Shown here in pieces: positions 1-64,000 of a stretch of 64,000 nucleotides of DNA (its first letter is position 1; the number at the start of each line of letters is the position of its first letter). The translations under genes and the position numbers were made by a program. Source of the DNA: Pseudomonas asiatica (GTDB lineage: Bacteria; Pseudomonadota; Gammaproteobacteria; Pseudomonadales; Pseudomonadaceae); contig NZ_CP157874.1 in NCBI RefSeq assembly GCF_040214835.1, positions 5,482,501-5,546,500 on the forward strand, read 5' to 3'. Under the pieces are notes generated by a model that was not told the origin of the DNA, made no database searches, and worked only from the letters and a program-made list of their open reading frames with translations.

Positions 1-1650
1 CATGAAGCGCTGTACAACGGCCTGGGTCGGCTGCAGCTCCAGCTGGGTCAGGCGCTCGCTGAAGCCACGACGGCCACGTGCGGCCAGCTCGGCACGCTCC
101 TGCTCCACCGCCACGTCCTGCTTCATGGCCTTGTACAGGCCGAACATGAACAGCACCAGCACCACCGAGAACGGCAGACCCGCCAGCACCACCATGGTCT
201 GCATGGCTTCGAAGTTACCGGCGAACAGTAGGCCGATGGTGACCAGGGTGATGACCACCGACCAGAACACCACCATCCAGTGCGGGGCGTCTTCGTCGAC
301 CTTGCCACCTTTGCACGACAGGTTGGCCATCATCACCGCGCCGGAGTCGGCCGGGGTGAGGAACAGCACGAAGCCGACGAACACCGCTACACCGATCACG
401 ATCTTGGCCGCCGGGAAGTATTCCAGCAGCTGGTAGATCGACATCGACGGCTGTTCAAGGGCGGTCTTGCCCAGTTCCACGGCGCCTTGGTTGATCACCA
501 GGTCCAGCGCGGTGTTGCCGAAGATCGACAGCCAGGCCAGGGTGAAGCCCAGCGGGATCAGCAACACGCCGCTGACCAGCTGGCGCACGGTGCGACCCTT
601 GGAGATACGGGCAATGAACATGCCGACGAACGGGCCCCAGGAAATCCACCAGGCCCAGTAGAACACGGTCCACAGGCCCAGCCAGCGTTCGGACTTGCCA
701 GCTTCGCCTTCATATACGTAGAGGTCGAAGGTTTTCAGCACGATGCCGTTGAGGTAGTCACCGATGTTCTGCACGAAGCCGTTAAGCAAGTGCAGGGTTT
801 CGCCGCCCAGCAGGACGAAGATCAGCAAGCCGCTGAACAGCACGATGTTGAGGTTGGACAGGCGGCGAATGCCGTTTTCCACACCCGAGACCGCCGCCAC
901 GGTGGCGACGCCGGCCATGACCAGGATCACCACCAGCAGGTTGGTCTTGCTGTGATCCATGCCGAACAGGTATTCCAGCCCGGAGGCCACCTGCATCGAG
1001 CCGATGCCCAGGTTGGTCACCAGGCCCAGCAGGGTTACGAACATGCCGAAGATGTCCACGGCATTGCCCGCAGCACCCTTGACCCAACGCTCACCGACCA
1101 GCGGGTACAGCGCCGAGCGCAGGGCCAGTGGCTGATTGTGGCGGTAGGCGAAGTAACCCACGGCCAAGCCGACCAGGGCGTAGATCGCCCAGCCGTGCAA
1201 ACCCCAGTGCAGGAAGGTCAGCTGCAGGCCCTGACGCGCTGCGTCGAGGCTGGCAGAAGTGCCTTCCGGTGGGTTGAAGTAGTGGTCCAGCGGCTCGGAG
1301 GCGCCGAAGTACAACAGCGAAATGCCGATACCGGAGGAGAACAGCATGCCGGCCCAGGCGCCATAGCTGAAGTCGGGCTGGTCATCCTTGCCGCCAAGCT
1401 TGAGCTTGCCGTAGTCGGAGAAGGCCAGGTAGATGACGAACAGCAGGTAACCGCCGATCACCAGCATGTAATACCAGCCGAAGGTGCGCGTCAGCCATTT
1501 CTGGGCCACGCCCAGCACTTGGCCGGCGGTTTCGGGTACAGCGATAAGCAAGGCAGTCAAAACGAGAATCATCAGCGCGGAGGTGAAGAACACCACGCGG
1601 TTGACCCGTACCCTCTCGGCCGGAGGGTTGGTAAGTGAGGCAGAACTCAT
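1..1650 (-). CDS. betT: BCCT-family choline transporter BetT (C-terminus beyond window)
   Basis: High-affinity choline importer of the inner membrane, supplying choline to BetA and BetB encoded next door. The reading frame is open from ATG at 1650 to the window edge (550 codons), so the C-terminal cytoplasmic tail is cut off. About twelve hydrophobic segments are visible, including the FSSGIGISLLYFGASEPL stretch and the tryptophan-rich FYWAWWISWGPFVGMF segment that mark the betaine/choline/carnitine transporter family. The last visible part is a charged cytoplasmic region (MKQDVAVEQERAEL), which fits the long BetT type whose tail senses osmolarity. It is divergent from betIBA across a 476-bp gap holding a BetI-type palindrome. 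Family and context are secure; exact substrate preference is inferred from the locus. Confidence 0.93.
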   Translation of the reverse strand, partial: MSSASLTNPPAERVRVNRVVFFTSALMILVLTALLIAVPETAGQVLGVAQKWLTRTFGWYYMLVIGGYLLFVIYLAFSDYGKLKLGGKDDQPDFSYGAWAGMLFSSGIGISLLYFGASEPLDHYFNPPEGTSASLDAARQGLQLTFLHWGLHGWAIYALVGLAVGYFAYRHNQPLALRSALYPLVGERWVKGAAGNAVDIFGMFVTLLGLVTNLGIGSMQVASGLEYLFGMDHSKTNLLVVILVMAGVATVAAVSGVENGIRRLSNLNIVLFSGLLIFVLLGGETLHLLNGFVQNIGDYLNGIVLKTFDLYVYEGEAGKSERWLGLWTVFYWAWWISWGPFVGMFIARISKGRTVRQLVSGVLLIPLGFTLAWLSIFGNTALDLVINQGAVELGKTALEQPSMSIYQLLEYFPAAKIVIGVAVFVGFVLFLTPADSGAVMMANLSCKGGKVDEDAPHWMVVFWSVVITLVTIGLLFAGNFEAMQTMVVLAGLPFSVVLVLFMFGLYKAMKQDVAVEQERAELAARGRRGFSERLTQLELQPTQAVVQRFM

Positions 1651-2126
1651 TGCACGAATGCTCCGGGCAGTGCGGCTGTGGAGGCTAATCAATCTTTCCC
1701 GAGCAATTGGTGGAATATCCCCACTGCATCAGGTGTTATAAAAGCACCCTTGGAAACCGTGATCCCGAATCGATACGTTGCAAAAAACAGACAGGTGGCC
1801 TGCTGCAAATGCCACGCCTCAGCTGAGGTGCGCGCATTGGTCACAGATCACCCCGCCCGCTCCAAGGGCCCGCCGCAGGGTCTAAGACCGCACGGCAGAA
1901 TCTGCATTTCGCATCGCTCATGCCCGTCAACGCCTTGTATTCAGGGGGTTACGCGATTTCCTGGGGTGTCAATCCGTGCCTTCTCGACCGCCTTAAAAAC
2001 TGTCAATGGCACAAATTGTCGCAGAGCTTATTCTTTATTGATTGAACGTTCAATCAAAACAAAATAGACTGGCCTTCGCCGAGTCAGCCGCCCGTCGTCT
2101 GCTCGCAGGCCTGAGGAGAACGCAAG
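1651..2126. promoter_or_regulatory. betT/betI divergent regulatory region
   Basis: A 476-bp gap between two divergent genes with no credible coding sequence. It must hold promoters for betT (leftward) and betIBA (rightward). The only strong element I see is the palindrome at 2038-2057; the flanks near 2030-2070 are AT-rich and suit promoter elements on both strands. The rest, 1660-2020, shows no repeat or terminator I can defend. Confidence 0.6.
2038..2057. promoter_or_regulatory. BetI operator palindrome
   Basis: A perfect 20-bp palindrome, TTGATTGAAC followed by its exact complement GTTCAATCAA. TTGATT can be read as a -35 on either strand with A-rich sequence 17 bp away, so a bound dimer would block both promoters. 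BetI is known to repress betIBA and betT and to release in choline; binding here is inferred from position and symmetry. Confidence 0.8.
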
Positions 2127-2783
2127 ATGCCCAAGGTCGGTATGCAACCCATCCGCCGCCAGCAGTTGATCGAAGCCACGTTGCAGGCGGTCGATCAGGT
2201 CGGACTGGGTGACGCCAGCATTGCGCTGATTGCCCGTTTGGCCGGTGTGTCGAACGGCATCATCAGTCACTACTTTCGGGACAAGAACGGCCTGATAGCA
2301 GCGACGATGGGTTACATCATGAACATGCTCAACGAAGGTGTCAGAGCACGTCGCCAGGCCCTGACGGACGACAGCCCGCGCGCCCACCTGAAAGTGATCA
2401 TCGAGGGCAACTTCGATGCCAGCCAGGTAAACGGCCCGGCGATGAAAACCTGGTTGGCCTTCTGGGCTTCCAGCATGCACCAGCCCGATTTGCACAGGTT
2501 GCAGCGGATCAACGACCACCGCTTGTATTCCAACCTGTGCTGCCAGTTCCGCCGCGCGCTGCCGCTCTACCATGCGCGCAAGGCAGCCCGCGGCCTGGCA
2601 GCTTTGATCGACGGCTTGTGGCTGCGTGGCGCCCTGTCGGGTGATGCATTCGACACCGACCAGGCGATACGGATTGCTTACGAATACATGGATCTACAAC
2701 TGGCTAAACAGCACACCCTGGGTACAAACGACCAGGCCGCTGAACAACCGCGCACGGCCCTTGCCAACCCAGCAGGAGCGTGA
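2127..2783 (+). CDS. betI: TetR-family choline-responsive repressor BetI
   Basis: Represses the choline-to-betaine genes. The N-terminal third carries a TetR helix-turn-helix (about residues 10-60, with the signature [17 protein letters not shown]). The protein is 218 aa, slightly longer than the roughly 197 aa usual for BetI; the extra residues are a C-terminal tail (about 195-218) rich in Thr, Asn and Ala. The start is ATG at 2127, preceded by TGAGGAGA. betB begins 39 bp downstream, so betI-betB-betA read as one operon. The perfect palindrome at 2038-2057 is its expected operator, giving autoregulation. Confidence 0.95.
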
Positions 2784-2822
2784 CGCGCAAGCCAAACCAC
2801 ACACTGCACTTGCGAGGACACT

Positions 2823-4295
2823 ATGGCCCGTTTCGGAACGCAAAAACTCTACATTGATGGCGCTTACGTCGACGCTGGCAGCGATGCCACCTTCGAAGCC
2901 ATCAACCCGGCTACCGGCGAAGTCCTCGCCCACGTGCAACGTGCCACCGAGGCTGACGTCGAGAAGGCCGTCGAAAGCGCCGAGCGAGGCCAGAAGGTCT
3001 GGGCCGCGATGACCGCCATGCAGCGTTCGCGCATCCTGCGCCGCGCCGTCGAGATCCTGCGCGAGCGCAACGACGAGCTGGCCATGCTGGAAACTCTGGA
3101 CACCGGCAAGTCGTACTCGGAAACCCGCTACGTCGACATCGTCACCGGCGCCGACGTGCTGGAGTATTACGCTGGCCTGGTTCCGGCCATCGAAGGCGAG
3201 CAGATCCCGCTGCGTGAATCGTCCTTCGTCTACACCCGCCGCGAGCCGCTGGGCGTGACCGCCGGTATCGGTGCCTGGAACTACCCGATCCAGATCGCCC
3301 TGTGGAAATCCGCCCCGGCCCTGGCCGCCGGCAACGCGATGATCTTCAAGCCGTCGGAAGTCACCTCGCTGACCACCCTGAAACTGGCCGAGATCTACAC
3401 CGAAGCCGGCTTGCCGAACGGCGTGTTCAACGTCCTGACCGGCAGCGGCCGTGAAGTCGGCACCTGGCTGACCGAACACCCACGCATCGAAAAAGTCTCC
3501 TTCACCGGCGGCACCACCACCGGCAAGAAGGTTATGGCCAGCGCCTCGAGCTCGTCGCTCAAGGAAGTCACCATGGAGCTGGGCGGCAAGTCGCCACTGA
3601 TCATCTGCGCCGACGCCGACCTGGACAAGGCCGCCGACATCGCCATGATGGCCAACTTCTACAGCTCGGGCCAGGTTTGCACCAACGGCACCCGCGTGTT
3701 CATCCCGGCTGATATGAAAGCTGCCTTCGAGGCCAAGATCGTCGAGCGCGTTGCCCGCATCCGCGCTGGCAACCCGGAAGACGAAAACACCAACTTCGGC
3801 CCGCTGGTCAGCTTCCAGCACATGGAAAGCGTGCTTGGCTACATCGCCAAGGGCAAGGAAGAAGGCGCACGCGTGCTGTGCGGTGGCGAGCGTCTGACCG
3901 CCGGTGATTTCGCCAAGGGTGCATTCGTGGCCCCGACCGTGTTCACCGACTGCACCGACGACATGACCATCGTCAAGGAAGAGATCTTCGGCCCGGTGAT
4001 GAGCATCCTCACCTACGAAACCGAAGAAGAAGTCATCCGTCGCGCCAACGACACCGAGTACGGCCTGGCCGCCGGTGTCTGCACCAACGACATCACCCGC
4101 GCTCACCGCATCATCCACAAGCTGGAAGCCGGTATCTGCTGGATCAACGCCTGGGGCGAATCGCCGGCCGAAATGCCGGTCGGTGGCTACAAGCAGTCGG
4201 GCGTCGGCCGTGAGAACGGCGTCAGCTCGCTGGCTCAATACACCCGCATCAAGTCGGTCCAGGTCGAGCTGGGCGGCTACAACTCGGTCTTCTAA
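2823..4295 (+). CDS. betB: Betaine aldehyde dehydrogenase
   Basis: NAD(P)+-dependent oxidation of betaine aldehyde to glycine betaine, the second step of osmoprotectant synthesis from choline. The 490-aa length is standard. The aldehyde dehydrogenase catalytic cysteine falls at residue 286 ([10 protein letters not shown]) and the general-base glutamate at 252 (MELGGKSP), the numbering known for the Pseudomonas enzyme. The cofactor-binding stretch FTGGTTTGK lies just before. It sits between betI and betA in an operon; the next gene starts 78 bp on. Very secure. Confidence 0.98.
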
Positions 4296-4373
4296 GGCCC
4301 TGTCCAGCCACGCCCGTGCCTCAGCGCACGGGCGTTCCTGCTCCCTGAACACCGCCAACACGAGGGTACTTTC

Positions 4374-6071
4374 ATGTCCCAAGAATTCGATTACATCATC
4401 GTCGGTGCCGGTTCGGCCGGTAACACCCTGGCGACCCGCCTGACCGAAGACGCAGGCGTCACCGTATTGCTGCTGGAAGCCGGTGGCCCCGACTACCGCT
4501 TCGACTTCCGCACCCAGATGCCAGCAGCCCTGGCCTTCCCACTGCAGGGCCGCCGCTACAACTGGGCCTACGAGACCGATCCGGAGCCGTACATGGACGG
4601 CCGCCGCATGGAATGCGGTCGCGGCAAAGGCCTGGGTGGCTCGTCGCTGATCAACGGCATGTGCTACATCCGCGGTAATGCCCTGGACTTCGATGGCTGG
4701 GCAGAACTGCCAGGCCTGGAAGACTGGACCTATCTGGACTGCCTGCCGTACTTCCGCAAGGCCGAAACCCGCGACATCGGCCCGAACGACTACCACGGTG
4801 GCGAAGGCCCGGTCAGCGTGACCACGCCGAAAGCCGGCAACAACCCGCTGTTCCACGCCATGGTCGAAGCCGGCGTGCAGGCCGGTTACCCGCGCACCGA
4901 AGACCTGAATGGCTACCAGCAGGAAGGCTTCGGCCCGATGGACCGTACGGTGACCAAGAACGGCCGCCGCTCCAGCACCGCCCGTGGCTATCTGGACCAG
5001 GCCAAGAAGCGCCCGAACCTGACCATCGTCACCCACGCCCTGACTGACCGCGTGCTGTTCGACGGCAAGCGCGCCATCGGCGTGACCTACCTGGTCGGTG
5101 ACAGCGAAGAGCGCGTTGAAGCCCGTGCCCGCAAGGAAGTCATCGTCAGCTCCGGCGCCATCGCTTCGCCGCAGCTGTTGCAGCGCTCCGGCGTTGGTCC
5201 GCGCGCCCTGCTGGAAAGCCTCGACATCCCGGTGGTGCACGATCTGCCAGGCGTTGGCGAAAACCTGCAGGACCACCTGGAGCTGTACCTGCAGTACGCC
5301 TGCACCCAGCCGGTGTCGCTGTACCCGTCGTTGCTGTGGTGGAACCAGCCGGCCATCGGTGCCGAGTGGATGTTCAACGGCACCGGCATCGGCGCCAGCA
5401 ACCAGTTCGAGGCCGGTGGTTTCATTCGTACCCGCCCTGAATTCAAATGGCCGAACATTCAATACCACTTCCTGCCAGTGGCCATTAACTACAACGGCTC
5501 CAATGGCGTGAAGGAACACGGCTTCCAGGCACACATGGGTTCCATGCGCTCGCCTGCCCGCGGCCGCATCCAGGCCAAGTCGAAGGACCCGCGCCAACAC
5601 CCGAGCATTCTGTTCAACTACATGTCCACCGAGCAGGACTGGCAGGAATTCCGTGACGGCATCCGCCTGACCCGTGAAATCATGGCCCAGCCGGCACTGG
5701 ACCCGTACCGTGGCCGTGAGATCAGCCCCGGCGCGCACGTGCAGACCGATGAAGAGCTGGACAAGTTCATCCGCGAGCACGCCGAAACCGCCTTCCACCC
5801 GTCCTGCTCGTGCAAGATGGGCACCGACGACATGGCGGTGGTCGACGGCGAAGGCCGCGTGCATGGCATGAAGGGCCTGCGTGTGGTCGATGCGTCGATC
5901 ATGCCGCTGATCATCACCGGTAACCTCAACGCCACCACGATCATGATCGCCGAGAAAATCTCGGACAAGATCCGTGGCCGCAAGCCGCTGCCGCGCAGCA
6001 CTGCCAAGTACTACGTGGCGGGCGATGCACCGGTGAAGGGCAAGCCGATGCGTGAAATCAAGCAGGCGTAA
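4374..6071 (+). CDS. betA: Choline dehydrogenase (GMC flavoprotein)
   Basis: Membrane-associated FAD enzyme oxidising choline to betaine aldehyde and feeding electrons to the respiratory chain. The 565-aa protein starts with the Rossmann FAD motif GAGSAG (residues 11-16). It has the GMC-family signatures around [14 protein letters not shown] and [15 protein letters not shown], and ends with the HPSCSCKMG and [13 protein letters not shown] segments that supply the active-site His/Asn pair. The ATG at 4374 follows GAGGGTA. Last gene of betIBA; a REP pair and an intrinsic terminator follow. Confidence 0.97.
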
Positions 6072-6082
6072 ACTGCACCGGC

Positions 6083-6173
6083 CCTTTCGCGGGCATGCCC
6101 GCTCCCACAGGACTCTCACAGAACTTGAGATTTGTGATTCACCTGTGGGAGCGGGCGCGCCCGCGAAGAGGCC
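6083..6173. repeat. REP pair, family A
   Basis: Two inverted palindromic units facing each other, the first with core CGCGGGCATGCCCGCTCCCA and the second with GGGAGCGGGCGCGCCCGCG, separated by about 30 bp. This is the classic Pseudomonas putida-type REP doublet, here just after betA. Confidence 0.9.
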
Positions 6174-6191
6174 CACCCAGGCAACACCCGA

Positions 6192-6219
6192 AAAGGCACC
6201 CACCGCGGTGCCTTTTTTT
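6192..6219 (+). terminator. Intrinsic terminator of betIBA
   Basis: Stem AAAGGCACC with GGTGCCTTT around a short loop, followed by a run of T residues on the plus strand. Confidence 0.85.
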
Positions 6220-6335
6220 CATCTGCAGAAACGCTTTACAGCCTGCCAATTCATCAGGTTAGAATCATTTGGCACGCGACCTGCTAGCGTCATGCTATCA
6301 AGTCCCCTCCCCCGCGGTCCCCGGAGTACCTGCCT

Positions 6336-8078
6336 TTGGATGCAAGCACCATCAACAGCCTGTTCCTGATCGGCGCATTGCTGGTGGGCGCAAGTATCCT
6401 GGTCAGTTCGCTGTCGTCGCGCCTGGGCATCCCTATCCTGGTCATCATCCTTGCGGTCGGCATGATCGCCGGCGTCGATGGTGGCGGCATCATCTTCAAC
6501 AACTATCCGACCGCCTACCTGGTGGGCAACCTGGCTCTGGCCGTGATCCTGCTCGACGGTGGCCTGCGCACACGGGTGGCGAGCTTCCGCGTGGCGCTGT
6601 GGCCGGCGCTGTCGCTGGCCACCATCGGCGTAATGATCACCACCGCCCTCACGGGCCTGGTCGCCGCCTGGCTGTTCGACCTGAGCCTGATCCAGGGCCT
6701 GCTCATCGGCGCCATCGTCGGTTCCACCGACGCTGCGGCGGTGTTCTCGCTGCTCGGCGGCAAAGGCCTGAACGAGCGGGTCACGGCCACCCTGGAGATC
6801 GAGTCGGGTAGCAACGACCCGATGGCAGTTTTCCTCACCGTCACCCTGATCGACATGATCGCCAGCGGCCAGACCGGCCTGCACTGGAGCCTGCTCACCC
6901 ACCTGCTGCGCGAATTCGGCATCGGCGGGCTGGTGGGCCTGGGCGGCGGCTGGCTGATGCTGCAACTGGTCAACCGCATCAAGCTGGCTGGCGGCCTGTA
7001 CCCAATCCTGGTGATCGCTGGCGGCCTGGTGGTGTTCTCGCTGACCAACGCCCTGCACGGCAGCGGATTCCTTGCCGTGTACCTGTGCGGCCTGGTGCTG
7101 GGCAACAAGCCCATCCGCAGCCGCCACGGCATCCTGCACATGCTCGACGGCATGGCGTGGCTGGCGCAGATCGGCATGTTCCTGGTGCTGGGGCTGCTGG
7201 TCACGCCCCATGACCTGCTGCCCATCGCCCTGCCGGCGCTGGGCCTGGCGCTGTGGATGATCCTGGTAGCGCGCCCGCTGTCGGTGGTCGCCAGCCTGTT
7301 GCCGTTCAAGGCCTTCCACGGCCGTGAAAAGGCCTTCATTTCCTGGGTCGGCCTGCGCGGTGCGGTACCGATCATCCTCGCGGTGTTCCCGCTGATGGCC
7401 GGCCTGCCGGACGCCCAGCTGTTCTTCAACCTGGCCTTCTTCATCGTGCTGGTGTCGCTGCTGGTGCAAGGCACCAGCCTGCCGTGGATGGCCAAGCTGC
7501 TGAAAGTGACAGTACCGCCAGACCCGGCGCCAATCTCCCGTTCCGCCCTGGAAGTGCACATCACCAGCGAGTGGGAAATGTTCGTCTACCGCCTGGGCGC
7601 CGAAAAATGGTGCATCGGCGCCGCCCTGCGCGAGTTGAAGATGCCCGAAGGCACGCGGATCGCCGCGCTGTTCCGGGGCGAGCAGCTGCTGCACCCGTCG
7701 GGCAGCACCGTGCTGGAAGTAGGCGACATGCTCTGCGTGATCGGCCACGAACATAACCTGCCGGCCCTGGGCAAACTGTTCAGCCAGGCACCACAACGTG
7801 GCCTCGACCTGCGTTTCTTCGGCGACTTCGTGCTCGAAGGCGATGCCGAACTGGGTGCGGTGGCAGCGTTGTACGGCCTGAAACTCGACGGCCTGGACGC
7901 GAAAATGCCGCTGGCCCAGTTCATCCGACAGAAGGTCGGAGGCGCTCCAGTAGTAGGTGACCAGGTCGAATGGCATGGCACGATCTGGACCGTGGCCACC
8001 ATGGACGGGAACAAGATCCAGAAAGTAGGCGTCAGATTCCCCGAAGGAACGCGACCCGGACCAGGATTGTTCCTCTAA
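6336..8078 (+). CDS. nhaP2: K+/H+ antiporter NhaP2 (CvrA) type
   Basis: Inner-membrane cation/proton exchanger of the CPA1 superfamily, expected to export K+ in exchange for H+ and help volume and pH control. The 580-aa product has about twelve membrane segments in residues 1-390, including the ion-path stretch [12 protein letters not shown], then a soluble tail with a TrkA-C-like domain (about 400-485) and a CorC/HlyC-type domain (about 490-570). The start is TTG at 6336, with CCGGAG about ten bases upstream; no in-frame ATG fits. It is followed 35 bp later by a mechanosensitive channel, so both neighbours serve osmotic balance. Confidence 0.92.
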
Positions 8079-8113
8079 ACTTCGTTTCTGCCGGATCCAC
8101 AAGTAGTCTGCCT

Positions 8114-11100
8114 ATGTCCCTGCGCGTGTACCTCCGCACAGCCCTGCTCGGGCTGTGCCTGTCTCTCTCGTTCGCCGCTGGTGCGGCCGAGCTTCCCACC
8201 ACGACCAGCATCCAGAGCAGCCTGAACAAGATTTCCCAGCCCAAGGGTGCCGAGGCCGACCCCAAGGCTGCGCAACAGACACCGGAGCAGAAGGCCCAGC
8301 AACAGGTGCTGGAACAGACCCTGGCACTGCTGCTCAGCAAGGAAGACAGCGAAAAGAAGCTTGAGGCACTCAAGCAGCAATTGGCTGGCGCGCCCAAGGA
8401 AACCGCCGACAGCCAGCGCGAGCTGATCAAGCTCAAGGCCAGCAAGCCACTGCCGGTGGCCCAACGCTACGCCACCCTGAACGTGCCACAGCTGGAGCAG
8501 ATGCTCAGCGAGCGCAGTACGCAACAAGGCGAACTGCAAAAGGCACTGTCGGATGCCAACAGCCTGATCATCAACTCGCAGACCCGCCCAGAGCGGGCTC
8601 AGGCAGAAATCAGCAACAACCAGACACGTACCCAGCAGATCAACCTCAGCCTCAAGAGCGGCAAGGAGAACGGCAAGCCACTCAACAGCGACCAACGCAA
8701 CAAGCTCAATGCCGAGCTGGCGTCGCTAAATGCCCTGACCTCGTTGCGCCGCCAGGAACTGGCTGGCAACGGCCTGCTGCAGGACCTGGGCAATGCCCGT
8801 CACGACCTGCTGATCGAGCGCGCCACACGAATGGAGCAGGAAATCCAGGACCTGCAATCGCTGATCAACGAAAAGCGCCTGGCCCAGTCGCAGCAGGCGG
8901 TCACCCAGCAATCGATCGAAGCGCAGAAAGCCGGCGGCAGCACCCTGCTGGCCAACGAAAGCGCTGCCAACCTGAAACTGTCCGACTACCTGCTCAAGAG
9001 CACCGACCGCCTCAACGAGCTGACCCAGCAGAACCTGCGCAGCAAGCAGCAGCTGGACAGCCTGACCCAGGCCGACCAGGCCTTGGACGAACAGATCAGC
9101 GTGCTCAAGGGCAGCCTGCTGCTGTCCAAGATCCTCTACAAGCAGAAGCAGGCCCTGCCGCACCTGAAAGTCGACCGCGACCTGGCTGACCAGATCGCCG
9201 ATATCCGTCTTTACCAGTTCGAAGTGAACCAGCAACGCGAGCAGATGAGCAGCCCCGCCGCGTACGTCGACAACCTGCTGCTCGGCCAACCGCAGGAGCA
9301 GGTTACCCCTCAGCTGCGCAAGGCGCTGCTGGAGGTGATGATTACCCGCGTCGACCTGCTCGAACGCCTCAGCCGGGAGCTGTCGGCACTGCTCAACGAA
9401 TCGATCACCCTGCAGCTCAACCAGAAGCAGCTGCTCGGCACCGCCCAGGGCTTGCGCACCACGCTCGAAGAGCAGATGTTCTGGATTCCCAGCAACAAGC
9501 CACTGGACTGGGAATGGCTGAGCCTGGTGCCGGCACGCTTCGCCGACCAGGTAGCCAGCCTGCCCTGGGGTTCGGGCCTCAAGGAATTGGCCGATGGGCT
9601 GGGCCAGCGCCCGCTGCTGTTCCTGCCCTTGCTGCTGGTGATCGGCGCCCTGCTGTGGCGGCGCAAGTACCTGTACCAACGGCTGGGCAAGGTGCACCAG
9701 GACATCGGCCACTTCCGCCGTGACAGCCAGTGGCACACGCCACAGGCGATCCTCATCAACATCCTGCTGGCGATGCCGGTCAGCCTGGGCCTGGCCCTGT
9801 GCAGCTACGCCCTGCAGATCGACGCCCGCGGGCAGAATGCCAACCTCGGCGCCGCCCTCTGGCAACTGGCCCAGGCCTGGCTGGTGTTCTACACCGCCTA
9901 CCGCATCCTAGCCCCGGGCGGCGTGGCGGAAATCCACTTCCGCTGGCACAAGCCGCAGGTCGAGTTCCTGCGCGGCTGGGTGCGCCGCCTGGGCACCGTG
10001 GTACTGGCACTGGTCGGCGTGGTGGCAGTGGCCGAACATCAGCCTTCGGCGCTGGCCGATGATGTGCTGGGTATCGGCGTGGTGCTGACCTGCTACGCAC
10101 TGATGGCCTGGCTGCTCAGCCGCCTGCTGCTCAGCAGCCCGGCGCACCGCGACACCTCGCTGTTCCGCAAGGCCGTGGGCGTGGCCTTCACCGCCCTGCC
10201 CATCGCCCTGTTCGTGGCCGTGTGCTTCGGCTACTACTACACCGCACTGAAACTTACCGACCGGCTGATCTACACCCTGTACCTGCTGCTGTTCTGGCTG
10301 GTGATCGAAGCCGCGTTCGTGCGTGGCCTGTCGGTGGCGGCACGGCGCCTGGCCTACCAGCGCGCGCTGAGCAAGCGGGCGGCGGCCAAGGAAGGGCTGG
10401 ATGGCGAAGTCATCACCGAAGAACCAACGCTGGACATCGAACAGGTCAACCAGCAGTCGCTGCGCCTGATCCGCCTGGCCCTGCTCGGCGGCTTCATCGC
10501 CGGCCTGTACTGGGTGTGGTCGGACCTGATTTCGGTGTTCGCCTACCTCAACAATTTCACCCTGTACGAGTACTCCAGCGGCACCGGTGCCACCGCCAGC
10601 ATGGTGCCGATCAGCCTGGGCGACTTCCTCGGTGCGCTGGTCATCATCGGCATCACCTTCGCGCTAGGACGGAACTTGCCCGGCCTGCTCGAAGTACTGG
10701 TGCTGTCGCGGCTCAACCTGGCCCAGGGCAGTGCGTATGCCACTACTACCTTGCTGTCCTATGTCATCGTCGGCGTCGGTATCGTCAGCACCCTGTCGAC
10801 CCTCGGGGTCAGCTGGGACAAGCTGCAATGGCTGGTGGCCGCGCTGTCGGTGGGCCTGGGCTTCGGCATGCAGGAAATCTTCGCCAACTTCATTTCCGGC
10901 ATCATGATCCTGTTCGAGCGCCCGGTGCGGATTGGCGACACCATTACCATCGGCAACCTGTCGGGCACGGTGAGCAAGATCCGCATCCGCGCCACCACCA
11001 TCACCGACTTCGACCGCAAGGACATCATCGTCCCCAACAAGACCTTCATCACCGGTCAGCTGATCAACTGGTCGCTGACCGACACGGTCACCCGGGTAAC

Positions 11101-11449
11101 GCTGAAGCTGGGCATCGACTATGGCTCCGACCTGGACCTGGTCCGCGACCTGCTGCTCAAGGGGGCCCACGAAAACCCGCGCGTGCTCAAGGACCCGGAG
11201 CCGATCGTGTACTTCCTCAACTTCGGTGAGAGCTCGCTGGACCACGAGCTGCGCATGCACGTACGCGACCTGGGCGACCGCAACCCGACGCTGGACGAGA
11301 TCAACCGCTACATCAACCGCGAGTTCAAGGCCCACAACATCAAGATCTCGGTGCGACAGGTCGAGGTGTTTCTGATGGATCCGAAGGGCGGCAAACAGCA
11401 GCTGATTCCGGTGGAGCAGCCGAAACCGGATGGCACTGCTTCGGCCTGA
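8114..11449 (+). CDS. mscK: MscK/KefA-type large mechanosensitive channel
   Basis: Inner-membrane channel of the MscS superfamily, opened by membrane tension to release ions and solutes on hypo-osmotic shock. The 1111-aa length matches MscK and MscM of enterics. A signal peptide (about 1-25, ending AAGAAE) is followed by a long Gln/Leu-rich, coiled-coil periplasmic region (about 30-480), a multi-pass middle (about 500-860) and the MscS core. The pore helix and the VGLGFGMQEIFANFISGIMILFE signature are near residues 914-935, ahead of the beta domain. I chose ATG 8114 because it begins the signal peptide; longer frames overlap nhaP2. MscK and MscM are hard to separate by eye, so the symbol is provisional. 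Confidence 0.85.
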   Translation: MSLRVYLRTALLGLCLSLSFAAGAAELPTTTSIQSSLNKISQPKGAEADPKAAQQTPEQKAQQQVLEQTLALLLSKEDSEKKLEALKQQLAGAPKETADSQRELIKLKASKPLPVAQRYATLNVPQLEQMLSERSTQQGELQKALSDANSLIINSQTRPERAQAEISNNQTRTQQINLSLKSGKENGKPLNSDQRNKLNAELASLNALTSLRRQELAGNGLLQDLGNARHDLLIERATRMEQEIQDLQSLINEKRLAQSQQAVTQQSIEAQKAGGSTLLANESAANLKLSDYLLKSTDRLNELTQQNLRSKQQLDSLTQADQALDEQISVLKGSLLLSKILYKQKQALPHLKVDRDLADQIADIRLYQFEVNQQREQMSSPAAYVDNLLLGQPQEQVTPQLRKALLEVMITRVDLLERLSRELSALLNESITLQLNQKQLLGTAQGLRTTLEEQMFWIPSNKPLDWEWLSLVPARFADQVASLPWGSGLKELADGLGQRPLLFLPLLLVIGALLWRRKYLYQRLGKVHQDIGHFRRDSQWHTPQAILINILLAMPVSLGLALCSYALQIDARGQNANLGAALWQLAQAWLVFYTAYRILAPGGVAEIHFRWHKPQVEFLRGWVRRLGTVVLALVGVVAVAEHQPSALADDVLGIGVVLTCYALMAWLLSRLLLSSPAHRDTSLFRKAVGVAFTALPIALFVAVCFGYYYTALKLTDRLIYTLYLLLFWLVIEAAFVRGLSVAARRLAYQRALSKRAAAKEGLDGEVITEEPTLDIEQVNQQSLRLIRLALLGGFIAGLYWVWSDLISVFAYLNNFTLYEYSSGTGATASMVPISLGDFLGALVIIGITFALGRNLPGLLEVLVLSRLNLAQGSAYATTTLLSYVIVGVGIVSTLSTLGVSWDKLQWLVAALSVGLGFGMQEIFANFISGIMILFERPVRIGDTITIGNLSGTVSKIRIRATTITDFDRKDIIVPNKTFITGQLINWSLTDTVTRVTLKLGIDYGSDLDLVRDLLLKGAHENPRVLKDPEPIVYFLNFGESSLDHELRMHVRDLGDRNPTLDEINRYINREFKAHNIKISVRQVEVFLMDPKGGKQQLIPVEQPKPDGTASA

Positions 11450-13090
<1,641 letters not shown>

Positions 13091-13095
13091 ATCCA

Positions 13096-13197
13096 GGGGC
13101 CGCTGCGCGGCCCATCGCGACACAAGGCCGCTCCTACAAGGGTACGCGGACTCCTGTAGGAGCGGCCTTATGTCGCGATGGGCTGCAAAGCAGCCCC
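13096..13197. repeat. REP pair, family B
   Basis: Inverted units built from CGCGACACAAGGCCGCTCCT and its complement, each carrying an outer GGGGCCGC or GGGCTGC hairpin. It lies between selO and trxC and extends to about 20 bp before the trxC start. Confidence 0.88.
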
Positions 13198-13217
13198 AAA
13201 AACCTCAAGGAAACGAC

Positions 13218-13652
13218 ATGTCCGACCCACTGGTAATCCCCTGCCCCCACTGCAACGGCCTCAACCGCCTGCCCGCCGAGCGCCTGGGCGACGCGCCGAA
13301 ATGCGGCCGCTGCAAGCAGGACGTGCTGCTGAGCACCCCCTTCGAACTCACCGAAGCCAGCTACGCCAGCCAGATCAAAGGCGACCTGCCACTGCTGGTC
13401 GACATCTGGGCGGATTGGTGCGGTCCGTGCAAATCCTTCGCCCCCACCTTCGAACAGGCCGCCCGCCAACTGGCCGGCCGCTGCCGCCTGGCCAAGCTCG
13501 ACAGCGAAGCCAACCGCAACCTGGCCGGGCAACTGGGCATCCGCTCGATCCCCAGCCTGCTGCTGTTCAAGAATGGCCGTGAAGTCAGCCGTCAGGCCGG
13601 GGCGTTTCCACTCCAGTCGTTGCTGGAGTGGTTGCGTAGCCAGGGAGTCTAA
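13218..13652 (+). CDS. trxC: Thioredoxin 2 (zinc-binding)
   Basis: Cytoplasmic disulfide reductase with an N-terminal zinc finger, typically induced by oxidative stress. The 144-aa protein has zinc-ligand cysteine pairs at 9/12 (CPHC) and 29/32 (CGRC), then a thioredoxin fold with the redox site WCGPC (Cys68/Cys71) and the cis-proline loop SIPSLL. The ATG at 13218 follows AAGGAAACG. Its stop overlaps by four bases the stop of the convergent ParA-like gene. Position after selO is notable because SelO acts on redox proteins. Confidence 0.96.
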
Positions 13653-14422
13653 GCGTTCTCTTCGAGCAGCGAATGCAACTCGACAAACTGCTGGGTCAGC
13701 TTGTGCCTGGGCTCCAGGTGAATCAGCGGAAGGCTGGCATGGTGCGACTCACGCATCTTCACCGAGCTGCCCAGGTACACCGGTAGCACCGGGAGCCCTT
13801 CGGCCAGCAGCTCGTCGAGCATCTGCTGTGGCAGGCTGGCGCGGGACTGGAACTGGTTGACCACAATGCCTTCGACCACCAGGTCTTCGTTGTGGTCTTC
13901 CTTGAGTTCTTCGATCTCGGCCAGCAGGCCATACAGGGCCTGGCGCGAGAAGCTGTCGCAGTCGAAAGGGATCAGCACGCGATCGGCGGCGATCAATGCG
14001 GAAACCGCATAGAAGTTCAGCGCTGGCGGGGTATCGATGTAAATACGCTCGTAGTCCTCGTCCAGTTCGTCGAGCAACTTACGCAGCTTGTTGATCTTGT
14101 GCTTCGCCTCAAGCTTCGGCTGCAGATCGGCCAGTTCGGCCGTGGCGGTGACCACGTGCAGATTGTCGAACGGGGTTTCGTAGATATCGACCTGGTTCTT
14201 CTTGCTGAACGGCCCGCTGGACAGGCTTTGCTTGAAGAAGTCGGCGATGCCCATGGGGATATCGTCGCCGGTCAGGCCAGTCAGGTACTGGGTCGAGTTG
14301 GCCTGGGCATCCAGGTCGATCAGCAGGGTCCGATAACCTTCGCTGGCGCTCACCGCCGCCAGGTTGCAAGCGATGCTCGACTTGCCCACACCACCTTTCT
14401 GATTGAACACCACGCGCCGCAT
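13649..14422 (-). CDS. ParA-family ATPase (orphan)
   Basis: A 257-aa Walker-type ATPase of the ParA/MinD class. The deviant Walker A motif KGGVGKSS is at residues 9-16 near the N-terminus, followed by [12 protein letters not shown] and the [11 protein letters not shown] switch segment. ParA proteins move or position DNA or protein complexes by ATP-dependent binding to the nucleoid. Here there is no ParB-like gene or obvious centromere nearby, so the cargo is unknown. ATG 14422 follows GGAGGTCA, which decides against the longer frame starting 14539. The gene converges on trxC with a 4-bp overlap of stop codons. It is not the chromosomal parA, which sits with parB near the origin. Confidence 0.88.
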
Positions 14423-14523
14423 GATTGACCTCCGTGTATCAACGAATGCCCGAGTATGTGGCGCCGCTGCGGCAATGACCAGTGCCATTTGCCCGGAACA
14501 ACAGCCTTGTGCTGCCTGTCCTG

Positions 14524-14583
14524 GCCCTATCGCCGGCAAGCCAAGCGCGTCCCCTGTGGGAGCTGGCTTGCCGGCGATGGGGC
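14524..14583. repeat. REP pair, family C
   Basis: Inverted units with core TCGCCGGCAAGCC and GGCTTGCCGGCGA around a GGGAGCT motif, lying between the convergent-side ends of the LysR gene and the ParA gene start. It sits upstream of parA-like and downstream of the LysR gene. Confidence 0.85.
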
Positions 14584-14587
14584 CCGA

Positions 14588-15499
14588 TCAGGCAACTACA
14601 CTGCCCCCGCCAGCCACCTGCCCTGTGAGCAACTCGGCAAATGCCCGTGCCATCGCCGACCCACCATGCTCGCGCTGCACCAGCCACACCGCCGACATCG
14701 CCCCTTCATCCAGCAGCGTGCGATAGACCACCCCCTCGATGCGCATACGCTGGAACGACGCCGGCAGCACCGACACCCCAAGCCCTGCCGATACCAGCCC
14801 GATGATGGTCATCGCCTCCCCCGCCTCCTGGGCAAAATGCGGGCTGAAACCCGCCTGGCGCGCCAGGCTCAGCAACTGTGCGTGCAACCCGCTGCCATAG
14901 CTGCGCGGGAAGAACACGAACGGCTCATTGGCCAGGGCGGTCATGTGCACGCCATGCTCCGTGCCCTCGGCCAATGGATGCGAGGCATTGATCACTGCCA
15001 CCAGCGGCTCGCGAAACAACTCGGTGGCCACCAGCCCTTCCGGCAGCGGCATTGGCCGCATCAGCCCGACCTCGATGGACTCGTCGAACACCCCTTCTGC
15101 CACGTCGCGACTGCTCATTTCCTTGAGGTTCAGGTGCACCGCCGGGAAGCGCTGGCGAAACGCGTGGATGGCCTTGGGGATCTTCGAGGTGAACGGTGCC
15201 GAGGAGGTAAAGCCGATCTTCATCTCCCCCAGCTCCCCCAACTGCGCACGCCGGGCGACATCGGCGGCCTTTTCCACCTGCGCCAGCACCTGGCGGGCTT
15301 CCTCGAGGAACAACCGCCCCGCCTCGCTCAGCTCGACCCGACGATTGGTACGCTCGAACAGCCGGGCCCCCAGCTCCTGCTCCAGCGCCTGGATCTGCTG
15401 ACTCAAGGGTGGCTGCGAAATGCCCAGCTGCTGGGCGGCGCGGCCAAAATGCAGCTCTTCGGCCACGGCGATGAAGTAACGCAGATGGCGCAGTTCCAT
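14588..15499 (-). CDS. LysR-family transcriptional regulator
   Basis: A 303-aa LysR-type regulator. The winged helix-turn-helix covers about residues 1-60 (MELRHLRYFIAVAEELHFGR then QQLGISQPPLSQQIQALE), followed by the effector-binding domain (about 90-295) resembling the BenM/CatR branch. ATG 15499 is preceded by GGAGCTG and starts the family N-terminus; the 11 extra residues of the longer frame have no support. It is divergent from an MFS exporter, the same arrangement as ynfL-ynfM in E. coli, so control of that transporter is likely. The inducer is unknown. Confidence 0.9.
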   Translation of the reverse strand: MELRHLRYFIAVAEELHFGRAAQQLGISQPPLSQQIQALEQELGARLFERTNRRVELSEAGRLFLEEARQVLAQVEKAADVARRAQLGELGEMKIGFTSSAPFTSKIPKAIHAFRQRFPAVHLNLKEMSSRDVAEGVFDESIEVGLMRPMPLPEGLVATELFREPLVAVINASHPLAEGTEHGVHMTALANEPFVFFPRSYGSGLHAQLLSLARQAGFSPHFAQEAGEAMTIIGLVSAGLGVSVLPASFQRMRIEGVVYRTLLDEGAMSAVWLVQREHGGSAMARAFAELLTGQVAGGGSVVA

Positions 15500-15513
15500 G
15501 ATCAGCTCCAAAC

Positions 15514-15545
15514 AGGTCGTACAACGTCTCAAATAGGTCGAACAA
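15514..15545. promoter_or_regulatory. Direct repeat in the LysR/MFS divergent promoter
   Basis: AGGTCGTACAA (15514-15524) and AGGTCGAACAA (15535-15545) match at 10 of 11 positions and are spaced 21 bp start to start, two helical turns. They lie 15-46 bp upstream of the LysR start. This suits a binding site for the divergently encoded regulator; inference only. Confidence 0.5.
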
Positions 15546-15608
15546 TATATTGGATCTAATCATTAGCCAGCTATATGCTTTTTTTCATTGCGCCAGAGGT
15601 ACCCGCCC

Positions 15609-16853
15609 GTGAAAACTGCTGTAGCTCCCCTTCCCGCCGAGCCAGAACCTGCCCCGCTGAACGAAATGTGGATCGAAAAAGGCACCCCCGCCTTCATGAA
15701 GACCGTGCTGGCGCTATTCAGCGGCGGCTTCGCCACCTTCGCCCTGCTGTACTGCGTGCAGCCGATGATGCCGTTGCTGTCGAAGGAATTTGCCATCAAT
15801 GCGGCGCAGAGCAGCCTGGTGCTGTCGGTCTCCACAGCCATGCTGGCGTTCGGCCTGCTGATCACCGGCCCTATCTCCGACCGCATCGGGCGCAAGCCGG
15901 TGATGGTGTTTGCCCTGGTCTGCGCCGCCCTTTCCACCCTGGCCAGCGCGGTGATGCCGAGCTGGGAGCTGGTACTGGCCACCCGCGCCCTGGTCGGCCT
16001 GTCGCTGAGCGGCCTGGCGGCGGTGGCGATGACCTACCTGAGCGAAGAGATCCACCCGCAGCACATCGGCCTGGCCATGGGCCTGTACATCGGCGGCAAC
16101 GCCATTGGCGGCATGAGCGGGCGCCTGATCACCGGCGTGCTGATCGACTTCGTCAGCTGGCACACGGCGATGCTGACCATCGGCGGCCTGGCCTTGGTGG
16201 CGGCGCTGGTGTTTTGGAAGGTGCTGCCCGAGTCGCGCAATTTCCGCTCGCAGGCGATGAACCCACGCAGCCTGCTGGATGGCTTCGTCATGCACTTCAA
16301 GGATGCCGGCCTGCCCTGGCTGTTTCTCGAAGCCTTCCTGCTGATGGGCGCCTTCGTCACCCTGTTCAACTACATCGGCTACCGCCTGCTGGCCGAGCCC
16401 TATCACATGAACCAGGCGCTGGTCGGCTTGCTGTCAGTGGTGTACCTGTCTGGCATCTACAGCTCGGCGCAGGTCGGCGCACTGGCTGACAAACTGGGCC
16501 GGCGCAAGGTGTTCTGGGCCAGTATCGTGGTGATGGCAGGCGGCTTGCTGATGACCCTGGCCAGCCCGCTGGCGATGGTGATCGTCGGTATGCTGGTGTT
16601 CACCTTCGGCTTTTTTGGCGCGCACTCGGTGGCCAGCAGCTGGATCGGCCGCAGGGCATTGAAGGCCAAGGGACAGGCGTCGTCGCTGTACCTGTTCAGC
16701 TATTACGCCGGGTCGAGCGTGGCCGGTACGGCGGGCGGGGTGTTCTGGCACCAGTGGGGCTGGAATGGCATCGGGCTGTTCATTGGCAGCCTGCTGGCGG
16801 TGGCGTTGCTGGTGGCGCTGCACCTGAGCAGGTTACCACCGAAATCGGTGTGA
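15609..16853 (+). CDS. MFS transporter, YnfM-like
   Basis: Major facilitator with twelve predicted membrane segments (414 aa). The loop 2-3 signature appears as GPISDRIGRKPVMV, and a second copy as GALADKLGRRKVFWA in the C-terminal half. Paired with a divergent LysR regulator it resembles the E. coli YnfM exporter group; a drug or sugar efflux role is possible but the substrate cannot be read from sequence. The start GTG 15609 is preferred because AGAGGT lies eight bases upstream; the alternative TTG at 15588 would add seven residues. The end is followed by a single REP-like palindrome. Confidence 0.85.
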   Translation: MKTAVAPLPAEPEPAPLNEMWIEKGTPAFMKTVLALFSGGFATFALLYCVQPMMPLLSKEFAINAAQSSLVLSVSTAMLAFGLLITGPISDRIGRKPVMVFALVCAALSTLASAVMPSWELVLATRALVGLSLSGLAAVAMTYLSEEIHPQHIGLAMGLYIGGNAIGGMSGRLITGVLIDFVSWHTAMLTIGGLALVAALVFWKVLPESRNFRSQAMNPRSLLDGFVMHFKDAGLPWLFLEAFLLMGAFVTLFNYIGYRLLAEPYHMNQALVGLLSVVYLSGIYSSAQVGALADKLGRRKVFWASIVVMAGGLLMTLASPLAMVIVGMLVFTFGFFGAHSVASSWIGRRALKAKGQASSLYLFSYYAGSSVAGTAGGVFWHQWGWNGIGLFIGSLLAVALLVALHLSRLPPKSV

Positions 16854-16857
16854 AACA

Positions 16858-16877
16858 TTCGCGGGCGTGCCCGCGAA
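16858..16877. repeat. Single REP-like palindrome between convergent genes
   Basis: A perfect inverted repeat, TTCGCGGGC and GCCCGCGAA around GT, the core of a family A REP without its partner. Sitting between the convergent ends of the MFS gene and the OB-fold gene, it may also act as a transcription barrier. Confidence 0.7.
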
Positions 16878-16889
16878 CTTGCCGTTGGA

Positions 16890-17237
16890 TCAGTTGATGA
16901 TCTCGACCATATCCACATCCACCTCCCGGCTCATCAGGTGCTTCTCCACCTCACCGGTCAGCTTGACCTTGGTCTTGTCGTTGAACGGCGTCGGCGGCAG
17001 GTCTTCATCATCGATTTCCACGGTGATGGTGCCGGTGTTGTCCTTGAACTCGTACTTGTCGTCGTTGTTGATCTTCTTGGTCACGAAGCCCTGCAGCACC
17101 ACTGGGGTGTCGTCGGCAGCATCGTTGGCCGCAGCTACGGTGGTGACCGACTGGGCGCCGGGGCCGGTGTAACCGGCAGCCAGGGCGGCAGTGCTGAACA
17201 AGGGGGCGAGGATCAACGCAAGATAACGTGCTTTCAT
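16890..17237 (-). CDS. YgiW/YdeI-family secreted OB-fold stress protein
   Basis: A 115-aa periplasmic protein: signal peptide at residues 1-20 (MKARYLALILAPLFSTAALA) followed by a small beta-barrel of the bacterial OB-fold (BOF) family. The features LQGFVTKKINNDDKYEFKDN and GTITVEIDDEDL match YgiW/YdeI, which are linked to tolerance of peroxide, cadmium or cationic peptides in enterics. It is monocistronic, between a convergent MFS gene and the hemE terminator. The family call is good; the specific stress is not deducible. Confidence 0.88.
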   Translation of the reverse strand: MKARYLALILAPLFSTAALAAGYTGPGAQSVTTVAAANDAADDTPVVLQGFVTKKINNDDKYEFKDNTGTITVEIDDEDLPPTPFNDKTKVKLTGEVEKHLMSREVDVDMVEIIN

Positions 17238-17311
17238 GAGGAACAGGTCCTGTTTCGGTTTCGATGGGACCAGATTAACGACGATCGCTGAATTAAAACT
17301 TAATGCAACAA

Positions 17312-17337
17312 AAAGCCCGGCACATGGCCGGGCTTTC
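17312..17337 (-). terminator. Intrinsic terminator of hemE
   Basis: Stem AAAGCCCGGC paired with GCCGGGCTTT around a five-base loop; read on the minus strand it is followed by TTTTTG. It starts 17 bp beyond the hemE stop. Confidence 0.85.
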
Positions 17338-17353
17338 GTGTTCAGAGATCAAT

Positions 17354-18418
17354 TCACTGATGGTATTGCGCCGACAGCTCATGTACGGCGTTGATGAACA
17401 CGCCAGCGTGCTCCGGGTCGACTTCCGGTGTGATGCCATGGCCCAGGTTGAACACGTGGCCTGTGCCGTGGCCATAGCTGGCCAGGATGCGCGCCACTTC
17501 CTTGCGGATAGCTTCGGGCTTGGCGTACAGCACGGTCGGGTCCATGTTGCCCTGCAGCGCAACCTTGTCACCCACGCGGCGGCGGGCATCGCCGATCTCG
17601 CAGGTCCAGTCCAGGCCCAGCGCGTCGGCGCCGGCTTCAGCGATGCTTTCCAGCCACAGGCCGCCGTTCTTGGTGAACAGGATCACCGGCACCTTGCGCC
17701 CCTCGTGCTCGCGGATCAGCCCGCTGACGATCTTGCGCATGTAGGCCAGGGAGAACTCCTGGTAAGCCGCCGCCGACAGGTTGCCGCCCCAGGTGTCGAA
17801 AATCTGCACGGCCTGGGCACCAGCGAGGATCTGGCCGTTGAGGTAGCTGGTGACCGACTGGGCCAGCTTGTCCAGCAGCAGGTGCAGTGCCTGCGGGTTG
17901 TCGTAGGCCATGGCCTTGGTCTTGCGGAAGTCCTTCGACGAGCCGCCTTCGACCATGTAGGTGGCCAGGGTCCACGGGCTGCCGGAGAACCCGATCAGCG
18001 GCACGCGGCCGTTGAGCTCGCGGCGGATGGTGCTGACCGCGTCCATCACGTAGCCAAGGTCTTTCTGCGGGTCGGGGATCGGCAGCGCTTCGATGTCGGC
18101 CGGGGTGCTGATGACCTTCTTGAAACGCGGGCCTTCGCCGCTTTCGAAGTACAGGCCCAGGCCCATGGCATCGGGGATGGTGAGGATGTCCGAGAACAGG
18201 ATCGCCGCGTCCAGCGGGTAGCGGTCCAGCGGCTGCAGGGTGACCTCGCAGGCGAACTGCGGGTTCATGCACAGGCTCATGAAGTCACCGGCCTTGGCGC
18301 GGCTGGCGCGGTACTCCGGCAGGTAGCGGCCGGCCTGGCGCATCATCCACACCGGGGTGACGTCTACGGGTTGCTTGAGCAGTGCACGCAGGAAACGATC
18401 GTTCTTCAGGGCAGTCAT
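17354..18418 (-). CDS. hemE: Uroporphyrinogen III decarboxylase
   Basis: Converts uroporphyrinogen III to coproporphyrinogen III in cytoplasmic heme synthesis. The 354-aa length is standard. The N-terminal signature [16 protein letters not shown] (about residues 21-36) carries the substrate-binding arginines, and the second family motif [17 protein letters not shown] is present. It lies downstream of gltBD on the same strand but a terminator at 18466-18494 separates them, so it probably has its own promoter near 18420-18465. Confidence 0.97.
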
Positions 18419-18465
18419 GTCGGCATCCGGAAAAATAGTGCGGGCATTTTCTCAGACGCACAAAG

Positions 18466-18494
18466 AAAAGGCACGGCCGTTTGCCGTGCCTTTT
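18466..18494 (-). terminator. Intrinsic terminator between gltD and hemE
   Basis: Stem AAAAGGCACGG with CCGTGCCTTTT around a short loop; T-rich on both sides, with the minus-strand reading TTTTCTTTG fitting the end of the gltBD transcript. Confidence 0.8.
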
Positions 18495-18557
18495 CTCTAT
18501 AGGTATGTCCTGGATCAATAGATTTTGTATACAAAATTCTAATGATGGGGGTGCCGA

Positions 18558-18635
18558 TGGCCCTATCGCCGGCAAGCCAGCTCCCACAGGGTGAGCCGCA
18601 GCCCTTGTGGGAGCTGGCTTGCCGGCGATGAGGCC
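18558..18635. repeat. REP pair, family C
   Basis: Facing units ATCGCCGGCAAGCCAGCTCC and GGAGCTGGCTTGCCGGCGAT separated by about 20 bp, just downstream of gltD. Confidence 0.88.
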
Positions 18636-18648
18636 AGTACAGGCAACC

Positions 18649-20070
<1,422 letters not shown>

Positions 20071-20109
20071 TCAAAACCTCTTTACCGCAGTTGCCAGCCT
20101 CAGGCTGCA

Positions 20110-20169
20110 AGCTGCAAGACGATCACTTGAGCACGACAGGCCCCGCGCACGGGGCCGTCACTTGCAGCT
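20110..20169. repeat. Long inverted repeat between gltB and gltD
   Basis: Outer arms AGCTGCAAG (20110-20118) and CTTGCAGCT (20161-20169) enclose an inner hairpin GGCCCCG-CGCA-CGGGGCC (20139-20156). It fills the gap between the two cotranscribed glutamate synthase genes and could tune the amount of gltD message or protect the upstream mRNA. It has no T run, so it is not a standard terminator. Confidence 0.65.
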
Positions 20170-20173
20170 GTTG

Positions 20174-23100
20174 TTACTGCGGGTTGGCACGGGTACTGGA
20201 CAGCAGTTGCTTCAGGTTGGCTGCCTTCGGCTTGACCAGCCAGAAGCGCCGCACGTAATCGTCCAGGTTCTCCGAGAGCTCACGCCCCCACTCGCTGCCG
20301 GTCTCTTCCACGTACTCGGCAAGGACCCGCGCCAGGTGGCTGCGGTAGGCCTCCATCGCTTCACCACTGATACGCTGGATTTCCACCAGCTCATGGTTGA
20401 GCTTGTCGACGAAGGTATTGTCCATGTCGAGCACGTAGGCGAAGCCGCCAGTCATGCCAGAACCGAAGTTGTAACCGGTCTTGCCCAGCACGCAGACAAA
20501 GCCGCCGGTCATGTATTCACAGCAGTGATCGCCAGTGCCCTCGACAACAGCGTGGGCGCCGGAGTTACGTACAGCGAAGCGCTCGCCAGCAGTACCAGCG
20601 GCGAACAGCTTGCCGCCGGTGGCGCCGTACAGGCAGGTGTTGCCCACGATGGCGCTGTGCTGGGTTTCGAACGGGCTACCGGCTGGCGGCACGATGGTGA
20701 CCTTGCCACCGGTCATGCCCTTGCCGACGTAGTCGTTGGCGTCGCCTTCCAGGTGCAGGTTCAGGCCACCGGCGTTCCACACGCCGAAGCTCTGGCCCGC
20801 AGTACCCTTGAAGCGGAAGGTGATCGGCGCCGCGGCCATGCCCTGGTTGCCATGCAGGCGGGCGATTTCGCCCGACACCCGCGCACCGATGGAGCGGTCG
20901 CAGTTGCAGATGTCGAGGCTGAACTCGCCACCGGCCTGGTCGCGGATGGCCGGCATGGCCATTTCCACCATCTTCTCGGCCAGCTCGCCCTGGTCGAACG
21001 GCGGGTTCTTGTCGACTTCGCAGAACTGCGGCTTGTCAGCCGGGATGTGCGAGCTGCCCAGCAGCGGCGACAGGTCCAGGTACTGCTGGCGCTCGGTGTC
21101 GCCTGGCAGCACGTCGAGCAGGTCGGTACGGCCGATCAGCTCGCCGAGGCTACGCACGCCCAGCTTGGCCAGCCACTCACGGGTTTCTTCGGCGACGAAG
21201 GTGAAGAAGTTGATCACCATGTCGACGGTGCCGATGTAGTGGTCCTTGCGCAGCTTGTCGTTCTGGGTGGCCACGCCGGTGGCGCAGTTGTTCAGGTGGC
21301 AGATGCGCAAGTACTTGCAGCCCAGGGCGATCATCGGCGCGGTACCGAAGCCGAAGCTTTCGGCGCCGAGGATGGCTGCCTTGATCACGTCCAGGCCGGT
21401 CTTCAGGCCGCCGTCGGTCTGTACCCGTACCTTGCCGCGCAGGTCGTTGCCGCGCAGGGTCTGGTGGGTTTCGGCCAGGCCCAGCTCCCATGGGGCGCCG
21501 GCGTACTTGATCGAGGTCAGCGGCGAAGCACCGGTACCACCGTCGTAGCCGGAGATGGTGATCAGGTCGGCATAGGCCTTGGCCACACCGGCGGCGATGG
21601 TGCCGACGCCAGCTTCTGCCACCAGCTTGACCGAAACCAGGGCCTGCGGGTTGACCTGCTTGAGGTCGTAGATCAGCTGGGCCAGGTCTTCGATCGAGTA
21701 GATGTCGTGGTGCGGCGGCGGCGAGATCAGGGTCACGCCCGGTACCGCGTAACGCAGCTTGGCGATCAGGCCGTTGACCTTGCCGCCTGGCAGCTGGCCG
21801 CCTTCACCGGGCTTGGCGCCCTGGGCAACCTTGATCTGCAGCACTTCGGCGTTGACCAGGTACTCCGGGGTCACGCCAAAGCGGCCGGTGGCCACCTGCT
21901 TGATCTTCGAGCTCTTGATGGTGCCGTAGCGCGACGGGTCTTCACCGCCCTCGCCAGAGTTGGAACGCGCGCCCAGGCGGTTCATCGCCTCGGCCAGCGC
22001 TTCGTGGGCCTCTGGCGACAGAGCACCCAGCGAGATACCGGCGGAGTCGAAGCGCTTGAGGATCGCCTCCAGCGGCTCGATCTGCTCCAGCGGCAGTGGC
22101 TGGTCGGCCACTTTCACCTTCAGCAGGTCGCGGATCATCGACACCGGGCGCTGGTCGACCAGCGTGGTGTATTCCTTGAACTTGGCGTAGTCGCCCTGCT
22201 GCACGGCGGCCTGCAGGGTGTTGACCACGTCCGGGTTGTAGGCGTGGTATTCGCCACCGTGGACGAACTTCAGCAGGCCGCCTTGCTGGATCGGCTTGCG
22301 CGCGCTCCAGGCTTCGGCTGCCAGCAGCTTCTGGTCGCTTTCCAGGTCTGCGAAACGCGCACCCTTGATGCGGCTGGAAACGCCCTTGAAGCTCAGGCCC
22401 ACCACTTCCTCGGCCAGGCCGATGGCTTCGAACAGCTGCGCGCCACGGTACGAGGCGATGGTGGAGATACCCATCTTCGACAGGATCTTCAGCAGGCCCT
22501 TGGAGATGCCCTTGCGGTAGTACTTGAAGACTTCGTCCAGGTCGCCCAGCACTTCGCCAGTACGGATCAGGTCAGCCAGCACTTCATAGGCCAGGTACGG
22601 GTAAACGGCCGAGGCACCGAAGCCCAGCAGCACGGCGAAGTGGTGCGGGTCGCGGGCGGTGGCGGTTTCCACCAGGATGTTGCTGTCGCAACGCAGGCCC
22701 TGTTCGGTCAGGCGGTGGTGCACCGCACCGACGGCCAGCGAGGCGTGCACCGGCAGCTTGCCCGGGGCAATGTAGCGGTCGCTCAGCACCAGCTGGGTCT
22801 TGCCAGCGCGCACGGCTTCTTCAGCCTGGTCGGCGATGTTGCGGATGGCCGCTTCCAGGCCGACGCTCTCTTCATAGTTGAGGTCGATCAGCTGGCGGTC
22901 GAAGCCTTCGCGCTCCAGGTTCATCAGCGAACGCCACTTGGCGGGCGAGATGACCGGCGAGCTGAGGATTACCCGCGAAGCGTGCTCCGGGGATTCCTGG
23001 AAGATGTTGCGCTCGGCACCCAGGCAGATTTCCAGGGACATGACGATCGCTTCGCGCAGCGGGTCGATCGGCGGGTTGGTCACCTGGGCGAACTGCTGGC

Positions 23101-24619
23101 GGAAGAAGTCGTACGGTGAACGCACGCGCTGCGACAGCACGGCCATTGGCGTGTCGTCCCCCATCGAGCCGACCGCTTCCTGGCCCTGCTCGCCGAGCGG
23201 GCGCAGCACCTGGTCACGCTCTTCGAAGGTGACCTGGAACATTTTCATGTACTGCTTGAGCTGGTCAGCGTCGTAGCTGGCCACGCCCTGGTCATCGGTC
23301 AGCGTCGCCTGGATGCGCGTGGCGTGCTGACGCAGCCAGCGCTTGTACGGGTGGCGCGACTTAAGACGGTTGTCGATGGCGTCGGTGTCGAGGATCTGGC
23401 CGGTTTCGGTGTCCACGGCGAAGATCTGACCCGGGCCGACGCGGCCCTTGGCGATGACGTCCTCGGGCTTGTAGTCCCATACGCCGATTTCCGACGCCAG
23501 GGTGATGTAGCCGTTCTTGGTGGTCACCCAGCGCGCCGGGCGCAGGCCGTTACGGTCGAGCAGGCACACCGCATGGCGGCCTTCGGTCATCACGATACCG
23601 GCCGGGCCATCCCACGGCTCCATGTGCATGGAGTTGTATTCGTAGAAGGCACGCAGGTCGGCGTCCATGGTCTCGACGTTCTGCCAGGCTGGCGGTACCA
23701 GCATGCGCACGCCACGGAACAGGTCGATGCCGCCAGTGACCATCAGCTCCAGCATGTTGTCCATGCTCGAGGAGTCGGAACCGACGCGGTTGACCAGCGG
23801 GCCGAGCTCGTCGAGGTCGGGGATCAGGTCGTTGGCGAACTTGGTGCGACGAGCCATGGCCCAGTTGCGGTTGCCGGTGATGGTGTTGATCTCGCCGTTG
23901 TGGGCGAGGAAGCGGAACGGCTGCGCCAGCGGCCATTTCGGCAGGGTGTTGGTGGAGAAGCGCTGGTGGAACACGCAGATCGCGGTTTGCAGGCGCTCGT
24001 CACCCAGGTCTGGGTAGAAGGCCGCGAGATCGCGCGGCATCATCAGGCCTTTGTAGATGATGGTCTTGTGCGAGAAGCTGCAGATGTAGTGGTCGGCGTC
24101 GTGGGCGTTGGCCACGGACGAACGGCGACGGGCACTGAACAGCTTGATGGCGAATTCCTGGTCGCTCAGGCCTTCACCGCCGATGAACACCTGCTCGATC
24201 TGCGGCAGGCGCTCAAGGGCCAGGCGGCCGAGCACGCTGGTATCGATCGGCACCTTGCGCCAGCCGACCAGCTTCAGGCCAGCAGCGAGGATTTCGCGGT
24301 CCATGTTGGCGCGAGCGGCTTCGGCTTTGACCGGGTCCTGGTTGAAGAACACCATGCCGACTGCGTACTGCTTGGGCAGCTCGACAGCGAAGTGCTCCTG
24401 GGCCACGGCACGCAGGAATTGATCGGGCTTCTGCATGAGCAGACCGCAACCGTCACCGGTCTTGCCGTCGGCGTTGATACCGCCGCGGTGGGTCATGCAG
24501 GTCAGTGCCTGCATGGCGGTTTGCAGAAGGTGGTGGCTCGGTTCGCCCGTCATATGGGCGATCAGGCCAAAACCACAGTTGTCCTTGAATTCTTCGGGAT
24601 GGTACAGACCTGTTTTCAT
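20174..24619 (-). CDS. gltB: Glutamate synthase large (alpha) subunit
   Basis: Main ammonia-assimilation enzyme with glutamine synthetase. The 1481-aa protein has an N-terminal glutaminase domain whose nucleophile is Cys15 ([11 protein letters not shown]), so a 14-residue propeptide is expected to be removed. It continues with a central domain, an FMN-binding synthase domain ([14 protein letters not shown]) with the 3Fe-4S cysteines in [15 protein letters not shown], and a C-terminal beta-helix rich in glycine. ATG 24619 gives the family start [11 protein letters not shown]; the longer frame adds ten unsupported residues. It heads gltBD. Confidence 0.97.
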
Positions 24620-24896
24620 AGACACATTCTCACCAGGTTCACCTCTCAACGGAGGTAAATCTCTTTTTTAACAACCACTTACCATCCACGCCGATCAAAC
24701 GCCAGCTTTTTTGCGGTGGCCATGGAAAACCATTGTTGCACAGCGACAGCGATGCCCACAAATTTTCATGTCTCACCATTGAAAATTTATGTCGCAATTT
24801 TGAATGTTTTTGCGCCATGCGCCGTGATAGCGGCTTGGCTCGAGTCTGAAGCGTTTCAGCCATGACTGCAAGTAAGGCTTGTGGCCGGCAGTCTGG
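24620..24896 (-). promoter_or_regulatory. gltBD upstream region
   Basis: About 280 bp of unusually AT-rich sequence between the DamX-like gene's terminator and gltB. It contains a perfect inverted repeat at 24760-24788 and T-rich tracts near 24664. A 74-codon frame on the minus strand (24639-24863) has no ribosome-binding site or recognisable family and is not called. It is best read as promoter and leader for gltBD. Confidence 0.6.
24760..24788. promoter_or_regulatory. Inverted repeat, candidate gltB operator
   Basis: AAATTTTCA (24760-24768) and its exact complement TGAAAATTT (24780-24788) with an 11-base spacer, arms 20 bp apart start to start. It lies about 140 bp upstream of gltB. The T-N11-A geometry is LysR-like; the bound regulator is unknown. 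Confidence 0.5.
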
Positions 24897-24902
24897 GACA
24901 GA

Positions 24903-24936
24903 AAAGCCTGCCGCGTGACAACGCAGCAGGCTATTC
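24903..24936 (-). terminator. Intrinsic terminator after the DamX-like gene
   Basis: Inverted repeat built on AGCCTGCTGCG and CGCGGCAGGCT, followed on the minus strand by TTTTCTG. It ends the aroK-aroB-damX-like transcript. Confidence 0.75.
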
Positions 24937-24991
24937 GAAAGTCAGTAATCGCTCAGCAACTGGGCGGCGGGGTGGTGCCGCCCGGAAGGTA

Positions 24992-26626
24992 TCAGCGGGC
25001 CGAGGCCAGCTCTTGTTGGACGCTGGCGACGGTACGTGGCCAAGGTTTACCAGCCTGGACCTTCGCTGGCAAGTTCTTGATTGCCGCAACCGCTGCGTCG
25101 CGGTTGGCGAAGTTGCCGTAAGTGACTACGTACAGCGGCTTGCCCTGCAGGTTTTTCTTGAAGTAGCGATAGTCGCCACCCTGGGCCTTGACGAACGCCT
25201 GGGCCGATGCCTCGGAGCTGGTACCCAGGATCTGCACCACGTAATTGCCCGGTTTCTGCCCGGCGTACCAGCCGCTGTTGCCGCTGCCACCGGCTGCCGG
25301 CTTCTCGACAGGCTTGGCGGCCGGCTTGGCCACGGCGACCTGGGTCGGTGCTGGTGCAGGCTTGGCTGGTGCAACCGGCTTGGCAGGCTGGGTTGCGACA
25401 GGCTTTGGTGCAGGCGCAACCGGCTGCGATTGCGGCTGTACCGGCTGGGCCGGCGCCGTGGCTACAGGCTGGGCAGGTACCGGTGCCGGGCCCGCCGGCA
25501 CACCTTGCGGCGGTGCGATGGTGGTCACGGTTGGCGGCGGGTTGCCTGGCTGCAGGGCGGTATCACCGGCCGGGCTACCCTCTTCACCCTCACCCATGCC
25601 CGCGGCCTGGGCCAGCGGCTCGCGCATCACCGGCTGCGACTGGCCAACCAGCGGCAGCGGCATCGGCTGGGACGAACCCGAGAACTCGATGGCTGGGTTG
25701 CCACCATTGGCCTGGCCCTCGCCAAGCGGCAACTGGGCCTGGGCGGCCGGCGCTTCGGCAGGCGCCTTGTCACCTTTCTTCGGCATCAACACCGCGGCCG
25801 CAACGGCGACCACAACCACAGCGGACAGCGCGAGCACATGTTTTTTAGGCATCTTGAACCCCATGGATGGTCGCTTGGCCGTCGAGCGGCTGGCGATCAT
25901 GGCTTCGATCAAAGTGTCACGGGCGACCTGGTTGATGTTGCCAGGCCAGCCGTCGGAGTTTTCATGGATATCGACGATCTGTTCACGGCTGAACACCTCG
26001 ATGCCCCGGCCAGCACCTTCCAGGCGCTGCTCCAGGTACTCGCGGGTTTCTTCTTCACTGTAGGGGGCGAGTTCGATGATGTGGAAGCGTTCTTCCTCGA
26101 CATTGATCTCGTCCAGCCCGGCAATCAGCGACGGCTCACCGAACAGGAACACATGCGGGCGCCCTTCCGGCACGCCCGCCGCCAATTCCAGCAACGCTTG
26201 GAGTGCCGACTCGTCGAGTTGTTCCGCATCGTCCACCAGCAAGTACACTTCCTGGCCGGTCAGTGCCAGTTGCACCACCTTGGCCAGGATCGCCTGCATT
26301 TCGGCCTCGGCCACATCCAGGCTCTGCGCAACCTGGCCGAGTACGCTGGCGGCATCGCTGGCGCCACGGGCGGACACCACCACGCTCTGCACCGCCTGCT
26401 TGTTGGTACTGGCCACCAGGGCCTGGCGCAGCAGGGTCTTGCCGCTGCCCAGCGGGCCGGTGACAACCAGCATCAGCTGGCTGTAGCGCGCCAGGTGGTG
26501 CAGTTGGCCGAGCACGGGCTTGCGCTGGGCCGGGAAGAACTTGAAGCCGGGCACGCGGGGCGCGAACGGATCGTGGCTCAACTGGTAATGGTCGAGAAAG
26601 GCCTCATCGGCATGCAAACTGGTCAT
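24992..26626 (-). CDS. DamX-like AAA ATPase with C-terminal SPOR domain
   Basis: A 544-aa inner-membrane protein. An ExeA-like AAA domain occupies residues 1-250, with Walker A GPLGSGKT at 57-64 and Walker B VYLLVDDAEQ near 165. One membrane segment follows (about 267-285), then a long Pro/Ala-rich linker (about 290-460) and a SPOR domain (about 462-544) that binds denuded glycan strands of septal peptidoglycan. This is the DamX/PA5037 type located after aroB in gammaproteobacteria and likely acts at the division septum. Its start lies 15 bp after the aroB stop, so the genes are cotranscribed. The linker is low-complexity and should be poorly conserved. Confidence 0.88.
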   Translation of the reverse strand: MTSLHADEAFLDHYQLSHDPFAPRVPGFKFFPAQRKPVLGQLHHLARYSQLMLVVTGPLGSGKTLLRQALVASTNKQAVQSVVVSARGASDAASVLGQVAQSLDVAEAEMQAILAKVVQLALTGQEVYLLVDDAEQLDESALQALLELAAGVPEGRPHVFLFGEPSLIAGLDEINVEEERFHIIELAPYSEEETREYLEQRLEGAGRGIEVFSREQIVDIHENSDGWPGNINQVARDTLIEAMIASRSTAKRPSMGFKMPKKHVLALSAVVVVAVAAAVLMPKKGDKAPAEAPAAQAQLPLGEGQANGGNPAIEFSGSSQPMPLPLVGQSQPVMREPLAQAAGMGEGEEGSPAGDTALQPGNPPPTVTTIAPPQGVPAGPAPVPAQPVATAPAQPVQPQSQPVAPAPKPVATQPAKPVAPAKPAPAPTQVAVAKPAAKPVEKPAAGGSGNSGWYAGQKPGNYVVQILGTSSEASAQAFVKAQGGDYRYFKKNLQGKPLYVVTYGNFANRDAAVAAIKNLPAKVQAGKPWPRTVASVQQELASAR

Positions 26627-26641
26627 TGCGCTGTCACAACC

Positions 26642-27739
26642 TCAAAGCTGGGCCACGATCGCGCGGTAATCCGCCGACAACGTGGCCTGTAGAATCTCTT
26701 TCGGATAGTCGTCGGTCACCACGGCCTCGCCCATCTGGCGCAGCAGCACCAGACGCAGACGGCCGTCGAGCACCTTCTTGTCGACCGCCATGTGCTCCAT
26801 GAAATGCGCCGGGGTCATTTCCTGTGGTGGCACCACCGGCAAACCTGCGTCCTGCAACAGGCGGATTCCGCGATCGCGCTCGGCCTGGTCGATCCAGCCA
26901 AGGCGCATGGACATCTCCAGGGCCATCACCGTGCCCGCCGCCACGGCTTCGCCGTGCAGCCACACGCCATAACCCATGTGGGTCTCGATGGCATGCCCGA
27001 AGGTATGCCCCAGGTTCAGCGTGGCGCGTACGCCAGACTCGCGCTCGTCGGCACCCACCACCGCGGCCTTGGCCGCGCAGGAGCGGCGGATGGCTTCGGT
27101 CAGCGCCACCGGGTCGAGGGCACGCAGCGCCTGCATATTGTCCTCGAGCCAGGCGAGGAACGGCTTGTCGCAGATCAGGCCGTACTTGATCACTTCGGCC
27201 AGGCCTGCGGACAGCTCGCGCGCCGGCAGGGTCTTGAGGCTGGTGGTGTCGATCAGCACCGCATTGGGCTGGTAGAAGGCACCGACCATGTTCTTGCCCA
27301 GCGGGTGGTTGATGCCGGTCTTGCCGCCGACCGAAGAGTCGACCTGGGACAGCAGGGTTGTCGGCACCTGGATGAAGTCGACGCCGCGCTGATAACAGGC
27401 AGCAGCGAAGCCGGCCATATCACCGATCACGCCGCCACCCAGGGCGACCACGGTGGTGCGGCGGTCGTGCCGTGCAGTGAGCAGGCCATCGAAGATCAGT
27501 TGCAGGGTTTCCCAGTTCTTGTGGGCTTCGCCATCGGGCAATACCACCGGCAGCACCGAATAGGCACCCAGGGTCTTGCTCAGGCGTTCGAGATACAGAG
27601 GCGCGACGGTCTCGTTGGAAACGATGGCAACCTGCCGCCCGGCGATGTGCGGCGCCAGCAGCTCGGGCTGGTCCAGCAGGCCTTCGCCAATGTAGATCGG
27701 GTAGCTACGCTCGCCCAGGTCGACCTTTAGTGTCTGCAT
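26642..27739 (-). CDS. aroB: 3-dehydroquinate synthase
   Basis: Second step of the shikimate pathway, cyclising DAHP to 3-dehydroquinate with NAD+ and a divalent metal. The 365-aa protein carries the NAD-binding segment [13 protein letters not shown], the [19 protein letters not shown] block, and the metal ligands in [14 protein letters not shown] 27739 gives the usual N-terminus MQTLKVDLG. It lies between aroK and the SPOR protein in one minus-strand operon. Confidence 0.97.
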
Positions 27740-27835
27740 GTATCCCCACAATGTACTTGGGCGCGGCGCCGTTCAGGCACCCGCGCGGTAACGTTGAACC
27801 TCGCCTCGGCGCTGGTGGCCGAGAATAGTCCCGGG

Positions 27836-28354
27836 CTAACGGGGCGGCAACTGCTGCAAGCGCTCGAGAATATCGATCACCACCATGCGTGGCGGCCGCT
27901 CGTCGGTTTCCACTACCAGGTCGGCGATCTCGCGGTAGAGCGGGTCGCGGGTTTCCAGCAGGGCGCGCAAGGTCGCCTCGGGATTGGCGGTGCGCAGCAG
28001 GGGGCGATTGCGATCACGCGCGGTGCGGCCAACCTGCTGTTCCACCGAAGCATGCAGGTAGATCACCCGGCCACCCTGGTGCAGGGCCTGGCGGTTGGCT
28101 TCGCGCATTACCGCGCCACCGCCGGTCGCCAGGACCACGCCGTCGAGTGCGCACAGCTCGGCGATCATCGCCTGCTCGCGATCACGGAAACCCGGCTCGC
28201 CTTCCTTGTCGAAAATCCACGGGATGTTGGCGCCGCATCGCAGTTCGATTTCCTTGTCGGAATCCTTGAACAGCAGGCGCAGCTCTTTGGCCAATAGGCG
28301 TCCGATGGTGCTTTTACCAGCGCCCATGGGCCCCACAAGTATCAAATTTCGCAC
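27836..28354 (-). CDS. aroK: Shikimate kinase
   Basis: ATP-dependent phosphorylation of shikimate. The 172-aa protein has Walker [10 protein letters not shown] at residues 8-16, the shikimate-binding DSDKEIE and the glycine triplet ATGGGAV, with the lid segment RDRNRPLL. The start is GTG at 28354, four bases after the pilQ stop. Such coupling of pilQ, aroK and aroB is standard in pseudomonads. Confidence 0.96.
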
Positions 28355-28358
28355 AGAA

Positions 28359-29627
28359 TCAACGACTCACAGCAATCGCCTGGTCACTCATGATACGCGG
28401 AGTCAGGAAGACCAGCAGCTCGGATTTTTTCTCTTGTAATGCATCGCGTCGAAACAGCCGCCCAACATACGGCAGATCGCCGAAAAATGGCACCTTGTCG
28501 ACCACATTGTTTTGCGAAGTCGAGTACACGCCACCAATCACGATCGTTTCACCGTCCACCACGCGAACCTTGGCATTGACCTCGTTCTTGCGGATCGGCG
28601 GTACGTTGTTCAAGGCATTGACGTAATCCGGCTCGTCCTTGGTCACCCTGACGGTCATGATCACCTTGTTGTCCGGGGTGATCTGCGGGGTCACCTCCAG
28701 CGACAACGAGGCTTCGCGGAACGCTACCGAGGTGGCGCCGCTCTTGCTGGTTTCCTGATACGGCACCTCGGTACCCTTGAGGATCCTGGCCGTTTCCTTG
28801 TCGGCCGTGACCACCTTGGGCTGCGAGATGATTTCGCCGTTGCCGCTCTTTTCCATGGCACTGAGCTCCAGGTCGAGCAGCACGTCGCCACGCAGCAGGC
28901 CCAGGCCGATGCTGCCGCCCACCCGCTCCACCCCGAGGTCGACGAACAGGTCCTTGCCCGGCAGCGGGTCTTCAACGTAAAGCGGCCCACCCCAGCGCAC
29001 CCCCAGGCTTTTTTCGTAATCGACGTTGGCCTCGACGATACGCGCCTCGATCGCCACCTGGCGCACCGGTACGTCCAACTGCGCCACCAGTTGCCTCAGC
29101 TCGGCAAGGCGGTCGACCGGCAGGTGTACCACCAGCGTATTGGTGCGCTCGTCGACACTGAGGCTGCCCCGACCGGTGAGGATGCCGTCATCCGCCAGGC
29201 TCGCCAGCAGCAGCTCCGCCAGTTCGGCAGCCTTGGCGTGATGGATGGGCAACAGCTCCCGGCGCAACGGCTGCAACTGCGCATCCAGCGCCTGGCCCAC
29301 ACGGGCATCGACAGACTGCGCGGCAAACTCGGCCGCAGGCGCCACCAACAGCACATTGCCCTCCTGGCGCCGGGCCAGGCCCTTGCTGCGTAGCACCAGG
29401 TCCAGCGCCTGATCCCATGGCACATCCTGCAAGCGCAAGGTGACGCTACCCTGCACGGCATCGCTGGCGACCAGGTTGACGCCAGCATAGTCAGCCAGCA
29501 CCTGCAGCACCGAGCGCACTTCCACATCCTGGAAGTTCAGCGACAGTGGTTCACCCTGATAAGGCGTCGCCGACGCCAGCGGAACCGGTAGCAGGGCTGC
29601 CAGCATCCATCTCATCAATGTTTTCAT
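28359..29627 (-). CDS. pilQ: Short PilQ-type secretin
   Basis: Outer-membrane secretin through which type IV pilus fibres pass. The 422-aa product has a signal peptide (about 1-19), then directly an STN/N0 domain ([22 protein letters not shown]), a secretin N1 domain (about 130-200) and the secretin core ending in the [15 protein letters not shown] lip signature. The AMIN peptidoglycan-binding repeats that make P. aeruginosa PilQ over 700 aa are missing. ATG 29627 starts the signal peptide; the longer frame from 29765 lies inside the upstream gene. It overlaps the PilOP fusion by 77 bp. Confidence 0.88.
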
Positions 29628-30567
29628 CGTCGTCCGGGGCCTCCTTGCCCAGGTGCTTTGCGAGTGTGATGAACGCCGTGCGTTCATGCCACACCCCTGC
29701 CATGAACAGCCGTTCGCGTACTTCGACCTGGGCTTGATCAACCCTCGCCACCACCCCCTGGTCACGCCCGACCCGGTCCCCAGGGCGCACGCGATAGAGC
29801 CTGCCGGCCGCCATCAGCAGTGCTTCGTGTACCGCCCCACGCGACAGGCTGCCGACCATCTCCAGTTGCGCCAAAGGCACGTCGGCCAACCCGCTGCCCG
29901 TCAATCGCGTCGCCCCGGGCGCAAACGGGTCCACCGGGGGCGCTGCCGTCACGCCCCTGGCCGGCATGCGCGCAAGCATCGCAGGCTCCGGCACTGGCGC
30001 CAGCGCCTGATAGGCATCAACCCGCAACTGCAGGCGCAGCAGGCCGGGCTTGCCATCGGCTGCGGCCAGCTGCAGGTCACCACTGCGTAGCACACGCGCC
30101 TGGCCCAACCAATCGCCCAGCCACTGGCGCAAGGCCGCATATCGCCCCACCACCTGTAGCTCCAGCGGTACCTTGCGCAAGCCAGCCTGTTGTTCATCTT
30201 CATGTACATCGAAGCGCTCGATGAGCAAGCCGTGCTCATGCCCCGACGCCGCCAGGCGCTCGAGCAGGTCGCTCATGCCCTCCCCGGCCGCCAGGTGCCA
30301 GTACGCCTCCCGCAAGCGTCGCTCGGCAATGGCCACAGACGCGTGGAGCTGCTCCAGTTCGGCCAGCTGCAGCGCGGCGGCTGAATGCTGTTCGTGCAAC
30401 TCGGCGTGCCGGGCCTCCTCCTGCGCCTGCTGCTGCAGCGCTGCCGGGAGACGTATGGCGCAGCCCAGGCCGAACAACGCCAAGGCCACCAGCACTGGCG
30501 CCAGCTGCCTGAAGCGACTGGAGCGCTCAGCCATGGCCAGCCAGCCGAGCACCTGTGCAGCATTCAC
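29551..30567 (-). CDS. PilO-PilP fusion protein of the pilus alignment complex
   Basis: A 338-aa protein that looks like two normally separate proteins. Residues 1-210 resemble PilO: a membrane segment (about 22-42), a coiled coil (about 45-95) and a ferredoxin-like domain. Residues 213-315 resemble the PilP homology domain: DPFAP, then PLAQLEMVGSLSRG, AGRLYRVRPGDRVGRDQGVVARV and QVEVRE. PilO binds PilN; PilP bridges to the PilQ secretin. The GTG start overlaps the pilN stop as GTGA, and the 3' end runs 77 bp into pilQ. As one unbroken frame in the pilMN-x-pilQ slot, it seems to do both jobs; the PilP lipoprotein signal is absent. Confidence 0.8.
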   Translation of the reverse strand: MNAAQVLGWLAMAERSSRFRQLAPVLVALALFGLGCAIRLPAALQQQAQEEARHAELHEQHSAAALQLAELEQLHASVAIAERRLREAYWHLAAGEGMSDLLERLAASGHEHGLLIERFDVHEDEQQAGLRKVPLELQVVGRYAALRQWLGDWLGQARVLRSGDLQLAAADGKPGLLRLQLRVDAYQALAPVPEPAMLARMPARGVTAAPPVDPFAPGATRLTGSGLADVPLAQLEMVGSLSRGAVHEALLMAAGRLYRVRPGDRVGRDQGVVARVDQAQVEVRERLFMAGVWHERTAFITLAKHLGKEAPDDDENIDEMDAGSPATGSAGVGDALSG

Positions 30568-31100
30568 GACCAGAACGCCGAAACGCGCGCGCCCAGCAGG
30601 AATTCATCGCCGCCCGGCAGGCTCCTGATGCGCTTGAGCTCCAGACCAACCAGCGCACTCGAGCGGCTCAGGTCCCGCATGAACTGCGCGACCACGGCAC
30701 CGGAGGTGGCCAGCCCGGTCATCTGCAGGCTGCCGTCTTCCAGGCTGAGGTCGAGCAGTTGCACACCCACTGGCAACGCCCGCTCGAGGTCAGCGAACAC
30801 CCCGGCCAGCACATCCTGGTTGGCACGCAGGCCTTCCAGCGCCACCGCACGTGCCAGTAGCGCCTCATGCTGCGCACGCACATCGGCCAGCGGCTGCAAC
30901 TGCTCGCCCAACACCTCAAGGGCCGCCTGGTGCCGGATATTGGCGAGCGCCTGCTGCTGCCCGCGCTGGCGGGCCAGCTGGTCGACCAGCGTCACGCCAC
31001 ACAGGGCCAGCAGCGCGCCGGCGACCAGTCGCCTGCGGAAAGACCGCAACGCAGCCTGGCGTTGCCGTTCGCGCCAAGGCAGAAGGTTCAGCCGCATCAT
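30564..31100 (-). CDS. pilN: PilN pilus alignment protein
   Basis: Inner-membrane protein that links cytoplasmic PilM to PilO. The 178-aa product starts with MMRLNLLPWRER, the PilN motif (INLLPWRE) that PilM binds, followed by one membrane segment (about 22-40), a coiled coil and a small periplasmic ferredoxin-like domain. The ATG overlaps the pilM TGA as ATGA, which decides the start. Translation is probably coupled from pilM through the PilOP fusion. Confidence 0.9.
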   Translation of the reverse strand: MMRLNLLPWRERQRQAALRSFRRRLVAGALLALCGVTLVDQLARQRGQQQALANIRHQAALEVLGEQLQPLADVRAQHEALLARAVALEGLRANQDVLAGVFADLERALPVGVQLLDLSLEDGSLQMTGLATSGAVVAQFMRDLSRSSALVGLELKRIRSLPGGDEFLLGARVSAFWS

Positions 31101-31978
31101 CGGCGCAACCCTCCGAGAGCCAGGGCGCACGCCAGAATCATCGCGCCATCGACGTGTTCCAGGCGCGCCAGGTCGGGCACCAGGCGACACGGCAGGTTCA
31201 ACCGGGAGCCGAGGCTCTGCAACTGGCCCGGCTCGATCGGAGAACGGCTGGCGATCAACAGACAATCGGGCAAAGGCTCACCGGCGAGCAGGGCCAGCAG
31301 GCGCTCCGGCAGCGCCCCGGCTATCGCCGACAGCCCCAGGTTCAGCTCACGCCGTTGCCGAGGCCGACCCGACTGCCAGCCATGAAGGGTGGTGCTTTGC
31401 GCCTCGATACGCAGCAACGCCGAGCTTTGGTGCCTGGCCAGCGGCAGCATGCGCCCCAAGGCAATGCTGTCGACCTCCACGGCCTCCAGTTGCAACCCGG
31501 CCTCCTCGACGATGCCCTCAAGTGGCGCCAGTGCACTCTGCCGACACGCAGCCACCATCACCTCGGCGCAGCCTGGCTGGACGCTAGAGCCTCCCAGCAC
31601 CTGAAAATCCAGAGCCAGGTCTTCCAGCGGAAATGGAAACAGCCGTTCGGCGTCAGCCAGCAGCTGCGCCTCCATTTCTGCCCCGCCCTGTTCCACTGAC
31701 AGGTGGCACAGCTTGCAGATCACCTGGTTGCCCGGCAGTGCCAGCGCGACCCGGCGCTGCCTGAGGCCGCTGCGTCGGTAGGCGCGCCTCAAGGCAGCCG
31801 CCACGGCGCCAGGCTCTGCCGCCCAGTCACTGCCAACCGGTGATTCGAACGGCTCTTGTACCGAGGCAAGCACCCGGCAGCGCCGGTTACGCCGCTGCAG
31901 TTGCACAATCCGAACGGAGTCGGGGGCAATTTCCACCCCCACGAGTGAACCGGCATCCTTGCCGAAGCGTCCTAGCAT
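31097..31978 (-). CDS. pilM: PilM, actin-like pilus assembly ATPase
   Basis: Cytoplasmic actin/FtsA-like protein of the type IV pilus inner-membrane platform. The 293-aa product, shorter than the roughly 354 aa of P. aeruginosa PilM, starts LVGVEIAPDSVRIVQL, an FtsA-like phosphate-1 region, with ALPGNQVICK and VMVAACRQS segments typical of PilM. ATG 31978 follows AAGGATG; the alternative ATG at 32008 would add ten residues. First gene of a compact pilMN-OP-Q operon, divergent from ponA. Confidence 0.87.
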   Translation of the reverse strand: MLGRFGKDAGSLVGVEIAPDSVRIVQLQRRNRRCRVLASVQEPFESPVGSDWAAEPGAVAAALRRAYRRSGLRQRRVALALPGNQVICKLCHLSVEQGGAEMEAQLLADAERLFPFPLEDLALDFQVLGGSSVQPGCAEVMVAACRQSALAPLEGIVEEAGLQLEAVEVDSIALGRMLPLARHQSSALLRIEAQSTTLHGWQSGRPRQRRELNLGLSAIAGALPERLLALLAGEPLPDCLLIASRSPIEPGQLQSLGSRLNLPCRLVPDLARLEHVDGAMILACALALGGLRR

Positions 31979-32111
31979 CGTGGCATCCTTGTTGTCTGTC
32001 GCCGCCATCTGTCGCGGCTACCTGCCCCAACCCCGCGTCAACACTAGGCCGCGCCGGCCCATCGAGGCGACGGGCAGCCTGGCCGGTAACCCGGAGAGGC
32101 GAAAAAATGCT

Positions 32112-32117
32112 TATAAT
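32112..32117 (+). promoter_or_regulatory. Candidate -10 element of ponA
   Basis: TATAAT, perfect consensus, 66 bp upstream of the ponA start. I see no convincing -35 at the expected distance. Confidence 0.4.
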
Positions 32118-32182
32118 GCCCAGCGTTTTTTGGTCCGCCGGACCTGCGTGCAATCCACTCCCAACCTGGACACCGAAAAGCC

Positions 32183-34636
32183 TTGATACGTCTGCTGAAG
32201 TTCTTCTGGTGGTCTTCCGTCGCAGTCATCTGCGCGCTCGTACTCGGTGTGAGCGGTGCGTTTCTGTATCTTAGCCCCAGCCTGCCCTCGGTCGAGTCGC
32301 TCAGAAGCATCCAGTTGCAGATCCCCCTCAGGGTGTACAGCAGCGACGGCAAGCTGATTGCCGAGTTCGGCGAAATGCGCCGCTCGCCGATCCGCTTCGC
32401 GGAAATTCCCCCACAATTCATCCAGGCGCTTCTGTCGGCCGAGGACGACAATTTCCTCAACCACTATGGTGTCGACCCCAGCAGCCTGATGCGCGCCGCG
32501 ACCCAGCTGGTCAAAACCGGCCATATCCAGACCGGCGGCAGTACCATCACCATGCAGGTGGCGAAGAACTTCTTCCTCACCAGCGAGCGCAGCTTCTCGC
32601 GCAAGACCAACGAGATTCTGCTGGCCCTGCAGATCGAGCGCGAGCTGACCAAGGACGAGATCCTCGAGCTGTACGTGAACAAGATCTACCTGGGCAACCG
32701 CGCCTACGGTATCGATGCCGCCGCGCAGGTGTACTACGGCAAGTCGATCCGCGACGTGAGCCTGGCGCAGATGGCGATGATCGCCGGCCTGCCCAAGGCA
32801 CCATCGCGCTTCAACCCGCTGGCCAACCCGGTGCGCGCCAAGGAGCGCCGCGACTGGATCCTCGGCCGCATGTACAAGCTTGGCAAGATCGACGAAGCCA
32901 GCTACCAGGCAGCCCTGGCCGAGCCGCTCAACGCCAGCTACCACGTGCCCACGCCTGAAGTGAATGCGCCTTACATCGCCGAAATGGCCCGCGCCGAAAT
33001 GGTCGGCCGCTACGGCAGCGACGCCTACACCGAAGGCTTCCGCGTCACCACCACGGTGCCCAGCGACATGCAGGAAATGGCCAACAAGGCCATCCTCAAC
33101 GGCCTCTCCGACTACGATGAGCGCCACGGCTACCGCGGCCCCGAAGCACGCTTCCCGGGCCGCACCCAGGCGGCCTGGCTGCAGGAACTGGGCAAGCAGC
33201 GCAGCCTTGGCGGCCTGGAGCCGGCCATCGTCACCCAGGTCGAAAAAACCGGCCTCAAGGTGCTGACCCGCAGCGGCCAGGAAGAGCTGGTAGCCTGGGA
33301 CACCATGAAATGGGCGCGCCCGTTCATCAATAGCAACTCCCAGGGCCGTGCGCCGCAGTCGCCGGCAGACGTGGCCCAGGTCGGCGACCTGGTGCGCCTG
33401 CAGCGCCTGGAGGATGGCAAGTTCAAGTTCAGCCAGGTGCCTGGCGCGCAGAGTGCGCTGGTCACCCTCGACCCTTACAACGGCGCCATCCGCGCCCTGG
33501 TCGGCGGCTTCTCGTTCGAGCAGAGCAACTACAACCGCGCCATGCAGGCCAAGCGGCAGCCAGGCTCGAGCTTCAAACCGTTCATCTACAGCGCCGCCCT
33601 GGACAGTGGCTACACCGCATCCAGCCTAGTCAACGATGCACCGATCGTGTTCGTCGACGAGTACCTGGACAAGGTCTGGCGACCGAAGAACGACACCAAC
33701 ACCTTCCTTGGCCCGATCCGCATGCGCGAAGCGCTGTACAAGTCGCGCAACCTGGTGTCGATCCGCCTGCTGCAGGCCATGGGCGTGGACCGCACCATCG
33801 ACTACATCGCCAAGTTCGGCTTCAACAAGCAGGACCTGCCGCGCAACCTGTCGCTGGCACTGGGCACCGCCACCCTGACCCCGATGGAAATCGCCACAGG
33901 CTGGAGTACTTTCGCCAACGGCGGCTACAAGATCACCCCGTACCTGATCGATCGCATCGAAAGCCGCAACGGCGAGACGCTGTTCACCGCCAACCCGGCC
34001 CGGGTACCGCAGGGTGCCGAGGACCAGGCAGGTGTGGCCGCGCCCGAACAGCCGATCAGCACCGCCGCCATGCCGGGCGAGGCACCCGCAGCCTTCAGCC
34101 AGGTGGCGCCTGCACCGCAGGTGCCGGCCGTGGCCGAGCAGATCATCGACGGGCGCACCACCTACATCCTCACCAGCATGCTGCAGGACGTGATCAAGCG
34201 CGGTACCGGCCGCCGGGCGCTGGCCCTGGGCCGCACCGACCTGGCAGGCAAGACCGGTACCACCAACGAGTCCAAGGACGCCTGGTTCTCCGGCTACAAC
34301 GCCGACTACGTGACCACCGTGTGGGTCGGTTTCGACCAGCCCGAAACCCTTGGTCGCCGCGAGTACGGCGGCACCGCGGCACTGCCGATCTGGATGAGCT
34401 TCATGGGCGCGGCACTCAAGGACAAGCCTGCGCATGCGCCGGCAGAGCCGGAAGGCATCCTCAGCCTGCGCGTCGACCCGGTCAGCGGCCGTGCCGCTTC
34501 GCCGAGCACACCGAATGCCTACTTCGAGCTGTTCAAGGCCGAAGACTCGCCGCCGTCGGTGGACGAACTGGGCACTGGCGCAGCACCGGGCAGCCCGTTG
34601 CCGGCGGATGAAGCGGCGCCGATGGATCTGTTCTGA
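32183..34636 (+). CDS. ponA: Penicillin-binding protein 1A
   Basis: Bifunctional peptidoglycan synthase of the inner membrane. The 817-aa protein has a membrane anchor (about 10-30), a GT51 glycosyltransferase domain with catalytic Glu87 in SAEDDNF, an OB-like insert, and a transpeptidase domain with active Ser462 in SSFK and the KTGTTN box near residue 690. The start is TTG at 32183, giving the family N-terminus MIRLLKFFWW. It is divergent from pilM, the conserved pseudomonad arrangement, and ends at a REP and shared terminator. Confidence 0.97.
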   Translation: MIRLLKFFWWSSVAVICALVLGVSGAFLYLSPSLPSVESLRSIQLQIPLRVYSSDGKLIAEFGEMRRSPIRFAEIPPQFIQALLSAEDDNFLNHYGVDPSSLMRAATQLVKTGHIQTGGSTITMQVAKNFFLTSERSFSRKTNEILLALQIERELTKDEILELYVNKIYLGNRAYGIDAAAQVYYGKSIRDVSLAQMAMIAGLPKAPSRFNPLANPVRAKERRDWILGRMYKLGKIDEASYQAALAEPLNASYHVPTPEVNAPYIAEMARAEMVGRYGSDAYTEGFRVTTTVPSDMQEMANKAILNGLSDYDERHGYRGPEARFPGRTQAAWLQELGKQRSLGGLEPAIVTQVEKTGLKVLTRSGQEELVAWDTMKWARPFINSNSQGRAPQSPADVAQVGDLVRLQRLEDGKFKFSQVPGAQSALVTLDPYNGAIRALVGGFSFEQSNYNRAMQAKRQPGSSFKPFIYSAALDSGYTASSLVNDAPIVFVDEYLDKVWRPKNDTNTFLGPIRMREALYKSRNLVSIRLLQAMGVDRTIDYIAKFGFNKQDLPRNLSLALGTATLTPMEIATGWSTFANGGYKITPYLIDRIESRNGETLFTANPARVPQGAEDQAGVAAPEQPISTAAMPGEAPAAFSQVAPAPQVPAVAEQIIDGRTTYILTSMLQDVIKRGTGRRALALGRTDLAGKTGTTNESKDAWFSGYNADYVTTVWVGFDQPETLGRREYGGTAALPIWMSFMGAALKDKPAHAPAEPEGILSLRVDPVSGRAASPSTPNAYFELFKAEDSPPSVDELGTGAAPGSPLPADEAAPMDLF

Positions 34637-34651
34637 AGGTTAACGCCGTCC

Positions 34652-34770
34652 GTGTAGGAGCGGCCTTGTGTCGCGAAAGGGCCGCAAAGCGGCCCCAGCA
34701 ATGTCTGCTTGATGCATGAACCCCGTGGGCGCTTCGCACCCCTTTCGCGACACAAGGCCGCTCCTACAAG
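34652..34770. repeat. REP pair, family B
   Basis: GTAGGAGCGGCCTTGTGTCG near 34654 and its complement CGACACAAGGCCGCTCCTAC near 34767 face each other about 70 bp apart, with an extra GGGCCGC hairpin. Located after ponA. Confidence 0.88.
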
Positions 34771-34799
34771 GGACCGCATCATCAGTGCAGCGTGTAAAC

Positions 34800-34833
34800 A
34801 AAAGCCCCGGCTCATAGGAGCCGGGGCTTTTTT
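34800..34833. terminator. Bidirectional terminator between ponA and maeB
   Basis: AAAGCCCCGGCTC and GAGCCGGGGCTTT form a 13-bp stem with a four-base loop and T runs on both strands, between two convergent genes. Confidence 0.9.
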
Positions 34834-34850
34834 GTGTCGCCAGGCAGCAA

Positions 34851-36119
34851 TCAGCCTTTGAACACGTCATCCACGCTGGTCAGCGGGTAGTGCTTCGGAT
34901 ACGGCAGGGTAGCCACGCCGGATTCGATGGCGGCCTTGGCCACAGCGTCGGAAACGACGGTGATCAGGCGAGCGTCCAGCGGCTTCGGAATGATGTACTC
35001 ACGGCCAAATTCCAGAGCCTGTACGCCGTAGGCGTCGCACACTTCCTTCGGCACTGGCAGCTTGGCCAGGTCTTTCAGGGCGATGGCGGCGGCGATCTTC
35101 ATTTCTTCGTTGATGCGCTTGGCGCGAACGTCCAGGGCACCACGGAAGATGAACGGGAAGCCCAGTACGTTGTTGACCTGGTTCGGGTAGTCGGAACGAC
35201 CGGTAGCCATGATCACGTCGCTGCGAGTAGCGTGCGCCAGCTCTGGCGAGATTTCCGGGTCCGGGTTCGAGCAGGCGAACACGATCGGGTTGGCAGCCAT
35301 CGACTTCAGGCCTTCGGCGCTCAGCAGGTTCGGGCCGGACAGGCCTACGAACACGTCGGCACCGTCGAGGGCGTCAGCCAGGGTGCGCTTGTCGGTGGCG
35401 TGGGCGAACTGCGCCTTGTACTGGTTCAGGTCGTCACGGCCAGCGTGGATCACGCCGCTGCGGTCGATCATGTAGATGTTCTCGACCTTGGCGCCCATGC
35501 TCACCAGCAGCTTCATGCAGGAGATGGCAGCAGCGCCGGCACCCAGGCAGACGATCTTGGCGTCTTCCAGCTTCTTGCCGGCGATTTCCAGGGCGTTGAT
35601 CATGCCGGCCGCGGTCACGATGGCGGTACCGTGCTGGTCATCGTGGAATACCGGGATGTCGCACTGTTCGATCAGGGTGCGCTCGATTTCGAAGCACTCA
35701 GGCGCCTTGATGTCTTCGAGGTTGATGCCACCGAAGGTGATCGAGATGCGGCGAACGGTGTCGATGAACGCCTGCGGGCTTTCCGATTCCACTTCGATGT
35801 CGAACACGTCGATACCGGCGAAACGCTTGAACAGAACACCCTTGCCTTCCATGACCGGCTTGGAAGCCAGTGGGCCGAGGTCACCCAGACCGAGGATGGC
35901 GGTGCCATCGGAAATCACCGCAACCAGGTTGCCTTTGCCGGTGTATTTGTAAGCCAGCTCTGGATCACGGCCGATTTCACGCACGGGCTCAGCAACACCT
36001 GGGCTGTAGGCCAGGGCGAGGTCACGGGCGGTGGCGGTGGGCTTGGAGAGTTCGACGCTCAGTTTCCCCGGACGAGGTTGAGCGTGATATTCGAGAGCGG
36101 CGGTTTTCAGGTCTGACAT
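34851..36119 (-). CDS. maeB: Malic enzyme, short form
   Basis: Oxidative decarboxylation of malate to pyruvate, producing NAD(P)H. The 422-aa protein has the malic N-terminal domain (YSPGVAEPVREI, with Tyr and Lys catalytic segments GNLVAVISDGTAILGLGD) and the NAD-binding domain (CLGAGAAAISCM). It lacks the phosphotransacetylase-like domain that makes E. coli MaeB about 760 aa, and so resembles P. aeruginosa PA5046. ATG 36119 gives MSDLKTAALEYH. Cofactor preference for NADP is inferred from the family name. It converges with ponA. Confidence 0.92.
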   Translation of the reverse strand: MSDLKTAALEYHAQPRPGKLSVELSKPTATARDLALAYSPGVAEPVREIGRDPELAYKYTGKGNLVAVISDGTAILGLGDLGPLASKPVMEGKGVLFKRFAGIDVFDIEVESESPQAFIDTVRRISITFGGINLEDIKAPECFEIERTLIEQCDIPVFHDDQHGTAIVTAAGMINALEIAGKKLEDAKIVCLGAGAAAISCMKLLVSMGAKVENIYMIDRSGVIHAGRDDLNQYKAQFAHATDKRTLADALDGADVFVGLSGPNLLSAEGLKSMAANPIVFACSNPDPEISPELAHATRSDVIMATGRSDYPNQVNNVLGFPFIFRGALDVRAKRINEEMKIAAAIALKDLAKLPVPKEVCDAYGVQALEFGREYIIPKPLDARLITVVSDAVAKAAIESGVATLPYPKHYPLTSVDDVFKG

Positions 36120-36296
36120 GGTGGGCATTCCGCTATTTACTGTTCTGACGGACCGCCGAGGATACGCAAAGAGCCGGGGAGCCACAAGACTGGTCGGTCA
36201 CTTGTGTCAAGGCCTTTAGCCTACGACTTTACGCTATAACCCACGGGGCATACGGCTAACAGTGTGTACAATCCAATAGCGAAATGTCTACATCTT

Positions 36297-37118
36297 TTAG
36301 CCTGAAATGCGCTCCAACATGCTCGGATCGGTCAACGGCAACAGCCAGCGTCGCTGCCCGGGCTTGAGGCCGCCCTTGCGGGAACGATCCAGCACCCAGC
36401 CACGCGCCTCGACCTGGCGTCCCTTGAGGTTATCGAAGAAGCTGGCGGGGAAGTTGCGCTGCAGACGAGCGGGAACCTGCAGCACCACCGCACTGTCCAG
36501 GTTCAGCCAGACCCCGCCACGGTTGCGCTCCACGTCTTCGATGCGGCCCGCAATGACCGCGAAACCCGACTGCCGGACATCCCCGGCACGCACCACCGGC
36601 GAACGACGCCACAGCCCGGAGCCAGCCTTGCGCGCAGCCTGCTCGGCAAGCTGCTGGCAAGCGCTGAGGCGCACATTTGGGGCAACCGCGACGCGATAGC
36701 CCAAGCCCTCGCTGAGCAGCTGTGCTTCGATATTGTCGCCATTGCGGCCGTAGATATGCGCCAGCGTGCGGCCGTATTTGTCCTTGGCCTCTACGCCCGG
36801 CTCCAGCCCGACACGCCCGTCGCTGGCCTTGACCAAGGCCTGCAAACGCTGCCTGGCGGCCTCGGCATAGGGCTCGCTGGTGCGCCCGTTACGGCCGATT
36901 TCCGGGGCATTGATGCCGATCAGTCGCACGCTGCGGCCATCGACCAGACGCAAGGTATCGCCATCGACCACCTGGCGCACCGCCACCTGCTGAGGGCTGC
37001 CTGGTAGCGGGCAGAACGCCAGGGCCGGGAAATGCCAGATGACGCCCATAAAAAAGGCGCCCACAAGGGGCGCCTTTTTTTGCAGCAATGCGAAACCCGA
37101 GGGGTTCGCCATGCGCAT
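36297..37118 (-). CDS. Secreted thermonuclease-like (SNase) nuclease
   Basis: A staphylococcal-nuclease-fold protein, likely a periplasmic or secreted DNase/RNase. The core (about residues 45-170) shows VVDGDTLRLVDGRSVRLIGINAPEI and DKYGRTLAHIY. With ATG 37118 the product is 273 aa and starts with a good signal peptide: basic KK, hydrophobic APLVGAFFMGVIWHFP, then ALA before Phe-Cys. This start lies two bases after the rpmE stop, so translation is coupled. Its codons 14-23 are the rpmE terminator hairpin. A shorter start at 37049 would avoid the hairpin but lose the basic n-region. Start confidence is moderate; fold confidence is high. Confidence 0.8.
   Translation of the reverse strand: MRMANPSGFALLQKKAPLVGAFFMGVIWHFPALAFCPLPGSPQQVAVRQVVDGDTLRLVDGRSVRLIGINAPEIGRNGRTSEPYAEAARQRLQALVKASDGRVGLEPGVEAKDKYGRTLAHIYGRNGDNIEAQLLSEGLGYRVAVAPNVRLSACQQLAEQAARKAGSGLWRRSPVVRAGDVRQSGFAVIAGRIEDVERNRGGVWLNLDSAVVLQVPARLQRNFPASFFDNLKGRQVEARGWVLDRSRKGGLKPGQRRWLLPLTDPSMLERISG
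37050..37080 (-). terminator. Hairpin-T terminator after rpmE, inside the nuclease frame
   Basis: AAAGGCGCCC and GGGGCGCCTTT pair around ACAA, with T runs on both sides. It sits about 40 bp beyond the rpmE stop and within the apparent signal-peptide codons of the nuclease gene. Confidence 0.8.
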
Positions 37119-37120
37119 GA

Positions 37121-37336
37121 TTACTTCTTGGTACCGAACATACCGAAGCGATCGGCGAACTTCTGTACGCGACCACCGGTGTCCAGGACTTTCTGCTTAC
37201 CGGTGTAGAACGGGTGGCACAGGTTGCAAACGTCGATCGCCAGGGTGCTGCCCAGGGTCGAACGGGTTTCAAACTTGTTGCCGCAGCTGCAGGTGACTGC
37301 AACTACTTCGTAGTTCGGATGAATATCTGCTTTCAT
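37121..37336 (-). CDS. rpmE: 50S ribosomal protein L31
   Basis: Large-subunit ribosomal protein, 71 aa, zinc-binding type: cysteines at 16 and 18 (CSC) and at 37 and 40 (CNLC) form the metal site, distinguishing it from zinc-free paralogues. ATG 37336 starts [11 protein letters not shown] sigma70-like promoter lies at 37407-37434. It is divergent from priA and followed within two bases by the nuclease start. Confidence 0.97.
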
Positions 37337-37406
37337 GGTCACTTCCTCGAGCTGCGTGCCGCCACCCAACACCAATTGTTGAATACCGCACGTAATTAGG
37401 CGGCGA

Positions 37407-37434
37407 ATAATACCAGAGCATCACGCCAACGCAA
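37407..37434 (-). promoter_or_regulatory. Sigma70-type promoter of rpmE
   Basis: On the minus strand TTGCGT (37429-37434) and TATTAT (37407-37412) are separated by 16 bp, about 70 bp before the rpmE start codon. Confidence 0.6.
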
Positions 37435-37503
37435 GTTGTCGCTTGCACCGACCGTCGTCTGCTAGGCTCGCCAGTCTTTGAAACGCCCTCCGAGACTTTC
37501 CGC

Positions 37504-39723
37504 GTGTCCGACGTCATCCTGCGCCTTGCCCTGCCCTCCCCGCTGCGTCGCCTGTTCGACTACAAGGCGCCGGCAAGCATGGCGCGCCAGGCCTTGACCC
37601 CGGGCATGCGCATTCGCGTGCCATTCGGCCGCCGCGAAATGATCGGCGTGCTGGTGGAGGTGTGCGAGCAGAGCGAAGTGCCCGCCGACAAGCTCAAGCC
37701 GGCCAGCGCCCTGCTCGACCCGGTGTCGCCGATCCCGCCGTCGCTGTTCAAGTTGTGCCTGTGGACCGCCCAGTACTACCAGCACAGCCTGGGTGACACC
37801 CTGAGCTGGGCCTTGCCGACCCTGCTGCGCCAGGGCGAACCCGCCGAGATGCGCCAGGAGCGCTTCTGGCACGTCGCCCCCGGCGCCCGCCTGGAAGACC
37901 CGCGCATCGCCCGCGCACCACGCCAGCGCGATGCCCTCAAGACCTTGGCCCAGCACCCGCACGGCGTGGCCCACAGCTTGCTGGCCAAGCTCAACCTGAA
38001 CAAGGACAGCCTCGACCTGCTGCTGGCCAAGGACCTGGTGCAGATCGAGGTCCGCCGCCACCTGCCGTCGCTGCGCCACGAACACTGGCTGGCACAGCCG
38101 GAACTGCCGCTCAACGAAGAGCAACGCGACGCCTTCGACGCCGTGCGCGAAGGCTTTGGCGGCTTCGGCGCCTTCCTGCTGGCCGGTGTCACCGGCAGCG
38201 GCAAGACCGAGGTGTACCTGCAGCTGATCCGCGAAACACTGGAAGCCGGCAAGCAGGCCCTGGTGCTGATCCCGGAGATCAACCTCGGCCCGCAGACCCT
38301 GGCCCGCTTCGAGCAACGCTTCAACGCCCGCATCGCCCTGCTGCATTCGGCGGTGAACGACCGCGAACGCCTGGATGCCTGGCTGGCAGCCCGGGACGGC
38401 GAGGCCGACATCATCATCGGCACCCGCTCGGCGCTGTTCACGCCGATGAAGAACCCCGGTCTGATCATCATCGACGAGGAGCACGACGGTTCCTATAAAC
38501 AGCAGGAAGGCCTGCGCTACCATGCCCGCGACCTGGCACTGGTGCGCGCCCACCAGGAAAACGTCCCGATCCTGCTCGGTTCTGCCACGCCATCGCTGGA
38601 AACCCTGCACAACGCCCTGACCGGTCGCTACCGCCTGCTGCGCATGAACCAGCGCGCCGGCGGTGCCCGCCCGCCACGCATGCTGCGCCTGGATGTGAAG
38701 AGCCTGCCGCTGGACAGCGGCATCAGCGGCCCACTGCAGCAGGCCATCCGCCAAACCCTGGAAGCGGGCCAGCAAGTACTGGTGTTCCTCAACCGCCGCG
38801 GTTTCGCCCCGACCTTGCTGTGCCACGATTGTGGCTGGCTGTCCGAATGCCCGCGCTGCGATGCGCGCATGACCGTGCACCAGCGCTCCGGCGTGCTGCG
38901 TTGCCACCATTGCGGCTATGACGAGAGCCTGCCGCAGCAGTGCCCGCAGTGCAACCACGTTGACCTGCGCCCGGTCGGCGCCGGCACCGAGCGTGCCGAG
39001 GAACGCCTGAAAGTGCTGTTCCCGGATTACCCGATCCTGCGTGTGGACCGCGACAGCACGGCGCGCAAGGACGCCATGCACAACCTGTTCAGCACCATCC
39101 AGCGCGGCCAGCCGAGCATCCTCGTCGGCACCCAGATGCTCGCCAAGGGCCATCACTTCCCGCGGGTGACCCTGGTGGCTATCCTCGATGCCGATGGCGG
39201 GCTGTTCTCCGGCGATTTCCGCGCCAGCGAACGCATGGCACAGCTGATCGTGCAGGTTGCCGGGCGGGCCGGGCGGGCCGAGGAACCCGGCAAGGTCATC
39301 ATCCAGACCCACCTGGCCGACCATCCGCTGCTGGTGCAGCTTACCGAGCAGGGCTACTTCGCCTTCGCCGAGCAGGCCCTGGACGAACGCCGCGCCGCCG
39401 GGCTGCCGCCTTACTCGCACCTGGCGCTGCTGCGCGCCGAAGCGCACAAGCCCGGGCAGGCCGAAGGTTTCCTCGACGAGGCCTGCGCCGCCGCCGAGCG
39501 CCTGGTGGCCGAACAGCGCCTGCCCGGCATCGAGTTGCTGGGGCCGGTACCAGCACCGATGGAGCGCCGCGCCGGGCGCTTCCGCGCGCAACTGTTGATA
39601 CAGGCCAATACGCGGGCGCCTTTGCATCGACTGATCAGCGCCTGGTTGCTAGTGTTGGAGCAGATGCCGAGCGGGCGCCAGGTGCGGTGGTCGCTGGATG
39701 TCGATCCAGTCGACCTGTACTGA
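37504..39723 (+). CDS. priA: Primosomal protein N' (PriA helicase)
   Basis: Restarts stalled replication forks by 3'-5' unwinding and loading the primosome. The 739-aa protein has an N-terminal fork-binding domain, Walker [12 protein letters not shown] (about 227-237), the DEEH box (about 326) and a cysteine-rich zinc insert with eight Cys (CHDC, CPRC, CHHC, CPQC; about 440-490). The start is GTG at 37504. It is divergent from rpmE across a 167-bp gap, and a REP follows. Confidence 0.97.
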
Positions 39724-39726
39724 CGT

Positions 39727-39830
39727 TGGGGCTGCTCTGCAGCCCATCGCGGCACAAGGCCGCTCCTACACGGGGGCGCGTAACGCCTGTAGGAGCGGCC
39801 TTGTGTCGCGATGGGCCGCAAAGCGGCCCC
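39727..39830. repeat. REP pair, family B
   Basis: Units GCACAAGGCCGCTCCTACA and TGTAGGAGCGGCCTTGTGTC face each other, with outer GGGGCTGC and GGGCCGC hairpins. Between priA and argS. Confidence 0.88.
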
Positions 39831-39952
39831 GGCATTCTCAAGGCAAGCAACCCCCAAAGGTTGGCAACCCGCCCCCAGCCACGGATAATGCCCAGTTTTT
39901 CCACCTGCGCATCCAAGCGCTCCACCGCGCTTGCGGTCGAAAAGAGATCCCC

Positions 39953-41689
39953 ATGAAAGACACCATTCGCCAGCTGATCCAGCAAGCCCTCACCCAACTC
40001 GTCACCGACGGTGTGCTGCCTGAAGGGCTGTCGCCGGCGATCCAGGTGGAAAACGCCCGGGACAAGACCCACGGCGACTTCGCCAGCAACATCGCCATGA
40101 TGCTGGCCAAGCCGGCCGGCATGAAGCCGCGCGACCTGGCCGAGAAACTGATCAATGCCCTGCCGGCCAGCGCCGACATCAGCAAGGTCGAGATCGCCGG
40201 CCCCGGCTTCCTCAACTTCTTCCAGAACACCGACGCCCTGGCCAACCGCCTGGATGCCGCACTGGCCGACGCCCACCTGGGCGCGCGCAAGGCCGGCCCT
40301 GCGCAAAAGGTTGTGATCGACATGTCGGCACCCAACCTGGCCAAGGAGATGCACGTCGGCCACCTGCGTTCGACCATCATCGGTGACAGCGTGGCGCGCG
40401 TGCTGGAGTTCCTCGGCGATGACGTGATCCGCCAGAACCACGTGGGCGACTGGGGTACCCAGTTCGGCATGCTGCTGGCCTACCTGGAAGAAAACCCGAT
40501 CACCAGCGACGAGCTGTCGGACCTGGAGAACTTCTACCGCGCCGCCAAGAAACGCTTCGACGAGTCCGAAGAATTCGCCACCCGCGCCCGCGGCCTGGTG
40601 GTCAAGCTGCAGGCCGGCGACCCGGACTGCATGGCCCTGTGGACGCGCTTCAAGGACATTTCGCTGTCGCACTGCCAGAAGACCTACGAGCTGCTCAACG
40701 TCAAGCTGACCATGGCCGACGTGATGGGTGAAAGCGCCTACAACGACGACCTGGCCAACGTGGTCGCCGACCTCAAGGCCAAGGGCCTGCTGGTCGAAGA
40801 CCAGGGCGCGCAGTGCGTGTTCCTCGACGAGTTCAAGAACAGCGAAGGCGAACCACTGCCGGTGATCGTGCAGAAGGCCGACGGCGGCTACCTGTACGCC
40901 ACCACCGACCTGGCTGCCGTGCGCTACCGCAGCAACGTGCTCAAGGCAGACCGCGCCCTGTACTTCGTCGACCAGCGCCAGGCCCTGCACTTCAACCAGG
41001 TGTTCGAAGTTGCACGCCGCGCAGGCTTCGTCGGCCACCCGATGCAGATGGAGCACATGGGCTTCGGCACCATGAACGGCGCCGATGGCCGCCCGTTCAA
41101 GACCCGTGACGGCGGCACCGTGAAGCTGATCGACCTGCTCACCGAGGCCAAGGAGCGCGCCTACGCGCTGGTCAAGGAAAAGAACCCGAGCCTGGCCGAC
41201 GAAGAGCTGCGCCACATCGGCGAAGTGGTTGGCATTGGCGCAGTGAAGTACGCCGACCTGTCCAAGCACCGCACCAGCGACTACAGCTTCAACTTCGAGC
41301 TGATGCTCAACTTCGAAGGCAACACCGCGCCTTACCTGCTGTACGCCTACACCCGCGTGGCCGGCGTATTCCGCAAACTGGGCAAGGGCTTCGATGAAGT
41401 CGACGGCAACATCGTGCTGCAGGCTGCCCACGAGCAAGACCTGGCCGCGCGCCTGGCGCAGTTTGGCGAAATCCTCAACAACGTCGCCGACAAGGGCACG
41501 CCGCACGTGCTGTGCAGCTACCTGTACGACCTGGCCGGCCTGTTCTCCAGCTTCTACGAGAATTGCCCGATTCTTGCCGCCGAAACCCCGCAGCAGCAGC
41601 AGAGCCGCCTGCGCCTCGCGGCGCTGACCGGCCGCACTCTCAAGCAAGGTCTGGAACTGCTCGGCCTGGAAACCCTGGAGCGCATGTAA
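39953..41689 (+). CDS. argS: Arginyl-tRNA synthetase
   Basis: Charges tRNA-Arg. The 578-aa class I synthetase has an N-terminal Add-1 domain (about 1-90), the HIGH-type signature HVGH in [17 protein letters not shown], the catalytic Rossmann fold, and an anticodon-binding DALR domain (about 460-578). ATG 39953 gives [13 protein letters not shown] and follows GAGATCCCC. The next gene starts one base after the stop. Confidence 0.97.
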
Positions 41690-41690
41690 G

Positions 41691-42389
41691 TTGGCTGCCA
41701 AGAAAAAACCCGCACCCAAACGCGGCGCCAGCCGCCAGACGGCGCCGGCCAAGCAGCCGATCCCCGGTTGGGTATGGCTGGCGGTTGGCCTGACCGTAGG
41801 CGCGTTCATCGTGTTCCTGATGAAGCTCGAGCCCGGTGGCGAAGACATCAAGCGCACCAAGCCCGAGCAGCAGAAGGCCGAGAAAGTGGCCGAAGCCGGC
41901 AAGCCGGCGCAGGCCACCCCGCAGCAGCCGGTGAAGCCGAAGTACGACTTCTACACGCTGCTGCCGGAGTCGGAGGTGATCGTGCCGCCGGAGGCCGTGC
42001 CAGAGAAGACGCCACCCGTCCCGGCCCAGCCGGTGACCCCGGTGACGCCGGCTGAAGCGGCGAAAATCGACACGGCGCGAGCCCAGGCGGCGCTGATGGG
42101 CCAGACCCCGCCACCGGCACCACCGGTGATCAAGCCGGCGGCAACCACCCAGTTCTTCCTGCAAGCCGGTTCGTTCCGCAAGCAGGCCGATGCCGACAAG
42201 GTGCGCGCGCAGATCATCCTGCTGGGTCAGTCGGTGAAGGTGGAGTCGGGCACGGTCAAGGACGAAACCTGGTACCGCGTACTGGTGGGCCCGTTCAGCA
42301 ACCGCGAGCAGCTGACCGGGGCGCAGAAGCAACTGGCTGGGGCAGGTTTCAGCAACCTGCTGCTGCAACAGCGGCAGACCCGTCAGTAA
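41691..42389 (+). CDS. SPOR-domain membrane protein
   Basis: A 232-aa bitopic inner-membrane protein: basic N-terminus (AAKKKPAPKRGASR), one membrane segment (about 25-44), a Lys/Pro/Ala-rich linker and a C-terminal SPOR domain (about 152-228) that binds septal glycan. It resembles FtsN-like/PA5052 proteins encoded after argS. The start is TTG at 41691, one base past the argS stop, so translation is coupled. In P. aeruginosa hslV and hslU follow; here a REP and unrelated genes do. Confidence 0.88.
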   Translation: MAAKKKPAPKRGASRQTAPAKQPIPGWVWLAVGLTVGAFIVFLMKLEPGGEDIKRTKPEQQKAEKVAEAGKPAQATPQQPVKPKYDFYTLLPESEVIVPPEAVPEKTPPVPAQPVTPVTPAEAAKIDTARAQAALMGQTPPPAPPVIKPAATTQFFLQAGSFRKQADADKVRAQIILLGQSVKVESGTVKDETWYRVLVGPFSNREQLTGAQKQLAGAGFSNLLLQQRQTRQ

Positions 42390-42403
42390 CCTGCGTTTGC
42401 GGC

Positions 42404-42526
42404 CCTGTGGGAGCGGCCTTGTGTCGCGAAAGGTCCGCAAAGCGGCCCCAGGATTTCAGCGGTGCTGCTGAGCATGCTGGGGCTGCTTTGCAGCCCTTTC
42501 GCGACACAAGGCCGCTCCCACAAGGG
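42404..42526. repeat. REP pair, family B
   Basis: TGTGGGAGCGGCCTTGTGTC near 42405 and its complement near 42520, with GGTCCGCAAAGCGGCC and GGGCTGC hairpins between. It separates two convergent genes. Confidence 0.88.
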
Positions 42527-42533
42527 CTGTGCG

Positions 42534-42953
42534 TCAACCCCGCCCCGCATTCCGCTCGGAAACCTGGCTGTTCAGCGTCCAGAAGTCATACAGCACCCCC
42601 ACCAGGAACAGCCCGCCGGTAAAGAAGTAGATGATCGCGGTGATCCACTTGCCCTGATACAGCCGGTGCAACCCAAACACCCCGAGGAAGGTCAGCAGGA
42701 TCCAGGCGATGTTGTAGTCAATGCGCCCGGACTGGAACCTGAAGTCGGCTTCACGGTCCATGGACGGGATCAGGAACAGGTCGATCAACCAGCCGATGCC
42801 CAGCAGGCCCAGGGTGAAGAACCAGATGGTGCCGGTTACTGGCTTGCCGTAATAGAAACGATGCGACCCGGTAAAGCCGAAAATCCATAGCAGGTAGCCA
42901 ATGGTCTTGCTGTGGGTGTCGTGAAACGGCGCCCCCTGTTGATAACTGTTCAT
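42534..42953 (-). CDS. TM2-domain membrane protein
   Basis: A 139-aa inner-membrane protein with two TM2-like units. Both have the glycine-rich helix followed by a basic, aromatic turn: FGFTGSHRFYYGKPVTG then LGLLGIGWLIDLFLIP, and FLGVFGLHRLYQGKWITA then GGLFLVGVLYDF. The repetition suggests an internal duplication. The biochemical role of bacterial TM2 proteins is unknown. It is monocistronic and convergent with the argS-SPOR unit across a REP. Confidence 0.85.
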   Translation of the reverse strand: MNSYQQGAPFHDTHSKTIGYLLWIFGFTGSHRFYYGKPVTGTIWFFTLGLLGIGWLIDLFLIPSMDREADFRFQSGRIDYNIAWILLTFLGVFGLHRLYQGKWITAIIYFFTGGLFLVGVLYDFWTLNSQVSERNAGRG

Positions 42954-43047
42954 TCATAGCCCCCGTGGGTTATCCGAAAATTTTCTAAGAAAAAATGTGA
43001 CTTTCTTGTCGCAGGCCGACGTACGGCACCTGGACAATCGACCAACG

Positions 43048-43062
43048 GATCAAAGATTGATC
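43048..43062. promoter_or_regulatory. Inverted repeat upstream of the NlpC/P60 gene
   Basis: GATCAA-AGA-TTGATC is a perfect inverted repeat 58 bp before the start, with a -10-like TATAAA at 43073-43078. A regulator site is possible; nothing identifies the protein. Confidence 0.35.
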
Positions 43063-43119
43063 AAAAAGCTGTTATAAAGTTGCGCGCCCAACACATAACT
43101 ATTCATAAGAGCTTCATCT

Positions 43120-43755
43120 ATGCCGCCTTTACTCAAGACATGGCTGACCCTCTGCCTATTATTGCCCCTGGCCGCCCACGCCACCAATCGTGAGCAACGT
43201 CTTCCCAATGGTTTTACCGGCTACACCACCAATGCCTCGGTAAGACACGCACCGGTCAAGCAGACCGCGCTGCGCACCCGCCCAAGCAATGCCGCCAGCA
43301 GCCGCAGCGTGCCCGGTGTACCGGTCGCCGCCATGTCGCCGAAGCAGAGCAGCGATGTGCTCAGCCGTGCGGTGAATGTGCTCGGCACCCCTTATGTCTG
43401 GGGCGGCAGCAGCCCGAAGAAAGGCTTCGACTGCAGCGGGCTGGTCAAATACGCTTTCAACGACGTCGCCGACGTCGACCTGCCGCGCACCTCCAATGCC
43501 ATGGCCCAGGGCCACGGCGTCAAGGTAGCCAAGGGTGACCTGAAGCCAGGTGACCTGATTTTCTTCAACATCAAGAGCCGCCGGGTGAACCACGTTGCCA
43601 TCTACCTGGGCAACGACCGCTTCATCCATGCTCCACGCCGTGGCAAGCGGGTAAGCATCGACACCCTGAGCAAGCCTTACTGGCAGAAGCATTACGTGGT
43701 GGCCAAGCGAGTGCTGCCGAAAGAACAGCAGCAGCTGAACCTGGCCAAGCGCTGA
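43120..43755 (+). CDS. NlpC/P60 peptidoglycan endopeptidase
   Basis: A 211-aa periplasmic cysteine peptidase that should cleave peptide stems of peptidoglycan. A signal peptide (about 1-21) is followed by a linker and the NlpC/P60 domain (about 75-200). The catalytic triad is visible: Cys105 in FDCSGLVKYAF, His158 in RVNHVAIYLGND, and His170 in RFIHAPRRG. The ATG at 43120 starts the signal peptide. It is alone on the plus strand between two minus-strand genes, so it is probably monocistronic. Confidence 0.92.
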   Translation: MPPLLKTWLTLCLLLPLAAHATNREQRLPNGFTGYTTNASVRHAPVKQTALRTRPSNAASSRSVPGVPVAAMSPKQSSDVLSRAVNVLGTPYVWGGSSPKKGFDCSGLVKYAFNDVADVDLPRTSNAMAQGHGVKVAKGDLKPGDLIFFNIKSRRVNHVAIYLGNDRFIHAPRRGKRVSIDTLSKPYWQKHYVVAKRVLPKEQQQLNLAKR

Positions 43756-43780
43756 TCTGATCGGCGCTCTCCTGTCCGGG

Positions 43781-43872
43781 CCTCTTCGCGGGTAAACCCG
43801 CTCCCACAGGTACACCACAGCATTCGAAGGCTGTGTTATCCATGTGGGAGCGGGTTTACCCGCGAAAGGGCC
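43781..43872. repeat. REP pair, family A
   Basis: CGCGGGTAAACCCGCTCCCA and TGGGAGCGGGTTTACCCGCG face each other about 35 bp apart, between the NlpC/P60 gene and pilT. Confidence 0.9.
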
Positions 43873-43882
43873 AGCACAGGCA

Positions 43883-44881
43883 CTATAGATCGCTGATCAG
43901 CCCCCTCTCCTTCAACCCCCGCATCGCCCCTTCCATCGTCCGCATCCCGTCCGCACCACCCGCCTGCATCACCGAACACAACTGCGCCATCCGCCCTTCC
44001 CGAACCAGGTTACGCACCGCTGGCGTCACCACCAGCACTTCCCGCGCAGCAACCCGCCCACCGCCCGCACGCCTGACCAGCACCTGCGCCACCACCAGGC
44101 GCAACGACTCGGCCAGCATCGCCCGCACCAGCGGCTTCTCTTCGGCAGCGAACACCTCCACCAACCGGTCAATACTGCTCACCGCCGAACGCGTATGCAC
44201 GGTCGCCAGCACCAGGTGTCCGGTCTCGGCCGCGCGCAAGGCCAGGCGAATGGTTTCCAGGTCGCGCAGCTCACCGATCATGATCACATCCGGGTCCTGA
44301 CGCAGGGCACTGCGCAGCCCCTGGGCGAACCCACCACAATGGCGGCCGACCTCACGCTGGTTGACCAGGCTGCGCTGGCTACTGTGGATAACTTCGACAG
44401 GGTCTTCGAGGGTGATGATATGCAGAGCCCGACCGCGGTTCAGCTGGTCAAGCAGTGTCGCCAAGGTGCTGGTCTTGCCGCTGCCGGTCGGCCCACCCAC
44501 GAGGATCAAGCCATCGCTGCATTGCGCAACAGCTTGAAACACATCCCCCAGGTCGAGTTCATCGAGCGTGGCGATATGCCCCGGGATCAGGCGGAAGGTG
44601 GCCGCAGGGCCATGCAACTGGCGAAACAGGTTCAGCCGAAAGCGCCCCAGCACCGGCAATTCCAGCGCCAGGTCCAGCTCATCACCCTGGGCCCACTGTC
44701 GGCGCTGGTCTTCATCCAGCATGGGTGCCATGCCCTCGGTCAAGGCGGCAGGGCCCAAGGTCGGCAGGGCCATGCGCTGCAGCTCGCCATCCAGGCGCAG
44801 CATCGGTATCTGGCCCGCCGCCAGGTGCAGGTCGGAAGCCCCCGCATCCACGGCCCGGGCCAACAGGTCGGTCACATCCAT
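43883..44881 (-). CDS. pilT: PilT-type pilus retraction ATPase
   Basis: Hexameric ATPase that depolymerises type IV pili for twitching and DNA uptake. The 332-aa protein has Walker A GPTGSGKT at residues 130-137, the Asp box TLEDPVEVIH, Walker B PDVIMIGELRD, the His box ATVHTRSAVSSIDR and the PilT hallmark AVRNLVREGR (AIRNLIRE). ATG 44881 follows GGGGAG. It is divergent from yggS, as in other pseudomonads. No pilU follows. Confidence 0.93.
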   Translation of the reverse strand: MDVTDLLARAVDAGASDLHLAAGQIPMLRLDGELQRMALPTLGPAALTEGMAPMLDEDQRRQWAQGDELDLALELPVLGRFRLNLFRQLHGPAATFRLIPGHIATLDELDLGDVFQAVAQCSDGLILVGGPTGSGKTSTLATLLDQLNRGRALHIITLEDPVEVIHSSQRSLVNQREVGRHCGGFAQGLRSALRQDPDVIMIGELRDLETIRLALRAAETGHLVLATVHTRSAVSSIDRLVEVFAAEEKPLVRAMLAESLRLVVAQVLVRRAGGGRVAAREVLVVTPAVRNLVREGRMAQLCSVMQAGGADGMRTMEGAMRGLKERGLISDL

Positions 44882-44946
44882 GAGACTCCCCAAAGGCCTT
44901 CAAGTAGGTAGAATGCCGCAAACCCCACAGCCGCCGGCATCAGTCC

Positions 44947-45633
44947 ATGTCCACCCTAGCAGACAACCTTTCCGCTATTTCCGCCCGAATCGCCGGCGCT
45001 GCCCAGGCTGCCGGGCGTGATCCGGCCAGCGTCCAGTTGCTGGCCGTGAGCAAGACCAAGCCAGCCAGCGCCATCCGCGAGATCCACGCCGCCGGCGTGT
45101 GCGATTTCGGGGAAAACTACCTACAGGAAGCGCTGACAAAGCAGCAGGCACTCGGCGACCTGCCCTTGATCTGGCACTTCATCGGCCCCATTCAGTCGAA
45201 CAAGACCAAAGCCATCGCCGAGCATTTCGACTGGGTACATTCCGTGGACCGCCTGAAAATCGCCCAACGCCTCTCGGAGCAGCGCCCGGCCGGGCTGGCG
45301 CCACTGAACATCTGCCTGCAGGTGAACGTCAGCGGCGAAGACAGCAAGTCCGGCTGCGCCCCCGCCGACCTGCCGGCCCTGGCCAAGGCGGTAGCCGCGC
45401 TGCCCAACCTGCGCCTGCGCGGGCTGATGGCCATCCCAGAACCCACTGATGACCGCGCCGCCCAGGAAGCCGCCTTCGCCACCCTGCGCCAGTTGCAGGA
45501 AGGCCTTGGCCTTGGCCTGGACACCCTTTCCATGGGCATGAGCCACGACCTGGAAGCGGCCATTGCACAGGGTGCGACCTGGGTGCGTATCGGTACCGCC
45601 CTGTTCGGTGCCCGCGACTACGGGCAGCCCTGA
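44947..45633 (+). CDS. yggS: YggS/PROSC family pyridoxal-phosphate homeostasis protein
   Basis: A 228-aa PLP-binding protein related to alanine racemase domain 1, which buffers free PLP rather than catalysing a known reaction. The PLP lysine is Lys36 in LLAVSKTKP, with FGENYLQEA, WHFIGPIQSNK and SMGMSHDLEAAIAQGATWVRIGTALFG as family signatures. It starts the plus-strand series yggS-proC-yggT-metX and lies 38 bp before proC. Confidence 0.96.
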   Translation: MSTLADNLSAISARIAGAAQAAGRDPASVQLLAVSKTKPASAIREIHAAGVCDFGENYLQEALTKQQALGDLPLIWHFIGPIQSNKTKAIAEHFDWVHSVDRLKIAQRLSEQRPAGLAPLNICLQVNVSGEDSKSGCAPADLPALAKAVAALPNLRLRGLMAIPEPTDDRAAQEAAFATLRQLQEGLGLGLDTLSMGMSHDLEAAIAQGATWVRIGTALFGARDYGQP

Positions 45634-45671
45634 TTCCATGCTTTACTCACTCTTTCCCACAAGGACCTGAC

Positions 45672-46490
45672 ATGAGCAAGACTCGTATTGCCTTCATCGG
45701 CGCCGGCAACATGGCCGCCAGCCTGATCGGTGGTCTGCGTGCCCAGGGCCTGGACGCCTCGCAGATCCGCGCCAGCGACCCGGGCGCCGAGACCCGCAGC
45801 CGCATCCAGGCCGAGCACGGCATCGAAACCTTCGAGAACAACGCCCAGGCCATCGATGGTGCCGACGTCATCGTCCTGGCGGTCAAGCCCCAGGTCATGA
45901 AAGCCGTGTGCCAAGCCCTGCAACCGAACCTGCAGGATGGCCAGCTGATCGTTTCCATCGCTGCCGGCATCACCTGCGCCAGCCTGCAAAGCTGGGTCGG
46001 CGCTCGCCCTGTGGTGCGCTGCATGCCCAACACCCCGGCACTGCTGCGCCAAGGCGTCAGCGGCCTGTACGCCACCGCGGAAGTATCCAGCGAACAACGC
46101 CAGCAGGCCGAGCAACTGCTGTCGGCCGTGGGCACCGCCCTGTGGCTGGAGCAGGAACAGCAACTGGACGCCGTGACGGCTGTCTCCGGCAGCGGCCCGG
46201 CGTATTTCTTCCTGCTGATCGAAGCCATGACCGCGGCCGGCGAAAAACTTGGCCTGCCACGTGAAACCGCCTCACAGCTGACCCTGCAGACAGCGTTGGG
46301 CGCCGCACGCATGGCGGTTGCCAGCGATGTCGACGCTGCCGAGCTGCGCCGCCGTGTCACCTCGCCTGCCGGCACTACCGAAGCGGCGATCAAGTCGTTC
46401 CAGGCCAGCGGCTTCGAAGGCATCGTCGAACAGGCGCTGCAGGCTGCGGCTACACGTTCCGCCGAGCTGGCCGAACAACTGGGCAAATAA
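45672..46490 (+). CDS. proC: Pyrroline-5-carboxylate reductase
   Basis: Last step of proline synthesis, NAD(P)H-dependent. The 272-aa protein has the Rossmann motif FIGAGNMAASLIGG near the N-terminus and the C-terminal P5CR signature DAAELRRRVTSPAGTTEAAIKSF. The ATG at 45672 follows AAGGACCTGAC. It is 10 bp upstream of yggT. Confidence 0.97.
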   Translation: MSKTRIAFIGAGNMAASLIGGLRAQGLDASQIRASDPGAETRSRIQAEHGIETFENNAQAIDGADVIVLAVKPQVMKAVCQALQPNLQDGQLIVSIAAGITCASLQSWVGARPVVRCMPNTPALLRQGVSGLYATAEVSSEQRQQAEQLLSAVGTALWLEQEQQLDAVTAVSGSGPAYFFLLIEAMTAAGEKLGLPRETASQLTLQTALGAARMAVASDVDAAELRRRVTSPAGTTEAAIKSFQASGFEGIVEQALQAAATRSAELAEQLGK

Positions 46491-46500
46491 GGAGCCTTAG

Positions 46501-47091
46501 ATGAATGCACTGTCCGGCGCCGCGATCTTCGTGGTGCAAACCCTGGTCAGCCTGTATCTGGTGATCGTCCTGCTGCGCTTCGTCCTGCAGCTGGTCAAGG
46601 CCAACTTCTACAACCCGCTGTGCCAGTTCGCCGTGCGCGCCACACAACCGCTGCTCAAGCCGATCCGCCGGGTCATCCCAAGCGTTGGTGGGCTGGATAC
46701 CTCGTCGCTGCTGTTGTCGGTGGTCATCCAGGCGTTGCTGATGGCTTTCGTGCTGATGGTCACCTACGGCACCTTCGGTGACATCCTGCACCTGCTGATG
46801 TGGGCCATCATCGGTATCACCTCGCTGTTCCTGAAGATTTTCTGGGTCGCGATGATCGTCATGGTGATCGTATCCTGGGTTGCTCCCAACAGCCACAATC
46901 CGGCGGCCGAGCTGGCCTACCAGATCAGCGAACCGGTGCTGGCGCCGTTCCGCCGCATCGTGCCCAACCTGGGCGGCATGGACATCTCGCCGATCTTCGC
47001 CTTCCTCGCGATCCAGGTGATCCAGTCGTTTGTCATGCCGCCGCTGGCCGCCTATGCCGGCATGCCACAAGAGCTGTGGCGGATGATCTGA
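46501..47091 (+). CDS. yggT: YggT-family membrane protein
   Basis: A 196-aa inner-membrane protein with two YGGT units, each with paired membrane helices and a conserved RxxxP turn: FYNPLCQFAVRATQPLLKPIRRVIPS and NPAAELAYQISEPVLAPFRRIVPN. The family is linked to ion or osmotic tolerance and, in other bacteria, to division placement. It is cotranscribed with proC. Confidence 0.93.
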   Translation: MNALSGAAIFVVQTLVSLYLVIVLLRFVLQLVKANFYNPLCQFAVRATQPLLKPIRRVIPSVGGLDTSSLLLSVVIQALLMAFVLMVTYGTFGDILHLLMWAIIGITSLFLKIFWVAMIVMVIVSWVAPNSHNPAAELAYQISEPVLAPFRRIVPNLGGMDISPIFAFLAIQVIQSFVMPPLAAYAGMPQELWRMI

Positions 47092-47114
47092 GCCTCACCT
47101 GACCCTGGTTGCTT

Positions 47115-47142
47115 CCAGCGACAAGCCTCTGCTTGCCGCTGG
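47115..47142 (+). promoter_or_regulatory. Leader hairpin before metX
   Basis: CCAGCG-A-CAAGC-CTCT-GCTTG-C-CGCTGG folds into an 11-pair stem with one A/C mismatch. It lies in the 99-bp gap between yggT and metX. There is no T run directly after it, so it may be a processing, attenuation or stability element rather than a terminator. Confidence 0.45.
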
Positions 47143-47190
47143 GGGTAGCGCTCTTTAGACTTACGCCTCCGTCAAGCGTGAGCAGGGTCG

Positions 47191-48330
47191 ATGTCCACTG
47201 TCTTTCCCGAAGATTCCGTCGGTCTGGTAGTACCGCAAACCGCCCGGTTCGATGAACCGCTGGCACTGGCTTGTGGCCGCTCCCTGGCCAGTTACGAACT
47301 GGTCTACGAGACCTATGGCACCCTGAACGCCAGCGCGAGCAACGCCGTGCTGATCTGCCATGCGCTTTCCGGCCACCACCATGCCGCTGGCTACCATGCC
47401 ACCACCGACCGCAAGCCGGGCTGGTGGGACAGCTGCATCGGCCCTGGCAAGCCGATCGACACCAACCGCTTCTTCGTGGTCAGCCTGAACAACCTGGGCG
47501 GCTGCAACGGCAGCACCGGCCCCAGCAGCATCAACCCGGCCACCGGCAAGCCCTATGGCGCCGACTTCCCGGTGCTGACCGTGGAAGACTGGGTGCACAG
47601 CCAGGTGCGCCTCGCCGAGCGCCTGGGCATCCAGCAGTGGGCCGCCGTGGTCGGTGGCAGCCTGGGTGGCATGCAGGCGCTGCAGTGGACCATCAGCTAC
47701 CCCGAGCGCGTGCGCCATTGCGTCGACATCGCCTCGGCGCCCAAGCTGTCGGCACAGAACATCGCCTTCAACGAAGTGGCACGCCAGGCCATCCTCACCG
47801 ACCCCGAATTCCACGGTGGTTCGTTCCAGGACCAGGGCGTGATCCCCAAGCGCGGCCTGATGCTGGCGCGCATGGTCGGCCACATCACCTACCTGTCGGA
47901 TGACTCGATGGGTGAAAAATTCGGCCGCGAGCTGAAGAGCGACAAGCTCAACTACGACTTCCACAGCGTCGAATTCCAGGTCGAGAGCTACCTGCGCTAC
48001 CAGGGCGAGGAGTTTTCCGGGCGCTTCGACGCCAACACCTACCTGCTGATGACCAAGGCGCTGGACTACTTCGACCCCGCCGCCGCCCAGGGTGGCGACC
48101 TGGCGGCCACCCTGAGCCACGTCAAGGCGGATTACTGCATCATGTCGTTCACCACCGACTGGCGCTTCTCCCCGGCCCGTTCGCGCGAGATCGTCGACGC
48201 CCTGATGGCCGCGCGCAAGAACGTCTGCTACCTGGAGATCGACTCGCCTTACGGGCACGACGCCTTCCTGATCCCCACGCCTCGCTACATGCAGGGTTTC
48301 TCGAACTACATGAACCGCATTGCCATCTGA
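47191..48330 (+). CDS. metX: Homoserine O-acyltransferase MetX
   Basis: Activates homoserine for methionine synthesis. The 379-aa alpha/beta-hydrolase has nucleophile Ser157 in [12 protein letters not shown], with Asp in [10 protein letters not shown] and His in GHDAFLIP completing the triad. In pseudomonads MetX is generally the succinyl-CoA type (MetXS) despite the older acetyltransferase name; I infer that from the family. It is paired with metW, eight bases away. Confidence 0.95.
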
Positions 48331-48337
48331 GGACAGC

Positions 48338-48958
48338 ATGAGAGCCGATCTGGAAATCATCCACGACTGGATCCCCGCCGGTAGCCGGGTACTCGACCTG
48401 GGCTGCGGCAGCGGCGAACTGCTGGCCTCGCTGCGCGACCGCAAGCAGGTCACCGGCTATGGCCTGGAGATCGACGCCGACAACATCGCCGCCTGCGTGG
48501 CCAAGGGCGTCAACGTCATCGAGCAAGACCTGGACAAGGGCCTGGGCAACTTCGCCAGCAACAGTTTCGACGTGGTGATCATGACCCAGGCCCTGCAGGC
48601 CGTGGAGTACCCCGACCGCATCCTGGACGAGATGCTGCGCGTGGGCCGCCAGTGCATCATCACCTTCCCCAACTTCGGCCACTGGCGTTGCCGCTGGTAC
48701 CTGGCGACCAAAGGCCGCATGCCGGTTTCGGACTTCATGCCGTACACCTGGTACAACACGCCAAACATCCACTTCTGCACCTTCGCCGACTTCGAAGAGC
48801 TGTGCCACGAGCGCCGCGCCAAGGTGCTAGACCGCCTGGCGGTCGACCACTTGCACCGCAACGGGTGGGGTGGCCGGCTTTGGCCTAATCTTCTAGGTGA
48901 GATCGGCATCTACCGCGTCAGCAGCCCGGGCCTGCAAGAACATCAGCTCGCGGTCTGA
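48338..48958 (+). CDS. metW: Methionine biosynthesis protein MetW
   Basis: A 206-aa SAM-dependent methyltransferase-like protein (VLDLGCGSGELLASL) that partners MetX in pseudomonads and is needed for full homoserine acyltransferase activity. ATG 48338 follows GAGGACAGC; the longer frame overlaps metX without need. The typical family segment NFGHWRCRWYLATKGRMPVSD is present. Confidence 0.95.
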   Translation: MRADLEIIHDWIPAGSRVLDLGCGSGELLASLRDRKQVTGYGLEIDADNIAACVAKGVNVIEQDLDKGLGNFASNSFDVVIMTQALQAVEYPDRILDEMLRVGRQCIITFPNFGHWRCRWYLATKGRMPVSDFMPYTWYNTPNIHFCTFADFEELCHERRAKVLDRLAVDHLHRNGWGGRLWPNLLGEIGIYRVSSPGLQEHQLAV

Positions 48959-48980
48959 CGCCCACCGGAGGAATCACCCC

Positions 48981-49415
48981 ATGCGTCGCCTAGCCCTGTT
49001 CCTGATCAGCCTGTGCCTGGCCCTGCCGGTACTGGCTGCCGATGCTGCCCGTCCCGAGCGCAAGGAAGTGTTTGGCGACGTGACGGTGCACTACAGCGCG
49101 TTCACCTCGAGCATGCTGACACCGGAGGTGGCCGCAGCCACCGGCTTGGTACGCAGCAAGAACCAGGGCGTACTCAACATCGCCGTGCTCAAGGCCAACA
49201 AGCCCGCCACGGCGGTGGTCAGCGGCACGGTCAAGGATCTGACCGGGCGCAGCAGCCCGCTGTCATTCAAGCAGATCACCGAACAGGGCGCGGTGTACTA
49301 CATCGCCCAGTTCAAGATCGACCAGCCAGAAACCGTCACCTTCGACCTGAATATCGAAACCGGCGGCATCAGCAACTCCCTCAGCTTCAATCAGGACGTT
49401 TTCCCAGGCGAATGA
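48981..49415 (+). CDS. DUF4426 secreted protein
   Basis: A 144-aa predicted periplasmic protein: signal peptide (about 1-21, ending LAADA), then a beta-rich domain of unknown function (DUF4426). It is always near metW and rdgB in pseudomonads. The ATG at 48981 follows GGAGGAATC. Its TGA overlaps the rdgB start as ATGA. Function unknown. Confidence 0.88.
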
Positions 49416-50008
49416 TGAATTTCCAGCAACTCGTATTGGCCAGCCACAACGCCGGCAAACTCAAGGAACTCCAGGCCATGCTCGGCGCGTCCGTGCAACT
49501 GCGCTCGATCGGCGAGTTCAGCCAGGTCGAGCCGGAAGAAACCGGCCTGTCGTTCGTCGAGAATGCCATCCTCAAGGCGCGCAACGCCGCACGCATTTCC
49601 GGCCTGCCGGCCCTGGCCGACGATTCGGGCCTGGCGGTGGACTTCCTCGGCGGCGCGCCGGGCATCTACTCGGCGCGCTATGCCGACGGCAAGGGTGACG
49701 CGGCGAACAACGCCAAGCTGCTCGAAGCACTGAAAGACGTGCCTGAAGCCGAGCGCGGCGCACAGTTCGTCTGCGTCCTGGCACTGGTGCGCCATGCCGA
49801 CGACCCGCTGCCGATTCTGTGCGAAGGCCTGTGGCACGGGCGCATCATGTTCGAGGCCAGTGGCGAGCACGGCTTTGGCTACGACCCGCTGTTCTGGGTA
49901 CCGGAGCGCAGCTGCTCCAGCGCCGACCTGGCCCCTGTGGACAAGAACCAGCTCAGCCACCGCGCCCGCGCCATGGCCCTGCTGCGCCAACGTCTGGGCC
50001 TGGCATGA
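49412..50008 (+). CDS. rdgB: dITP/XTP pyrophosphatase
   Basis: Removes non-canonical purine nucleoside triphosphates. The 198-aa HAM1/RdgB-family protein shows [16 protein letters not shown], the [16 protein letters not shown] motif, [24 protein letters not shown] and [13 protein letters not shown] 49412 overlaps the previous stop; a second ATG follows at once, and either may serve. The stop overlaps hemW as ATGA. Confidence 0.96.
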
Positions 50009-51180
50009 TCGAAACGCTGTCCACCCCCGGCGCGGCGGGCTTCACCAGCCTGCCGCCGCTGGCGCTGTACATCCACATCCCGTGGTGCGTACGCAAATGC
50101 CCTTACTGCGACTTCAACTCCCACGCTGCCGGGCCTGAACTGCCGGAAGATGCCTACGTCGCCGCCCTGCTGACCGACCTCGACCAGGAACTGGCCGCCG
50201 TGCAAGACCGGCCGATCAGCTCGATCTTCTTCGGCGGCGGCACCCCCAGCCTGTTCAGTGCCGACGCCCTTGGCCGACTGCTGCGTGGCGTAGAGCAACG
50301 CATCCCGTTTGCGCCGGACATCGAAATTACCCTGGAGGCCAACCCGGGCACTTTCGAGCAGGACAAGTTCAAGGCCTACCGGCAAACCGGTATCAATCGT
50401 CTGTCCATCGGTGTGCAGAGCTTCCAGCCAGCCAAACTGCAGGCGCTGGGGCGCATCCACAATGGCGATGAAGCGGTCCGCGCCGCCGGCATGGCACGCG
50501 CCGCCGGCTTCGACAACTTCAACATGGACCTGATGCACGGCCTGCCCGACCAGTCGCTCGACGACGCGCTGGGCGACCTGCGCCAGGCCATCGACCTGGG
50601 GCCGACGCATTTGTCGTGGTACCAGCTGACCGTGGAGCCGAACACGGTGTTCTGGAACCAGCCGCCCGAGCTGCCCGAGGACGACATCCTCTGGGATATC
50701 CAGGAGGCCGGCCAGGCACTGATGGGCGAACACGGGTTCCGCCAGTACGAGGTCTCGGCCTATGCCCAGGCGGGGCGTGCTGCCCGGCACAACCTCAACT
50801 ACTGGCGCTTTGGCGACTTCATCGGCATCGGCGCTGGTGCCCACGGCAAGCTGACCTTCGCCGACGGGCGCATCCTGCGCACCTGGAAAACCCGCCTGCC
50901 CAAGGACTACCTGAACCTGGCCAAGCCGTTCAAGGCCGGCGAAAAGCTGCTGCCAGTCGACGAGCTGCCGTTCGAGTTCCTGATGAACGCCCTGCGCCTG
51001 ATCGATGGGGTGGAAGCCGAACTGTTCACCCAGCGCACCGGTTTGCCGCTGGCACAACTGCGCGAGGCACGCCGCGCTGCCGAACAAAAGGGCCTTTTGC
51101 AGGTCGAACTGGATCGGCTGGTGGCCACGCCGAGGGGCCAGTTGTTCCTCAATGACCTGCTGCAGTATTTCTTGACCTAA
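50005..51180 (+). CDS. hemW: Heme chaperone HemW (radical SAM)
   Basis: A 391-aa radical-SAM-family protein that carries heme to respiratory enzymes; formerly misannotated as coproporphyrinogen oxidase. The cluster motif [10 protein letters not shown] is present with an extra downstream Cys replaced, and GGGTPSLFS and IGVQSFQP segments follow. ATG 50005 overlaps the rdgB stop as ATGA. Confidence 0.94.
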
Positions 51181-51189
51181 GGATGACCC

Positions 51190-51516
51190 ATGGATCTGGT
51201 ACTTGATCTGCTCGCGACGGTTTCTCGCTGGAGCCGCAGCAACCTGTCGGAGATTTCACTGGCCTTGGTAGGCTGCCTGCTGGTGCTGTTCGGCACCGAT
51301 ATCAAGGGCTGGGTGGAACAGCGCCTGGGCGGCCTGGCGGGCGCCCTGCGCGTACCGTTCATGGCTTTGCTGGTGATGATCGGCAGCGGTGCGGCGCTGA
51401 TCTATGCCACGCCTTGGGTGGTGAAAGGGCTGAGCCAGTTCAACAACTACGCGCTGGCGCCAGTGTTGCTGGTAGTACTGGTGCTGATCGGGGTGGTGGC
51501 GGATCGACGGGGCTGA
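51190..51516 (+). CDS. DUF3392 membrane protein
   Basis: A 108-aa protein with three hydrophobic stretches (about 22-40, 56-74, 84-104), matching DUF3392, a pseudomonad family of unknown role found after hemW. The ATG at 51190 follows TAAGGATGACCC. It ends the long plus-strand series starting at yggS. Confidence 0.87.
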   Translation: MDLVLDLLATVSRWSRSNLSEISLALVGCLLVLFGTDIKGWVEQRLGGLAGALRVPFMALLVMIGSGAALIYATPWVVKGLSQFNNYALAPVLLVVLVLIGVVADRRG

Positions 51517-51538
51517 GCCACGGCCTTGCACTGAACCT

Positions 51539-51653
51539 TGCAGGAGCGGCCTTGTGTCGCGATGGGCCGCAAAGCGGCCCCAACAATTGCTGCCTCACCG
51601 CTGACATCCTGGGGCCGCTACGCGGCCCATCGCGACACAAGGCCGCTCCTACA
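51539..51653. repeat. REP pair, family B
   Basis: GCAGGAGCGGCCTTGTGTCG and its near complement around 51627-51651 face each other about 60 bp apart, with GGGCCGC hairpins inside each unit. After DUF3392. Confidence 0.88.
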
Positions 51654-51690
51654 ATGACCGCGTAATCTGGCGAGTACAGAGATGGGTTGT

Positions 51691-51719
51691 AAAAGCTGCC
51701 CCGGCGAACCAGGGCAGCC
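51691..51719 (-). terminator. Terminator-like hairpin on the minus strand
   Basis: GCTGCCC and GGGCAGC pair around an 10-base loop, followed on the minus strand by TTTTAC. It would end a leftward transcript covering the 36-aa ORF. Confidence 0.55.
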
Positions 51720-51737
51720 CTACCACCTGACTAGCCC

Positions 51738-51848
51738 TTACTGGACATCATCGAAGTGATCGCGCATGAAGTCCCGAACGGTCTTGAGCACAGTCAAGAT
51801 CCGGATGAACGTCCAAACGCGGCTCAGCGCATCAAGCAAACGCTTCAT
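51738..51848 (-). CDS. Possible 36-aa amphipathic peptide
   Basis: A small minus-strand ORF with features of a real gene: ATG preceded by CGGAGGCC, a length of 36 codons, and a terminator hairpin starting about 20 bp after the stop. The peptide begins MKRLLDALSRVWTFIRILTV and ends in an acidic tail (HFDDVQ); the first 25 residues could form a basic amphipathic helix. No family is recognised. It could be a membrane-active peptide, a toxin, or a leader. Its start overlaps the stop of a 68-codon ORF (51845-52051) that itself covers the RNA-like copy, so at most one of those readings is right. Confidence 0.35.
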   Translation of the reverse strand: MKRLLDALSRVWTFIRILTVLKTVRDFMRDHFDDVQ

Positions 51849-51914
51849 ATGCCTTGGCCTCCGTGTTGGCGGGCCAATCTTCCAGCATCTAACCGGTACT
51901 TCGATGCCTTCGAA

Positions 51915-51998
51915 AACTGTGTGAGAGTCTTCTGTGAAGTGGCCAGGTCAATGGCCCTTCGAAGAGGTGCACCGGCACGGTTCTCAGGCCGTGTCGAA
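51915..51998 (+). ncRNA. Diverged copy of the candidate small RNA
   Basis: The first 24 bases match the 5' end of the RNA at 52171 at 22 positions. A hairpin CTTC-TGT-GAAG (51929-51939) replaces TTTC-TGT-GAAA of the other copy, a compensatory change. A second stem, anchored by CCTTCGA and TCGAAGG, carries the same loop TTCTCAG (51981-51987). There is no convincing promoter or terminator, so this copy may be inactive or part of a longer transcript. Confidence 0.4.
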
Positions 51999-52135
51999 GG
52001 GGCCGGAAAGCAGAATTCTTCTCCTACCCGGCCCATCACTGATTCATCCACACAGGAGCAGCGCGATGATACTTGGAATGCTCACCCAAGACTGTTAACC
52101 GCTCCGACACACGTGATGCCGGATATTTCTGAGCA

Positions 52136-52165
52136 TTGACGTTCCCCCGCTACGCTGCCTATGAT
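52136..52165 (+). promoter_or_regulatory. Sigma70-type promoter of the candidate small RNA
   Basis: TTGACG (52136-52141) and TATGAT (52160-52165) with an 18-bp spacer; each differs from consensus by one base. Transcription should begin near 52171. Confidence 0.65.
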
Positions 52166-52170
52166 CAGCC

Positions 52171-52266
52171 AACTGTGTGAGGGTTTTCTGTGAAACCTCA
52201 GAGCGAAGGATTCTCAGTCCTGTCGCTCACATAAAAAAACCGCCCTTCTCAAGGCGGTTTTTTTTC
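52171..52266 (+). ncRNA. Candidate small regulatory RNA of about 95 nt
   Basis: A compact unit: promoter, about 62 nt of structured sequence and an intrinsic terminator. The 5' part holds a hairpin built on GTTT and AAAC around TCTGTG (52183-52197). Next comes GAGCGA-AGGA-TTCTCAG-TCCT-G-TCGCTC (52201-52228), a 10-pair stem with the loop TTCTCAG. The loop can pair with GTGAG near the 5' end, so a pseudoknot is possible. There is no ORF with a ribosome-binding site. It does not match PrrF or Crc-type RNAs as I recall them; no Rfam search could be run. Confidence 0.55.
52233..52265. terminator. Bidirectional terminator (small RNA / trmB)
   Basis: AAACCGCC and GGCGGTTT pair around an eight-base loop with seven or more A or T residues on both sides. 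It can end the plus-strand RNA and the leftward thiS-thiG-trmB transcript, 50 bp after the trmB stop. Confidence 0.9.
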
Positions 52267-52314
52267 GCCTGCATTTCTGCAGGCATCGGCATATCGAAAG
52301 GCCGTATCAGCCGG

Positions 52315-53037
52315 TCAATCCACCTTCTCGAACTTCAAATCCCAAACCCCGTGCCCCAGCCGCTCGCCACGGCGTTCGAACTTGGTGATCGGGCGTTCTT
52401 CCGGGCGTGGCACGTAAGTACCGTCGGCCGCACGGTTGCGATAGCCCGGGGCAGCGCTCATCACTTCCAGCATGTACTCCGCATACGGTTCCCAGTCGGT
52501 GGCCATGTGGAACACGCCACCGGGCTTGAGCTTGCGCCGTACCAGTTCGGCGAACTCCAGCTGGACGATGCGGCGCTTGTGGTGGCGCGCCTTGTGCCAT
52601 GGGTCGGGGAAGAACAGCATCAGGCGGTCGAGGCTGTTGTCCGCCACGCAGCGGTTCAGCACTTCGATGGCATCGCAGTCATATACCCGCAGGTTCTTCA
52701 GGCCCTGGGTCAGCACGCCGTTGAGCAGCGCGCCAACACCCGGGCGGTGTACTTCCACACCGATGAAGTCCTGTTCAGGCGCGGCAGCAGCCATTTCCAG
52801 CAGGGAATGGCCCATGCCGAAGCCGATCTCCAGGGTGCGCGGCGCCGAGCGGCCGAACACCTGGTCGTAGTCCACCGGGCTGTCGGCCAGCGGCAGGATG
52901 TACAGCGGGCCGCCCTGCTCCAGGCCACGTTGCTGGCCTTCGGTCATGCGCCCGGCGCGCATCACGAAACTCTTGATGCGGCGGTGCGGGCGGGCTTCGC
53001 CGTCGGGGGTGATCGGCGTATCGTGCGATTCAGTCAT
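52315..53037 (-). CDS. trmB: tRNA (guanine-N7-)-methyltransferase
   Basis: Makes m7G46 in tRNA using SAM. The 240-aa protein has the SAM-binding [15 protein letters not shown] and the family signature [24 protein letters not shown] 53037 lies nine bases after the thiG stop. It is the last gene of the thiS-thiG-trmB unit, ending at the bidirectional terminator. Confidence 0.96.
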
Positions 53038-53046
53038 CAGGGGCTC

Positions 53047-53841
53047 TTACTTGATCAGACCATCCAGCGGCGAAGAGGCGCTGGCATAGAGTTTCTTCGG
53101 CATACGGCCGGCCAGGTAGGCCATGCGACCGGCGACGATGGCGTGCTTCATGGCCTCGGCCATCAGCACCGGCTGCTGGGCGTGGGCGATGGCCGAGTTC
53201 ATCAGCACCGCTTCGCAGCCCATTTCCATGGCGATGGTGGCGTCGGACGCGGTACCCACGCCAGCATCGACCAGCACCGGAACCTTGGACTCTTCCAGGA
53301 TGATCTGCAGGTTGTAGGGGTTGCAGATACCCAGGCCGGTACCGATCAGGCCAGCCAGCGGCATGACCGCGATGCAGCCGGCTTCGGCCAGCTGGCGGGC
53401 GATGATCGGATCGTCGCTGGTGTAGACCATCACGTCGAAACCATCCTTGACCAACACTTCGGCGGCCTTGAGGGTTTCGATCACATTGGGGAACAGGGTT
53501 TTCTGGTCAGCCAGTACTTCCAGCTTGACCAGGTTGTGGCCATCCAGCAGTTCGCGGGCCAGGCGGCAGGTGCGCACGGCTTCGACCGCGTCGTAGCAGC
53601 CAGCGGTGTTCGGCAGGATGGTGTAGCGGTCCGGTGGCAGCACATCGAGCAGGTTCGGCTCGCCCGGGTTCTGGCCGATGTTGGTGCGGCGCACGGCAAC
53701 GGTGACGATCTCGGCACCCGAGGCTTCGATGGCCAGGCGGGTTTCTTCCATGTCACGGTACTTGCCGGTACCGACCAGCAGGCGCGACTGGAAAGTACGC
53801 CCGGCCAGGGTAAAGGGCTTGTCGCTACGAACGTTGCTCAT
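53047..53841 (-). CDS. thiG: Thiazole synthase
   Basis: Forms the thiazole phosphate moiety of thiamine from deoxyxylulose phosphate, dehydroglycine and ThiS-thiocarboxylate. The 264-aa TIM-barrel protein has the Schiff-base lysine at 106 ([10 protein letters not shown]), with [10 protein letters not shown] and [21 protein letters not shown] signatures. It is 53 bp downstream of thiS. Confidence 0.97.
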
Positions 53842-53894
53842 GGTTGTTCCTCGGGAAAAGGTTGCTGGGCTTGCAGGTGAATCGCCGGCCGGAA

Positions 53895-54095
53895 TCAGCC
53901 GCCACCGATGGCGTGGACCACTTCGACCTGGTCGCCGTCGTTCAACAGCGTGCTGTCGTGCTGGCTACGCGGCACGATATCCAGGTTAAGTTCCACCGCG
54001 ACGCGGCGCCCGGTCAGCTCCAGGCGGGCCAGCAGGGCCGCGACGCTTTCGCCAGCGGGCAATTCGTAAGGTTCACCGTTCAGTTGAATGCGCAT
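53895..54095 (-). CDS. thiS: Sulfur carrier protein ThiS
   Basis: A 66-aa ubiquitin-like carrier whose C-terminal Gly-Gly is turned into a thiocarboxylate; here the tail is HAIGGG. ATG 54095 gives [13 protein letters not shown]; the longer frame adds five residues and has no better ribosome site. Adjacent to its partner thiG. Confidence 0.95.
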
Positions 54096-54198
54096 GCGCA
54101 CGGCCACCATTGTTCTTTGGGGGCCCGCATTCTAGCGCTGAACCGCCCTGCAACCCAAGGGCGCTGCACGCCATTAGTCGCGATTGTGGACCACTCGG

Positions 54199-54570
54199 TC
54201 AACCGAGCCGCCAGGCTGCCAGGCCCAGGCACAGCCAGCCGGCGAGGAAGCACAGGCCACCAATCGGGGTGATGATGCCGAGCTTGCCCAGGCCGCTGAG
54301 GGTCAGCAGGTACAGGCTACCGGAGAACAGCACTATCCCCACGGCAAACAGGCCGCCAGCCCAGCCGACCAGGCGCCCTGGCAGGTGCACCGAGAGCACG
54401 GCGACAGCGAAGATCGCCAGGGCATGCACCAACTGGTAGGTCACACCAGTCTGAAAGATCGCCAGATAGTCGGCCGTCAGCCGGCTTTTCAGGCCATGGG
54501 CAGCGAAAGCGCCCAGAGCGACACCGGTGAAGCCGAAAAAGGCGGCAAGCATCAGGAAGCTGCGAAGCAT
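54199..54570 (-). CDS. DUF423 membrane protein
   Basis: A 123-aa inner-membrane protein with four hydrophobic segments and the DUF423 features GAFAAHGLKSRL, QTGVTYQLVHALAI and ITPIGGLCFLAGW. The role is unknown. ATG 54570 follows AGGAGTCGTCCC. It is divergent from mtgA with only 64 bp between starts; a perfect TATAAT for mtgA lies at 54596-54601. Confidence 0.88.
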   Translation of the reverse strand: MLRSFLMLAAFFGFTGVALGAFAAHGLKSRLTADYLAIFQTGVTYQLVHALAIFAVAVLSVHLPGRLVGWAGGLFAVGIVLFSGSLYLLTLSGLGKLGIITPIGGLCFLAGWLCLGLAAWRLG

Positions 54571-54595
54571 GGGACGACTCCTTGGATCGGGTCTG

Positions 54596-54601
54596 TATAA
54601 T
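54596..54601 (+). promoter_or_regulatory. Candidate -10 element of mtgA
   Basis: TATAAT 34 bp before the mtgA start, in the short divergent gap. No clear -35 is seen. Confidence 0.4.
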
Positions 54602-54634
54602 GGCCCCTTCCACCCGTACGGCCAAGCCATCGTC

Positions 54635-55345
54635 ATGCTGCCAACCCTTCTCCGCCGCCTCTCCCGCGCCCTGCTCTGGTTCGCTGCCGGCAGCATCGTG
54701 CTGGTGCTGGTGTTCCGCTGGGTGCCACCACCCGGTACGGCGCTGATGGTCGAGCGCAAGGTGCAGTCCTGGGTGAATGGCGAGCCGATCGACCTGCAGC
54801 GCGACTGGGAGCCGTGGGAGAACATCTCCGACGACCTCAAGGTCGCGGTCATTGCTGGCGAGGACCAGAAGTTCGCCAACCACTGGGGCTTCGACATCCC
54901 GGCTATCCAGGCGGCGCTGGCCTACAACGAGCGCGGCGGCAGCATTCGCGGTGCCAGCACCCTGACCCAGCAGGTGGCCAAGAACCTGTTCCTGTGGTCC
55001 GGGCGCAGCTGGTTCCGCAAAGGGCTGGAGGCCTGGTTCACCGCGTTGATCGAGCTGTTCTGGTCGAAAGAGCGGATTCTCGAGGTCTACCTGAACAGTG
55101 CCGAATGGGGCAAAGGTGTGTTTGGCGCCCAGGCGGCAGCGCGCTACCACTTTGGCATCGATGCGAGCAGGCTTAGCCGCCAGCAGGCGGCGCAGCTGGC
55201 GGCGGTGCTGCCGAGCCCGATCAAGTGGAGCGCCAGCCGGCCGAGCGCCTATGTGGCCAGCCGGGCCGGCTGGATTCGCCGGCAGATGAGCCAGCTGGGT
55301 GGGCCCAGCTACCTGATGCAGCTCGACACTTCGCGCAAACTTTGA
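54635..55345 (+). CDS. mtgA: Monofunctional peptidoglycan transglycosylase
   Basis: Polymerises lipid II into glycan strands. The 236-aa GT51 enzyme has one N-terminal membrane helix (about 10-28) and the catalytic Glu76 in AGEDQKFANHWGFD, with the GASTLTQQVAKNLFLW and EVYLNSAEWG motifs. No transpeptidase domain is present, unlike ponA in this window. ATG 54635 removes a longer N-terminus that would overlap the divergent gene. Confidence 0.95.
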   Translation: MLPTLLRRLSRALLWFAAGSIVLVLVFRWVPPPGTALMVERKVQSWVNGEPIDLQRDWEPWENISDDLKVAVIAGEDQKFANHWGFDIPAIQAALAYNERGGSIRGASTLTQQVAKNLFLWSGRSWFRKGLEAWFTALIELFWSKERILEVYLNSAEWGKGVFGAQAAARYHFGIDASRLSRQQAAQLAAVLPSPIKWSASRPSAYVASRAGWIRRQMSQLGGPSYLMQLDTSRKL

Positions 55346-55352
55346 GCCTTTG

Positions 55353-55456
55353 GGGGCTGCTGCGCAGCCCATCGCGACACAAGGCCGCTCCTACAGGGGA
55401 TCGCAGTCTCTTGTAGGAGCGGCCTTGTGTCGCGAAAGGGCCGCAAAGCGGCCCCA
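55353..55456. repeat. REP pair, family B
   Basis: CGACACAAGGCCGCTCCTAC and GTAGGAGCGGCCTTGTGTCG face each other about 25 bp apart, flanked by GGGGCTGC and GGGCCGC hairpins. Between convergent mtgA and rpoH. Confidence 0.9.
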
Positions 55457-55470
55457 AAATCCCCCGGCCA

Positions 55471-55508
55471 AAAAAAGCCGCTCACCCTACGCGGGCCAGC
55501 GGCTTTTC
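55471..55508 (-). terminator. Intrinsic terminator of rpoH
   Basis: AAAAAGCCGCT and AGCGGCTTTT form a stem around a longer loop; the minus strand continues with a T run. It starts 19 bp past the rpoH stop. Confidence 0.75.
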
Positions 55509-55526
55509 CTTGCAGCCAGGGCTCGA

Positions 55527-56381
55527 TCAGGCCGCGATCAGCGCCTTGACCTTGTTCATCGCATTCTTCTCCAGCTGGCGAATCCGCTCAGCCGAAACGC
55601 TGTACTTGTCCGCCAGCTCATGCAACGTGGCCTTCTCTTCCGCCAACCAGCGCTGGTAGAGAATGTCGCGGCTACGCTCGTCCAGCCCTTGCAGTGCTTC
55701 GTGCAGGTTGCTGGTGGAGTTGTCGCTCCAGTCGGCATCCTCCAGCTGCACCGCCGGGTCGTAACGGTGGTCTTCCAGGTAATGCGCAGGCGACTGGAAG
55801 GCACTGTCGTCGTCAGCTTCCGCTGCCGGGTCGAACGCCATGTCCTGGCCGCTGAGGCGGCTTTCCATCTCGCGCACTTCACGCGGCTCCACGCCCAGGC
55901 TTTCCGCCACGCGGTGCACTTCGTCGTTGTTCAGCCAGGCCAGACGCTTCTTCTGGCTGCGCAGGTTGAAGAACAGTTTGCGCTGGGCCTTGGTGGTGGC
56001 CACCTTGACGATGCGCCAGTTGCGCAGGATGAACTCGTGGATCTCTGCCTTGATCCAGTGCACGGCGAACGACACCAGGCGCACGCCCATTTCCGGGTTG
56101 AAGCGCTTGACGGCTTTCATCAGGCCGACGTTGCCTTCCTGGATCAGGTCGGCCTGGGCCAGCCCGTAGCCGGCATAGCTACGGGCGATATGTACGACGA
56201 AACGCAGGTGGGCCATCACCATTTGACGAGCGGCCTCGACATCCTGCTCATAATAGAGACGCTCGCCCAGATCACGCTCCTGCTCGACAGTCAGCAGCGG
56301 GATGCTGTTGACCGTGTGCACGTAGGCTTCCAGGTTTGCACCGGGTACCAGGGCATAGGCAGGTTGCAAAGATGTGGTCAT
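55527..56381 (-). CDS. rpoH: Heat-shock sigma factor 32
   Basis: Directs RNA polymerase to heat-shock promoters. The 284-aa protein has region 2 ([41 protein letters not shown]), the RpoH box region ([13 protein letters not shown]) and region 4 ([27 protein letters not shown]). A consensus -35, TTGACA, sits on the minus strand at 56471-56476, about 90 bp upstream; its -10 is not clear. It follows ftsYEX, the conserved gammaproteobacterial order. Confidence 0.97.
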
Positions 56382-56492
56382 TCAAGAACCTCCGACTTAC
56401 AGAACTCACGCCTTGTGGGCGCTGCCAACATTGACCTGGAACGACGGTACAAGTTCCATAGTGAAGAATTTGTCAATGCTGGCACGTAAAAA

Positions 56493-57515
56493 CTATCGCG
56501 GCGCCAGCTCGTTCAAATGGCGGGCCACTGCGATCCATGCACCGATATACCCCAACAGCACCGCTCCGATCAAGAGCGACAGACCATCGGACGCCGGCAC
56601 CCCGCCCAGGGCGAAGTCGCTGCCGTACAGCCCGGAAAGCCCTACCACCGCCTCGTTCAGCCAGTTCAGGCCAAACGCCAGGATGCCCCATGCGATCACC
56701 CCTGCACCCAGGCCATACAGCGCGCCCATGTACAGGAAAGGCCGACGTACGTAGGCATCCGTGCCACCGACCAGCTTGATCACTTCGATCTCGGTACGGC
56801 GGTTTTCAATGTGTAGACGAATTGTGTTACCGATTACTAACAGCAGGGCGGAAATCAGCATCACGGCCAGGCCAAAGACAAACCGGTCACCCAGTTTGAG
56901 GATGGCCGCCAGGCGCTCGACCCAAACCAGGTCAAGTTGCGCCACTTCCACCCGCGGCAGCTCCGACAGGCGCTGACGCAATGCTTCCAAGGCCGGCTTG
57001 TCGACTTCGGTAGGGGTCACCACCACCACGCCAGGCAGCGGGTTGTCAGGCAGTTCACGCAGGGCTTCGCCCAGGCCGGACTGCTGCTGGAACTCCTCCA
57101 GCGCCTGCTCTCGGCTGACATACTGCGCGTCGGCCACGCCAGGCATGCCCTTGATCTCGTCGCGTAGCGCCTCGCCTTCGCGGCTGCCTGCATCGAGCTT
57201 GAGGTACAGCGAAATCTGCGCGGCGCGCTGCCACGAGCCGCCAAGCTTTTCGACGTTCTTCAGCAGCAGCGACAGGCCCATGGGCATGCTCAGCGCCACC
57301 GCCATCACCAGGCAGGTGAAGAAGCTGCCGATCGGCTGCTTGCCCAGCCGGCGCAGGCTGTCGGCCATGCTGGCACGGTGGCTTTCCAGCCAGGCATGCA
57401 GAAGCGTGCGGAAATCCGGGCCGTCATCGTCGTCGTGCTTTTTCTTCGCCGGTTGCGGGTCGGCCGGTTTCGGCGCAACCCGTTCGGAAACCTTCGGCGT
57501 ACGTGTAGTGCTCAT
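56493..57515 (-). CDS. ftsX: Cell division ABC-like protein FtsX
   Basis: Membrane partner of FtsE; at the septum the pair activates periplasmic amidases through EnvC. The 340-aa protein has a charged, Lys/Asp-rich N-terminus (about 1-60), one membrane segment (about 63-84), a periplasmic domain and three C-terminal membrane segments. The start ATG overlaps the ftsE TGA by four bases (ATGA). Confidence 0.95.
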   Translation of the reverse strand: MSTTRTPKVSERVAPKPADPQPAKKKHDDDDGPDFRTLLHAWLESHRASMADSLRRLGKQPIGSFFTCLVMAVALSMPMGLSLLLKNVEKLGGSWQRAAQISLYLKLDAGSREGEALRDEIKGMPGVADAQYVSREQALEEFQQQSGLGEALRELPDNPLPGVVVVTPTEVDKPALEALRQRLSELPRVEVAQLDLVWVERLAAILKLGDRFVFGLAVMLISALLLVIGNTIRLHIENRRTEIEVIKLVGGTDAYVRRPFLYMGALYGLGAGVIAWGILAFGLNWLNEAVVGLSGLYGSDFALGGVPASDGLSLLIGAVLLGYIGAWIAVARHLNELAPR

Positions 57516-58183
57516 TGCCCGGCCTCCCCATCGCCGATCAAGCGGCCGCGCTGCAAGGTCAGCATGCGGTGGCGCATGCGCGCAATCAGTGCCAGGTCGT
57601 GGCTGGCGATCAATACCGTGGTACCCAGGCGGTTGATGTCCTCGAACACCCCCATGATCTCCGCGGCCAGGCGCGGGTCGAGGTTACCGGTGGGTTCGTC
57701 GGCCAGCAGCAGGGCTGGCTGGTGAACGATGGCGCGGGCGATGCCCACCCGTTGCTGCTGCCCGGTGGACAGGTCGGCCGGGAACAGCTCGCCCTTGTCG
57801 GCCAGCGACACTCGCTCCAGCGCCGAGTCCACGCGCTTGGCGACTTCAGCCTTGGACAGGCCGAGAATCTGCAGCGGCAAGGCGATGTTGTTGAACACCG
57901 TGCGGTCGAACAACAGCTGGTGGTTCTGGAACACCACGCCGATCTGCCGGCGCAGGAACGGGATCTGCGAATTGCTGATCTGGCCCAGGTCCTGCCCGGC
58001 CAGCATCAGCTTGCCGCTGGTCGGGCGCTCCATGGCCAGCAGCAGGCGCAGCAAGGTGCTCTTGCCCGCGCCCGAGTGGCCGGTGACGAACAGGAATTCG
58101 CCCCGGCGCGCCCGGAAACTCAGCTCATGCAAACCCACATGACCATTGGGATAGCGCTTGGCAACCTGTTCGAATCGGATCAT
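57512..58183 (-). CDS. ftsE: Cell division ATPase FtsE
   Basis: ABC-type ATPase driving FtsX. The 223-aa protein has Walker A GHSGAGKST (about 35-43), the signature LSTGQQQRVGIARAI and Walker B LLADEPTGNLD. It starts two bases after the ftsY stop and overlaps ftsX. Confidence 0.97.
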   Translation of the reverse strand: MIRFEQVAKRYPNGHVGLHELSFRARRGEFLFVTGHSGAGKSTLLRLLLAMERPTSGKLMLAGQDLGQISNSQIPFLRRQIGVVFQNHQLLFDRTVFNNIALPLQILGLSKAEVAKRVDSALERVSLADKGELFPADLSTGQQQRVGIARAIVHQPALLLADEPTGNLDPRLAAEIMGVFEDINRLGTTVLIASHDLALIARMRHRMLTLQRGRLIGDGEAGQ

Positions 58184-58185
58184 GT

Positions 58186-59712
58186 TCAGTCTCGCTCGGC
58201 GAACAGAGCCTTGACGAACGGCTCGGCTTCGAAGGTACGCAGGTCGTCGATGCCTTCACCGACACCGATGAAGCGGATCGGCAGCTTGAACTGCTTGGCC
58301 AGGGCGAAGATCACCCCGCCCTTGGCAGTGCCGTCCAGCTTGGTCAGGGCCAGGCCGGTCAGTTCGACGCTCTGGTTGAAGTACTTGGCCTGGCTGATGG
58401 CGTTCTGGCCGGTGCCCGCATCGAGTACCAGCAGCACCTCGTGCGGCGCCTCGGCGTCGAGCTTGCCGATGACCCGGCGGACCTTCTTCAGCTCTTCCAT
58501 CAGGTTGTCTTTGGTGTGCAGGCGGCCAGCGGTGTCGGCGATCAGCACGTCGACGCCACGGGCCTTGGCGGCCTGTACGGCATCGAAGATCACCGAAGCG
58601 GAGTCGGCGCCAGTGTGCTGGGCGATCACCGGGATCTGGTTACGCTCGCCCCACACCTGCAGTTGCTCGACCGCAGCGGCACGGAAGGTGTCGCCAGCAG
58701 CCAGCATCACTTTCTTGCCTTCGAGCTGCAGCTTCTTGGCCAGTTTGCCGATGGTGGTGGTCTTGCCGGCGCCGTTCACACCAACCACCAGGATCACATA
58801 GGGCTTGTTCTGCGCCTGTACCACCAGCGGCTGCTCGACCGGGCGCAGCAGCGCAGCCAGTTCTTCCTGCAGCGACTTGTACAGGGCATCGGCGTCGGCC
58901 AGCTGCTTGCGGGCAACCTTCTGGGTCAGGTTCTGGACGATGGTGGAAGTGGCTTCCACGCCAACGTCGGCGGTCAGCAGTCGGGTTTCGATTTCGTCGA
59001 GCAGGTCGTCATCGATGACTTTCTTGCCCAGGAACAGGCTGGCCATGCCCTCGCCGATGCTGGCGCTGGTCTTCGACAGGCCCTGCTTGAGGCGGGCGAA
59101 GAAGCCGGGCTTGGCCTGCTCGGCCTGCGCGGCGACCGGGGCTGCAGCCACAGGGGCAGCAAGCTCTGGTGCAGGGCGCTCCGGGATGGCGGGCGGCGCT
59201 TTCGGCGCCAGATCCGGCACCAGGGCCACAGGCTCTTCAGCAACCGGCAGCACCAGGTTGCTGACCGGCGCGACCGGCTCGACGACCGGGGCCGCCTCGA
59301 CAGGGGCTGGCTCGACCGGGGCCGCCTGCAAGGGCATGGACGCGACCGGCTGCGGTGCAGGTGCCACCAGCGGCTGGGACGCGACCGGCTCGGGTTCAGG
59401 GGCCTGCAACGGTTGGGAAGCAACCGGTTCGGGGACAGGGGCCTCGACCACCGGGGATTGGACGGGTGCGGCGACCTGCTGCGGTTCTGTCAGCTGTGGG
59501 GCCGCAGGGGCCTGAACGGGCTCAGGGGCCTGTGGCGCTTCGGCGGTAGAACCCTCGACCGGAGCGGTTGCAGGCTGCTCGACGGCTGGTAGTTCATTCG
59601 CGGGCACGCCCGCTTCCACAGGTTGCTGCGGTTTCTTGCGAAACCAGCTGAACAGGCCTTTCTTCTCACCAGCCTCGGCCGGCGCTTTTTTGTCGTCGTT
59701 GGAACCAAACAT
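58186..59712 (-). CDS. ftsY: Signal recognition particle receptor FtsY
   Basis: Docks SRP-ribosome complexes at the membrane. The 508-aa protein has a conserved basic start (KKGLFSWFRKKPQQ), a long Pro/Ala/Val-rich acidic A domain (about 25-200) with repeats of the type PEPVASQPLQAP, and the NG domain: G1 GVNGAGKT at 311-318, then DTAGR and TKLDG. Residues about 31-38 (VEAGVPAN) are encoded by a REP half-element, which is unusual. First gene of ftsY-ftsE-ftsX. The A domain is low-complexity and should vary between strains. Confidence 0.96.
   Translation of the reverse strand: MFGSNDDKKAPAEAGEKKGLFSWFRKKPQQPVEAGVPANELPAVEQPATAPVEGSTAEAPQAPEPVQAPAAPQLTEPQQVAAPVQSPVVEAPVPEPVASQPLQAPEPEPVASQPLVAPAPQPVASMPLQAAPVEPAPVEAAPVVEPVAPVSNLVLPVAEEPVALVPDLAPKAPPAIPERPAPELAAPVAAAPVAAQAEQAKPGFFARLKQGLSKTSASIGEGMASLFLGKKVIDDDLLDEIETRLLTADVGVEATSTIVQNLTQKVARKQLADADALYKSLQEELAALLRPVEQPLVVQAQNKPYVILVVGVNGAGKTTTIGKLAKKLQLEGKKVMLAAGDTFRAAAVEQLQVWGERNQIPVIAQHTGADSASVIFDAVQAAKARGVDVLIADTAGRLHTKDNLMEELKKVRRVIGKLDAEAPHEVLLVLDAGTGQNAISQAKYFNQSVELTGLALTKLDGTAKGGVIFALAKQFKLPIRFIGVGEGIDDLRTFEAEPFVKALFAERD
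59599..59622. repeat. REP half-element inside ftsY coding sequence
   Basis: The core CGCGGGCACGCCCGCTTCCA matches the family A REP unit near 6088 in 22 of 24 bases over 59599-59622. It lies in frame in the variable A domain of ftsY. Confidence 0.75.
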
Positions 59713-59942
59713 GGAAGACGGCTATCTCAGGGTAGCGATGGGCCAGCTATGGCGCATCGGGAATTCTCTCTACGCAGAACAGACTATCTTGAAGCCGGCT
59801 GGTTCATGCGCAACGTTTTGTCTTAGTGTCCTGCGGGCCAGAACGGCGACAGGCATGGTCGCCAGGCAACCGGATCAGTATCCTAGCACCTCCTGGCCCG
59901 CCGACGCTAAACCAGCGGGCCGCCGAACAGGTTAAACACCGT

Positions 59943-61298
59943 ATGAATGCTCTAGCCCGCCGCGCCGCTGGCCTGTTGCTCGGCACGCTCTGCCTGCCGC
60001 TCGCGGCCTTCGCCGCCGATGTGCAACCCACCCACGAATTCATCCTCGACAACGGCCTGAAAGTAGTCGTGCGCGAGGACCACCGCGCCCCGGTGGTGGT
60101 CTCGCAGATCTGGTACAAGGTTGGCTCCAGCTACGAAACCCCGGGCCAGACCGGCCTTTCCCACGCGCTGGAACACATGATGTTCAAGGGCAGCGCCAAG
60201 GTCGGCCCCGGCGAGGCCTCGCGCATCCTGCGTGACATTGGCGCCGAAGAAAACGCCTTCACCAGCGACGACTACACCGCCTATTACCAGGTGCTGGCGC
60301 GCGACCGCCTGCCGGTGGCCCTGGAACTCGAGGCCGACCGCCTGGCCAGCCTGCGCCTGCCCGCTGACGAATTCAGCCGTGAAATCGAGGTGATCAAGGA
60401 AGAACGCCGCCTGCGCACCGACGACCAGCCCAACTCCAAGGCGTTCGAGCTGTTCCGCGCCATGGCCTACCCGGCCAGCGGCTACCACACCCCGACCATC
60501 GGCTGGATGGCCGACCTGGAGCGCATGAAGGTCGAGGAACTGCGCCACTGGTACGAATCCTGGTACGCCCCCAACAACGCTACCCTGGTGGTAGTCGGCG
60601 ATGTCACCGCCGATGAGGTCAAGGGCCTGGCGCAGAAGTACTTCGGCAGCATCCCCAAGCGTGCCGTGCCGCCGGCCAAGTTGCCGCTCGAACTGGCCGA
60701 ACCAGGCCAGCGCCAGCTGACCCTGCACGTGCGCACCCAGTTGCCGAGCCTGATCTACGGTTTCAACGTACCTGGCCTGTCCACCGCCAAGGACCCGCGT
60801 ACGGTGCATGCCCTGCGCCTGATCTCGGCGCTGCTCGACGGCGGCTACAGCGCCCGCATGCCGGCACGCCTGGAACGTGGCCAGGAGCTGGTGGCCGGTG
60901 CTTCTTCCAGCTACAACGCCTTCACCCGCGGCGACAGCCTGTTCCTGATCTCGGCCACGCCGAACGTGCAGAAGCAGAAAACCCTCGCCGATGTCGAGAA
61001 AGGCGTCTGGCAGCTGCTGGATGAGCTCAAGACCACCCCACCCAGCGCCGAAGAGCTGGAGCGCGTACGCGCCCAGGTCATTGCCGGCCTGGTCTACGAC
61101 CGCGACTCCATCAGCAGCCAGGCCACTACCATCGGCCAGCTGGAAACCGTCGGCCTGTCCTGGAAGCTGATCGACAGCGAGCTGGACGAGCTCAAGCGCG
61201 TTACCCCGCAGGACATCCAGAACGCCGCGCGCACCTACTTCACCCGCGAACGCCTGAGCGTTGCCCATGTACTGCCCGAGGAGTCCGCTCATGAGTGA
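59943..61298 (+). CDS. M16 zinc peptidase, catalytic subunit
   Basis: A 451-aa secreted metallopeptidase of the M16 (pitrilysin/insulinase) family. A signal peptide (about 1-25, ending AFAAD) is followed by the inverted zinc motif HALEH (residues 74-78), with the downstream Glu in the EVIKEERRLRTDDQ segment. ATG 59943 starts the signal; the longer frame from 59826 is not needed. The stop overlaps the next gene by eight bases; the two should form a heterodimer with this one active. Substrate unknown. Confidence 0.92.
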   Translation: MNALARRAAGLLLGTLCLPLAAFAADVQPTHEFILDNGLKVVVREDHRAPVVVSQIWYKVGSSYETPGQTGLSHALEHMMFKGSAKVGPGEASRILRDIGAEENAFTSDDYTAYYQVLARDRLPVALELEADRLASLRLPADEFSREIEVIKEERRLRTDDQPNSKAFELFRAMAYPASGYHTPTIGWMADLERMKVEELRHWYESWYAPNNATLVVVGDVTADEVKGLAQKYFGSIPKRAVPPAKLPLELAEPGQRQLTLHVRTQLPSLIYGFNVPGLSTAKDPRTVHALRLISALLDGGYSARMPARLERGQELVAGASSSYNAFTRGDSLFLISATPNVQKQKTLADVEKGVWQLLDELKTTPPSAEELERVRAQVIAGLVYDRDSISSQATTIGQLETVGLSWKLIDSELDELKRVTPQDIQNAARTYFTRERLSVAHVLPEESAHE

Positions 61299-62781
61299 TC
61301 GCCGCGCACCACGCCCAACCCTGCTGGCCACGGGCATCCGCGCCCTGGCGCTGGCGGCGGTGCTGGCCGCCCCGGCCATGGCCGACAACGCCGCCAAGGC
61401 CGACAGCAACGCGGCACGCCCGGCCAACACCTTGCAGTCGCTGGCCGAGCTGGATGGCAAGGCGCCCAGCCGGCGCCAGTTGAACATCCAGCACTGGAAC
61501 ACCGCCGAAGGTGCCCGGGTACTGTTCGTCGAGGCTCGCGAACTGCCGATGTTCGACCTGCGCATCACCTTCGCCGCCGGCAGCAGCCAGGATGGCGGAA
61601 CGCCAGGCCTGGCTGCCCTGACCAACGCCATGCTCAACGAAGGCGTGGCCGGCAAGGACGTGACTGCCATCGCCGAAGGCTTCGAGGGCCTGGGCGCCGA
61701 CTTTGGCAACGGCTCCTACCGCGATATGGCCGTGGCCTCGCTGCGCAGCCTCAGCGCCAAGGACAAGCGCGAACCGGCGCTCAAGCTGTTCGCCGAGGTG
61801 GCTGGCAAGCCGACCTTCCCCGAAGACGCCCTCAAGCGCATCAAGAACCAGATGCTGGCCGGCTTCGAGTATGAAAAGCAGAACCCCGGCAAGGTCGCTG
61901 GCAAGGCCCTGTTCGCCAAGCTCTACGGCGACCACCCCTACGCCCACCCGAGCGACGGCACCGCCGAAAGCATCAGTGGCATCACCCTGGCACAGCTGCG
62001 CGCCTTCCACGCCAAGGCCTACACCGGCGGCAACGCAGTCATCGCCCTGGTCGGCGACCTCAGCCGCGCCGAGGCCGAAGCCATCGCCGCCCAGGTATCA
62101 GCTGGCCTGCCCAAGGGCCCCGCGCTGGCCGCACCGGCCCAACCCGGCGAAGCCAAGGCAGGCCTGACCCACATCGACTTCCCGTCCAAGCAGACCCACC
62201 TGATGCTGGCCGAACTCGGCATCGACCGCCAGGACCCGGACTGGCCGGCCCTGTCACTGGGCAACCAGATCCTCGGCGGCGGTGCGTTCGGCACCCGGCT
62301 GATGAGCGAGGTGCGTGAAAAGCGCGGCCTGACCTACGGCGTGTACTCGGTGTTCAGCCCGATGCAGGTGCGCGGGCCGTTCATGATCAACCTGCAGACC
62401 CGTGCCGAACTCAGCGAGGGCACGCTCAAGCTGGTGCAGGATATTCTCGCCGACTACCTCAAGGCCGGCCCCACCCAGCAGGAGCTGGACGATGCCAAGC
62501 GCGAACTGGCCGGCAGCTTCCCGCTGTCCAATGCCAGCAACGCCAGCATCGTCGGCCAACTGGGTGCCATTGGCTTCTACAACCTGCCGCTGACCTGGCT
62601 GGAGGACTTCATGCAGCAGTCCCAGGCCCTCACCGTCGAGCAGGTAAGAACGGCCATGAACAAACACCTGTCAGCCGATAAACTGGTGATCGTCACCGCT
62701 GGCCCGAAAGTGCCGCAAAAACCGCTGCCAGCACCCACTGACAAGCCCTCCGAGCAGCCGCTCGGGGTACCGGAGCACTAA
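61291..62781 (+). CDS. M16 peptidase-like partner lacking the zinc motif
   Basis: A 496-aa secreted M16-family protein. A signal peptide (about 1-31, ending APAMAD) precedes two M16 domains. At the place of HxxEH the sequence reads LAALTNAMLNEGV, so zinc ligands are missing and the protein is likely a non-catalytic partner. The C-terminal R/Y motif GTRLMSEVREKRGLTYGVYS that binds substrate is intact, which complements the upstream subunit. ATG 61291 overlaps its stop. Confidence 0.9.
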   Translation: MSDRRAPRPTLLATGIRALALAAVLAAPAMADNAAKADSNAARPANTLQSLAELDGKAPSRRQLNIQHWNTAEGARVLFVEARELPMFDLRITFAAGSSQDGGTPGLAALTNAMLNEGVAGKDVTAIAEGFEGLGADFGNGSYRDMAVASLRSLSAKDKREPALKLFAEVAGKPTFPEDALKRIKNQMLAGFEYEKQNPGKVAGKALFAKLYGDHPYAHPSDGTAESISGITLAQLRAFHAKAYTGGNAVIALVGDLSRAEAEAIAAQVSAGLPKGPALAAPAQPGEAKAGLTHIDFPSKQTHLMLAELGIDRQDPDWPALSLGNQILGGGAFGTRLMSEVREKRGLTYGVYSVFSPMQVRGPFMINLQTRAELSEGTLKLVQDILADYLKAGPTQQELDDAKRELAGSFPLSNASNASIVGQLGAIGFYNLPLTWLEDFMQQSQALTVEQVRTAMNKHLSADKLVIVTAGPKVPQKPLPAPTDKPSEQPLGVPEH

Positions 62782-63383
62782 TGCCAAGATCCACCCCTCC
62801 CGCCCGCCCGCAACCGGGCCAAAGCAAGGGCCAGGGCCACCTGCGCATCATCGCCGGCGAATGGCGCAGCCGCCGTCTGGCGGTGCCGGAAGGCGAAGGC
62901 CTGCGGCCAACGCCCGACCGCGTGCGCGAAACCCTGTTCAACTGGCTGGCGCCCTATATCGAGGGTGCCCGCGTGCTGGACGCCTTCACCGGCAGCGGCG
63001 CCCTGGTGCTCGAAGCCCTGTCCCGCGGGGCCGAGGACGCCGTCGCGCTGGACAGCAACCCGGCGGCCATCGCCAACCTGAAGAACAACCTCGAGATCCT
63101 GCGCTGCCCGCGCGGGCAAATCTTGCAGACCGACGCCCTGCGCTATCTGCAAGGCCCGGCCAAGCAGCAGTTCGACGTGGTGTTCCTCGACCCGCCGTTC
63201 CACCAGGACCTGCTGGCCGACACCTGCAACCTGCTGGAACAGAACCAGTGGCTGCGCGAGCAAGCGTGGGTCTACACAGAAAGCGAGGCTGCCCCGTCGA
63301 CCTTGCAACTGCCAGGTAACTGGCGCCTGCATCGAGAGAAAAAGACCGGCCAGGTACATTACGCGCTCTGGCAGCGGGGCTAA
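62781..63383 (+). CDS. rsmD: 16S rRNA (guanine966-N2)-methyltransferase
   Basis: SAM-dependent methylation of G966 in small-subunit rRNA. The 200-aa protein has the IIAGEWRSRRLAVPEGEGLRPTPDRVRETLFNWL start block, the SAM motif VLDAFTGSGALVLEALSRGA and the catalytic DPPF in VVFLDPPF. The ATG shares its A with the preceding TAA (TAATG), indicating translational coupling to the M16 partner. Confidence 0.96.
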   Translation: MPRSTPPARPQPGQSKGQGHLRIIAGEWRSRRLAVPEGEGLRPTPDRVRETLFNWLAPYIEGARVLDAFTGSGALVLEALSRGAEDAVALDSNPAAIANLKNNLEILRCPRGQILQTDALRYLQGPAKQQFDVVFLDPPFHQDLLADTCNLLEQNQWLREQAWVYTESEAAPSTLQLPGNWRLHREKKTGQVHYALWQRG

Positions 63384-63454
63384 TTATTTAAAGCAGGTGC
63401 AGCACCCTTGTCGCTGAAGCTGTTCGGGTTCACATCAACCAGAGCACTTCAGCG

Positions 63455-64000
63455 ATGACCTCACCACCTACTTCGCCACCCGACCTGGGCCAGGTCTCTG
63501 CAGGGCTTGCCGCCTTGTCCTGCACCACTACCTCGCCATTGCAGCACTTCACGCTGGAAAACGGCCTGTCCGTTTACTTGCGAGAAAATCACAAGACATC
63601 TCTGGCCGCAGTCCAACTCTGGTACCACATAGGCTCAAGCCATGAGCCTGCCGGCCACACGAACCTGTCTCACGTACTGGAGCACCTGATCTTCGCAGGC
63701 AGCAGCAAACTGCCCGCCGGCCAATACAGCCGGGTGATCGCACGCATAGGGGGCAATGCCAATGCCTCCACCCACCTGGACGCCACCTCCTATGAAATCT
63801 CGCTACCGGCCAGCCGCCTGCCCATAGCGTTGGAAATCATGGCCGATGCCATGAGCACCGCAACCTTCGGCCAAGCGGAGATGGAAAGGGAGATAAAGGC
63901 GGTGGAGGACGAGCGCCGGCTCAAGCTGGACGTCCAGCCCGACCAACAGGCATACGATCAGCATAACGCTCTGGCCCATGGCACCAGCCCTTATGCAGGC
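63455..64000 (+). CDS. Third M16 zinc peptidase (C-terminus beyond window)
   Basis: An open frame from ATG 63455 to the window edge (182 codons visible). It has the M16 fold start FTLENGLSVYLRENH and an intact zinc motif HVLEH (residues 73-77), then EREIKAVEDERRLKLDVQPDQQ with the downstream Glu ligand. It resembles the catalytic subunit at 59943, but it lacks an obvious signal peptide and uses rarer codons (ATA, AGG) than its neighbours. A 71-bp AT-rich gap separates it from rsmD, so it may be a separate, later-acquired unit. Completeness cannot be judged. Confidence 0.82.
   Translation, partial: MTSPPTSPPDLGQVSAGLAALSCTTTSPLQHFTLENGLSVYLRENHKTSLAAVQLWYHIGSSHEPAGHTNLSHVLEHLIFAGSSKLPAGQYSRVIARIGGNANASTHLDATSYEISLPASRLPIALEIMADAMSTATFGQAEMEREIKAVEDERRLKLDVQPDQQAYDQHNALAHGTSPYAG

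Follow-up and report, generated by a model that had tools for sequence, protein, structure and literature searches.

The peptides of type I toxin-antitoxin (TA) systems are usually, though not universally, hydrophobic or transmembrane, and in ShoB-OhsC, for example, a short peptide is accompanied by an antisense sRNA. In the divergent type I systems, pairing between the two RNAs is limited to 18-21 nt (PMC3919570). The ZorO-OrzO system of E. coli O157:H7, in the parts of the published account drawn on here, involves a divergent sRNA that pairs over 18-19 nt with the toxin mRNA, its 5' end being sufficient; the units are tandem duplicates in which a variable stretch, V1, sets the specificity, and the toxin is a 29-aa peptide (PMC3919570). 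In TisB-IstR-1 of E. coli, which likewise has a divergent layout (PMC3919570), the excerpted accounts describe a small sRNA that pairs far upstream of a sequestered ribosome-binding site (PMC7708055, PMC11264685), with standby about 100 nt upstream (PMC7708055). For Pseudomonas, the corresponding excerpts report TA systems almost exclusively of type II among 339 P. syringae genomes surveyed, with a type I system, hok-sok, predicted in P. syringae DC3000 (PMC8790059), and a P. putida study whose 13 TA loci were drawn from the type II database TADB2 (PMC7280312).

Here we describe a locus in a 64,000-nt stretch of the Pseudomonas asiatica genome (the window), at which a predicted plus-strand sRNA faces the putative minus-strand mRNA of a peptide predicted to be helical, and which we consider with good confidence to be a divergent type I TA system. 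A first-pass annotation had proposed an unannotated trans-acting sRNA next to trmB. Its coordinates were correct for the sRNA, and left out a partner gene at about 51691-52071. Gene names such as trmB and hemW are presumptive, taken from that annotation or from general background.

The sRNA unit and the facing peptide gene

A sigma-70 scan of 51500-53000 lists a single site, the sRNA promoter TTGACG-N18-TATGAT at 52136-52165 (+), which matches 10/12 and lies where the first-pass annotation had placed it. This promoter alone is weak evidence, because shuffles give 0.4 +/- 0.7 sites. The same arrangement, with a TTG[A/C] -35 element, a 17-18-nt spacer and a -10 element 2-9 nt before the repeat described below, is found in 113/117 of the relatives' loci, compared with 1.6 in shuffles. 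Just 5' of the -35 element is a GATATTTC block (52122-52129), which recurs in many P. putida-group copies and is absent from the aligned plasmid copies.

The sRNA, the predicted antitoxin RNA, spans 52171-52266 (+) with a predicted +1 at 52171-52172, as delimited by its fold, its relatives and R1, a covariance model built from 36 sRNAs, that of the window included. In the window's genome R1 gives 102.5 bits at the sRNA, followed by 34.3 bits on the opposite strand of its terminator and then 30.7. The unit had been described as about 95 nt with hairpins and an intrinsic terminator, a description borne out by folding of 52172-52266 (-37.4 kcal/mol, z = -4.95, equalled by 0/200 shuffles), with a predicted central hairpin at 52201-52228 (+) and a terminator stem-loop at 52233-52264. 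The stem of the terminator pairs 52233-52244 with 52253-52264, a perfect inverted repeat of 12 nt with T runs on both strands, and the terminator is possibly bidirectional; trmB is convergent with the sRNA, with its stop codon ~50 nt away, and the terminator could double as that of trmB on the minus strand. A terminator scanner lists none around the unit, because its rule missed the A/T-extended stem. Scored over 36 relatives with a structure set by hand, the terminator stem is paired in 97.7% of cells and the central hairpin in 80.2%, the latter with both-sided changes in 8/11 pairs. RNAalifold retains only 6 pairs on the sRNA alignment (A3), and two of five measures of the hand-set structure give no clear win over shuffles (both-sided changed pairs, 42/500; further pair types, 489/500). 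The 5' end or seed (52171-52194, +), which is hypervariable among relatives, is predicted to be more open than the remaining sRNA in 103/114 loci.

The unit had been said to hold no ORF, and it contains no plus-strand ORF of at least 20 codons. A GTG ORF of 567 codons does start at 52177 (+), exits through the terminator and continues opposite trmB and the next gene; we take it as spurious. Nor had the RNA been recognised as a known one, in agreement with Rfam, which at gathering score has no family in the window's unit or in the 12 relatives searched. The sub-threshold matches at the unit include AgrB (25.2/40 bits) and RNAI (RF00106, plasmid copy control), the latter set aside at 28.2 bits with a gathering score of 47. 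The sole gathering-score Rfam match in the window is asponA (antisense to ponA; 32162-32455, -, 159.2 bits).

Facing the sRNA, a 36-codon ORF at 51738-51848 (-) encodes the predicted type I toxin MKRLLDALSRVWTFIRILTVLKTVRDFMRDHFDDVQ. Differences by codon position are 2560/1362/3918 among 36-codon ORFs (n = 33) and 1006/1310/3453 among 32-codon ORFs (n = 57), and synonymous:nonsynonymous single changes are 3163:2118 and 2793:1256, respectively (counted in ORF pairs at least 75% identical); from this third-position and synonymous excess we conclude that the ORF encodes a real protein. AlphaFold2 predicts a single helix (residues 2-35, mean pLDDT 84.7, 21 rows). The helix is charged and mildly hydrophobic (GRAVY 0.01, best 19-residue mean 1.13), less so than in classical transmembrane type I toxins, with an unexceptional helical moment (127/1000 shuffles as high) and a net charge of +2 (mean +2.9 over 86 distinct peptides). 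Peptide length is 31-36 aa in 114/117 repeat-bearing loci, the remaining three being disrupted and reading longer. Searches returned no Pfam or NCBIfam family for seven peptides, no PADLOC or PHROGs match for three peptides each, and no credible sequence relative in the PDB (best E 1.1). Just downstream of the gene lies a 45-nt inverted repeat (51538-51654, 93% complementary), which we take to be REP-like; sub-threshold Rfam miRNA matches at 51544-51647 reflect this palindrome and were discarded.

For the toxin mRNA, alignment of relatives suggests a putative -10 element TATCAT at 52066-52071 (-) and a start near 52059; TA...T-type hexamers occur at this place in many of the aligned rows listed, with no good -35 element. 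A predicted terminal hairpin followed by UUUU (51691-51721, -) is its putative terminator. The Shine-Dalgarno sequence GGAGG (51858-51862, -) ends nine nt upstream of the ATG and overlaps a predicted TTGGCC/GGCCAA stem (51854-51877; 51872-51877 with 51854-51859). An SD-like motif is present in 105/114 loci, with a mean paired probability of 0.67.

The two genes are connected by a direct repeat. A repeat search found 52171-52194 to be 22/24 identical to 51915-51938, with both differences G-U compatible; the first 24 nt of the sRNA can therefore form a gap-free 24-bp duplex with the peptide mRNA leader, predicted to contain 22 Watson-Crick and 2 G-U pairs. The putative antitoxin target site (51915-51938, -) is located 67-90 nt upstream of the AUG. 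Its predicted openness is 0.38 vs 0.36 for the rest of the leader (higher in 70/114 loci), and since the target is barely more single-stranded than the remaining leader, leader folding gives no support to the standby step discussed below.

Relatives in genomes and on plasmids

A blastn search of plasmids matched the layout on NAH7, pDR208 and pTR_2_37, where the repeat differs from that of the window, reading AGTGACTGTATCTAGTGGAA with a single-letter change on pTR_2_37, and both copies are identical within each plasmid. Plasmid copies are mostly on plasmids typed conjugative, and 8/9 plasmid records have no annotated gene at the place of the peptide. A 32-codon relative of the peptide without the paired repeat is present on pSTY-type plasmids (L005, L006), where it may be decayed or under other control. 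No viral or phage carriage was found in viral contigs searched with the profile A2 or in phages searched with the NAH7 peptide alone.

In genome records, a related-locus search yielded 34 loci, nearly all titled Pseudomonas. The first set comprised 73 places, reduced to 51 distinct loci, of which 47 have the paired repeat; the others (L005, L006, L043 and L060) were kept in later counts as failures. Within the mutually overlapping loci L007-L062, all but L030 and L031 are flanked by TrmB, by a 108-aa gene beside a HemW-like gene, or by both, and neither occurs in the flanks of the plasmid loci and L063-L068. The presence of the unit and its partner gene on plasmids and at loci without flanking trmB shows that it is not merely the trmB 3' region. 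Two loci are from records titled Pantoea (L041) and Streptomyces (L064). The L041 TrmB is 96% identical to that of the window, suggesting that this record is probably a mislabelled Pseudomonas assembly; L064 is perhaps one likewise.

The P0001 search matched 25/298 genus genomes, and profile A2, derived from it, found no genome but that of the window in a class set of 274. The covariance-model search suggested with the first-pass annotation was run with R1 and located sRNA relatives in other pseudomonads, matching 211/298 genus genomes at E <= 0.001. Since scores of about 30 bits are also reached away from the locus in the window's own genome, not all of these can be called members, and membership was counted through peptide matches instead. 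Among 40 stretches fetched from R1 matches, 27 reach the repeat-score threshold of 11, and many of these encode different peptides of 31-33 residues, most of which have RD in the tail; 13 score below, including two (L134, L144) that resemble ordinary ends of genes followed by a terminator. The peptide profile A5 matches 89/298 genus genomes (30%, partial matches included; up to three matches per genome), 4/119 genomes in the family sample, all of the window's genus, and in the class sample the window's genome only (n = 252; 0/251 others). An R1 match of at least 30.9 bits is present in 55/57 peptide-found loci (the 61 loci L146-L206 minus L149, L170, L171 and L181, places already present) and in neither L201 nor L206, a count that is not fully independent, as R1 had already pointed to some of these genomes and A5 includes R1-derived peptides. 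The wider set has 129 rows, one of them a duplicate (L061), giving 128 distinct loci, with the window's locus collapsed with a near-identical one.

Tandem copies of the unit are present among the relatives. Three loci (L176, L187, L195) each contain two same-strand R1 matches above 35 bits, possibly an orphan antitoxin beside a complete module, and L143 seems to have an sRNA but no peptide gene to go with it. In several P. putida-group loci (L020 and L032, also L141 and L142) the ORF is cut by a TGTGGGAGCGGG-type sequence, presumably a REP element, and L029 and L060 are placed with them by a shared CGSG reading. Pairing is intact despite the cut ORF in L020, L029, L032 and L141. In L142, near 1207, the leader is joined to the sRNA body and both promoters are gone, as if the stretch from one repeat to the other had been deleted, apparently a natural recombination scar.

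Conservation and turnover of the paired repeat

A paired repeat of 16-28 nt occupies the same place in 117/128 distinct loci, with 235-428 bp between the copies; the other 11/128 fall below the score threshold of 11 (387 dinucleotide shuffles give a 99th percentile of 9.6 and a maximum of 13.0). The 117 loci contain 105 distinct sRNA-side sequences and 106 distinct pairs, in which 2147 positions are identical, 86 G-U-compatible, 22 opposite transitions and 32 transversions. Differences between the copies thus lean to G-U in the mRNA:sRNA orientation (86 vs 22, p = 4e-10 ignoring relatedness; as the loci are related, such p-values are optimistic).

For 97 distinct anchored pairs (from the 117 loci before collapse), cognate pairing is 18.9/20 vs 11.9 for non-cognate combinations; the codes are not all orthogonal, since 319/9312 non-cognate combinations reach at least 18/20. 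In the first set (39 distinct pairs), cognate duplexes pair 20.3/22 and non-cognate ones 13.8 (highest of 10000 permutations, 16.2); the top-scoring non-cognate partner of a target still reaches 19.95 on average, because close relatives share codes. In 13 groups with an identical peptide but different pairs, the values are 19.3/20 for cognate and 15.7 for non-cognate pairing. Ten pairs of mutual nearest neighbours, with 86-99% identity around the ORF, provide 220 columns, of which 136 are the same, 42 have both-sided changes that keep the pairing in both sisters, 14 are one-sided G-U changes, 19 are one-sided with loss of pairing, and 9 are both-sided and unpaired in one or both; the latter two counts are inflated by the fixed 22-nt frame, which sometimes overruns the duplex.

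Self-sequestration of the mRNA 5' end was considered separately. In 46 P. putida and plasmid loci the own value is 9.34 and the permuted mean 7.15 (0/20000 as high), and comparison within identical toxins in 98 wider loci gives 17 up and 12 down (one being the wrongly anchored duplicate of L061). The 46-locus signal is confounded by relatedness and weak in the wider set, and the idea stays tentative.

Interpretation and comparison with described systems

A two-gene anatomy, pairing and its co-variation, a promoter at the repeat, a terminator and selection on the ORF are all apparent in these loci. Antisense control of the peptide appears close to certain, and the two genes very likely make up an unannotated toxin-antitoxin unit with the sRNA as its antidote. 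As expected for type I TA, the sRNA can pair with the toxin mRNA, as judged by sequence only, and the peptide has fewer than 60 residues (36 aa). In the mechanism that we propose, the sRNA (52171-52266, +) would be transcribed from its own promoter and its 5' end would pair with the peptide mRNA leader, 67-90 nt 5' of the AUG. Because the Shine-Dalgarno sequence is predicted to be locked in a short stem, translation probably needs upstream loading of the ribosome (standby); the sRNA would cover this standby region, leaving the duplex open to RNase III and keeping the peptide off. Were the sRNA lost or outpaced, through some presumed trigger, the peptide would be made and probably act on the membrane. 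We infer its toxicity from the behaviour of the module: plasmid copies, tandem copies and broken peptide genes are features known for TA modules, and were counted in favour of one.

The same pairing could control a non-toxic small protein, regulatory or membrane-associated and kept low under most conditions. We give this a small chance, on account of the modest hydrophobicity and many charges of the peptide and the long time for which it has stayed next to trmB in genomes of the P. putida group, although plasmid carriage, tandem copies, recurrent ORF disruption and a pairing code that changes rapidly all fit a TA module better. A plain trans-acting sRNA that regulates several mRNAs of the chromosome, the repeat being incidental, is highly improbable, as the 5' end of the RNA is strongly variable and co-varies with the adjacent leader, and the RNA occurs together with the peptide gene on plasmids. 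The conserved body and the predicted promoter and terminator of its own suit such an RNA, and to this extent the first-pass annotation was right in calling an sRNA unit; the adjacent 36-codon partner gene and the hypervariable recognition end, which seems to argue against a conserved set of distant targets, make a free-standing trans-actor a poor description. Slimmer still is the chance that no RNA pairing is involved and that the two copies matter as DNA, either because gene conversion homogenises them or because they are sites of recombination or protein binding. They are indeed direct repeats 235-428 bp apart, and L142 resembles a deletion between them, but neither the one-sided G-U bias (86:22) nor the location of one copy at the promoter +1 in 113/117 loci is expected under conversion.

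In our reading, these loci form a new type I TA family that spans the genus and whose pairing codes are private and hypervariable. Tentatively, and with rather less assurance, we suggest that in this multi-copy family most loci have their own sRNA-target code, diverging much faster than the peptide, and that selection favours antitoxins that spare neighbouring, plasmid-borne and incoming copies, in a lock-and-key race among selfish modules. In the open-licence literature we recognised no paper describing the sRNA-peptide family, which may be described elsewhere and is unnamed as far as we found. A type I candidate peptide in 30% of sampled genus genomes would stand against Pseudomonas TA surveys centred on type II. 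The 105 natural sRNA-side sequences on one scaffold are a ready data set for the evolution of sRNA-target specificity, and also bear on how many RNA pairs can coexist. On NAH7 and other plasmids the loci are candidate stability modules, and the family adds small-protein genes that are mostly unannotated on plasmid records.

The Pseudomonas loci have a divergent, non-overlapping layout, unlike hok-sok, in which Sok and its target overlap in cis. Their layout corresponds to the divergent subclass that includes TisB-IstR, ShoB-OhsC and Zor-Orz, with repeats of 16-28 nt in 117/128 loci. As in TisB-IstR-1, a divergent sRNA pairs far 5' of a sequestered ribosome-binding site, here as read from sequence and predicted folds. 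SOS control through LexA, a TisB-IstR trait, was rejected for the toxin promoter: unlike in TisB-IstR-1, the exact LexA-like box (CTG-N10-CAG) is not enriched (6/118 rows vs 9.2 expected). DinQ-AgrB (RF02891; PMC3567139, in excerpt) likewise combines an antisense sRNA with a short peptide, but differs on the RNA side, where the comparison was made, in that the AgrB match stays below gathering score (25.2/40 bits). Sequence relatedness to Zor-Orz was not found, the OrzO-P Rfam match reaching 20.8/60 bits in the terminator part and the peptides being judged by the Pfam and NCBIfam searches. In organisation, the Pseudomonas loci resemble ZorO-OrzO, as far as the excerpted account of that system goes, in the divergent sRNA, the short 5'-end pairing, the tandem copies, the variable specificity region and the small peptide; they differ in that the variation spans most of the seed, compared with 3 nt in ZorO-OrzO, and in their occurrence in many genomes and on plasmids.
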